From: Archangiaceae bacterium
GTDB taxonomy: Bacteria > Myxococcota > Myxococcia > Myxococcales > Myxococcaceae
Direction of reading: 5' to 3'
Length of the DNA stretch: 36,924 nt
Assembly: GCA_016879935.1 (NCBI GenBank)
Contig: JAACJQ010000018.1
Location: 1-36,924 of the forward strand
Shown: piece by piece, positions 1-36,924 of the stretch
How positions within the stretch are numbered: the first letter of the stretch is position 1
Layout: each line of letters opens with the position of its first letter
The notes under the pieces: generated by a model
What the model saw: the letters and a program-made list of their open reading frames with translations, nothing else
The model's database searches: none
What the model was told of the DNA's origin: nothing
Made by a program: the position numbers and the translations under genes

Positions 1-74
1 GATTCGGGGAACGGAGCTGACGCGTTGGTGAAGCCAGGCCCGCTCATCGGGCGCCGAGGCGCCACAGACGTCGA
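1..74. other. Left edge: short stretch after tatA with a GC-rich hairpin and a possible partial ORF
   Basis: This stretch lies beyond the tatA stop codon. It holds a compact inverted repeat at 50-63 (GGCGCC, GA, GGCGCC) that could fold just downstream of tatA and act as a weak terminator, although no T run follows. On the minus strand an ATG at 47-45 opens a frame that stays open to the window edge (15 codons). It has no visible Shine-Dalgarno sequence and is too short to identify, so a truncated downstream gene is possible but unproven. Confidence 0.25.
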
Positions 75-308
75 TCAGTTCGGCCCAGACTTCTTCACCG
101 AGCCGTCGACGACCTGCGCGTCTTCAGCGCCACGCTCGAGCTTCTTGCTCGCGGTCACGTCGACGAAGTCTTCACCCTTCGCGGCCTTCTTGAAGGAGTG
201 AACGAACTTGCCGAGGGCGTTGCCCAGCTGCCCCATGCGCGAGGCGGAGAAGACGATCGCGAGGATAGCGGCGATCATCAGGATTTCGCCGATGCCGAAC
301 GGGCCCAT
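75..308 (-). CDS. tatA: Sec-independent protein translocase subunit TatA/TatE
   Basis: This 77-residue protein is the small pore-forming subunit of the twin-arginine translocation system, which moves folded proteins across the inner membrane. It has the family architecture: a short periplasmic N-terminus with a polar residue at position 8 (Glu), one membrane span (about residues 6-22), a hinge, an amphipathic helix (LGNALGKFVHSFKKA) and a charged, disordered tail. The ATG at 308 is chosen because it places the span at the N-terminus as in the family and is preceded by an AGGGTGG-type ribosome site; the frame is open further upstream but that part is not TatA-like. The usual Phe-Gly hinge pair reads Phe20-Ser21. 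No tatB or tatC is adjacent. It is divergent from the phosphodiesterase gene, with about 70 bp between them for promoters. Confidence 0.9.
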   Translation of the reverse strand: MGPFGIGEILMIAAILAIVFSASRMGQLGNALGKFVHSFKKAAKGEDFVDVTASKKLERGAEDAQVVDGSVKKSGPN

Positions 309-382
309 ATTGCCACCCTGCTCGAAGACGACGGCCTTCGCAACTTGACGAGCGGCCCGGGCCCGCGCATTCGGAGCGGGTG

Positions 383-1117
383 ATGCGCATTCTGGGGCAC
401 CGCGGGGCGAGCGCCGATTTTCCCGAGAACACACTCGAGGCCTTCGAGGCGGCCGTGAAGCAGGGCGCCGACGGCATCGAACTCGACGTCATGCGCTGCG
501 CGACGGGTGAGCTGGTCGTCTGTCACGACGAGTGGCTCGATCGGCTGGCGGGAGTGCACTGGGAGGTCGCGAAGACGCCGTGGCGCAAGCTGAAGACCGC
601 CGACGTGGGCACGCGCCTGGGGTTTCGGCCCGCGCGTCTTCCGCTTCTCGAAGAGGTGCTCGAGGCGGTGCCGACGCACTTCTTCGTGAACGTCGAGCTC
701 AAGTGCGACGTGGTCGACGATCACGGGCTGTCGGTGGCGGTGGGGCAGTACCTGTCGTCGCGCCGCGATGCCGACCGCGTCTTCGTCTCGAGCTTCAACC
801 CGCTGTGTCTGGTGCGACTGGCCCGAGCGTTTCCCTCGATCTCACGCGGGTTCCTCATCGATCCCGACCGCCCGTGGCTGCCGCAGGCCTACGGCTGGCT
901 GCCCATCGTGGCGAAGACCTCGGTTCACCCGCACTTCAGCGCCTGCACGCCTGCGAGAGTGAACGCGTGGCACGAGCGACACTGGCAGGTCGCCGCGTGG
1001 ACGGTGGACGACGCCGATGAAGCCAGAAGCCTGCGCGCGATGGGCGTCGAGTGGCTGATCACGAACAGGCCGGCGGCCATGCGGGCGGCGCTGTCGGGCA
1101 AGCTCTCGTCAGGCTGA
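383..1117 (+). CDS. Glycerophosphodiester phosphodiesterase (GDPD family)
   Basis: This protein of about 244 residues is predicted to hydrolyse glycerophosphodiesters to glycerol-3-phosphate and an alcohol in phospholipid turnover. The GDPD TIM-barrel signature is at the N-terminus: HRGASADFPENTLEAF supplies the catalytic His-Arg and the metal-binding Glu, GIELDV the next Glu/Asp pair, and VVCHDE the second catalytic His. The C-terminus has the usual barrel-closing WTVDD and GVEWLITNRP motifs. There is no signal peptide, so it should be a cytoplasmic UgpQ-like enzyme. A GTG at 380 directly precedes the ATG at 383 and either could be used. It converges on the outer-membrane protein gene with only 5 bp between the stop codons, and the palindrome CTGAG-CAG-CTCAG at 1114-1126 covers both stops. 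Confidence 0.9.
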   Translation: MRILGHRGASADFPENTLEAFEAAVKQGADGIELDVMRCATGELVVCHDEWLDRLAGVHWEVAKTPWRKLKTADVGTRLGFRPARLPLLEEVLEAVPTHFFVNVELKCDVVDDHGLSVAVGQYLSSRRDADRVFVSSFNPLCLVRLARAFPSISRGFLIDPDRPWLPQAYGWLPIVAKTSVHPHFSACTPARVNAWHERHWQVAAWTVDDADEARSLRAMGVEWLITNRPAAMRAALSGKLSSG

Positions 1118-1122
1118 GCAGC

Positions 1123-2004
1123 TCAGAAGTCGAAGCCGAGCGAGGCGGTGCCAGCGAGCACGCCCGCGATGGTGCGTGTCTCGTTACCGTCCTTGAAGCT
1201 GGGGAAGACGGAGTACGAGACCTCGAGGTTGATCAACGCGTGGCCGCCGATGAAGCGCAGGCCGCCGTAGAAGCGGTTGTGCGTGTTGTTGATCGCCTGG
1301 AGCGACGTGAAGATGTAGTAGTCCTTGAAGAGCTCGGTATCGGCGTCGGCCGTCGTGCGCGAGGGGCGGAAGTCGACGTTGCCGGTCGAGGCGCCGACGA
1401 ACACCAGGCTCCAACCCGCGTACGGCGTCAGCGTCACCATGCCGGCGATCGCGAACTGCTTGCCGATGCCGAGGTCGAGCCCGCCCGAGGTGAGATCGAA
1501 GTCGCGGCTGTTGATGAGCTTGTTGACGAAGCCGCGCACCGCGATGTCGGGGATGTAGGCGAAGCCCTCGTTGAGGGCCCACTTCAGCTCGAGGCCGCCC
1601 ATGCCCATGCGGCTCTCGGGGAACCACGAGGCCCGCGCTCCGACTTCGAACGAGAAGGGCAGGCCCTTGCGCAGGTGCACGCTGGGGAACCACGTCGTGC
1701 CGCGGAACGTGCCGAGGGTCGGCATCGTCGAGGGATCGACCGCGTAGTACGTCGCGTCGACCGAGAAGGCGAAGCCCGAGTGGCCGAGGGTCTCGGGCGG
1801 CATGCCGTTGCTCGATGACATGACGGCGGCGAACTGGCGGGCGAACGCCCGGAAGTTGCCGTTGGCCCGTGGATCGAAGGCGGTACCGTCGGGCTGGGGG
1901 TTGCCCAGCTTCGAGATCTGAAAGTCGTTGGAGAAGCCCTGCGCGAAGGCAGGGGCAGCCACCAGTGCGAGGAGCGTGGAGGCGCACGCGAGACGCGTCA
2001 GCAT
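1123..2004 (-). CDS. Exported, probably outer-membrane, protein of unknown function
   Basis: This 293-residue protein begins with a clear Sec signal peptide (positive start, hydrophobic core LLALVAAPAFA, cleavage likely after AFA). The mature part is rich in alternating aromatic/hydrophobic residues and glycine, with repeated segments such as FEVGARASWFP, FAIAGMVTLTPYAGW and NRFYGGLRFIGG. It ends in a terminal Phe (LGFDF). That is the usual look of an outer-membrane beta-barrel, but no named family is recognised. The start at 2004 is preferred over the longer frame because it puts the signal peptide at the N-terminus. It lies 47 bp downstream of the large S41 protease gene on the same strand and may be co-transcribed with it. 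Confidence 0.75.
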   Translation of the reverse strand: MLTRLACASTLLALVAAPAFAQGFSNDFQISKLGNPQPDGTAFDPRANGNFRAFARQFAAVMSSSNGMPPETLGHSGFAFSVDATYYAVDPSTMPTLGTFRGTTWFPSVHLRKGLPFSFEVGARASWFPESRMGMGGLELKWALNEGFAYIPDIAVRGFVNKLINSRDFDLTSGGLDLGIGKQFAIAGMVTLTPYAGWSLVFVGASTGNVDFRPSRTTADADTELFKDYYIFTSLQAINNTHNRFYGGLRFIGGHALINLEVSYSVFPSFKDGNETRTIAGVLAGTASLGFDF

Positions 2005-2051
2005 GGCGCCGACGCTACCCGCGTGACCCACAGGGGGCAACAAACGAGCGC

Positions 2052-5000
2052 TTACGGCTTGGCCTGTTTCGGCGCTTCGTCGCTGACCTTCTGGGCGACG
2101 GCCGGGGCGCGCCGCCGAATGACGACCGTCTTACGGCTGGCGAAGTCCTGGGTCTCGCGGGCGACGACGGTGACGAAGTTGTTCCCCTCTTTGAGCGGGA
2201 ACTCGGTGGTGAACTTCAGCTTGTCGCCGTCTTCGGGCGTACGGCCCTTGAAGAAGACCTTCTGATCATTCACCAGCACGAAGACGTCGAGCAGCGTCGG
2301 GTCGGTCACCACGCTCGAGAGGGTGAAGGTCGGCGCGTCGACCGCAGTGCCGCCGAGCGCCGAGTCGACGTTCACGCTGATCTGCGCGGGGGCGCGGAAC
2401 GAGACGACCTCGAGCTCCTTGTCCTTCGGGAGCACCGGCTTCTGGCCGCGGGCATCGCGCAGATCGCTCACCTTCACGAAGGCGAAGCGGTTCTCTCCCC
2501 ACTCGACGCGCGCCATGTTCGCGCCCCGGGCCTGCTCGGTGACGACGGCACCCTTCGGAAGCTTCGCGAGAACGTTGGAGCGGGGATCGGCGCTGGCAAA
2601 GAGCTCGGCCTTCTCGGCGATCTTCACGGTGCCCTTGCGGGGCTCGAGCGCGATGGGCGCGGCGCCTTCGGGGTCGACCGGCACCATGAGTTTGTCGGCG
2701 AGGAACTCCTCCAGCGGCTCGTCGAGCACGTTGACGCGCAGCCCGAAGTCGTCGGCCTTGAGGCCCTTCTTCACGTCGAGCACGAAGCGCGCGGTCTTGG
2801 TTTCTCCGACGTCGAGCTCGCCCAGCTTGAAGCGGCCCTTTTCGATGAAGATGTTCGGGTCACCCGCATTGCGAATGATGGTGAAGGTGTCGAGCGCCTT
2901 GCCGGTGCCGACGTTGGTGACGTCGAGCAGGAGCGCGACGTTCTCACCACGCTGCACCTGGCCGTCCTGGTTGCAGGCCTGGCAGTCGTCGACGATCTGC
3001 CACGTGTACGCGAAGCGGGGGCGGGGCAGCTCGACGAAGTTCAACTCTCCGGCGATGACTTCCTGCAGCACGCCGCCCGAGTCGTCCTGGAACTTCACCG
3101 TCACGCCATCTCGGCGCGAGATGAGGTCCTTGGGCAGCTTCACGTTCACCGTCCACGAGCGCTTCTCGCCGGGCTTGAGCGCCCCGAAGAGGAACTCGCG
3201 GCGATCGAGGAAGCCGTTCTCGCTCTCGACCCAGGCGCGCAGGCGCTTGATGGGCTCGGCGCCCTTGTTCTCGGCGGTGAGCTCGAGCTGCACGGTCTCG
3301 CCAGCGCTGATCTTCCGCTCGGCGTTCGGCTTCATGGTGCTCTCGATCGACACCTTCTTCGGCGTCTCGCCAGGCGACCAATCGACGCCGAGCGTGCCGA
3401 TGGCGTTGGCGATGCGCTCCTCTTCCTGGCGGGTCTTCTCGGCCACGAACTTCGCGCCGGCCTCGATCATCTTGTCGCGGCGCACCTGCGGGGCGGTGAG
3501 CAGGAAGTCGCGCGCGAAGGTGACCTCGAAGTCTTCACGCACTTCGTCCTGCGACTCGGCGTCGAGCTGATCGTCGAGGTCTTCGTCGGCTGACGAGCCG
3601 TCGGTGTCGGTGAGAATGTTCTTGCCCGCCGGAGCCTTGCCCTTGGGCGGAGCCGCCTTCGGGTCCTTCTTCTCGTCGGGCTTCGGCGCAGCGGCGACCT
3701 TCTCCTTCTCTTCCTTCAGGTACTTCAGCGTCATCGCCGGCTTCTCGCGCACGACGACCTCTTCACGCTTCTTGGCGGCCTTGTCGTTCGACGGGTTGCC
3801 GAAGTGGTGGTCGAGGTCGGCCTCACCCATCGAGCGGCGCGGGGCGAAGACCTCGACGCGATCTTTCGTCACACGCGTGGGGATGAGCTGGATGTCGGGC
3901 GTGATGCCGACCTCCTGAATCGAGATGTCGCCCGGGGTGAGGTACTTGGCGATGGTGAGCTTGAGCGCGCTCTCGTCGGGGAAGTCGTAGAGCACCTGCA
4001 CCGAGCCCTTGCCGAAGGTCTGACGCCCGATGATGACGGCGCGGTTCAGGTTCTTGAGCGCTCCGGCGACGATCTCGGAGGCCGACGCGCTGCCGGCGTT
4101 CACCAGCACCGCGACGGGGAACTGCTCGTCGGTGTCGTCGTCGTGGGCGCGCTTCTCTTCGCGCAGCTTGTCCGAGAGGCCGACGGTGGCGACGATGGTG
4201 CCGTTCTTCACGAACAGGTCGGACACCTGAATGGCCTGGTCGAGCAGACCGCCCGGGTTGCCACGAAGATCGAGCACGACGCCCTTGAGGCCCGCGGTGC
4301 TGCCGTTCGCCTTTGCCTGCGCACCGAGCTCGTTGAGCGCGGCCTCGAGATCCTTGGTGGTGTTGCCCTGGAAGTTCTTCACCCGCACGTAGCCGACGTT
4401 CGACGCGAGCAGCTTCGACTGCACCGACTCGACGGTGATGAGCGCGCGGGTCAGGGTCATCACCTGGGGCTTGTCCCAGCCCTTGCGGTTGACGGTGATG
4501 GTCACGCGGGAGTCGACCGGGCCGCGCAGCTTCCCGACGGCCTCGTTGAGATCCATGTTCATCGTCGACTCTTCGCCGATGCGGGTGATCTGGTCGTCCT
4601 TCTTGATGCCGGCGCGGAAGGCGGGCGTCTTGGGCAGCACCTTCACCACCGTCAGAATGCCTTCACGCATCTGAATGACGAAGCCCAGGCCTCCGAACTC
4701 GCCCTTCGTCGACACCTTCATCTCGCGGTACATCTCGGGCCGCAGGAGGATCGAGTGCGGGTCGAGCGTGTTGAGCATGCCGTTGACCGCCGCGTACTCG
4801 ATCTCGCGCGTGTCATCGGTGGGCCGCATGTTCTTGGCGATGAAGTCGAAGACGTCTTTCATCGTGAACGACATGCGCCAGAGCGTGTCGATGTGAGAGA
4901 TGTCGAACTCGCGCGTCTTGCCGTTGACGTTGAGCTTCACCTTGCCCGACTCGGCCGAGCCATCGACCATCACCTCGGGCACCGACTTCTCGACGGCCTC

Positions 5001-5258
5001 GAGCGCCGCGACCATCATCTCCTTGGGGCGAACGCGCTTGGGGTCGACGTAGTTGTCCTTCACGTAGAGGATCACCTTCGTCAGCACGCGCAGCGCCGAG
5101 AGATCGTGTGGCGCTTTGCCGTCGTCGGCGCCGCCGCGGGGCGGTGCCGCTTCGACCTCCTTGACCATGGTGAGGGAGAGAGGTGCGCGATCGTTGCCAG
5201 CGAGCGCCCACGCGACGATCAGCGCGGCGACGACGACGATCCTGCGGAGCATGTGCAT
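2052..5258 (-). CDS. Large S41 C-terminal processing peptidase with PDZ domain and long C-terminal extension
   Basis: This 1068-residue exported serine protease of the CtpA/Prc family cleaves proteins near their C-termini in the periplasm. The order is: N-terminal signal or anchor (residues 5-20), a helical region, a PDZ domain (about 185-275, with GEFGGLGF at its start) and the S41 catalytic core (about 285-460). Ser392 in SASASEI and Lys417 in TFGKGSV form the Ser/Lys dyad, with the correct 25-residue spacing. A charged Lys/Pro/Asp linker follows (490-575). The C-terminal half holds Ig/CARDB-like beta domains (about 635-740 and 745-855, the latter opening with a CxxC pair at 759/762), an SH3-like module (about 872-935) and a final Ig-like domain (950-1050). 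Typical CtpA proteins are 400-700 residues. A GAGGA ribosome site supports the ATG at 5258. Confidence 0.92.
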   Translation of the reverse strand: MHMLRRIVVVAALIVAWALAGNDRAPLSLTMVKEVEAAPPRGGADDGKAPHDLSALRVLTKVILYVKDNYVDPKRVRPKEMMVAALEAVEKSVPEVMVDGSAESGKVKLNVNGKTREFDISHIDTLWRMSFTMKDVFDFIAKNMRPTDDTREIEYAAVNGMLNTLDPHSILLRPEMYREMKVSTKGEFGGLGFVIQMREGILTVVKVLPKTPAFRAGIKKDDQITRIGEESTMNMDLNEAVGKLRGPVDSRVTITVNRKGWDKPQVMTLTRALITVESVQSKLLASNVGYVRVKNFQGNTTKDLEAALNELGAQAKANGSTAGLKGVVLDLRGNPGGLLDQAIQVSDLFVKNGTIVATVGLSDKLREEKRAHDDDTDEQFPVAVLVNAGSASASEIVAGALKNLNRAVIIGRQTFGKGSVQVLYDFPDESALKLTIAKYLTPGDISIQEVGITPDIQLIPTRVTKDRVEVFAPRRSMGEADLDHHFGNPSNDKAAKKREEVVVREKPAMTLKYLKEEKEKVAAAPKPDEKKDPKAAPPKGKAPAGKNILTDTDGSSADEDLDDQLDAESQDEVREDFEVTFARDFLLTAPQVRRDKMIEAGAKFVAEKTRQEEERIANAIGTLGVDWSPGETPKKVSIESTMKPNAERKISAGETVQLELTAENKGAEPIKRLRAWVESENGFLDRREFLFGALKPGEKRSWTVNVKLPKDLISRRDGVTVKFQDDSGGVLQEVIAGELNFVELPRPRFAYTWQIVDDCQACNQDGQVQRGENVALLLDVTNVGTGKALDTFTIIRNAGDPNIFIEKGRFKLGELDVGETKTARFVLDVKKGLKADDFGLRVNVLDEPLEEFLADKLMVPVDPEGAAPIALEPRKGTVKIAEKAELFASADPRSNVLAKLPKGAVVTEQARGANMARVEWGENRFAFVKVSDLRDARGQKPVLPKDKELEVVSFRAPAQISVNVDSALGGTAVDAPTFTLSSVVTDPTLLDVFVLVNDQKVFFKGRTPEDGDKLKFTTEFPLKEGNNFVTVVARETQDFASRKTVVIRRRAPAVAQKVSDEAPKQAKP

Positions 5259-5402
5259 GATGTGGATCTTCCTCGAAGAAGGCAGTGACTTCAGCCTGTC
5301 GATAACCCGACGAGCCTAATCACCGGGGGGTAGCCCTTCAACACAGGCCAACACGTGTGGGGCGCGCCACGTTCCCCGAAAGACACGCGCTGGCTGGGGA
5401 GG
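5259..5402 (-). promoter_or_regulatory. Intergenic region with a candidate housekeeping promoter for the S41 protease gene
   Basis: This 144-bp gap separates the EI24-like gene from the S41 protease gene, both on the minus strand. On the minus strand a -35-like TTGAAG (5341-5336) and a -10-like TAGGCT (5318-5313) are separated by exactly 17 bp, giving a 5' leader of roughly 45-50 nt before the ATG at 5258. The -10 match is only partial (3 of 6). No hairpin terminator was seen. Confidence 0.3.
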
Positions 5403-6194
5403 TCAGCGTGGGACGGGCGGCGGCGGCCCGAGCGCTTCGACCTGGCGCAGCGCCCGGAAGAGCAGGGTGCCCGCGACGACCGCGACCGGCATCAGGAAGA
5501 AGTTGAGCACGGGCACCCAGAGCATCACGTAGAGCGCGGCGCCGAAGCCAAGCGAGAGCGTGAGGCGCTTCTTCAGCGCGTTGATGACCTGACTGAAGGG
5601 GTAGAAGTGCCGCGCCATCGGGTTCGAGAGGTGCTCGATGGCGAGACAGAACATGCTCCAGAGCGAGCCGCCGATGACCCAGGCGACGCTGCCCGCGCCG
5701 GGAATGAGGTTGAGCGGGAGCAGCACGGCGAGGCCCAGCAATTGAGTCAGCAGCCGGAGCAGCGTGTGCCCGAGCGAGTGAAGGGTGCCGCGCACGGTTC
5801 TCGGCAGGGAGAAGGGCGGCGCCACGAAGTCTCCGCAGCGCTCCTCGACGCCTTCCGAGATCGGGTCCTGCAGCGGTGCGAGCACCAGGTTCGGAACGGT
5901 CAGCGCGCTGACGAAGTACGTCAACGCGAAGAAGAGGAACCCGACGATCGACGAGACCCACGTGCGCCACGAGCCGGTGCCGATGAGCGACTCGGCCCAC
6001 CCGAATGCGCGGGGCCACCAGAGCAGCGCGAGGCCCACGAGCACGCCGCTGGTGACGAGGCCCGAGATCAACGACAGGCCGATCAGCTTCGGCGACGACA
6101 CCATGACGCGCAGGGCGCGAAACGGCAGCGCGAGGCCCCGGAAGAAGTCTCCGAAGCCGGGCCCTGCCGGAAGTCGTGGGGTGACATCTTTCAA
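5403..6194 (-). CDS. EI24/CysZ-family multi-pass membrane protein
   Basis: This 263-residue integral membrane protein belongs to the EI24/CysZ (DUF540-like) family. CysZ members move sulfate, but many bacterial members are unassigned. The N-terminal segment FFRGLALPFRALRVMVSSPKL is typical, followed by about four to six hydrophobic stretches (about 38-60, 80-105, 150-195, 220-250). The conserved loop LAPLQDPISEGVEE sits in the middle, and the family motif around NLIPGAGSVAWVIGGS is present. The frame has no ATG before the conserved start. The best start is a TTG at 6194, preceded by an AGGTG-type ribosome site. It is divergent from gshA with 48 bp between. A role in sulfate uptake would fit the neighbouring glutathione gene but is only an inference. 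Confidence 0.8.
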   Translation of the reverse strand: MKDVTPRLPAGPGFGDFFRGLALPFRALRVMVSSPKLIGLSLISGLVTSGVLVGLALLWWPRAFGWAESLIGTGSWRTWVSSIVGFLFFALTYFVSALTVPNLVLAPLQDPISEGVEERCGDFVAPPFSLPRTVRGTLHSLGHTLLRLLTQLLGLAVLLPLNLIPGAGSVAWVIGGSLWSMFCLAIEHLSNPMARHFYPFSQVINALKKRLTLSLGFGAALYVMLWVPVLNFFLMPVAVVAGTLLFRALRQVEALGPPPPVPR

Positions 6195-6242
6195 ATGGTG
6201 AGCACCTGAGAAGGCGAACGTTTATAGAGCCGCGTTCATTGC

Positions 6243-7577
6243 ATGTCGCTCGACGCCCGCCAGACTGAAGTTCAGCCGCTGACCTCGATCGACGCGCTGG
6301 TCGACTCGTTTCGTTCTGCCGAGCGCCGCGACGGGCTCGGGCTCATCGGCCTCGAGCACGAGAAGATCCTCGTTCCGGCGACGGGCGTTCACGCAATTCC
6401 CTACGAGGGGGCTGGCGGTGTCGGCGCGCTGCTCGCGGCGTTTCAAGCCGACGGCTGGGAGCCCTACCGCGAAGCGCCGGGCCTGCCCGTCATCGCGCTC
6501 ACCCGGGGGAAGGTGACGATCTCGCTCGAGCCTGGGGGGCAGTTCGAGCTGTCGGGCGCTCCGCACGCCACCGCTCGCGCCGCGTACGCCGAGAACCAGG
6601 AGCACCTCGAGCGGCTGAAGGTACACACCTCGAAGCTGGGCGTTCGTGTGGTGACGCTCGGCTATCGCCCCTTCGACGAGCTCGGCGCGATGCCGTGGAT
6701 GCCGAAGTCACGCTACGGCGCGATGAAGCAGACGCTGGGCGCGCGCGGCACGCACGCCCTCAACATGATGCTGATGACGGCCACGGGGCAGGTCTCGCTC
6801 GACTGGCGCGACGAAGCCGATTGCGCGCGCAAGGTGACGGCCTCGGCCCGCATGACGCCAGCCACGGTCGCGCTCTTCGCAAACAGCCCCATCGTCAACG
6901 GGGCGCCCAGCGGCTTCCAGTCGTTTCGGAGCCGCGTGTGGAACGACGTCGACCCCGCGCGGTGTGGAACGCCGGCGTTCATGATCGACGGCACGTTCTC
7001 GTACCGCCGCTACGTCGAGTGGGCGCTCGCAGCGCCGCTGCTCTTCCTGCGCCGCGATGGGCGGTACCTCACGCCGAAGCTCACCTTCGGGCAGTTGCTC
7101 ACCGACGGCTACGACGGCAAGCCGGCACTCGAGAGCGACTGGGTCGATCACCTGTCGACGCTCTTCCCCGAGGTGCGCATCAAGCGGGTGCTCGAGATTC
7201 GGAGCGCCGACGCCAATGACGGGCCGATGACGGGCGCGCTCGGAGCCCTCATGCGGGGGCTGCTCTACGACCGCCAGGCTCTCGACGCGCTGTACGAGGC
7301 GACCGACATGACGGTGGAGCAGCACCAAGCGCTCCACCTCGCGGCCCAGCGTGACGGGATGAAGGCGGTCGCGAACGGCCGTGCCGTCAAAGAGCTCGCC
7401 CGTGACGTGGTGTCGATCGCGAAGGCGGGCTTGCTGCGGCTCGACCCTGCCGATGCGCCGCTGCTGGCGCCGCTGGAGGCCATCGTCGAGCACGGCGCCT
7501 CACCTGCAGAGTCGGTGCTGCACGCGTTTCAGCGGCGCACCAACGACTCCGAGTTCGTCTCGAAGTTCAGCCTCTGA
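6243..7577 (+). CDS. gshA: Glutamate-cysteine ligase (plant/proteobacterial GCS2-type)
   Basis: This 444-residue enzyme makes gamma-glutamylcysteine from glutamate, cysteine and ATP, the first step of glutathione synthesis. The N-terminal GLIGLEHEKILV carries the metal-binding Glu residues. LEPGGQFELSG is the second acidic motif. The block DELGAMPWMPKSRY, the repeated-Met segment HALNMMLMTATGQVSLDW and the cysteine-site motif FANSPIVNGAPSGFQSFRSRVW are all characteristic of this class. The length is normal for the family. An ergothioneine-pathway EgtA role is an alternative, but no egt genes are nearby. The ATG at 6243 lacks a strong ribosome site. An AT-rich TTTATAG at 6221 is a possible -10 element in the 48-bp divergent region. 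Confidence 0.92.
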   Translation: MSLDARQTEVQPLTSIDALVDSFRSAERRDGLGLIGLEHEKILVPATGVHAIPYEGAGGVGALLAAFQADGWEPYREAPGLPVIALTRGKVTISLEPGGQFELSGAPHATARAAYAENQEHLERLKVHTSKLGVRVVTLGYRPFDELGAMPWMPKSRYGAMKQTLGARGTHALNMMLMTATGQVSLDWRDEADCARKVTASARMTPATVALFANSPIVNGAPSGFQSFRSRVWNDVDPARCGTPAFMIDGTFSYRRYVEWALAAPLLFLRRDGRYLTPKLTFGQLLTDGYDGKPALESDWVDHLSTLFPEVRIKRVLEIRSADANDGPMTGALGALMRGLLYDRQALDALYEATDMTVEQHQALHLAAQRDGMKAVANGRAVKELARDVVSIAKAGLLRLDPADAPLLAPLEAIVEHGASPAESVLHAFQRRTNDSEFVSKFSL

Positions 7578-7585
7578 AAAGCGAA

Positions 7586-7614
7586 ACGGCCGCTCCCTCG
7601 TGGGCAGCGGCCGT
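7586..7614 (+). terminator. Hairpin terminator downstream of gshA
   Basis: A perfect 9-bp stem (ACGGCCGCT at 7586-7594 and AGCGGCCGT at 7606-7614) is extended by CCC/GGG pairing inside the loop, with a small bulge. It begins 8 bp after the gshA stop and precedes the convergent gene's stop at 7638. No T run follows on either strand, so it may work as a bidirectional stem-only terminator. Confidence 0.65.
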
Positions 7615-7637
7615 CGTTCGCCGGAATCGTCTTCAGC

Positions 7638-7991
7638 TCACTTCACCGCGCTCTTCACGCGCTCGAGGTTCCAGCTGTCGGGGCCGTAGCGCCCCAGGAT
7701 GGTCTTCGTCGAGTCGATGAGGAACGGGCCCTTGTTGCCCGCCTTGAGCGAGTACGAGCCCACCGGCTTCTCGACGACCAGCTCGGCCGCCTTTTCGCCC
7801 TTGAGCACGTTGGTGATGGTGAGCTTCACCGTCTGTGACGCGGTCGCATAGCCGACGCTCGTCGCGCCGGGCTGGGCATTGGCGGGCTTCGCTGGAGTCG
7901 GGCCCGTGGCGAGCACCTCCTTCACCACGGCCTCCACGACCCACGCGGCCTGCGGCATGACTTCTTCGATCGGTTCAGGAGGCTTCGCCAT
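7638..7991 (-). CDS. Small OB/TIMP-like beta protein paired with the calpain-like protease; function unknown
   Basis: This 117-residue protein has no signal peptide, membrane span or cysteine. The pattern WVVEAVVKEVL, then VKLTITNVLKGE, then ELVVEKPVG resembles the strand order of the 'V-G-x-V-x-V...F-x-V-xx-V-x-KG' beta-barrel found in bacterial NTR/TIMP-like OB domains; this is a pattern resemblance, not a family assignment. The C-terminal part (GNKGPFLID, ILGRYGPDSW) is distinctive. It starts 9 bp after the stop codon of the calpain-like protease gene, so the two are almost certainly co-transcribed. A role as regulator or inhibitor of that protease is inferred from context only. Confidence 0.7.
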   Translation of the reverse strand: MAKPPEPIEEVMPQAAWVVEAVVKEVLATGPTPAKPANAQPGATSVGYATASQTVKLTITNVLKGEKAAELVVEKPVGSYSLKAGNKGPFLIDSTKTILGRYGPDSWNLERVKSAVK

Positions 7992-8000
7992 GGCTCACGC

Positions 8001-9767
8001 TCAGTTCGTGTACATCAGGTTCTGGTACAGCTTGCCTAACTCCGACAGCTTCAGCTTGAAGATACCGTCGTTGGCGCCGTTGCCCGCAGGCTCCGACTCG
8101 CCCCACGGGTTGCGCATGATGACGAACTTCTCGGAGCCAACCTGCTCGTAGCCGAGAATCGAGTAGGCGTGGTCGGCGTAGACGCCGGAGTTCGTGTAGC
8201 GCGCCTCTTCGCTCTCGCCGTAGGTGCCGGCCGCGACGGGCTGCTTGGCATCGACGGCCTTCTTGATGGTGTCGAACACGCGGTCGAGGTTGCCCGTCGA
8301 CACGTACATGTCCTGGCCGTCCTTGCCGAGCACCGCCTCGAAGACGTTCGAGGAGTGACCGCCATTGCCGATCTCGTTGTAGCTGCCCTTCCACTGCGCG
8401 TAGGCCTTCTCCACGAGCGGGAACCAGAGCTCCATCTTCTTGGGGTCGGAGCTGTTGGAGCTGTGGCCGTAGAGCGCGCCGCCGTAGCTGCGAACGTAGA
8501 GATCGCCGTCGACCTTGATGGCGACGTCCTTGAAGCGGCCGCTCGCCCAGTCCTTCTGCTTGAACGTCACCGTGTACGTGCCGTCGCCATTGTCCTTGAC
8601 GAGGTTGTTGATGGCGTCGGGGTTGGCCTTCGCGATCGCAGCCATGGCCGCGGGGAAGTAGCAGTCGCCGATCTGGCCCTGCTGCACGTCTTCGGGCTTG
8701 GCGCCGTCGATGAAGAGCGGGCCCGTGAAGTTGGTCTTCGAGAAGCGGGGCTTGCCGGCGCCGTCGAGCTCGTCCTTGTGGAGCGCGGGATCGGGGATGA
8801 GATCAGTGGTCGAGGCCGTGCCGCCCGGAACCGTGACGTTGCCGACGGTCTCGGTGAAGGCCGTGTTGTTCACGCCATCGCTGGCCGCGACCGCGAACGA
8901 GTCGCCGGGCTTGCCGTTGAGCTTGAAGCCGTCGGGGAAGCCGCCGGTCTCGGTGATGGTGACGCGCGCCTTCTCGCCGGTGCGCTTGGTGGTGAACTCG
9001 AGCTGGGCGCCGGGCTCGGAGACCTGACGGCTGGCGTTGATGTTCGAGACGGCGACCTTTCCGCCGCCCGCGTCGGTCATGCCGATGCGGAAGAGGGCGA
9101 CGGTCGCGTTGCTGGTGTCCTTCGCGGCGATGCCCGTGGCCTTCACCGTGAGCCAGTCAGAGGTGCTGCCGTCGGCGTAGCGCGCGCGCATGCGAATGAG
9201 GTCGCCTTCGCGCATGGCCTGATCGCCCGTCAGCTTGGCCATGTTGAACTGGCCGTTCGCGTCGGCCTTGCCGATGACCGAGGTGTCGTCCATGTGCAGA
9301 CGGCCACCGGGAGCGGTCGAGATGTTGATCGCCTCGATCGTGGCGCCAGCCTTCGTGGTGCCGGTGAGGCCGTTCTTCTGATCGCCCGTGACGGCGAGGC
9401 CGCTCGTGGCGGGCGGGGGCGGGGGCGGCGGCTGCGGGCTCGACCGGTCGAGCACCGCTTCGAGGAACTGCTTGGCCGAGGGATCGAGCGGAACCGTGCC
9501 CTGATCGAGAATCGCGGCGAGGTCCTTCTTCTCGTTCGCCGTCATGCCACCCTTCACGAGGGCGATCTGCGCGTCGCGCGACACGCCGGGCTTCGCGAGC
9601 TCGGTGGCGATCTTGCTGGCCGACCAACCGCGGTTGCCATCGCCGACCAGCGCCACCAGCTGCAGCACCTGCTCCTGGCCCAGCTTCAGGTTCGGGTTGG
9701 TGCGCTTCTGCGCTTCGAAGTTCGTGTACAGCGAGCCCAGCTTCGTGTCGTTGAAACGAATCGGCAT
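8001..9767 (-). CDS. Calpain-like cysteine peptidase (family C2) with N-terminal accessory domains
   Basis: This 588-residue protein has its C-terminal 240 residues as a calpain catalytic core. The oxyanion Gln363 and nucleophile Cys369 lie in QGQIGDCYFPAAMAA, His533 in YADHAYSILGYE, and Asn553 in MRNPWGE, which gives the full C2 triad with correct local motifs. The first ~108 residues form a helical domain (LYTNFEAQKRT, GGMTANEKKDLAAILDQGT), followed by a poly-Pro linker (111-119) and two Ig-like beta segments (about 122-215 and 222-315). There is no signal peptide and no EF-hand or C2 domain as in animal calpains, so it is either cytoplasmic or exported by a non-Sec route. It probably forms a two-gene operon with the 117-residue protein downstream. 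A GGGA-type ribosome site precedes the ATG at 9767. Confidence 0.9.
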   Translation of the reverse strand: MPIRFNDTKLGSLYTNFEAQKRTNPNLKLGQEQVLQLVALVGDGNRGWSASKIATELAKPGVSRDAQIALVKGGMTANEKKDLAAILDQGTVPLDPSAKQFLEAVLDRSSPQPPPPPPPATSGLAVTGDQKNGLTGTTKAGATIEAINISTAPGGRLHMDDTSVIGKADANGQFNMAKLTGDQAMREGDLIRMRARYADGSTSDWLTVKATGIAAKDTSNATVALFRIGMTDAGGGKVAVSNINASRQVSEPGAQLEFTTKRTGEKARVTITETGGFPDGFKLNGKPGDSFAVAASDGVNNTAFTETVGNVTVPGGTASTTDLIPDPALHKDELDGAGKPRFSKTNFTGPLFIDGAKPEDVQQGQIGDCYFPAAMAAIAKANPDAINNLVKDNGDGTYTVTFKQKDWASGRFKDVAIKVDGDLYVRSYGGALYGHSSNSSDPKKMELWFPLVEKAYAQWKGSYNEIGNGGHSSNVFEAVLGKDGQDMYVSTGNLDRVFDTIKKAVDAKQPVAAGTYGESEEARYTNSGVYADHAYSILGYEQVGSEKFVIMRNPWGESEPAGNGANDGIFKLKLSELGKLYQNLMYTN

Positions 9768-9978
9768 GGCGAAGGTCCCTTTGGAAACGGAAAGCGCGGC
9801 GATGAAAGCAGAGGAGCGAAGATGAGGTGAGAAAAGCTCGAAGAAATGATGTGCCTACATTGTCGGACAGTGGCCTACGCGGGTTGCGCGAAAGTCCATT
9901 CCATCCGTCATTTCAGCCAGTTGCGGCCACGAAAAAGCCATAGGTCCCTCGCAGTGGCTGTGGCAGCTTCCAGTGCTC
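9768..9978. promoter_or_regulatory. Divergent intergenic region with a spaced direct repeat
   Basis: These 211 bp separate the calpain-like gene (-) from the cNMP-binding operon (+) and must hold both promoters. GCCTAC occurs at 9853-9858 and again at 9873-9878, exactly 20 bp (two helical turns) apart. The near-palindrome TGTCGGACA (9861-9869) lies between them. That geometry would suit an operator, but no regulator can be named. I saw no convincing -35/-10 or sigma-54 pair. Confidence 0.3.
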
Positions 9979-10506
9979 ATGAACGTCAAACGCGACGCCT
10001 CGGTGGCCACTTTCCTTCGCAGCGTGCCGGTCTTCCACGATCTGAAGGGAGCGAGCCTCGACATTCTCTTCGACTTTCTCGAGGAGCAGACGTGGGCGCC
10101 GGGCGATCACATCTTCAACGAGGGTGAGCTCGGCCGCACGATGTACGTGATTCGCGACGGCGAGGTCGAGGTCGCGCGCAAGTCGACGCGGGGAAACCAG
10201 GTGCCGATCGTTCGGCTCGGGCCCGGCGAGACGTTCGGAGAGATGACGCTGGTCGAGCTGCAGCCGCGTTCGGCGACCTGTGTGGTGAAGAAGAAGACCA
10301 CCACGTACGCGCTGACGAACCTCGACTTGTGGAACCTCTACAAGGCCGACAACTACGCCTACATCATCATTCTGCAGAACATCTGCCGCATGCTCTCGCG
10401 CCGGCTGCGCAAGGCCGACAGCCGCATCGTCGAGTTCCTCGACATGCTCGATGAGGCGGGCGTGGCGAAGAAGCCGGCGAAGGCCAAGAAGGCGAAGAAG
10501 AAGTAA
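9979..10506 (+). CDS. Cyclic-nucleotide-binding domain protein with Lys-rich tail
   Basis: This protein of about 175 residues consists essentially of one CAP-family cNMP-binding beta-roll. IFNEGELGRTMYVIRDGEVEV forms the first half and LGPGETFGEMTLVELQPRSATC the phosphate-binding cassette, with the FGE and RSAT residues that contact the cyclic nucleotide. A C-helix follows (about 115-155), then a basic tail of alternating Lys/Ala (KKPAKAKKAKKK). There is no helix-turn-helix, kinase or channel domain, so it should act through partner contact or through its basic tail. A GTG at 9973 is a second possible start; the ATG at 9979 is preferred. The riboflavin synthase ATG begins only 3 bp after its stop, so it heads a tight operon. 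Confidence 0.85.
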   Translation: MNVKRDASVATFLRSVPVFHDLKGASLDILFDFLEEQTWAPGDHIFNEGELGRTMYVIRDGEVEVARKSTRGNQVPIVRLGPGETFGEMTLVELQPRSATCVVKKKTTTYALTNLDLWNLYKADNYAYIIILQNICRMLSRRLRKADSRIVEFLDMLDEAGVAKKPAKAKKAKKK

Positions 10507-10509
10507 CCG

Positions 10510-11142
10510 ATGTTCACCGGTCTCGTGCAGGACGTGGGAACGGTGGAGCGCGTCGTCGCGGGCCCGGTCACCGACGTGTGGATTCGATCGGGCTTCGAGC
10601 CGGGCGACTACAAACACGGTGAGTCGATCAGCTGCGATGGCGTGTGCCTGACGGTGGTGGAGTGGAAGGAGCGCGCCTTTCGCGTGCAGGCGGCTCCCGA
10701 GACGTTGAGCCGCACCACGCTGTCGACCTGGTCGAACGGCACGAAGGTGAACCTCGAGAAGGCGCTCAAAGTGGGCGATCGCCTGGGCGGTCACTGGGTG
10801 CAGGGGCACGTCGATGGCGTCGGTGAGGTGTTGTCCGTTGGGCCCGACGGCGGCTCGTGGCGGCTGCGCGTGGCGTTGCCGTCGGCGCTCGCCCCGTTCT
10901 TCGTCGAGAAAGGCTCGGTCTGCATCGACGGTGTGTCGTTGACGCTCACCCACGTCGACGCGACGAGCTTCGGGGTGATGCTGATCCCCGAGACCTGGGA
11001 GAAGACGTCGTTGTCGACGAAGCGGCCTGGCTCGAAGGTGAACCTCGAGGCCGACATCGTGGGCAAGTTCGTGGCGAAGATGATCGGGCAGCGCGGCGGG
11101 CTCACCGAAGAGCAGCTGCGGCTCGCCGGCTTCGTGAAGTAG
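10510..11142 (+). CDS. ribE: Riboflavin synthase alpha subunit
   Basis: This 210-residue enzyme dismutates two molecules of 6,7-dimethyl-8-ribityllumazine to riboflavin plus a pyrimidinedione. It shows the diagnostic N-terminus MFTGLVQDVG and the internal duplication of two lumazine-binding barrels: GESISCDGVCLTV in domain 1 corresponds to GSVCIDGVSLTL in domain 2, and each barrel has its own 'VNLE' strand (about residues 76-80 and 174-178). HWVQGHVDGVG lies at the junction. Length and layout are normal. It sits between the cNMP-binding protein (3-bp gap upstream) and a methyltransferase gene (3-bp gap downstream), away from other rib genes in this window. Confidence 0.96.
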   Translation: MFTGLVQDVGTVERVVAGPVTDVWIRSGFEPGDYKHGESISCDGVCLTVVEWKERAFRVQAAPETLSRTTLSTWSNGTKVNLEKALKVGDRLGGHWVQGHVDGVGEVLSVGPDGGSWRLRVALPSALAPFFVEKGSVCIDGVSLTLTHVDATSFGVMLIPETWEKTSLSTKRPGSKVNLEADIVGKFVAKMIGQRGGLTEEQLRLAGFVK

Positions 11143-11145
11143 CGC

Positions 11146-11784
11146 GTGGAGGCGCTGATTCGCTCGGTCACCGAGGTCGCGTCGGTTCCGCTCGTTCCCG
11201 AAGTTCGCCTGCACCTGCTGATGCCGAGTCACGCGTTGTGGCGCGCGAGCCCCGACGAGGCGAAGGCCCACGGCCTCGACATGCCTTACTGGGCGTTTGC
11301 GTGGCCGGGCGGTCAGGCGCTCGCGCGGTGGGTGCTCGACCATGACGAGTCGGTGCGCGGTCGACGCGTGCTCGATGTCGGGAGCGGCGGGGCGATCGAA
11401 GGCGTTGCGGCCGCGCTCCGAGGAGCCCACGTCACCTGCGTCGACGTCGATGCCGTCGCCAACGTCTGCGCGACGCTGAACGCGAACGAGAACGGCGTGT
11501 CGCTCGAGACGCTCACGCTCGACCCGCTCGCTCGCGCGGCCGAGTCGTTCGACTGCGACGTGGTGCTCGTGGGCGATCTCACGTTCGACGAGTCGATCAC
11601 CGCACGGTTGCTGCCGTGGCTCGAGGCGCATCACGCGCTGGGTCGGGTCGTGCTGGTGGGCGACGCTGGCCGGGTTCCGATTCCGTCACGGTTCGAAGTG
11701 GTCGGCTCGTTCGCGGCGCCCTTCGACGGAAACCCCGAAGGCTCGACGAACTGGAGCGTTCAGGTGCGGTGCCTTCGTACGTAA
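11146..11784 (+). CDS. Class I methyltransferase, ETF-beta lysine methyltransferase-like
   Basis: This 212-residue SAM-dependent methyltransferase resembles the METTL20/ETFBKMT and PrmA-type lysine methyltransferases. The family-typical MPYWAFAWPGGQALARWVLD precedes motif I (VLDVGSGGAIEGVAAALRGA). VTCVDVDAVA is motif II, and CDVVLVGDLTFDE occupies the post-motif position where the family has a D-x-x-Y/F sequence. The start is GTG at 11146, 3 bp after the riboflavin synthase stop, so the genes are co-transcribed. ETF is a flavoprotein and the upstream gene makes riboflavin, so a flavin link is plausible, but the protein substrate is not shown by the sequence. Confidence 0.8.
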   Translation: MEALIRSVTEVASVPLVPEVRLHLLMPSHALWRASPDEAKAHGLDMPYWAFAWPGGQALARWVLDHDESVRGRRVLDVGSGGAIEGVAAALRGAHVTCVDVDAVANVCATLNANENGVSLETLTLDPLARAAESFDCDVVLVGDLTFDESITARLLPWLEAHHALGRVVLVGDAGRVPIPSRFEVVGSFAAPFDGNPEGSTNWSVQVRCLRT

Positions 11785-11795
11785 GGTCGCCGGCC

Positions 11796-13070
11796 ATGCG
11801 ACTCCTCTCGTGCGGTCTGCTGGCGGCTTCCGTGGCGATGGCAGATGGCGGCACTGCGGCTCGGGTCTTTCATGCTGCACGAGCGGTGGCGCCGGAGTCG
11901 GGTCAGGTGACAGCTCCGGCATGGCTGTTGGTCGACGGCGCGCGCATCGTCTCGCTCGGCACGACGCGGCCAGCTGGCGATGCCGGAGTCGTGGAGCTGG
12001 GCGACGTGACGATCCTCCCCGGGTTCATCGATGCGCACGCCCACCTGCTGCACGTCGAGCAGCCCAACGAGGACTCGATCGTGAACGAAGCCATCAGCCT
12101 CTCGGAGTCCGATCGCGCGCTCCGTGGCGTCTGGCTCGCCGGCCAGGTGCTGCAGGCAGGCTTCACCACGGTTCGTGATCTCGGCAACTCGGGGCGCGGT
12201 GGTGATGTCTCGCTGAGGCGTGCGGTCGCAGCGGGGTGGGTCGCGGGCCCGACGATCATCGCGTCGACCCGGGCGCTGGCTCCGCCACTGGGGCAGTTCG
12301 GCCGGCTCGCGCCTGCCCACCAGGCGCTCGCCGCACAGGAATACGCCATCGTTCGCACGCCCGAGGAGGCCACTGCCGCCGTCGCCGACGCGCTGGCCGA
12401 AGGCGCCGACTGCATCAAGGTGATCGTCGACAGCGGCCGGGGTCGCGACCTCGATCAGCCGACGCTCGAGGCGATCGTCGCGCGCGCGCACCGGGCGAAG
12501 GTGAAGGTGGCGGCGCACTGCGTTCAGGCCGAGGCGGCGGAGCGAGCGGTGGCGGCGGGCGTCGACTCCATCGAGCACGGCTATCAGCTGAGCGACGCGA
12601 CGCTCTCGGCGATGGCGAAGAAGGGCATTGCGCTGGTTCCGACCGACTACCCGGGCTCGTTCTACGAGCTGTTCGCGCCGCAGCGCCCGGCGGAGGCTCG
12701 CGCGAAGGTGATCGCGTCGTTCGTCGAGTTTCGCGAGCGCTCGAGGGCCCGCCTCAAGCGCGCTGCCGCGAACAAGGTGCCGATCGTCTACGGCTCGGAC
12801 ACCTACGTCGAGACGCCGCTGGGCGACCGCGGCCGCGAGATGGCGCTCGTCTTCGAGGCGTATGCCGAAGCCGGGCTGACTCCACTCGACGTGCTGCGGA
12901 GCGCGACCAGCACCGCCGCGAAGCACCTCGGCCTTCCGGGAGGCACGTTGCAGGCCGGGGCGCCCGCCGATCTCGTCGCCGTCGAAGGAAACCCGCTCGA
13001 GGACGTGAAGGCGCTGGGGCGGCCCCGGTTCGTCGTGAAGCAGGGCGTGCTGCAGCGCTCAGCGCAGTGA
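11796..13070 (+). CDS. Exported metal-dependent amidohydrolase
   Basis: This 424-residue protein of the amidohydrolase superfamily (imidazolonepropionase/prolidase-like group) has a short signal-like N-terminus (MRLLSCGLLAASVAMA). Metal ligands are all visible: HAH in GFIDAHAHLLH, the carbamylated-Lys candidate in DCIKVIVDSG, His in VAAHCVQAEAA, His in SIEHGYQLSD and Asp in VYGSDTYVETP. The C-terminal composite beta domain reads GTLQAGAPADLVAVEGNPL. The frame continues upstream, but the ATG at 11796 is chosen because it gives the signal peptide and lies just after the methyltransferase stop (11-bp gap). The substrate cannot be read from the sequence; cyclic dipeptides or related amides are usual. 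Its 3' end overlaps the convergent membrane-protein gene by 12 bp. Confidence 0.87.
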   Translation: MRLLSCGLLAASVAMADGGTAARVFHAARAVAPESGQVTAPAWLLVDGARIVSLGTTRPAGDAGVVELGDVTILPGFIDAHAHLLHVEQPNEDSIVNEAISLSESDRALRGVWLAGQVLQAGFTTVRDLGNSGRGGDVSLRRAVAAGWVAGPTIIASTRALAPPLGQFGRLAPAHQALAAQEYAIVRTPEEATAAVADALAEGADCIKVIVDSGRGRDLDQPTLEAIVARAHRAKVKVAAHCVQAEAAERAVAAGVDSIEHGYQLSDATLSAMAKKGIALVPTDYPGSFYELFAPQRPAEARAKVIASFVEFRERSRARLKRAAANKVPIVYGSDTYVETPLGDRGREMALVFEAYAEAGLTPLDVLRSATSTAAKHLGLPGGTLQAGAPADLVAVEGNPLEDVKALGRPRFVVKQGVLQRSAQ

Positions 13071-13610
13071 CGTCTCGAGCGCCACGAGCTCTGCCTCGAG
13101 CCGATTGGCCTCGCGGCGGTTGAGCCACCCGACGGTCGCGAAGACGGCCATCACGAGCACGCCGACGCCGATCACCACGGAGCGGCTGGTGGCGTCGTGC
13201 ATCTGCAGCGAGAGGCCCACGATGAAGCAGCCGAGGCCCGGCACCATCGGAAGCAGGTAGCCCAGCCACACCCGGCGGAGCAGGGTGATCTGCCGACGCA
13301 GCATGCGCTGGTGGAAGATGACCAGTGGCTCCGCTGGTGAGGGCTGGTCGACCCGCCCTCCCGCGAACACGAACCCGACCGCGACCAGCACACCCACCAC
13401 GCTGAGCCAGGCGCCGAGACTGACCAACCCTGACTCCTTCATCGCGACCCCCGAGAAGGCGATCGCGCCGATGAGCCCGGCGACGAGCTCCTGCAGGTTT
13501 CGGCGGGAGATGAGCCGGCTGAAGGCGCTGGTGCGCTGCTCGAGCGCCGCCGGCTCGACGACGATCTGTTCGATCGGCATCGCCTGCCACCGGGCCTTGA
13601 GATCACTCAT
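13059..13610 (-). CDS. Membrane protein coupled to ECF sigma factor; candidate anti-sigma
   Basis: This 183-residue protein has a soluble N-terminal region of about 40 residues starting MSDLKARWQAMPIEQI, then two pairs of hydrophobic segments (about 42-58 and 65-83; about 115-135 and 143-160) and a short coiled C-terminus (NRREANRLEAELVALE). The 'MSDLKxxWQ' start is common to small membrane proteins encoded next to ECF sigma factors. The gene overlaps the sigma gene by 8 bp (13603-13610), which implies translational coupling. An anti-sigma role is inferred from this arrangement. No zinc-binding HxxxCxxC anti-sigma motif is present. Its 3' end overlaps the convergent amidohydrolase gene by 12 bp. 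Confidence 0.75.
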   Translation of the reverse strand: MSDLKARWQAMPIEQIVVEPAALEQRTSAFSRLISRRNLQELVAGLIGAIAFSGVAMKESGLVSLGAWLSVVGVLVAVGFVFAGGRVDQPSPAEPLVIFHQRMLRRQITLLRRVWLGYLLPMVPGLGCFIVGLSLQMHDATSRSVVIGVGVLVMAVFATVGWLNRREANRLEAELVALETSLR

Positions 13611-14115
13611 GACGTGCTCCTTCGAAGTGCCGCGTGAGCAGCTGCTTGAGCCGGTGAATGCGGGTGGCGACGTTCGCCGCCGACAGCCCGCTCACCTCGG
13701 CGATGGCCTTCGCGTCTTCGCCTTCGAGGTAGAGCAGGAGCAGCTGCCGATCGATCGGCGCGAGGCGATGGGCGAGGCGCAGCAGCCGCTCGAGGGCATC
13801 GCGCCGCTCGAGCGTTTCGGTCGGCGCCTCGGCAGACGCGAGCTCGAGCGAGTCGAGGTCGACCAGCGGCCCGCCGCGCCGCTCCTTGAGGGCGTGACTG
13901 GCGCCCACGTTGTTGGCCACGCGGAAGACCCAGGTGCGCAGCGAGCACTGGTGGGAGAACCCCGCGAGGCTCTGCCACAGCCCCAGGTGCATCTCCTGGA
14001 GCAGCTCCTGTCGCCGAGCGTCGTTTGCTTCCCAGCCTCGCGCCATTCGCGTCAAAGCCCCGCCGCAAGACGAGATCGCCGTACGGAACAGCTGTTCGCG
14101 ATGGGGGTTCGTCAT
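13603..14115 (-). CDS. ECF-type RNA polymerase sigma factor
   Basis: This 170-residue sigma-70-family factor has only regions 2 and 4. Region 2 spans about 10-75 (RQELLQEMHLGLWQSLAGF, then CSLRTWVFRVANNVGASHAL, the -10 recognition helix). Region 4 spans about 110-165 (LAPIDRQLLLLYLEGEDAKAIAEVSGLSAANVATRIHRLKQLL, a helix-turn-helix for the -35 element). A GTG at 14127 would add four residues; neither start has a clear ribosome site. It is the first gene of a two-gene unit with the overlapping membrane protein, the usual sigma/anti-sigma order. I did not find a matching autoregulated promoter by eye. Confidence 0.9.
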   Translation of the reverse strand: MTNPHREQLFRTAISSCGGALTRMARGWEANDARRQELLQEMHLGLWQSLAGFSHQCSLRTWVFRVANNVGASHALKERRGGPLVDLDSLELASAEAPTETLERRDALERLLRLAHRLAPIDRQLLLLYLEGEDAKAIAEVSGLSAANVATRIHRLKQLLTRHFEGARHE

Positions 14116-14164
14116 CACCGGTCTCACGCGCGGGGTAGTCCGCGGAGCCAGGACTTTCTGACAG

Positions 14165-14587
14165 CTACTTGCGCTTCTTCTTCGCGACCGGCTTCTTTGC
14201 CGGGGCGCTGGCCGGCTTCTTCGCGACCTTCTTCACGTCGTCTTTCTTCTTCGCGGCGACCTTCTTGGGCGGCACCTGCGTGTGGGCCCGCTTCGCCCAG
14301 CTCGCGAAGCGCTCCGGGTCGTCGAAGAACGACTCCGGCACGACGATCCACTCCTTCATGGTCATCGGCTTGCTCTGGCCCTCGTAGACCCACGGGTGAC
14401 CGCCGATCGAGATCAGCTCGGTGCGGGCGGGGCCCTCGACGAACTTCAGCATCACCTCGGTCTCCGAGAGGATGCCTGCGAACATGCCGCCGTTGGGCGC
14501 GAAGAAGCCGTGCCCGCCGAACATCTTGCGTGCGGTGTGAGGCAGGCCGACGCAGGCATCAGTCAGCAGATCGAGCGTGGTCGACAT
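14165..14587 (-). CDS. TfoX/Sxy N-terminal domain protein with Lys-rich tail
   Basis: This 140-residue protein carries the TfoX N-terminal fold in residues 1-105: ARKMFGGHGFFAPNGGMFAGIL is the family signature and VMLKFVEG the following strand, with PMTMKEWIVVPE later. The C-terminal TfoX domain of competence regulators is absent. In its place is a basic tail (about 108-140) of Lys/Ala/Pro repeats ending KKKRK. Single-domain TfoX-N proteins are common and mostly uncharacterised. The start lies 6 bp after the cystathionine beta-synthase-like stop codon, so the two are probably co-transcribed. Confidence 0.85.
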   Translation of the reverse strand: MSTTLDLLTDACVGLPHTARKMFGGHGFFAPNGGMFAGILSETEVMLKFVEGPARTELISIGGHPWVYEGQSKPMTMKEWIVVPESFFDDPERFASWAKRAHTQVPPKKVAAKKKDDVKKVAKKPASAPAKKPVAKKKRK

Positions 14588-14593
14588 GGAGGG

Positions 14594-15955
14594 TCACCCT
14601 GCCAGGAATTCGATGAGGTCGAGCTTCGTCACCACGGCGACGATCTTCTGGCCTTCCCGCACCACCGCGATCTTGTCCTGCGCGAACACCTGGCGCAGCT
14701 GCGGAATCGTCGTCTCCTTCGTCACCACGCCGTCGAGCGGCGCGACCAGCCCGTCGACGAGATCGGCCTTCTTCACAGCGCCGGCGACGAGGCCGTTGAG
14801 CAGGTCGTACTCGTGGATCATGCCGAGCGCCGAGCCATCGTCCTTCAGCACCGGCATCTGCGAGATGCCGTGCTTCTTCATCTCGTCGATGACCGAGCCG
14901 ATCTGCGCGCCCTTCTTCGCGGTCACCAGGGTCTGCGGCCGCTTGCCGAGAATGTCGCCGACGGTGCCGGGGCCCTTCTCTTCGAGGAAGCCGTTGTCGC
15001 GCATCCACTCGTCGGAGAAGTACTTCGTCACGTACGAGTTGCCCGAGTCGGGGAGCACCACGACGATCGTCTTGCCCTTGCCGACCTCTTTGGCGAGCTC
15101 GACGGCGACGTGCACGGCCGCTCCAGACGAGCCGCCGGCGAAGATGCCCTCTTCACGCGCGAGCCGGCGCGCCATCACGAAGCTCTGGCGATCGTCGACC
15201 TGGCGAACCTGATCGACCACCTTGAAGTCCATGGCGCCGCAGACCATGTCTTCGCCGATGCCCTCGACCTTGTAGACGTGCGAGTCGCCGACTTTTCCCG
15301 TCTTGAAGTAGCCCGTGTAGATCGAGCCGATCGGGTCGACGCCGACGTTCTGCACCTTCGGGTTCTTCTCTTTGAAGTACTTGCCGGCGCCGCTCATGGT
15401 GCCGCCGGTGCCGAGGCCGGTGACGAAGTAGTCCATCTTGCCGTCGAGCTGGTCCCAGATCTCGGGGCCGGTCGAGAGGTAGTGCGCCTCGATGTTGTCG
15501 GGCGTGTGGTACTGGTTCGGGTAGAACGAGTTGGGCGTCTCCTTCACGATGCGCTTGGCCGTCTCGTAGTAGCTGCGCGGATCTTCGGCGGGCACGTTCG
15601 TGGGCGTCACCACCACCTGCGCGCCCATGCCCTTGAGGCGGTTGATCTTCTCGGTCGACATCTTGTCGGGCATCGTGAAGATCGTTCGGTACCCGCGCAC
15701 GGCCGCGACCATCGCGAGGCCGAAGCCGGTGTTGCCCGAGGTGTTCTCGACGATGGTGCCGCCGGGTTTGAGGCGCCCGTCTTTCTCGGCCTTGTTCACG
15801 ATGTGCACGGCCATGCGGTCTTTCACCGCGCCGCCGGGGTTCATGAACTCGAGCTTCACGTACACCGTCGCGTCGTTCGGGCCGACGAGGGCGTTCAGCT
15901 TGACGAGGGGCGTGTTGCCGATGGCATCGAGGACGTTGTCGAAGACGCGCTTCAT
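14594..15955 (-). CDS. cbs: Cystathionine beta-synthase / cysteine synthase-type PLP enzyme with C-terminal CBS domains
   Basis: This 453-residue fold-type II PLP enzyme condenses serine (or an activated serine) with homocysteine or sulfide. IGNTPLVKL opens the domain. Lys45 in PGGAVKDRMA is the Schiff-base lysine, TSGNTG (72-77) binds the substrate carboxylate, and GLGTGGTMSG is the PLP phosphate loop. KVEGIGEDMV and the SGAAV region complete the core (residues 1-320). Two CBS repeats follow (about 335-395 and 400-453), the regulatory Bateman module that separates cystathionine beta-synthases from plain cysteine synthases. The eukaryotic haem-binding N-terminus is absent. It lies upstream of the TfoX-like gene and 37 bp downstream of an unknown gene. 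Confidence 0.9.
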   Translation of the reverse strand: MKRVFDNVLDAIGNTPLVKLNALVGPNDATVYVKLEFMNPGGAVKDRMAVHIVNKAEKDGRLKPGGTIVENTSGNTGFGLAMVAAVRGYRTIFTMPDKMSTEKINRLKGMGAQVVVTPTNVPAEDPRSYYETAKRIVKETPNSFYPNQYHTPDNIEAHYLSTGPEIWDQLDGKMDYFVTGLGTGGTMSGAGKYFKEKNPKVQNVGVDPIGSIYTGYFKTGKVGDSHVYKVEGIGEDMVCGAMDFKVVDQVRQVDDRQSFVMARRLAREEGIFAGGSSGAAVHVAVELAKEVGKGKTIVVVLPDSGNSYVTKYFSDEWMRDNGFLEEKGPGTVGDILGKRPQTLVTAKKGAQIGSVIDEMKKHGISQMPVLKDDGSALGMIHEYDLLNGLVAGAVKKADLVDGLVAPLDGVVTKETTIPQLRQVFAQDKIAVVREGQKIVAVVTKLDLIEFLAG

Positions 15956-15992
15956 GGTGGAGCGCGTATAGCCAATCGGGCCCGGCTGGGAA

Positions 15993-16856
15993 TCAGCGAT
16001 CGTCGACGAGGTGATCCATCGTCTTGCCCTTGCGGCTGATGACAGCCGTCATTCCCTGCTGGGCGTCGGCGGCGTCTCGGAGCACGTGGGCGAGGGCGCC
16101 GATCTCGCGAATCCACTCGTTGGCGCGCGGGCCGAGACCCGAGAACGAGACGGCGAGGAGCGGCGGCTCTTTGGTGCGGCCCAGCCAGTAGTCGAGCACC
16201 TCGTGCTTCTCGGGCGCGGAGATCGGGCGAAGGCGTTTCGACTCGCGATCGAGCAGGCTGCTGAGCGCCGAGGGCATTCGCGCGGCCCACTCGCTCACGG
16301 TGATCATCGGCCGCCACGCCCAGTCGGCGCGGGCGAGGCCGGCCTTCGGGTTGTAGATGCCGTTGCCTTCGGTGGTGAGCACCTGGTCGGGCGGGAACGC
16401 GGGCACCGGGTCCCACGTGCCGGTGAGCATCGTGGCGAGACCGAACTTCTTTCGCGGCGCGCCCCAGAACGCGTGCCGAAACTGCTCGGCCTTCTCGTCG
16501 TCGGCGTAGGGGTAGCTCTGATCTTCGAGCATGAGCGCGAGGTGAAACGTCTCTTCCCAGGGGCCGGCGTAGCCCATGTACTGGTGCGAGATGCTCCAGC
16601 CCTCGCTGTCGCTGAACCACTCGTGGAAGAGCAGGCGATAGACGGCCTCGCTCCAGCGCTCGTCGGTGAGCCCGAAGAAGCTGCCCTCGGCGCTGTGATC
16701 GAGCACGAGCTCGAGCAACACACGGGTGCCTTCGTCGTTGAGGTGACGCAGCAGGTGTTCGATGGCGGGCACGGCATCGACCACGCCGAGCTCGAACGCG
16801 GGGAACACCACCTGCCGCAGAAACTGGTCGTTGATGGGGCGGAGGACGACTTCCAT
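15993..16856 (-). CDS. Conserved-looking cytoplasmic protein of unknown function
   Basis: This 287-residue soluble protein has no signal peptide or membrane span, and I do not recognise its family. Features include an acidic, aromatic-rich N-terminal half (LLFHEWFSDSEGW, HQYMGYAGPWEETFHLAL) and a central GTWDPVPAFPPDQVL segment. A basic C-terminal part follows (RESKRLRPISAPEKHEVLDYWLG). The high Trp content in short acidic motifs suggests a folded globular enzyme or binding protein. Codon use matches the neighbours. It lies 37 bp upstream of the cystathionine beta-synthase-like gene on the same strand and 113 bp downstream of ptsN, with repeated GCGTCATG words in that gap. Confidence 0.7.
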   Translation of the reverse strand: MEVVLRPINDQFLRQVVFPAFELGVVDAVPAIEHLLRHLNDEGTRVLLELVLDHSAEGSFFGLTDERWSEAVYRLLFHEWFSDSEGWSISHQYMGYAGPWEETFHLALMLEDQSYPYADDEKAEQFRHAFWGAPRKKFGLATMLTGTWDPVPAFPPDQVLTTEGNGIYNPKAGLARADWAWRPMITVSEWAARMPSALSSLLDRESKRLRPISAPEKHEVLDYWLGRTKEPPLLAVSFSGLGPRANEWIREIGALAHVLRDAADAQQGMTAVISRKGKTMDHLVDDR

Positions 16857-16969
16857 GAGGCGCGCGGGAGACTACGCAACACGCGTCACTGCGTCATGCG
16901 ACGAGTGGACGGCGTCATGACGATGAGGAGCAGAGTGGCGGCGTTCAGCGCACGCCGTCGCACACGCGC

Positions 16970-17431
16970 TCAGGCCTTCGAGTCTTCTTGAATGAGCAGC
17001 TCGTGAACGGCGCGCGCGTCGGTCGCGGCGAGGATGTTGTCCTTGAGCTGATCGGAGCGGAACAGCCGCGACAAGCGCGAGAGGGCCTTGAGGTGCAGCC
17101 CGGCGGAGTTCTCGGGTGCGACGAGGGCGAAGAAGAACTGCGAGGGCCGGCCGTCACGCGCTTCGAAGTCGACGCCATCGCGCGAGACCCCGAAGCAGGC
17201 GATGAGCGTGGGCAGCTCGGCGAGGCGCCCGTGGGGAATCGCGACGCCCTTCTCCATTCCGGTCGAGCCCAGCTTCTCGCGCTCCTCGAGCACCTGCAGG
17301 AAGCGCGCTTCGGTCACCTGCGGCCACGCGCGCGCGAGGGCCTGCGCGAGCTGGCGAAGCACCTCGACTTTGGAGCCCGCGTCGAGCGCCGGGGTGACTG
17401 CCTCGACCTTGAGGAACTCCGCGATGCGCAT
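16970..17431 (-). CDS. ptsN: PTS IIA-like nitrogen-regulatory protein PtsN
   Basis: This 153-residue EIIA-fructose/nitrogen domain protein is phosphorylated on a His by NPr as the output of the nitrogen PTS phosphorelay. His67 in KGVAIPHGRL is the acceptor, and the preceding EEREKLGSTGM and following FFFALVAPENSAGLHLKALS motifs are diagnostic. The start at 17431 matches the family N-terminus (MRIAEFLKVEAV). The frame remains open upstream with another ATG at 17524, but that extension is not PtsN-like. In many proteobacteria ptsN follows rpoN-hpf. Here hpf lies 2.1 kb away, with the GH3 gene on the opposite strand in between. Confidence 0.9.
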   Translation of the reverse strand: MRIAEFLKVEAVTPALDAGSKVEVLRQLAQALARAWPQVTEARFLQVLEEREKLGSTGMEKGVAIPHGRLAELPTLIACFGVSRDGVDFEARDGRPSQFFFALVAPENSAGLHLKALSRLSRLFRSDQLKDNILAATDARAVHELLIQEDSKA

Positions 17432-17649
17432 CGTGCGCGGCTGATAGCCGAGCCCAGCGGTGGGCCGCAAGACACGAGAGCCGGTCGATGTCGGATCTTC
17501 GTCGAAGAAGGCGTGCGCAGGCATGAGGGCGTTGTTCAGGCTGATGCGGCGGCAGCTGGCCGCGTGCACGGGGCGCCGTCTCTTTCGCCCTGTCACAGCC
17601 ATTCTCGTGCGCCCGTGGTGCAGCGCGTGTAGCCTCGCGCGACTTCGTG
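17432..17649. promoter_or_regulatory. Divergent intergenic region between ptsN and the GH3 gene
   Basis: This 218-bp region must carry promoters for both genes. The ptsN frame is open through most of it, so an N-terminally extended ptsN product starting at 17524 cannot be excluded. No clear promoter hexamers, sigma-54 element or hairpin was found by eye. Confidence 0.3.
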
Positions 17650-19473
17650 ATGCGTCGGCGCACGTCACTCCCAACCCTCTGCTTCGTGCTGTTCGCCGCG
17701 TGTGCGCACGAGCGGGCCGCCGTGTCGAACGCCGAGGCCGACCGCCCCTTCTGGGAGAAGCCGCAGGTGGCGAACCGTGCCGCGCCCGTCGTCACGCCCG
17801 CGCCCGTGGCCCCATCACCTGAGCTCGCGCCCGTGACGAAAGAGGCCGAGCTGCTCGCGCGCATGTCGCTCGAGGAGAAGATCGGCCAGGTGATGATGGT
17901 GGGCTTCTCGGGCCTGGCCGTCGATCAGCCGATCGCCGAGCTGCTCCAGCGGGGGCACGTGGGCGGCGTCTGCCTCTTCAAGCGCAACATCGAGTCGGCA
18001 GAGCAGGTGGCGAAGCTGAATGACGACGTGCGCGGGCTCTTCGAAGGCCACGTGCCGCCGTTCATCGCGGTCGATCAGGAGGGCGGCAACGTGGTGCGCC
18101 TGTCGGATCGCAACGTCGTGCTGCCCGGCAACATGGTGCTCGGCGCGACGCGTGACGCGCAGCTCGCGTACGAGGCGGGCCGGGCGCAGGGCGACGATCT
18201 GCGGCGGCTGGGCTTCACGATGAACCTCGCGCCGGTGCTCGACGTGAACTCGAACCCGCGCAACCCGGTCATCGGCATTCGCGCTTTCGGTGACGACGTG
18301 CGGCTGGTGAGCGAGCTGGGCGTGCAGTTCGTGCGAGGGCAGCAGGCGGCGCGCATCGTCACGGTGGCCAAACACTTCCCCGGGCACGGCGCGGTCGAGG
18401 CCGACTCGCACAAGGGCCTGCCCATCGTCACCGCGCCCGAGCGCGTGCTGCGGGAGCAGCTCGAGCCCTTCGTGGCCGCCATGCACGCGGGGCTCGACGG
18501 CATGATGACGGCGCACATCGCGACCCCGACGCTCTCGAACGGAGACTCGATGCCGGCGACGCTCTCACGCCACGTGCTGGGCGACGTGCTGCGCGACGAG
18601 CTGGGCTTCGACGGCCTCGTGCTGACCGACGAGCTCGAGATGGACGCGATCGACACCCGGTTCGGAGTCGGCCACGCGGCGGTGCTGGCGGTGAACGCGG
18701 GCGCCGACATGGTGTTGGTGCCGTGGCGGGTCGAGAAGGTGAACGAGGTGCGCGAGGCGCTGCTGGCTGCGATCGATCGCGGCGAGCTCTCGGTGCGTCG
18801 GGTCGATGAAGCGGTGACGCGGGTGCTGCGGGCGAAGCTGGCGCGCGGGGTGTTCGAGCCGCTCCCTCCCCGCGCCGAGCGGCTGGCCGCGCTGGGGAGC
18901 GGGGCCGAGGTGGTGACGCGCATCGCGAACGCGGCCGTCACGTTGCTGCGCACCGATCGCAGAGTCTTCCCGCTCAAGTCGAAGCAGCGCGTCGTCGTCA
19001 TCACCGCCGAACAGTCGTTGGCCGACGAGCTGTCGCAGCGGCTGCACTCGGTGAAGTCGCTGGTGGTGCCGGCGTGGCCCGGGTCGAAGGCGCGGGCGGA
19101 GCTGAAACGGCAGGTGAAGACGCTGGCCGACGGGGCCGACGTCGTCGTCATCGGCGTGGTGAACTCGCATCAAGTCGAGCTCGCGACGGTGGCGCAGCTG
19201 TCAGGCAAGCCGGTGGTGGCGGTGGTGATGGGCGCGCCGTACCTGGGCAGTCAGCTGCCGAGCGCGGTGGTGATGACGGTGTATTCGTATCGGGAGTCGA
19301 CGGCCGAGGCCGCGGCGCGCGCGCTGGTGGGCGAGCTGCGGCCAGCAGGCCGGTTGCCGGTGGCGCTGCCGAAGATGCCGTTCGGCTTCGGGCTCGACGT
19401 CACCGGTCGACGACTTCCAGAAGCGGCGCACGCGGGCGTGAACCCGCCTGCGCTCGTGCCCGGCATGCCGTGA
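17650..19473 (+). CDS. nagZ: GH3-family beta-N-acetylhexosaminidase lipoprotein
   Basis: This protein of about 607 residues is predicted to remove GlcNAc from muropeptides or related glycans. The signal peptide ends in the lipobox FAAC (Cys about 18), so it should be a lipoprotein, unlike the cytoplasmic E. coli NagZ. The GH3 N-domain (about 65-410) contains MSLEEKIGQVMMVGF, AVDQEGGNVVRL, KHFPGHGAVEADSHKGLP (the mobile loop with the NagZ-type Asp-Ser-His acid/base) and VLTDELEMDAI with the nucleophile Asp at about 327. A C-terminal domain of about 190 residues follows, as in two-domain NagZ enzymes of Gram-positives. GTG at 17647 is an alternative start. The gene converges on hpf. Confidence 0.88.
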   Translation: MRRRTSLPTLCFVLFAACAHERAAVSNAEADRPFWEKPQVANRAAPVVTPAPVAPSPELAPVTKEAELLARMSLEEKIGQVMMVGFSGLAVDQPIAELLQRGHVGGVCLFKRNIESAEQVAKLNDDVRGLFEGHVPPFIAVDQEGGNVVRLSDRNVVLPGNMVLGATRDAQLAYEAGRAQGDDLRRLGFTMNLAPVLDVNSNPRNPVIGIRAFGDDVRLVSELGVQFVRGQQAARIVTVAKHFPGHGAVEADSHKGLPIVTAPERVLREQLEPFVAAMHAGLDGMMTAHIATPTLSNGDSMPATLSRHVLGDVLRDELGFDGLVLTDELEMDAIDTRFGVGHAAVLAVNAGADMVLVPWRVEKVNEVREALLAAIDRGELSVRRVDEAVTRVLRAKLARGVFEPLPPRAERLAALGSGAEVVTRIANAAVTLLRTDRRVFPLKSKQRVVVITAEQSLADELSQRLHSVKSLVVPAWPGSKARAELKRQVKTLADGADVVVIGVVNSHQVELATVAQLSGKPVVAVVMGAPYLGSQLPSAVVMTVYSYRESTAEAAARALVGELRPAGRLPVALPKMPFGFGLDVTGRRLPEAAHAGVNPPALVPGMP

Positions 19474-19490
19474 GCTTCACCCCCGGCCGA

Positions 19491-19519
19491 GGAGCGGCGG
19501 CGCCGAGGCCGCCAGCTCC
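19491..19519. terminator. Bidirectional hairpin between the convergent GH3 and hpf genes
   Basis: An 11-bp stem (GGAGC-GGCGGC at 19491-19501 pairing with GCCGCC-A-GCTCC at 19508-19519) has one bulged A and a 6-nt loop. It sits in the 60-bp gap between the two stop codons (19473 and 19534). The stem is nearly all G/C and no T run follows, so it would serve both directions as a strong structure rather than as a classical terminator. Confidence 0.6.
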
Positions 19520-19533
19520 AGGGACGAACCCAC

Positions 19534-20124
19534 TCAGCCGACGAGCGACTTGCGCTCGACCGCCGACGCTTCGATCAACCCGAACGTGTGATCCTTGCGG
19601 CGGTAGACGACGTTCATCTCCATCGTCGTGCTGTTGGTGAAGACGTAGAAGTCGTTGTTCACGAGGTCCATCTGCATGATGGCCTCTTCGACCGACATCG
19701 GGCGCGCGAGGAACTCGTTCTTCTTGATGATGCGCGGGCTCTGATCGGTCGCCTCGTCAGCAGCGGCCTCGAAGACCTGGTGACGCCACTTCATCTTGTC
19801 GACCAGTTCCTGATTGTGGTGCACGCGATCGCGGCCGTGCTTCTCCTTGAGGCGCTCCTTGTATCGCTTGAGCTGCTTCTCGATCTTGTCCATCGCGAGA
19901 TCGATCGAGGCGTACATGTCCTGGCTGCGCTCCTTGCCACGCAGCATGTAGGGGCCGGAGTGAATCGTGATGTCGGCCTGATGGTGGTGCTTCTCGACCG
20001 AGAGCACGACGTGCGCCTCGCTGGCTCGATCGAGGTACCGCTCCACTTTGTCCACCTTCTCTTGCGAGTAGCTCTTGAGCGAATCGATCGGGTCGACGTG
20101 CCGGAAGGTGATGTTCATCTGCAT
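19534..20124 (-). CDS. hpf: Long-form ribosome hibernation promoting factor HPF
   Basis: This 196-residue long HPF joins 70S ribosomes into inactive 100S dimers in stationary phase. The N-terminal S30AE domain (1-100) begins MQMNITFRHVDP and shows SQDMYASIDLAMDKIEKQLKRYKERL. A linker leads to the C-terminal dimerisation domain (about 140-196), with ARPMSVEEAIMQMDLVNNDFYVF and NVVYRRKDHTFGLIE closely matching the family. An excellent ribosome site (GGAGGT, 8 nt before the ATG at 20124) argues for strong expression. It lies downstream of rpoN, as in many proteobacteria, but separated from it by receiver and PilZ genes and a 223-bp gap, so it likely has its own promoter. Confidence 0.96.
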   Translation of the reverse strand: MQMNITFRHVDPIDSLKSYSQEKVDKVERYLDRASEAHVVLSVEKHHHQADITIHSGPYMLRGKERSQDMYASIDLAMDKIEKQLKRYKERLKEKHGRDRVHHNQELVDKMKWRHQVFEAAADEATDQSPRIIKKNEFLARPMSVEEAIMQMDLVNNDFYVFTNSTTMEMNVVYRRKDHTFGLIEASAVERKSLVG

Positions 20125-20347
20125 GAGGTGCTACCTCCGTTGTGGGTCCGGGGAATGGTGATCAGCAACCCGTGACCTCGCAATCGATTCCACGTCACGC
20201 GAGCGTCAAAGGCAACGTGTTGTCGTGGAAGAAATGGCGCGCGAAGCCCGACGCGGACTGGACAGGTCGGAATTGCCCGTTCTCGTCGGCACGAATTCCC
20301 TGCGTTGACGATTTCGCTGGTGCGGGAGCGACAGCGGTCGCGCTGCG
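20125..20347 (-). promoter_or_regulatory. Leader/promoter region of hpf and 3' end of the rpoN-PilZ unit
   Basis: This 223-bp region is transcribed on the minus strand. Next to the PilZ stop is a small hairpin (GCGAC/GTCGC, 20328-20341). Further on is a larger inverted repeat (GGAATT-GCC at 20269-20277 with GGC-ACG-AATTCC at 20288-20299). Either could attenuate transcription from upstream. A TTGACG -35-like hexamer lies at 20209-20204, but only a poor -10 (TCGATT) sits at the right distance, so the hpf promoter is not firmly placed. Confidence 0.35.
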
Positions 20348-21166
20348 TCAGGCCTGTGCGCGCGCGACCCAGGTGCGAATGATCGAGCGCTGGTGCTCAC
20401 CGAGGTCGAGCATCTTCACCCCGAAGCCCACGCTCGGTGTCACGCCGATGACGCGACCGGTGGCGTGAATCTGGGTGACGTGCCCCTCGAACGAGAGGGT
20501 GACCTCGGCGGGCGTGCCCACCATCACCTTCTCGGCCGAGACGACGAAGATGGCGTCGCCTTTCCAATTCGACTCCGCGTCCATCGTGAAGGGGCGCGCG
20601 TCGCCACGCGAGAGCGAGAGCTTCACGTGAATCATGCCGCCTCGCCAGGTGACGCTGGCCGAGGTGTTGGGCAGGGGCTGGGCGGCCTTGGGCGCGATGG
20701 AGGGCGGGGCGGTGCGGCCCTTCTTCTCGAACTCGACCATGCGCTCCGCGAGGATCATGAAGGCGTCTTCGCAGGCCAGCCGCAGCTCGGGCGTCGCTTC
20801 GGGCGGCAGGCGGCTGGGCAGGTAGCGGTGCACGAGGTTGAAGAACGCGGCGCGCGCGGCCTCTTTCGAGGCGGTCGACGGCACCCGGAGGATCTCGTGG
20901 GTCGGGCGATCTTTCACCGATTCGAGCCACTCGCGGATCTGCCGGGTCGCGTCGTACTGGGCGCGGGCGACCTCGTCTCCCTGCGGCGGGGCGAGGGCCT
21001 GCTGAATCTCGGGCACCTCGCGAAGGGGCACGAACTGGCGGCCGTCACGCGACACGGCGCGCACGTCGTTCAGCTTTCCGCGCATGGCGAGATCGCGCAC
21101 GACGTCGAGGCTCACGGGCCCGAGCACGCGCGCCTCGCTGTCGGCCAGCCAGTACTGCGTGGTCAT
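20348..21166 (-). CDS. PilZ-domain protein with GYF-like and J-like N-terminal regions
   Basis: This 272-residue cytoplasmic protein begins with a GYF_2-like module (about 1-60: YWLADSEARVLGPVSLDVVRDLAMRGKL). A helical region resembling a degenerate J-domain follows (about 80-150: THEILRVPSTASKEAARAAFFNLVHRYLP). A C-terminal PilZ-type beta domain spans about 170-272 (VGTPAEVTLSF, IHATGRVIGVTPSVGFGVKMLDL). The classical RxxxR and D/NxSxxG c-di-GMP motifs are not clear, so it may be a non-binding PilZ as is common in myxobacteria. Its ATG overlaps the stop of the receiver gene (ATGA at 21163-21166), so the two are translationally coupled and possibly act together. Confidence 0.82.
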   Translation of the reverse strand: MTTQYWLADSEARVLGPVSLDVVRDLAMRGKLNDVRAVSRDGRQFVPLREVPEIQQALAPPQGDEVARAQYDATRQIREWLESVKDRPTHEILRVPSTASKEAARAAFFNLVHRYLPSRLPPEATPELRLACEDAFMILAERMVEFEKKGRTAPPSIAPKAAQPLPNTSASVTWRGGMIHVKLSLSRGDARPFTMDAESNWKGDAIFVVSAEKVMVGTPAEVTLSFEGHVTQIHATGRVIGVTPSVGFGVKMLDLGEHQRSIIRTWVARAQA

Positions 21167-21543
21167 GAGCCGGCCTCGGCCGCTTCGAGCGCAGCGCGAA
21201 CCACGTTCTGCACGTCGAGCGGGTGGAAGGGCTTCGAGAGAAACCCGTGCGCGCCATCGGCGAGCGCCTGCTGCACGAGCGACTCGGTGTCGAGGCTCGA
21301 GATGACGACGATGCGCATGGGCAGCTTCTGCTGCGAGAAGGTCTTGAGCAGATCGAGCCCGCTCTTCCCGGGCATGATCAGGTCGAGCAGCATCACGGCG
21401 GGTTTCTTGTCGGCGACGGCGGCGAGCGCAGCGTCTCCCGAGTCGGCTTCGCGCACGGTGCAGGGCACGTCGGCGAGCGCGTCTTTGAGCATGGTGCGCA
21501 GCAGGCGATCGTCGTCGACGATCAGCACGTCAGGCGTGGACAT
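21163..21543 (-). CDS. Stand-alone receiver-domain response regulator (CheY-like)
   Basis: This 126-residue single receiver domain has all the phosphorylation residues: acidic triad VDDD near residue 10, phospho-acceptor Asp in MLLDLIMPGKSG (about 55), Ser in VVISS (about 83) and Lys in GFLSKPFHPLD (about 105). There is no output domain. The start at 21543 follows the family; the open frame upstream is not conserved-looking. It lies 38 bp downstream of rpoN and its stop overlaps the PilZ gene start. A phosphorylation-controlled partner for the PilZ protein is a reasonable guess from the coupling. No histidine kinase is in the window. Confidence 0.92.
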   Translation of the reverse strand: MSTPDVLIVDDDRLLRTMLKDALADVPCTVREADSGDAALAAVADKKPAVMLLDLIMPGKSGLDLLKTFSQQKLPMRIVVISSLDTESLVQQALADGAHGFLSKPFHPLDVQNVVRAALEAAEAGS

Positions 21544-21581
21544 GAGGTGAGACTCCCCCCGAACTCGGGCCTTCCGCAACT

Positions 21582-23093
<1,512 letters not shown>

Positions 23094-23279
23094 GTCGATT
23101 CGTCCCCTGGAAGTCCCTCAAAACCCATGCCAAGGGTATTGGAGCCGCGTGCCAGACACAACGGCATCTCGAAAGCCCCATGCATTCATTGAGGTTTTCG
23201 TCAGTATTCTGACGCTGGCATTCTGCGTGCTGCCGTGCTTCCGCGAGGTTGGGCCCGAACCCTGCAGGCTGCGGAGCGG
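23094..23279 (-). promoter_or_regulatory. lptB-rpoN intergenic region with a perfect palindrome and sigma-54-like elements
   Basis: This 186-bp gap contains a perfect inverted repeat CGTCAG-TATT-CTGACG at 23199-23214. On the minus strand there are two -24-like words, TGGCACG (23154-23148) and TGGCATG (23132-23126). At the right distance their -12 elements would read TCCA and TTGA rather than TTGC, so neither is a complete sigma-54 promoter. The palindrome is not followed by a T run on either strand and looks more like an operator than a terminator. Confidence 0.35.
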
Positions 23280-24020
23280 TCAACCGAGGGTGAAGTTCTC
23301 TCCGAGGTAGACCGAGCGGGCGCGCGGCGACTGAGAGATGGCCTCAGGCGTGCCCTCTTCGAGGATCTGCCCCATCGCGAGAATGTACGCGCGGTCGCAG
23401 ATGCGAAGGGTGTCACGCACGTTGTGATCGGTGATGAGCACACCGAGGCCCTTCGTCTTGAGGCGCGCGATCTCTTTCTGCAGCTCGCCCACGTTGATCG
23501 GGTCGACGCCGGCGAAGGGCTCGTCGAAGAGCATGAAGCGGGGCTTTGGGAGCAGGCTTCTGGCGATCTCGGCGCGTCGACGCTCACCGCCCGAGAGGGT
23601 CTCGCCGAGGCTCTCGGTCACGTGGGTGAGCCCGAACTCCTGGATGATCTGCGCGGCCCGCTCTTCACGTTCGGCGCGGGTGGTGCCGCTCTGCAGCTCG
23701 AGCACGGCCAGCATGTTCTGGCGCACCGTCAGCTTGCGAAAGATCGACGCCTCCTGCGGCAGGTAGCCGAGGCCCGCGCGCGCACGCTGGTGCATGGGCA
23801 AGCCGGTGAGCGATCGCCCGGCCAGCGTCACCTCGCCCTGATCGGGCTGCACGAGGCCGACGACCATGTTGAACGAGGTCGTCTTGCCGGCGCCGTTGGG
23901 CCCGAGCAGGCCGACGATCTCTCCCGGCTTCACGTCGATGCTCACGCCGTTCACCACGCGCCGCTTCGCGTAGGTCTTCATCAACCCGGTCGCAGCGAGG
24001 CTGTCGGTGGCGTCAGACAC
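23280..24020 (-). CDS. lptB: LPS export ABC transporter ATPase LptB
   Basis: This 246-residue ABC ATPase powers LptFG-mediated extraction of lipopolysaccharide from the inner membrane. Walker A is GPNGAGKT (40-47), the signature LSGGERRR begins at 142, Walker B is FMLFDEP with Glu167, and the switch His199 is in ITDHN. LptB-specific features are present: YLPQEASIFRKLTVRQNM and FAGVDPINVGELQKEI. The start is GTG at 24020, embedded in the end of the upstream amidoligase-like gene (8-bp overlap), so its translation is probably coupled to that gene. No lptC, lptF or lptG is adjacent. An LptA-type gene is 6 kb away on the same strand. Confidence 0.95.
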   Translation of the reverse strand: MSDATDSLAATGLMKTYAKRRVVNGVSIDVKPGEIVGLLGPNGAGKTTSFNMVVGLVQPDQGEVTLAGRSLTGLPMHQRARAGLGYLPQEASIFRKLTVRQNMLAVLELQSGTTRAEREERAAQIIQEFGLTHVTESLGETLSGGERRRAEIARSLLPKPRFMLFDEPFAGVDPINVGELQKEIARLKTKGLGVLITDHNVRDTLRICDRAYILAMGQILEEGTPEAISQSPRARSVYLGENFTLG

Positions 24021-24996
24021 GGCGGCGCAGGGTGCCCGAGGGCGCGCGTTTCAGCAAAGGCTTGTTGGGCACCAGGGCGTTGGCGAGCAGGCGTTCGGCG
24101 GCGCGGAGCGTCTCGAGCACGCGGTTCGGCTCCAGCGACATGGGCAGGCACCGCACCTCGAGCGTCGGCTGCTTCGGGTGAGGCTCGATGACGCCGAGCA
24201 GGTTCAGATCGCAGGCCTTCTCGGCGCCCGCCAGCTTCAGCGCGGCCGCGAAGGTGGGGAACGAGACCCGGCCCGGCTGCTGGGCGACGCGCACGACGTT
24301 CGGGGGAAACGGCGCGAGCTTCTGGCAGTTGGGGTTGGGCTCCAGCGCGCGCCACCACTGCTGACGATACTGGGCGTGATCGACGATCAACCGGCGAAGG
24401 GACGCGACGTCTCTCCACGGCTCGGCGTCGTAGTGCGCGTGCAGCGCGGCGGTGGAGGGCAGGGTGCAGCCGAGCTCGGCTGCGGTCTGGAGGATGAGCC
24501 ACACCACCTGCGCGCGATCCTTCTCGAGCGGGCGCGTCACCACTTCGCAGACGCGGTGCCACGAGGCGGGTTCGTTCATCGACACCACGAGCGGGTGCCC
24601 GAAGGCGTCGTGCAGCGTGCCGTCGCGTTCGAAGCCGGCGAACAGGTCGCGCACGGCGTCGAGCCGCGTGGCTTCGGAGTCGCTCCAGCCGAGCCGCTCC
24701 ATGAGCAGCGCCAGCCGCAGATCGTCGGTCGCGTGGAGCGTGCGGTGCTGGGGCTTCTTCGCGAGGCCCTCACGAATCGTGTTGTCGTCGACGAGGGTGA
24801 CGAGCACGCGCCCGTTCTGCTCGAGCACGCGCGTCGCTAGCGACAACCGGCACAGCGGCCGCCCATCGGGCAGCGTGCCTTCACTGAAATACTTGAAGCC
24901 GAACTCCACGCGGCCCTTCACCCGGCGAGCGAGCGCGCGGGCGAACGAGACGCGGGAGTGGCCTTTGGGCGTGAGCAGCTCGAGCTCGAGCCCCAC
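24013..24996 (-). CDS. Amidoligase-like (glutamine-synthetase-fold carboxylate-amine ligase) protein
   Basis: This 327-residue protein shows the motif order of the amidoligase family: an N-terminal ExE strand (GLELELLTP, Glu4/Glu6), an acidic VDDNTI, Glu151 in CEVVTRPL, the central His pair in ALHAHYDAEPW (His186/His188), and a C-terminal LN...LEVRCLPMSLEP strand (Glu280, Arg282). These are the places where family members bind Mg-ATP and catalyse ligation of an amine to a carboxylate. Substrates are unknown; relatives act on peptides or peptidoglycan precursors. The start is GTG at 24996. Its stop lies inside the lptB start and it begins 20 bp after the two-repeat protein gene, so it sits in an apparent operon. 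The assignment is by motif pattern only. Confidence 0.65.
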   Translation of the reverse strand: MGLELELLTPKGHSRVSFARALARRVKGRVEFGFKYFSEGTLPDGRPLCRLSLATRVLEQNGRVLVTLVDDNTIREGLAKKPQHRTLHATDDLRLALLMERLGWSDSEATRLDAVRDLFAGFERDGTLHDAFGHPLVVSMNEPASWHRVCEVVTRPLEKDRAQVVWLILQTAAELGCTLPSTAALHAHYDAEPWRDVASLRRLIVDHAQYRQQWWRALEPNPNCQKLAPFPPNVVRVAQQPGRVSFPTFAAALKLAGAEKACDLNLLGVIEPHPKQPTLEVRCLPMSLEPNRVLETLRAAERLLANALVPNKPLLKRAPSGTLRRRV

Positions 24997-25016
24997 GCGG
25001 GAGAACGGCGAAGGCT

Positions 25017-25667
25017 TCAGCGACCCCAGCCCTTGCTCGCGCCGATGTTCTTCAGGAAGTCCTTCGCGAAGTCAGAGCCGTCCTTCGCGTTGAGCACCTT
25101 GAGGCCGAGGTACTGCTTGATCTCGGTGTTGCTCGAGCCCGAGAGGAAGTCGTACTTCGCCTTCGCGTCGCGCACGTGGCGATCGCCCATGCCGCTCGAC
25201 TTGAACGCGTCCATCTGCTCGTGGTTGTCGTACTTGCTCTCGGTGATGCCGTTCTGATTCAGCATCTCGATGCCGCCCTTGTACCCGACCTCGGCGTTGC
25301 GCAGCTTGAGGCCGAGGTAGCCCTTCACCTCGTTCGTCGACGCGCCCTTGAGGAAGTCGAACGACTTCTTCGCCTGGCGCACGTCGGAGTCGGTGAAGCC
25401 CGAGCGCGCGAAGCGGGTGAGGCAGTCCTGGTCGTCGAAGCGGTAGCGCGTCACGCCCATCGACTGCAGCTCGCCTTCCTTCTTGTTGATGATGGCCGAG
25501 CCGATGAACTCCTTGGCCGCGTCGAGCGAGGGCAGGTGCTTCTTCTGCTTCACGACCTGGGCATCGGCGTTCGTGTACGGCGAGTGCCAGAAGGCCTTTC
25601 GCTCGTTCGACATCGAGGCAGTGGCGCGGGGCGTGACGGTCTGTGCGGCGGTCGTACGTGCGGGCAT
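25017..25667 (-). CDS. Two-repeat soluble protein of unknown function
   Basis: This 216-residue protein has no signal peptide and belongs to no family I recognise. It contains a tandem duplication with a period of about 69 residues. Unit 1 is GVTRYRF...SGFTDSDVRQAKKSFDFLKGAS...EVKGYLGLKLRNA. Unit 2 is GITESKY...SGMGDRHVRDAKAKYDFLSGSS...EIKQYLGLKVLNA. The repeats look helical, with invariant SG, VR-AK, DFL, YLGLK and NA. The first ~25 residues are Thr/Ala-rich and probably disordered. The ATG at 25667 has an ACGGAG ribosome site and is preferred to the longer frame. It sits between a membrane protein gene and the amidoligase-like gene on the same strand. Confidence 0.75.
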   Translation of the reverse strand: MPARTTAAQTVTPRATASMSNERKAFWHSPYTNADAQVVKQKKHLPSLDAAKEFIGSAIINKKEGELQSMGVTRYRFDDQDCLTRFARSGFTDSDVRQAKKSFDFLKGASTNEVKGYLGLKLRNAEVGYKGGIEMLNQNGITESKYDNHEQMDAFKSSGMGDRHVRDAKAKYDFLSGSSNTEIKQYLGLKVLNAKDGSDFAKDFLKNIGASKGWGR

Positions 25668-25761
25668 GCGGGCTCCGTTGGGTTTGGTGGCGCGACAGAA
25701 ACCATGGGGCGAAAGGCACTTCAAGCCTCGCACCCTCGGGTTTCAGTGGCGGTGTGCGTGG

Positions 25762-26541
25762 CTACTTCGGCGTGGGTGGGCGCTTCGGAGCGGTCGGCTC
25801 CACCTTCTTCGCAGCGGGAGCGGTGTTCGGCCTGGGCGACGGCTTCTTCACCGCCGCAGCCGCCTTCTTCGGCGCGACGACGACGGGCTTCACGGGCTCG
25901 GGCGCATCGAGTGCGAAGTAGGCGTGGCCGCGAATCAACCAGACCATCGCGATGAGGGGGCCGCCGACGACGGCCGAGGCGACCTCTCCCGCGAAGACGT
26001 GGAAGACCGCCGCGACCATCACGACGACGAGCCACGCGGCGATCAGCACCGACGTCATCACGAAGTGGGTGAGCGCCCACGACTTGCCGTGGCGCTTCTC
26101 GAAGCCGATGAAGCCCGACTGCGACCCCAGGAGCGTGACCTCGAGCATCGGCGTCAACACGACCGCCAGCACGAAGAGGCTCGCGAGCGCGCCTCCGTAC
26201 GCGAGGGTGAGAAACGCGACCGAGCCGAACAGCAGCGGTACGGCGAGCATCGACAGGTTCTTCGCGCGCGCGACCAGCTCGGCTTCGACCTCGGCGCGAT
26301 CGACGCCGCCTTCGACCATCGTGCGGCGCCACACGTGCAGCGCCACCGACCACAGCACCGCTTTCACGGGAGCCGCGAGGATGATGCCGAGGTTGAGCAA
26401 CGGCGCGAGCAGCCAGTCGGCGAGCGTGCCAAGGCCCAGCGCTGCCATCGGCACGGCGATGATCCACGGGCTGCGCTTGAGCGACGCGATCGTCTGCTCG
26501 GCAGCGCGGGTGTACGTCGAGACGGGAATCAGGTCGGCCAC
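25762..26541 (-). CDS. Multi-pass membrane protein with basic/proline-rich tail
   Basis: This 259-residue protein of unknown function starts PVSTYTRAAEQTIASLKRSPWII, then has about five to six hydrophobic segments (about 25-48, 52-72, 95-125, 128-145, 158-180, 185-205). A long cytoplasmic-type tail (about 210-259) is rich in Lys, Ala and Pro (VVVAPKKAAAAVKK, KRPPTPK). The layout is loosely like EI24-type or DUF4013-type membrane proteins, but no signature is decisive. The start is GTG at 26541. It would be the first gene of the minus-strand run leading through the repeat protein and amidoligase-like gene into lptB (94-bp gap to the next gene). Confidence 0.75.
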   Translation of the reverse strand: MADLIPVSTYTRAAEQTIASLKRSPWIIAVPMAALGLGTLADWLLAPLLNLGIILAAPVKAVLWSVALHVWRRTMVEGGVDRAEVEAELVARAKNLSMLAVPLLFGSVAFLTLAYGGALASLFVLAVVLTPMLEVTLLGSQSGFIGFEKRHGKSWALTHFVMTSVLIAAWLVVVMVAAVFHVFAGEVASAVVGGPLIAMVWLIRGHAYFALDAPEPVKPVVVAPKKAAAAVKKPSPRPNTAPAAKKVEPTAPKRPPTPK

Positions 26542-26561
26542 GGAGCGATCGTGATCCTAAT

Positions 26562-27491
26562 TCAGGTGCGGGCGCGAAAAGTCATCCAGTCCAGGTAGAC
26601 GTGCAGACCGTGCGGCTCGAGCTTCTCGTGCGCCCACTGATCGAGGGCGGGATCTGCCACGAGCCCGGCAGCTTCGAACTGGCGGCGCCACCACGCGAAC
26701 GACGCGATGCAGACGTGACCCTCGACCGGGTGGCCTTCGGCATCGACCGCGAGATCGCCATCTGGAACGGGGCCGTCGTAGTCGGGCGGCAGGGCCTTGT
26801 AGTGCGCGAGCCGCTCGTTGCGGACCTTGCCCTCGAACCACCCAGAGGGCAGCGGCGGCCGCGGCCCGAAGCTGGGAATGGTGACGATGACGGTCTTGCG
26901 GGTGAGGCGGGCCAGCTCGCGCACCGCGTGAGAGACGTCTGCAGGCGGCACGTGCTCGAGCGTCTCGAAGGCGGTGACGAGATCGAACGAGCGATCGGCG
27001 AACGGCAGGGGTTTTCGCAGATCGGCGTGATGCAGCCGGCCTCGAGCGCCACGCGCAGCCGTGTTCACCGCGTACAGACTGCCATCACAGCCGATGGCGT
27101 CGCGGCCACGCTCCAGCAGCGCCTCGACGAGGAACCCACGCGCACACCCGACGTCGAGCGTCTGCTGCCCGGGAACACCTTCGGCGATCAGGTCGGCCAG
27201 CACGTCGGCGTGCGAGTTGTGCCGCGCGTAGTTCGCGTAGCCGCTGGTCTTGCCTGCCTGGGTCGTCTTCTCTCCGACGAAGTAGCGCTGGCCATAGAAG
27301 TCGCCGGTCGACGCGACGTCTGGCGTGAGGGCGCGATCGAGCTCGAGTGAGAACCGATCGAGCTGCTTCTTGATCGTCGGCACCGAGGCGGCCTTCGCGA
27401 GGGCGTCACTGCCAGTCCGTTTGGTCAGCTGCCACAGGCTCTTGAGCGCCGGGTTCACGAGGGCCGCGTAGATCGCTCCGCTGCTCCGCAC
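26562..27491 (-). CDS. Class I SAM-dependent methyltransferase
   Basis: This protein of about 309 residues has an intact Rossmann methyltransferase domain in its second half: motif I LDVGCARGFLVEALLERG, an acidic post-strand GCDGS, motif II/III LRKPLPFADRSFDLVTAFETLEHV and motif IV-like VIVTIPSFG. The N-terminal ~100 residues (SLWQLTKRTGSDALAK, FYGQRYFVGEKTTQ) resemble those of methyltransferases acting on glycans or lipids in surface-polysaccharide clusters, but the substrate is unknown. No ATG exists in the plausible start region; GTG at 27491 or GTG at 27458 are the candidates. It is divergent from the GT39-type glycosyltransferase gene with about 50 bp between, which may indicate related roles. 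Confidence 0.82.
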   Translation of the reverse strand: MRSSGAIYAALVNPALKSLWQLTKRTGSDALAKAASVPTIKKQLDRFSLELDRALTPDVASTGDFYGQRYFVGEKTTQAGKTSGYANYARHNSHADVLADLIAEGVPGQQTLDVGCARGFLVEALLERGRDAIGCDGSLYAVNTAARGARGRLHHADLRKPLPFADRSFDLVTAFETLEHVPPADVSHAVRELARLTRKTVIVTIPSFGPRPPLPSGWFEGKVRNERLAHYKALPPDYDGPVPDGDLAVDAEGHPVEGHVCIASFAWWRRQFEAAGLVADPALDQWAHEKLEPHGLHVYLDWMTFRART

Positions 27492-27539
27492 AATGAACGC
27501 GCGCTTGCTTTCGCTCGGAGCGCTGGGCACATCGGCGGC

Positions 27540-29216
27540 GTGTCGCGCACCACCTGGGCCATTCTGCTGACGCTGGCGATCGGCCCTTCGGTGTTGGGGC
27601 TCGCCAACGAAGTGCAGGAGGTCGACCCCGCGCAGTACGCCGACGTCGCGCGGCGCATGCTCGAGAGCGGTGACTGGTGGCACCTGCGCGATCAGAACGG
27701 GCCGTTCTGGAACAAGCCTCCGCTGACGATGTGGCTGCAGGCGGCGGGCATGGCGGTGTTCGGCGTCGACGCCTTCGCGGTGCGGCTCCCGGGCCTGCTC
27801 TTCGCGGTCATCACGATGGTCTCGACCTTCTTCATCGGTCGAACGCTGGCCGATGAACGTCGCGGGCTGACGGCAGCGCTGCTGGTGGGCGCGTCGCTCT
27901 CGATGCACTTGATGGTGCTCGACCCGAAGGTCGACACGGCCCTGACGGCGATGACGACGCTGGCGATCGCGTTGATGCTCGAAGGGCGCACGACGCCGTG
28001 GCTGAGGCTGGCGGCCTGGGCGGTCGCCGGGCTCGCGGTGCTCTCGAAGGGGCCCATCGGCCTCGGCCTTCCGGTGCTGGCGCTGTTGCCCGAGGTCGTT
28101 CGTCCCTCGTGGAGCGAGGGGCCGTCGACGCTGCTGCGCCGCCTCTGGAGCGTCTGGCCGTTCGGGCTCGTCTTCACCGCGCTCGTCGCGTTGCCGTTCT
28201 ACGCCGCGATGCACGACACCACGGGCGATGAAGGCGTCTGGTACCTGCTCTGGTACCAGGGCTTCGGGCGGCTCTTCGGTCAAGCGGGCTTCCTCGATGA
28301 CACGACGCCGCTCTTCTTCACGCACACGATGCTGTGGGCGTTTCTGCCGTTCTCTCCGGTGCTGGTCGTCGGCCTGGTGCGCCGCATCGCCACGTTCGCC
28401 ACGGCTCGGCGGCTGCCGGGAACGATCGCGCGTATTCCCCTCTGGTGGTTCGCGCTGACGTTCGTGGTGATCTCGTTGTCGACGTACAAGCTGCCGCAGT
28501 ACCTGTACCCGCTCACCGCGCCTGCGACGTTGCTTGCTGCAGAAGAGCTCGAGCGCCTCGATGACGTGATGGCGTCGCGGTGGCGGTGGCTGTTCGTGGC
28601 GTTCGGGGGGGCAGGCCTGCTCTTCGTCGCGGCGGTCTTCTTCGTCGCGTTCCCCGCGCCCGTCTGGCAGGTCGCGTTGTGGGCGGTGCTGGCGAGCGCG
28701 CCGTTGGTGGTGTTGCTCACGTGGGGCCGCCGACTGCCGCCGGCCGATGGGCTGCGGGTGTCGCTCGCGCTCGGGCTCAGCGGGGTGATGGCGTTCCTCG
28801 CGGGCTACGTGCAGCCGCAGACGCTCGAGTCGCAACCGTCGAAGGAGCTGGGCGGGTTGATTCGCCAGCTCGACCCCGACTCGAAGATGGTTCCGGTGGT
28901 GTTCGCGGTGCCGCAGTTCTCGTTCTCGTTCTACGCGCGCCGCGACGCGACGTACCTGATGCCCGATGGACTCAAGACGGCGCTGGAGGCGAAGCGCGCG
29001 AAGGTGGCGATCGTCGGCCCCGATGGCCCGCTCTCGCAGCTGACGGAGCAGGGCATCGGTTACGAGGTGCTCGGCACTTTCACGACGTTTCCGACGAGCC
29101 GGCCGAACCCCCAGTTCCTCTTCGCGAAGAGCCGCGCACAGACGTTGGTCGAGCTGAAACTGCTTCGGGTCTGGCTGAATGAAACGACCGCGCCGCCGTC
29201 CGGGGCTGGCCCATGA
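27540..29216 (+). CDS. GT39/ArnT-like membrane glycosyltransferase
   Basis: This 558-residue polytopic GT-C enzyme transfers sugars from a polyprenyl-phosphate donor on the periplasmic face. The first loop after TM1 has the catalytic acidic motif EVDPAQYADVARRMLESGDW, followed by FWNKPPLTMWLQAAGMAVFG, the ArnT/PMT hallmark. About ten to twelve hydrophobic segments span residues 5-440, and a soluble periplasmic domain follows (about 450-558). A family-typical STYKLPQYLYPLTAP lies near 325. Lipid A or another surface glycan may be the acceptor, which would fit the lpt genes in the window, but this is inference. The start is GTG at 27540. The stop overlaps the next gene start (ATGA, 29213-29216). 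Confidence 0.88.
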   Translation: MSRTTWAILLTLAIGPSVLGLANEVQEVDPAQYADVARRMLESGDWWHLRDQNGPFWNKPPLTMWLQAAGMAVFGVDAFAVRLPGLLFAVITMVSTFFIGRTLADERRGLTAALLVGASLSMHLMVLDPKVDTALTAMTTLAIALMLEGRTTPWLRLAAWAVAGLAVLSKGPIGLGLPVLALLPEVVRPSWSEGPSTLLRRLWSVWPFGLVFTALVALPFYAAMHDTTGDEGVWYLLWYQGFGRLFGQAGFLDDTTPLFFTHTMLWAFLPFSPVLVVGLVRRIATFATARRLPGTIARIPLWWFALTFVVISLSTYKLPQYLYPLTAPATLLAAEELERLDDVMASRWRWLFVAFGGAGLLFVAAVFFVAFPAPVWQVALWAVLASAPLVVLLTWGRRLPPADGLRVSLALGLSGVMAFLAGYVQPQTLESQPSKELGGLIRQLDPDSKMVPVVFAVPQFSFSFYARRDATYLMPDGLKTALEAKRAKVAIVGPDGPLSQLTEQGIGYEVLGTFTTFPTSRPNPQFLFAKSRAQTLVELKLLRVWLNETTAPPSGAGP

Positions 29217-30151
29217 GCCGTCTCTGTGCAGCCGCAGTCTTCGCCCTCGCGTCGTTGTCGGCTGCAGCGCCGTGTCGTGAGCCCGCGCCCATCGACGCCA
29301 CACCGCTCGAAAAAGCGGACCCGTCGCTGGTGACGTGGACGAGCGCGACGAAGTTCGCGACGTACCCGCCGACGCTGAAGCTGCCGTCGGCGTCTGAGCT
29401 CGCGGCGCGGGTGGCGAAGCTCGAGGCGCGGAATCCCGGGTTCACGGTGAAGGTCGACGACACCGGCCGGCTCGTCAGCCTCTCATCGACGTCGATGCCG
29501 TGTGCCCTCGTCGAGGCCCGCGCGAAAGACTCGGTCACCAACTCCGTGAGCGCTGCGGCCATCGACCCGTGGTTCGACGAGCTCGCGTGGGCGGTGGAGC
29601 AGCGAAACTGGGACGCGCTGGGGCATCTGGTGCTCCCGACGAAGGCGAAGCGTTCGATGGCGCGGGTGATCTTCGAGCGCGACCGCACCGACGGCGGGCT
29701 CCTTCCCCGTTTCGTCCTGCAGTTCTGGAGCGACCCCCGGCCCGTTCCGCGCGCGGGCAGGGTGCTCTCGCAGTCAGCGCTGCGCGGCCTGGTGAAGAAC
29801 TGCCAGCTCGAGGCCGCTCGCGAGACCTGCGCTCCGTGCCAACCACCCGGCCCCTGTCCCTGCGCTCGTTTCGTGCGGGCGCGCCGAGCGTGTGGGGCCA
29901 ACCTCGTGTTCGACGTGCGTGATCACTACGTCGAGAAGAACGGCGAGCGGCGCTACCTGCGCATCGCGACGGGGAACGTGAGTGACATCGGGCTGCCGCG
30001 CTTCGAAGACGCCCCGTGGAACCTCACCGCGAGACCGCTGCCGATGTTCGACGCGGTGACGGGTGGTGCCGTCATGCAGCTCTGGGAGGACGAGAATCTG
30101 CCCGTGCCCGTCGATCAACAGGCCGAGCCAGTGCACGGCATGATTCCCTGA
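29213..30151 (+). CDS. Exported Cys-cluster protein coupled to the GT39 gene; function unknown
   Basis: This 312-residue protein has a Sec signal peptide (LCAAAVFALASLSAAAPC); the Cys at 21 just after it could be a weak lipidation or disulfide site. The central region is globular (LAWAVEQRNWDALGHLVLP, VIFERDRTDGGLLPRFVLQFW). A striking Cys/Pro cluster follows, with Cys at 197, 206, 209, 215, 217 and 227, including CAPCQ and CPCARF. The rest of the chain has only three Cys. I do not recognise the family. It overlaps the glycosyltransferase gene by 4 bp, so the two are translationally coupled. Its stop codon directly abuts the stop codon of the convergent lptA-like gene, with no bases between. 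Confidence 0.72.
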   Translation: MSRLCAAAVFALASLSAAAPCREPAPIDATPLEKADPSLVTWTSATKFATYPPTLKLPSASELAARVAKLEARNPGFTVKVDDTGRLVSLSSTSMPCALVEARAKDSVTNSVSAAAIDPWFDELAWAVEQRNWDALGHLVLPTKAKRSMARVIFERDRTDGGLLPRFVLQFWSDPRPVPRAGRVLSQSALRGLVKNCQLEAARETCAPCQPPGPCPCARFVRARRACGANLVFDVRDHYVEKNGERRYLRIATGNVSDIGLPRFEDAPWNLTARPLPMFDAVTGGAVMQLWEDENLPVPVDQQAEPVHGMIP

Positions 30152-31012
30152 CTACTTCTTCTTCGGCTTCTTCGACTCGACCTCGATGACGGTAGTGGCG
30201 TTTTCGACCTCGAGAAAGTCCGAGCCCGTGAAGAACGTCACCTTCGTGCCCTTCATGCGGTTGTTGCCCTGCTTCGCCTGCGGCTGGCCGGTGACGACGA
30301 GCACGCCCTTGTCGACGTCGTAGTCGCCGCGCTGCCCGCGGGCCCAGCGATCCTTCTCGGTGGCTTCGACGCCACCGCGGGCCTGCAGGCGCGTGATGTT
30401 GCCGCCGTCGTCGTAGAGTGCGGTGAGCTCGGGGGCGGTGATGGTGGTGTCGCTGCGTTTGGCGACGACGTGCCCCTTCCACACGGCGACGTTCTTCTGT
30501 TCGTCGAGCACGAGCTGATCGGCGTCGATGGTGATCTTCTGGGGCCCGGCGCCGACGCCGCCGTCGCGGGCGAGGCCCTTCTCGTCTTCGACGCGCGTGC
30601 GCGCCTTCTCGACGGTGACGCGATCGGAGCCGGTGATGATGGTGACGAGCTCTCCCTGCACCTCGCGTTTGCCCTGCCGCGCCTGGGGCTTGCCACGCAC
30701 GACGAGCGTTCCGGTCTTGTTGTCGTAGTCCGCCTCTTCACCACGGGCCCAGCGCTCGCCATCGACAGCCTCGACGTTGCCGCGCGCGAGAATGCGGCTG
30801 ACCTCGCGATCGGCGCCGTACTCGACGGTGATGCGATCGCAGGTGAGCGTGGTGGTGTCGCGAATGGCCTTCGCGTGGCCGGTGTAGACGGCGCGCTGCT
30901 CCTTGTTCAGCAGCTCGAGCTTGTCGGCGCTGACCTGCACGGGGCGGCTGAGCAGCACGCCGGCATCGGGCGAGGCCGCGAGGGCGATGACGAGAAGGAA
31001 CGACACGCGCAC
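30152..31012 (-). CDS. lptA: LptA/OstA-type periplasmic protein with two tandem OstA domains
   Basis: This 286-residue exported protein has a signal peptide (FLLVIALAASPDAG). Unit 1 (about 25-140) reads PVQVSADKLELLNKEQRAVYTGHAKA...LTCDRITVEY...RILARGNVEA. Unit 2 (about 157-275) reads ITIDADQLVLDEQKNVAVWKGHVVA...ITAPELTALY...RLQARGGVEA. Each has the beta-jellyroll pattern of LptA, which bridges LptC to LptD and carries lipopolysaccharide across the periplasm. Typical LptA has one such domain in 170-190 residues, so this is a pre-joined dimer. A Lys-rich tail (SKKPKKK) ends it. It lies 37 bp downstream of an unknown exported protein gene and is not adjacent to lptB. Confidence 0.85.
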   Translation of the reverse strand: MRVSFLLVIALAASPDAGVLLSRPVQVSADKLELLNKEQRAVYTGHAKAIRDTTTLTCDRITVEYGADREVSRILARGNVEAVDGERWARGEEADYDNKTGTLVVRGKPQARQGKREVQGELVTIITGSDRVTVEKARTRVEDEKGLARDGGVGAGPQKITIDADQLVLDEQKNVAVWKGHVVAKRSDTTITAPELTALYDDGGNITRLQARGGVEATEKDRWARGQRGDYDVDKGVLVVTGQPQAKQGNNRMKGTKVTFFTGSDFLEVENATTVIEVESKKPKKK

Positions 31013-31049
31013 TCCTTACACGGGGCGGCGCGGGGTGGGGAGCGGTCAG

Positions 31050-31826
31050 TCAGGGCAGCGCTTCGCCGCGCAGGCGCTTCGCGAGCCGGCTCCAGCGATC
31101 GGCGTCGAAGCTGGAGTCGACGGCCTTCACCGCCTCCCGCACGAGCTTCACCTTGCAGGCGATGCCCTCGTCCTGCTTCGACTGCTGTTCGACGAACGCC
31201 GCGTCGACCAGCGCCCACGCGAACGTCTCGGCCTGATCTTCTTCGACGTTCGTCTGAGCGTACTCGGTGATGGTGGCGACGCGGGCGCGCGACCGATCGA
31301 TGAGCCCGTCGCTCGCGTACACGAAGCCCGACGGGTTGCAGCTGCGCCAGCCCGAGAGCTTTCCCCGCGCCGGGCTCGTCAGCTGCGTGAGGTGAAAGAC
31401 CTCGTGGTGAATCGCGATGGCCGCCCACGACAACGAGCCGAGGCTGACCAGAAGTGTGCCGGTCTGTGGCCCTGAGCGAATCGCGAAGCCGCCCCACGGT
31501 TGCCCGTTTCGTTCGAGCCCGCGCGCCACGAGCAGCCGCTTGAGGCCCGAACGTTTGAGAAAGTCCTTCGGGTAGGCCGAGAGCTCGGCCAGCAGCGCGG
31601 GCGTCGAGGTCGCGGCGTCGAGCGCCGTGGGTGGAAACGCGATGATGCCCTGCGTGACGGCCTGGCCCTTCGCCGGGTCGCCTTCGAGCCAGACGACGGG
31701 GACGCCGACCGTCTGTTCGAATGACCTCGCGGCCGACTTCGCCTGTGCCCACAGCTCGTCTTCGGTCGCGGCGAACGCAGGCAGGGCGAGGAGCGTGGCG
31801 AGGCAGGTGAGTGAGCAGAGTCTCAT
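31050..31826 (-). CDS. Exported protein with HHEVFH-type metallopeptidase-like motif
   Basis: This 258-residue protein has a clear signal peptide (CLATLLALPAFA). The mature part contains AAIAIHHEVFHLTQL, which gives an H-E-x-x-H pattern (HEVFH), followed about 55 residues later by an acidic VEEDQAETFAWAL segment. Together these resemble a gluzincin-type zinc site or a DUF-type putative zinc-binding peptidase, but the family is not identified. Two Cys (SCNPSG, IACKV) may pair. Its ATG overlaps the stop of the upstream gene (ATGA, 31823-31826), so the two genes are translationally coupled. The lptA-like gene follows 37 bp downstream on the same strand. Confidence 0.7.
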   Translation of the reverse strand: MRLCSLTCLATLLALPAFAATEDELWAQAKSAARSFEQTVGVPVVWLEGDPAKGQAVTQGIIAFPPTALDAATSTPALLAELSAYPKDFLKRSGLKRLLVARGLERNGQPWGGFAIRSGPQTGTLLVSLGSLSWAAIAIHHEVFHLTQLTSPARGKLSGWRSCNPSGFVYASDGLIDRSRARVATITEYAQTNVEEDQAETFAWALVDAAFVEQQSKQDEGIACKVKLVREAVKAVDSSFDADRWSRLAKRLRGEALP

Positions 31827-32338
31827 GGGTACCGGTAGCTCAAGGGGCCGCCGCGATAGAGCCACACGATCGCGTGCTTCTTCGGCAGCGCCACCGTCGA
31901 CGCCTTCCACAGCACGCGCGCGAACGCCGCGGCCTGGAGCAGGGCATCGCCACCCGTCGGCCACGCGTCTGACTCGAGGGCGGTGCGCAGCGCGGTCTCG
32001 TCACACGGCTGCGCGTGCTTCTTCGCGAGGGCCGCGAGGGCCTGCACCGTCGAGTCGGGGTGGCGGTTGACGAAGCGCTCGAGCTCTTCGCCTGCGCGCT
32101 TCGAGAGGCTCGCACCGTCGATCATCTGCAGCTCCCCTTCGCGCGTCTTTTCTCCGAAGACCGAGAGGTCGAGGCCCGTCGCGCGCATGAAGAGCGTGTC
32201 GGGCGGGGGCATGGCGAACAGCGTCGCCTTGTGCGTGAACGTGCTGCGCTTCTCGCGATCGCCGGCCGGAATGGCGAGGAGCCCATCGGGCGAGTTGCCC
32301 GGCACTTCGAAGACGAACAGCTCGACCGTGTTGGGCAT
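31823..32338 (-). CDS. Unknown protein coupled to the HEVFH protein
   Basis: This 171-residue protein begins MPNTVELFVFEVPGNSPDG and has no signal peptide with this start. A central region (GEKTREGELQMIDGASLSKRAGEELERFV) and a C-terminal region (ALPKKHAIVWLYRGGPLSYRYP) look globular; no family is recognised. The frame is open far upstream and another ATG at 32407 would add 23 hydrophobic-leaning residues (LLFGPASAVAANI), so an exported form is possible. The ATG at 32338 is preferred because the region after it has a stronger protein-like composition. Its start codon overlaps, on the other strand, the start of a small candidate ORF (the CATG at 32336-32339). Its 3' end is coupled to the next gene by an ATGA overlap. 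Confidence 0.6.
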   Translation of the reverse strand: MPNTVELFVFEVPGNSPDGLLAIPAGDREKRSTFTHKATLFAMPPPDTLFMRATGLDLSVFGEKTREGELQMIDGASLSKRAGEELERFVNRHPDSTVQALAALAKKHAQPCDETALRTALESDAWPTGGDALLQAAAFARVLWKASTVALPKKHAIVWLYRGGPLSYRYP

Positions 32339-32504
32339 GAAGGTGGCTCTGCTCCTGCTTTTGGGAATGTTGGCGGCGACCGCGCTTGCGGGGCCGAAGA
32401 GGAGCATTCCACCGCCCAAGGTGATTCGCACCAGGGTCGACGTCTTCGTCTCGGGTGGCTGGGCTCCTCCGCCAAGGACAAGGCGTGGCTGTTCGAACGA
32501 GTGA
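32337..32504 (+). pseudogene. Possible small exported protein gene, maybe frameshifted
   Basis: A 55-codon ORF starts MKVALLLLLGMLAATALAGPK, a textbook signal peptide, then RSIPPPKVIRTRVDVFVSGGW. After that the frame becomes codon-atypical (PRTRRGCSNE) and stops at 32504. One frame over, the sequence reads on without a stop as GSSAKDKAWLFERVTAAV...GVAWGPRAL to 32572 with high G/C at third positions. This suggests that a single insertion or deletion near 32455-32465 split an original protein of about 77 residues. It has no ribosome site, and its ATG overlaps the start codon of the minus-strand gene, so it may also be chance. Confidence 0.35.
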
Positions 32505-32649
32505 CAGCGGCGGTCACACTGACAGCAACTGTCACAACTGCGGGTGTCGCGTGGGGCCCTCGCGCTCTGTGAGCGTCGGCTGGCACGGCGTTGGCTCTGA
32601 GCACCGCGTTCGCTGACGAACCTCCACCCGCCGACTGTGAGACAGTTCC
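32339..32649. promoter_or_regulatory. Roughly 310-bp region upstream of the M19-like lipoprotein gene, with inverted repeats
   Basis: Apart from the small candidate ORF, this region carries clustered palindromes: GTGAC/GTCAC arms at 32501-32505 and 32513-32517, a perfect TGACAG-CAA-CTGTCA at 32520-32534, and ACTGT-GAG-ACAGT at 32634-32646 directly before the lipoprotein start at 32650. TGACAGC occurs twice, at 32502 and 32520, 18 bp apart. These would suit operator sites. No confident -35/-10 was found. Confidence 0.35.
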
Positions 32650-35600
32650 ATGATGGGGAACCTCCGCCTTTCCGTGCTCGCGACGCTGGTCGCGCTGTCC
32701 TCGGCTTGTCCGCTCCCGTCGGGGCCTGATGGCGGGGCTCCACCAGATGCCTCGAGCCCGCTGGACGATTCGGGCACTCCGGAGCTCGACGGAGGCAGAC
32801 CAGACGCAGGGGCTCGAGACGCCGGCCCGCGCAACATTCCCGATTGGTGCCTCGCGTACGCCGAGCCCGTGCGGCTGCCTGATGGTGGGCTCTCGCGCGA
32901 CGGCGGCCCGTGGACGCGCTTCGATGGCGGTTCGGGGGTGGGCTCCGATGGCCGCATGGTCGACCTCGGCACGGGCGAAGTGACGCCGTTGATGGGATGC
33001 TTCGAGACGACGGTCGTCGACACCGACTGGCTCGATGCCGGCGCGATTCGCCGGCAGGACCCGAAGGACTACCGCGGCTGCGCGAGCGACCAGCAGGGCT
33101 GCCCACCGGCCGGAACACCTCCGCAGGATCAGTGGTTCTTCACGCCCGACGCCACCGTGCCGTTCGTGCCATTCGACGAGCCGACGCCGACCCAGCCCAC
33201 GCCGAACATGCCGTGCACCGCTGGCCTCGCGTGGAGCTTCGAGTCAGGGCGCTACACCCCGTGGACGGGCACGCTACTCACCGCGACGAACGACACCGCG
33301 GTCTACGGCAACAACGTCTCGATCGATCGCATCATGCCCCCCGGGTACCAGCGTGACGGCGGCCCGGGCACGCACGTGGGCGGCGACTATTGGGAGTTCT
33401 CGCGCGACATCAACTACCGCGGCCGCTACTGGGCGGGCACCTCTGACCTCCGCAGCAGCTGGCGCGTACGCCCCGGTGCGCGGCTCAGCGAGACGCTCGG
33501 CCTGACGCTCGAGTCGCCGCCGTTCGTCATCGCGACGCCGTACCTGAGCTTCCTCATCGGAGGGCAGCGCCGCACCACCCAGCGCGTCGAGCTTGTCGTC
33601 GTCGGCAACCCGAACACCGTGGGGCTGCTCCAGTCGATGTACCGCGGGCTCGAGGTCGAAGAGTCGGCGCCGGGCGGCACGTTCTCGCGAGAGCCGCGGC
33701 CGCAGCACATCGTCGTGCGTGCCAGCACCTCACTGCAAGACGACGAGTACATGCGCCGCCGCGTGTTCTGGAACGTGGAGGATCTGCAGAATCAGACCGC
33801 CTACTTCCGCGTCGTCGACACCGCAGGCGAAGCGGCGCACGTGAACGTCGACGACTTCCGCTGTGAAGCGGCCGCCCCTGGCGTCACCTGGTTGCCGTTG
33901 CCCGACGGCGGCATGTCGAAGCCCACCATCGGTCAGCTCGTGAAAGAGCCTCCGCTCTGGGGCGTCACCGACACGCACACGCACGTGGCTGCCAACCTCA
34001 CGCTGGGCGGTCACTACATCTGGGGCGACGCGGCTGATCCCCTCGAGAACGTCTACGACTGCAACCGACCCCTGCCCGCGATTCGGGAGCGCAGCGGCAC
34101 CGTCGTTCGCCCTGCCATCGCCCGGCCCAACACGCAGGCGCAGTGCTTCGTCTCGGCGGGAGTGATCGCGCTCGTCACCAGCACGGCCGCGGGCGTCTGT
34201 GCGATCTCGGCTGCGCACCTCGGCGCGATTCCCTTCATCGGCCCCGCCATCGCCGCCATCACGCTCACGGCCTGTACCGTCGCGCTGGCCACGGCCGCGA
34301 CCGCGTTGACGGCCATTCCATCGCTCACGTCGGTCACGCTGCACGGCGCGGCGATGCCCACCTCGGGCGGGTTGCGTGCGGGCCCGTTGATCCGCTTCCT
34401 CATCGGGCTGTTCGACCGCGAGCTCGTGCGCTCGACCATCATTCACGGAATGATCGAGCTGCAGGACTGGGACACCGTCGACGGCTTCCACTCCGGGCTC
34501 GGCGCCTCGTACCTGCATCAGCGCTACCACTGGACGATGATTCAACGCGCCTGGCAGGGCGGGTTGCGCCTCATGGTGATCGACGCGTTGCACAGCCGCG
34601 CGCTCCAGTACGTGCTCGACGGGCGTGACGACCAGAACGACTGGGACGCGTTTCGTCTCACGGCCGACGCCGTCGAGCGCCTCACCGCGTCGCCGACACA
34701 CCCCCGCTTCGCTCAAGGGCCGCTCTTCGGCATCGCCGAGATCGCACGCACCCCGGGGCAGGCTCGCGACATCGTTCGGCGCAACAAGCTCGCGCTGATT
34801 CTCGGCACCGAGACGCAGGAGCTGGGCAAGCTGCGTTCGGCGACCGACTCCGTCGAGCAGCAGGTGCGCGACCTCTACGCGATGGGCTACCGGAAGATCA
34901 CGCCGATTCACGGCATCGACAACCCGCTCGGCGGCACCGGCTACTTCAACGACGTCTACAACTCGGCCGCCATCTTCGCGAACCTGAGCAAAGACGAGCG
35001 CAACACGGCCGACGGCGTGTGGGGCCCGGGCATCGAGGTGTCGGTCACGTTGCCCTCCGACCTGCCGGCGCCCCTCGGCAACATGACGCTGATGACGTCG
35101 AGCGATCTCGTGCAGACGCTCAAGCCCGTCACGCCGTGTTTCGGGCCCACCTGCTCGTGGAACCTGCGCGCCGGAGGCTGGTTCTCGGTGCGTCACCCGT
35201 CGACGGCGCCGGCCGACTTCATCGGAGAGCTCGACGCCATCACCTATCGCGCGGGGCTCGAGGGCTCGGGCAAGGGCCGCACGGTCACCGAGCACGACCC
35301 CATCGCGAACCCCGACTTCAAGTTCGCCAGCCGGGTCAGCAACCTGAACTGGCTGCTCGGCAACGGGCCTGGCGGCATGGTGCTGGGCGATCGCCGCTGC
35401 TCGCTCGACGGCATGTTCATGCCGCTGGTGGGTGAGCTCGAGCCGATGGTGGCGACGCAGTACCAGTCGACCGCGCGGCAGATGAACGATCGCGGGCTGT
35501 CGGCCGAGGGGCGGGCGTTCGTCGGCGAGATGATGCGCTGGGGCATGATCGTCGACAGCGACCACCTCGGGCAGGCGAGCCGCGTCGACCTGCACCAGGA

Positions 35601-36690
35601 GCTCGCGTCGTTCCGTGCCGACGCCGGCACCTTCGAGACGCAGGAGTACCCGGTGCTCGGCATTCACACCGACGTGCGCCGCTACCAGAAACACACCGCG
35701 TACCCGCTCGACCCGCTCACCGGCGGCAGCACGAGCTTCTCGTACGCGTCGGTGTACGGCTTCAGCAGCGAGGTCGACAAGACGCGCGCCGAGATCGGTC
35801 ACATCGCGGCGAACGGTGGCGTCGTGTCTCCGGGCGTCAACGGTGGCTTCATTCAAGACCCGGACAACCTCGTGGGCGATCAGGTGCGGAACAACTGCGA
35901 CTACTCGTCGAAGTCGTACGCCATCAAATACCTGCAGATGATTCGCCTCACGGGCGGGCGGGGCGTGACGCCGTCGACCGACAACAACAGCCCGTCGCCG
36001 AAGGTCGTCAGTCGTTTCGGCAACGACACGGCGTGCTTCACCGGTGACTCGCCCGAGCGCATCGCGGGGCTCAAGGGCAGCGACGAGCTGCCCGAGACCG
36101 GCATGTGGCCGCGCGACTTCCACCCGAGCGTCGCCGCGCGCTGCCGCTTCAACTCGGTCGGAGGCCGCACCGTCGGAGGCGTTCGGTACCCGTTCGATCC
36201 GACGTGCCCGGGCGCGACGAACGTGCGCACCCAGTTCCTCGAGTTCAACGCCATCGAGTACGAGGACTACGCGACCCGCAGCGCCGCCGGCAGTCCGGTC
36301 GCGGGGAGACCCGAGCTGCGCACCATCGTGGCCCAGAGCACCACCGAGTTCCGCGACGACCGCGCGCTGGCGAGCCTCGGCGTGCCGCAGCACGTGGCCT
36401 TCGGTGGTGGTGGCGCGCTCTCGCAGCTTCGGCCGATGAAGAAGTTCCGCACCGGCGTCTACCCGTCGCCGCAGAACCGCGGCTGGGACTTCAACATCGA
36501 CGGCCTCGCCAACGAGGGCCTGCTGCCCGACACCTGGCAGGACTTGCGCAACGTCGGCGTCACGTGGGAGCAGCTGGGGCCCATGTTCAACTCGGCGAAC
36601 GACTTCATCGAGATGTGGGATCGCGCGTGCAGGCTCTCGGCGCAGTGGCACCGTGGGCGTGGCGCCATGCCTTTGGCGGAGTGCAACTGA
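32650..36690 (+). CDS. Giant lipoprotein with divergent M19 membrane-dipeptidase-like domain
   Basis: This 1346-residue protein starts with a lipoprotein signal (LVALSSAC, Cys20) and a DGG/DAG-rich linker (25-60). Residues about 190-405 form a beta-sandwich-like region. The C-terminal ~900 residues have the M19 dipeptidase motif order: DTHTH (441-445, where family members have HxD), GTETQE (Glu721), ITPIHGIDNPLGG (His754), MIVDSDHLGQ (His972), PVLGIHTD (His1006), HIAANGGVVSPGVNGGF and GVTPSTDNN (Asp1111). A helical VGVTWEQLGPMFNSANDF near the end matches the family's closing motif. A hydrophobic Ala/Ile/Gly-rich block (about 499-560) and several Cys-bearing loops are insertions. M19 enzymes are about 350-420 residues, so this one is much enlarged. 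Peptide hydrolysis at the cell surface is an inference. Confidence 0.75.
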   Translation: MMGNLRLSVLATLVALSSACPLPSGPDGGAPPDASSPLDDSGTPELDGGRPDAGARDAGPRNIPDWCLAYAEPVRLPDGGLSRDGGPWTRFDGGSGVGSDGRMVDLGTGEVTPLMGCFETTVVDTDWLDAGAIRRQDPKDYRGCASDQQGCPPAGTPPQDQWFFTPDATVPFVPFDEPTPTQPTPNMPCTAGLAWSFESGRYTPWTGTLLTATNDTAVYGNNVSIDRIMPPGYQRDGGPGTHVGGDYWEFSRDINYRGRYWAGTSDLRSSWRVRPGARLSETLGLTLESPPFVIATPYLSFLIGGQRRTTQRVELVVVGNPNTVGLLQSMYRGLEVEESAPGGTFSREPRPQHIVVRASTSLQDDEYMRRRVFWNVEDLQNQTAYFRVVDTAGEAAHVNVDDFRCEAAAPGVTWLPLPDGGMSKPTIGQLVKEPPLWGVTDTHTHVAANLTLGGHYIWGDAADPLENVYDCNRPLPAIRERSGTVVRPAIARPNTQAQCFVSAGVIALVTSTAAGVCAISAAHLGAIPFIGPAIAAITLTACTVALATAATALTAIPSLTSVTLHGAAMPTSGGLRAGPLIRFLIGLFDRELVRSTIIHGMIELQDWDTVDGFHSGLGASYLHQRYHWTMIQRAWQGGLRLMVIDALHSRALQYVLDGRDDQNDWDAFRLTADAVERLTASPTHPRFAQGPLFGIAEIARTPGQARDIVRRNKLALILGTETQELGKLRSATDSVEQQVRDLYAMGYRKITPIHGIDNPLGGTGYFNDVYNSAAIFANLSKDERNTADGVWGPGIEVSVTLPSDLPAPLGNMTLMTSSDLVQTLKPVTPCFGPTCSWNLRAGGWFSVRHPSTAPADFIGELDAITYRAGLEGSGKGRTVTEHDPIANPDFKFASRVSNLNWLLGNGPGGMVLGDRRCSLDGMFMPLVGELEPMVATQYQSTARQMNDRGLSAEGRAFVGEMMRWGMIVDSDHLGQASRVDLHQELASFRADAGTFETQEYPVLGIHTDVRRYQKHTAYPLDPLTGGSTSFSYASVYGFSSEVDKTRAEIGHIAANGGVVSPGVNGGFIQDPDNLVGDQVRNNCDYSSKSYAIKYLQMIRLTGGRGVTPSTDNNSPSPKVVSRFGNDTACFTGDSPERIAGLKGSDELPETGMWPRDFHPSVAARCRFNSVGGRTVGGVRYPFDPTCPGATNVRTQFLEFNAIEYEDYATRSAAGSPVAGRPELRTIVAQSTTEFRDDRALASLGVPQHVAFGGGGALSQLRPMKKFRTGVYPSPQNRGWDFNIDGLANEGLLPDTWQDLRNVGVTWEQLGPMFNSANDFIEMWDRACRLSAQWHRGRGAMPLAECN

Positions 36691-36924
36691 TGACGACCTT
36701 GCTCGTGTTGATGATGTCGACGGTGATGACGGCGAAGCCCGTCGAGCCCTTCGAGGGCGTGCTCGAGTTCAAGATCGTGCTCCAGGGCGGAGACGGCTCG
36801 CTGACGACGCAGGTCTCGCCCATCGGCGTGCACTCGTCGGGGCGCGTGAAGTACCTGAACGAGGTCACCGAGACGACGGTGGTGGTGCGCGCGAAAGATC
36901 CCGACGCGGCGTGGTTCTGGCAGC
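36690..36924 (+). CDS. Exported protein, 5' part only (runs off the window)
   Basis: An ATG at 36690 overlaps the stop of the M19-like gene by one base (TGATG arrangement), so the two are translationally coupled. The visible 78 codons begin with a short signal peptide (TLLVLMMSTVMTA, cleavage likely before KPVEPF). The mature start FEGVLEFKIVLQGGDG and VHSSGRVKYLN suggest beta structure, similar in style to small periplasmic DUF4412-like proteins, but this is not enough for a family call. Confidence 0.7.
   Translation, partial: MTTLLVLMMSTVMTAKPVEPFEGVLEFKIVLQGGDGSLTTQVSPIGVHSSGRVKYLNEVTETTVVVRAKDPDAAWFWQ

Follow-up and report, generated by a model that had tools for sequence, protein, structure and literature searches.

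A predicted lipoprotein gene in the window (the whole stretch of DNA analysed, 36,924 nucleotides from an Archangiaceae bacterium) encodes a divergent M19-type protein with a genuine insertion that is conserved and specific to one clade; the enzyme is of a known kind and the insert is new. Our leading, still tentative, reading is that this insert forms a hairpin of hydrophobic helices at the catalytic face, in contact with the membrane. The gene and the sites that identify its product are the following:

32650..36690, + strand: predicted M19-like metallohydrolase lipoprotein gene, 1346 aa (open reading frame, Pfam Peptidase_M19, fold)
32698..32709, + strand: lipobox-like SSAC with C20 (sequence inspection)
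33262..33864, + strand: beta-sandwich-like N-terminal domain, residues about 205-405 (weak fold matches)
33976..33984, + strand: H443-T-H445, first metal motif, where strand beta-1 ends (alignment, model)
34810..34812, + strand: E721, equivalent of the M19 bridging Glu (alignment)
34909..34911, + strand: H754 in a THNxxN motif, equivalent of the M19 active-site His (alignment)
35563..35565, + strand: H972, metal His in DSDH, DLSH in M19 (Pfam match, alignment)
35665..35667, + strand: H1006, metal His, SHS in M19 (alignment)
35980..35982, + strand: D1111, catalytic Asp, GSDFDG in M19 (alignment)

Comparison of the single lipoprotein sequence with solved structures gave nothing meaningful. A profile built from 24 relatives matched the Streptomyces coelicolor dipeptidase (E 2.7e-12), and one built from 39 relatives matched GliJ (E about 7e-14). 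The Pfam assignment is borderline: hmmscan reported Peptidase_M19 at 28.7 bits against a cut-off of 26, over one 42-residue stretch, and in the genome-wide search the lipoprotein scored 20.6 bits, under the cut-off, so that by PF01244 it only just qualifies. We then compared predicted folds, using one AlphaFold model from 24 sequences and a second, of residues 430-1346, from 39 sequences. Foldseek and VIA-align 2 both led to M19 folds. The barrel core of the second model had a pLDDT of about 80-96 and superposed on the S. coelicolor dipeptidase (3id7) with Z 32.7 over 320 residues at an rmsd of 2.9; the 17 entries at the top of the comparison were all M19 (Z 29.6-32.7), with the next group at 15.4. 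As modelled, the lipoprotein has for its catalytic part an alpha/beta barrel metalloenzyme of M19 (renal dipeptidase) type, and the model supports the initial annotation in describing a TIM-barrel metalloenzyme whose hydrophobic block lies outside the barrel core.

The active site appears complete. Its residues are kept in 21-23 of the 24 alignment rows, the remaining rows being nearly all gaps, with 22-23 rows for E721, H754, H972, H1006 and D1111. Of these, E721, H972, H1006 and D1111 align with their counterparts in 3id7 and GliJ. The first metal motif, at residues 443-445 as first annotated, reads HxH, as it does in all relatives whose motif was read. Because strict M19 members have HxD at this position, we file the lipoprotein as M19-like, outside strict M19 membership, and its dipeptidase activity is only predicted. 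Alongside the metal set, it carries the HxH, GG, Cys..HG, HQR (for HQQ) and GGLRL motifs of a secreted M19-like HxH family. Its lipobox reads SSAC, against the canonical LSAC of the orthologue at locus L002. Residues 286-404 of the N-terminal domain are shared with long Planctomycetota proteins (L004-L007) at 28-32% identity; for the enzyme part, these proteins gave no reported match.

A canonical Peptidase_M19 gene scoring 234 bits (G000:C281:15768-16742, locus L037) is also present in this genome, so the lipoprotein gene is not its sole source of an M19-type enzyme. Upstream of the lipoprotein gene, and all on the - strand, lie genes for sigma-54 (rpoN, 21582-23093), a putative amidoligase (24013-24996) and an LptA-like protein (30152-31012); none has an evident tie to the lipoprotein.

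The inserted segment and its predicted parts are:

34060..34062, + strand: C471, the family Cys by spacing, preceding the insertion site (motif spacing)
34063..34341, + strand: lineage-specific insert, residues 472-564 (motif spacing, alignment)
34135..34221, + strand: predicted hydrophobic helix 1, residues 496-524 (full length in the first model only, low confidence)
34222..34245, + strand: conserved turn GAIPFIGP, residues 525-532 (alignment, first model)
34246..34323, + strand: predicted hydrophobic helix 2, residues about 533-558 (models)
34342..34347, + strand: H565-G566, the family motif closing the insertion site (motif spacing)

The borders follow from a spacing pattern shared across the family, counted in the orthologues and in 81 frames of relatives, some of which represent the same gene twice: HxH, 9-10 residues including GG, 12-19 residues to a Cys, and then His followed by G or A. 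The gap from Cys to His is 93 residues in the window protein and its orthologues and 3, 4 or 8 in the relatives, which defines the insert as residues 472-564. The MAFFT alignment put the gap elsewhere, and we took the borders from the motif spacing; some further relatives fall outside the strict pattern and have other loops. Likewise, the loop from HTH to HQ spans 177 aa, against 67-138 in relatives. In the second model, loop 455-623 lies outside the barrel core. The block thus interrupts the loop that follows strand beta-1 as a clean insertion of about 90 residues, and the barrel is complete without it. As proposed at the outset, it always falls between the same motifs, its position being fixed in all three orthologous proteins. 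In a TIM barrel, the loops that follow the beta strands emerge on the catalytic face, so the insert begins close to the metal site; by this topology, as opposed to a distance, the hairpin would sit near the mouth of the active site.

The composition of the block is unusual for its length. The hydrophobic segment first noticed at 34144-34329 does correspond to residues 499-560 of the 1346-residue frame; it is uniformly hydrophobic and rich in Ala, Thr and Ile. Asp, Glu, Lys and Arg are absent over residues 493-575 (83 aa), whereas in 2000 shuffles of the lipoprotein the longest run free of these residues was 73 and the mean was 28. The highest 19-residue Kyte-Doolittle means were 1.96, at 501-519 and at 529-547. 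This peak is not exceptional, since the shuffles had a mean maximum of 1.69 and reached 2.98; it is the length of the block, not the height of its peak, that stands out. The GxxxG-like central turn of the initial annotation is absent: the turn reads G525-A-I-P-F-I-G-P-A533, and both orthologues have the same sequence apart from one I/V exchange.

Predicted structure gives this block a helical form, with low confidence. In the first model, helices of 29 and 28 residues (496-524 and 531-558) are joined by a short turn; in the second, the helices are 515-523 and 533-553, so that mainly helix 2 is retained. Helix 2 is thus the more reproducible of the two in these predictions. The pLDDT of the block is about 25-54, and the hairpin shape that we draw from these models is correspondingly provisional. 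The expectation that AlphaFold would show a helical block outside the barrel was borne out, although the full hairpin appeared in the first model only. The loop has four Cys, all of which the orthologues retain. C517 would lie opposite C542 if the turn centres on residues 529-530, and a disulfide between them possibly staples the hairpin. Foldseek and VIA-align 2 gave the hairpin no separate match, a result that we did not count as evidence of absence.

The hydrophobic moment of the block helices is 0.04-0.15, and with a moment this low they have no polar face, unlike a helix on the surface of a soluble protein. Insertion sums were taken without weighting over 19 residues, with values of the 2005 biological insertion scale; they ran from about +0.3 to +0.7 in helix 2 and from about +1.6 to +2.0 in helix 1, and the sums of the block helices are below those of the rest of the lipoprotein, signal peptide included. 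From their sequence, the Thr/Ser/Ala-rich helices appear marginal in hydrophobicity for membrane insertion, a property that could also ease passage of the lipoprotein through the export channel. Of the membrane-inserting hairpin originally suggested, the helical part finds a counterpart in the models; insertion is conjectural, given their low confidence and the marginal sums.

The same composition and sums also fit the main rival reading, in which the insert is a hydrophobic lid or oligomer interface outside the membrane, its helices packing on the barrel, the beta-sandwich or a partner chain and forming a pocket for a non-polar substrate. The four conserved Cys would suit such a compact, disulfide-locked unit, and the loop at this site varies in length among relatives, many of them mildly hydrophobic there. 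However, helices lacking a polar face would need cover on nearly all sides, the protein has little extra sequence to provide it, and AlphaFold packs them confidently nowhere. We regard this reading as a serious contender that falls short of being probable. A soluble lipophilic lid ranks nearly as likely as the membrane hairpin, and the sequence cannot separate the two.

Another role was also considered, in which a predatory bacterium exports the protein as the carrier of a membrane-active warhead, whether channel, translocator or bacteriocin-like hairpin. A pair of hydrophobic helices joined by a short turn, on an exported myxobacterial protein, has the right outline, and there was a sub-threshold resemblance to SseC (E 2.1), which we took as chance. 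PHROGs returned no family match, however, and Pfam only sub-threshold noise. No separate gene, immunity gene, release site or processing signal was recognised, and the active site is intact and conserved in an enzyme under purifying selection. The channel or bacteriocin-like segment raised by the initial annotation accordingly found no backing, and we consider a warhead very improbable.

We next examined how widely the insert is distributed. Among 147 genomes of the class, seven of them from the genus, orthologues were found in just two others, both of the same genus. One of these orthologues is split over two contigs, with the N-terminal half, which has the block, at L058 and the C-terminal half at L003. 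Beyond the two orthologues, a search of the class for insert homologues gave only weak matches in hydrophobic or antisense frames (for example, L061). Among the genomes examined, the insert is thus restricted to one small clade. Around the orthologue locus L002, nucleotide similarity to the window is limited to the gene and about 200 bases downstream. In another genus, an 83-aa frame (L059:2017-2265, genome G093) matches the C-terminal part of the lipoprotein over 35 residues at 80% identity; the resemblance suggests that a related gene has decayed or been lost there.

Within the clade, the block is coding, conserved and under purifying selection. It is 74-77% identical to both orthologues, the substitutions between orthologues leave it uncharged, and its dN/dS of 0.19-0.27 is similar to that of the rest of the lipoprotein. 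A frame-shift or wrong-frame artefact was ruled out, the frame being the same in three species with dN/dS below 0.3. These values also bear on the possibility that the loop of a diverged paralogue has expanded without functional effect. Such an origin would agree with the strong length variation of the insertion loop in the family and with the tree, in which the orthologues (one of whose three rows is L003, the C-terminal half) group together with full support at the end of a long stem (2.55 changes per site). Against it stand the dN/dS of the block and its conservation in the alignment, 78-86% compared with 41-76% for residues 477-493 just upstream. Neutral expansion is therefore improbable.

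The membrane-contacting hairpin remains our favoured explanation, and it would work as follows. The gene product would be an exported metallohydrolase of M19 fold, held by a lipid anchor. About 90 residues have been added, in one small clade, to the loop that follows beta-1 beside HTH, and they would fold into a hydrophobic hairpin of two helices (about 496-524 and about 533-558) around the turn PFIGP, with C517-C542 as a possible staple. The hairpin would dip into one leaflet of the membrane as a monotopic anchor. While the N-terminal lipid keeps the lipoprotein at the membrane, the hairpin would hold its catalytic face against it, turning the active site to lipid-linked or membrane-partitioned substrates. 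Both the membrane contact and this substrate class are what we infer. The fuller proposal, that a bilayer-dipping hairpin made a dipeptidase-type barrel interfacial and that the substrates cleaved at the membrane by this lipid-anchored protein are lipid-linked peptides or amides, is possible but rather doubtful. Weighing against the membrane hairpin are the low pLDDT of the block, the disagreement over helix 1, the marginal insertion sums and a block known from three sequences only, which gave no coevolution signal.

Relatives bear on this explanation as well. The same loop is mildly hydrophobic in many of them (19-residue Kyte-Doolittle 1.2-1.7), which is what a loop handling non-polar ligands or surfaces should look like, and non-polar loops at the insert site may be a trend of the family. 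A large subgroup with ELHHH or EMHHH motifs (L021, L028, L032, L111 and others) has a 105-aa loop there, in which a hydrophobic stretch milder than the block reaches 19-residue means up to 1.7. If the hairpin works at a membrane, a single loop insertion would give a soluble metallohydrolase fold interfacial activity, and relatives without the insert would be natural controls within the family. Non-polar or lipid-linked substrates would then be suggested also for many secreted myxobacterial M19-like enzymes, for which we found no described function.

We found no description of a hydrophobic insert in M19 enzymes in the literature, most subscription papers lying outside the search. The closest known system is M19/PF01244 itself (DPEP1, SCO3058, GliJ), with which the lipoprotein shares the fold, the Glu, two His, the active-site His, the Asp and the C-terminal signature. 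It differs in having HxH instead of HxD, in its identity of 13-21% in structural alignment, and in its extra N-terminal domain and hydrophobic 90-aa insert after beta-1. Its HxH, GG, Cys..His, HQ and GGLRL-type motifs recur, along with the metal set, in secreted HxH proteins of M19-like type from Myxococcia (for example, L029, L019 and L010) and from Streptomyces plasmids (L065), and L010 also shares part of the N-terminal domain. The Streptomyces plasmid protein (L065:2099-4171) belongs to the same HxH M19-like family, its annotation naming only a discoidin domain. The HxH proteins read from Myxococcia and the Streptomyces plasmid lack the long hydrophobic insert and have loops of 67-138 aa. 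Prostaglandin H2 synthase and squalene-hopene cyclase are monotopic enzymes anchored to one leaflet by amphiphilic helices (PMC1934363). Integral monotopic enzymes have other folds and no homology to the lipoprotein, and their anchors are amphiphilic, in contrast to its uniformly hydrophobic predicted helices. The likeness that we propose with such enzymes (compare fatty acid amide hydrolase) lies in the use of non-polar helices to anchor a globular enzyme to one leaflet.
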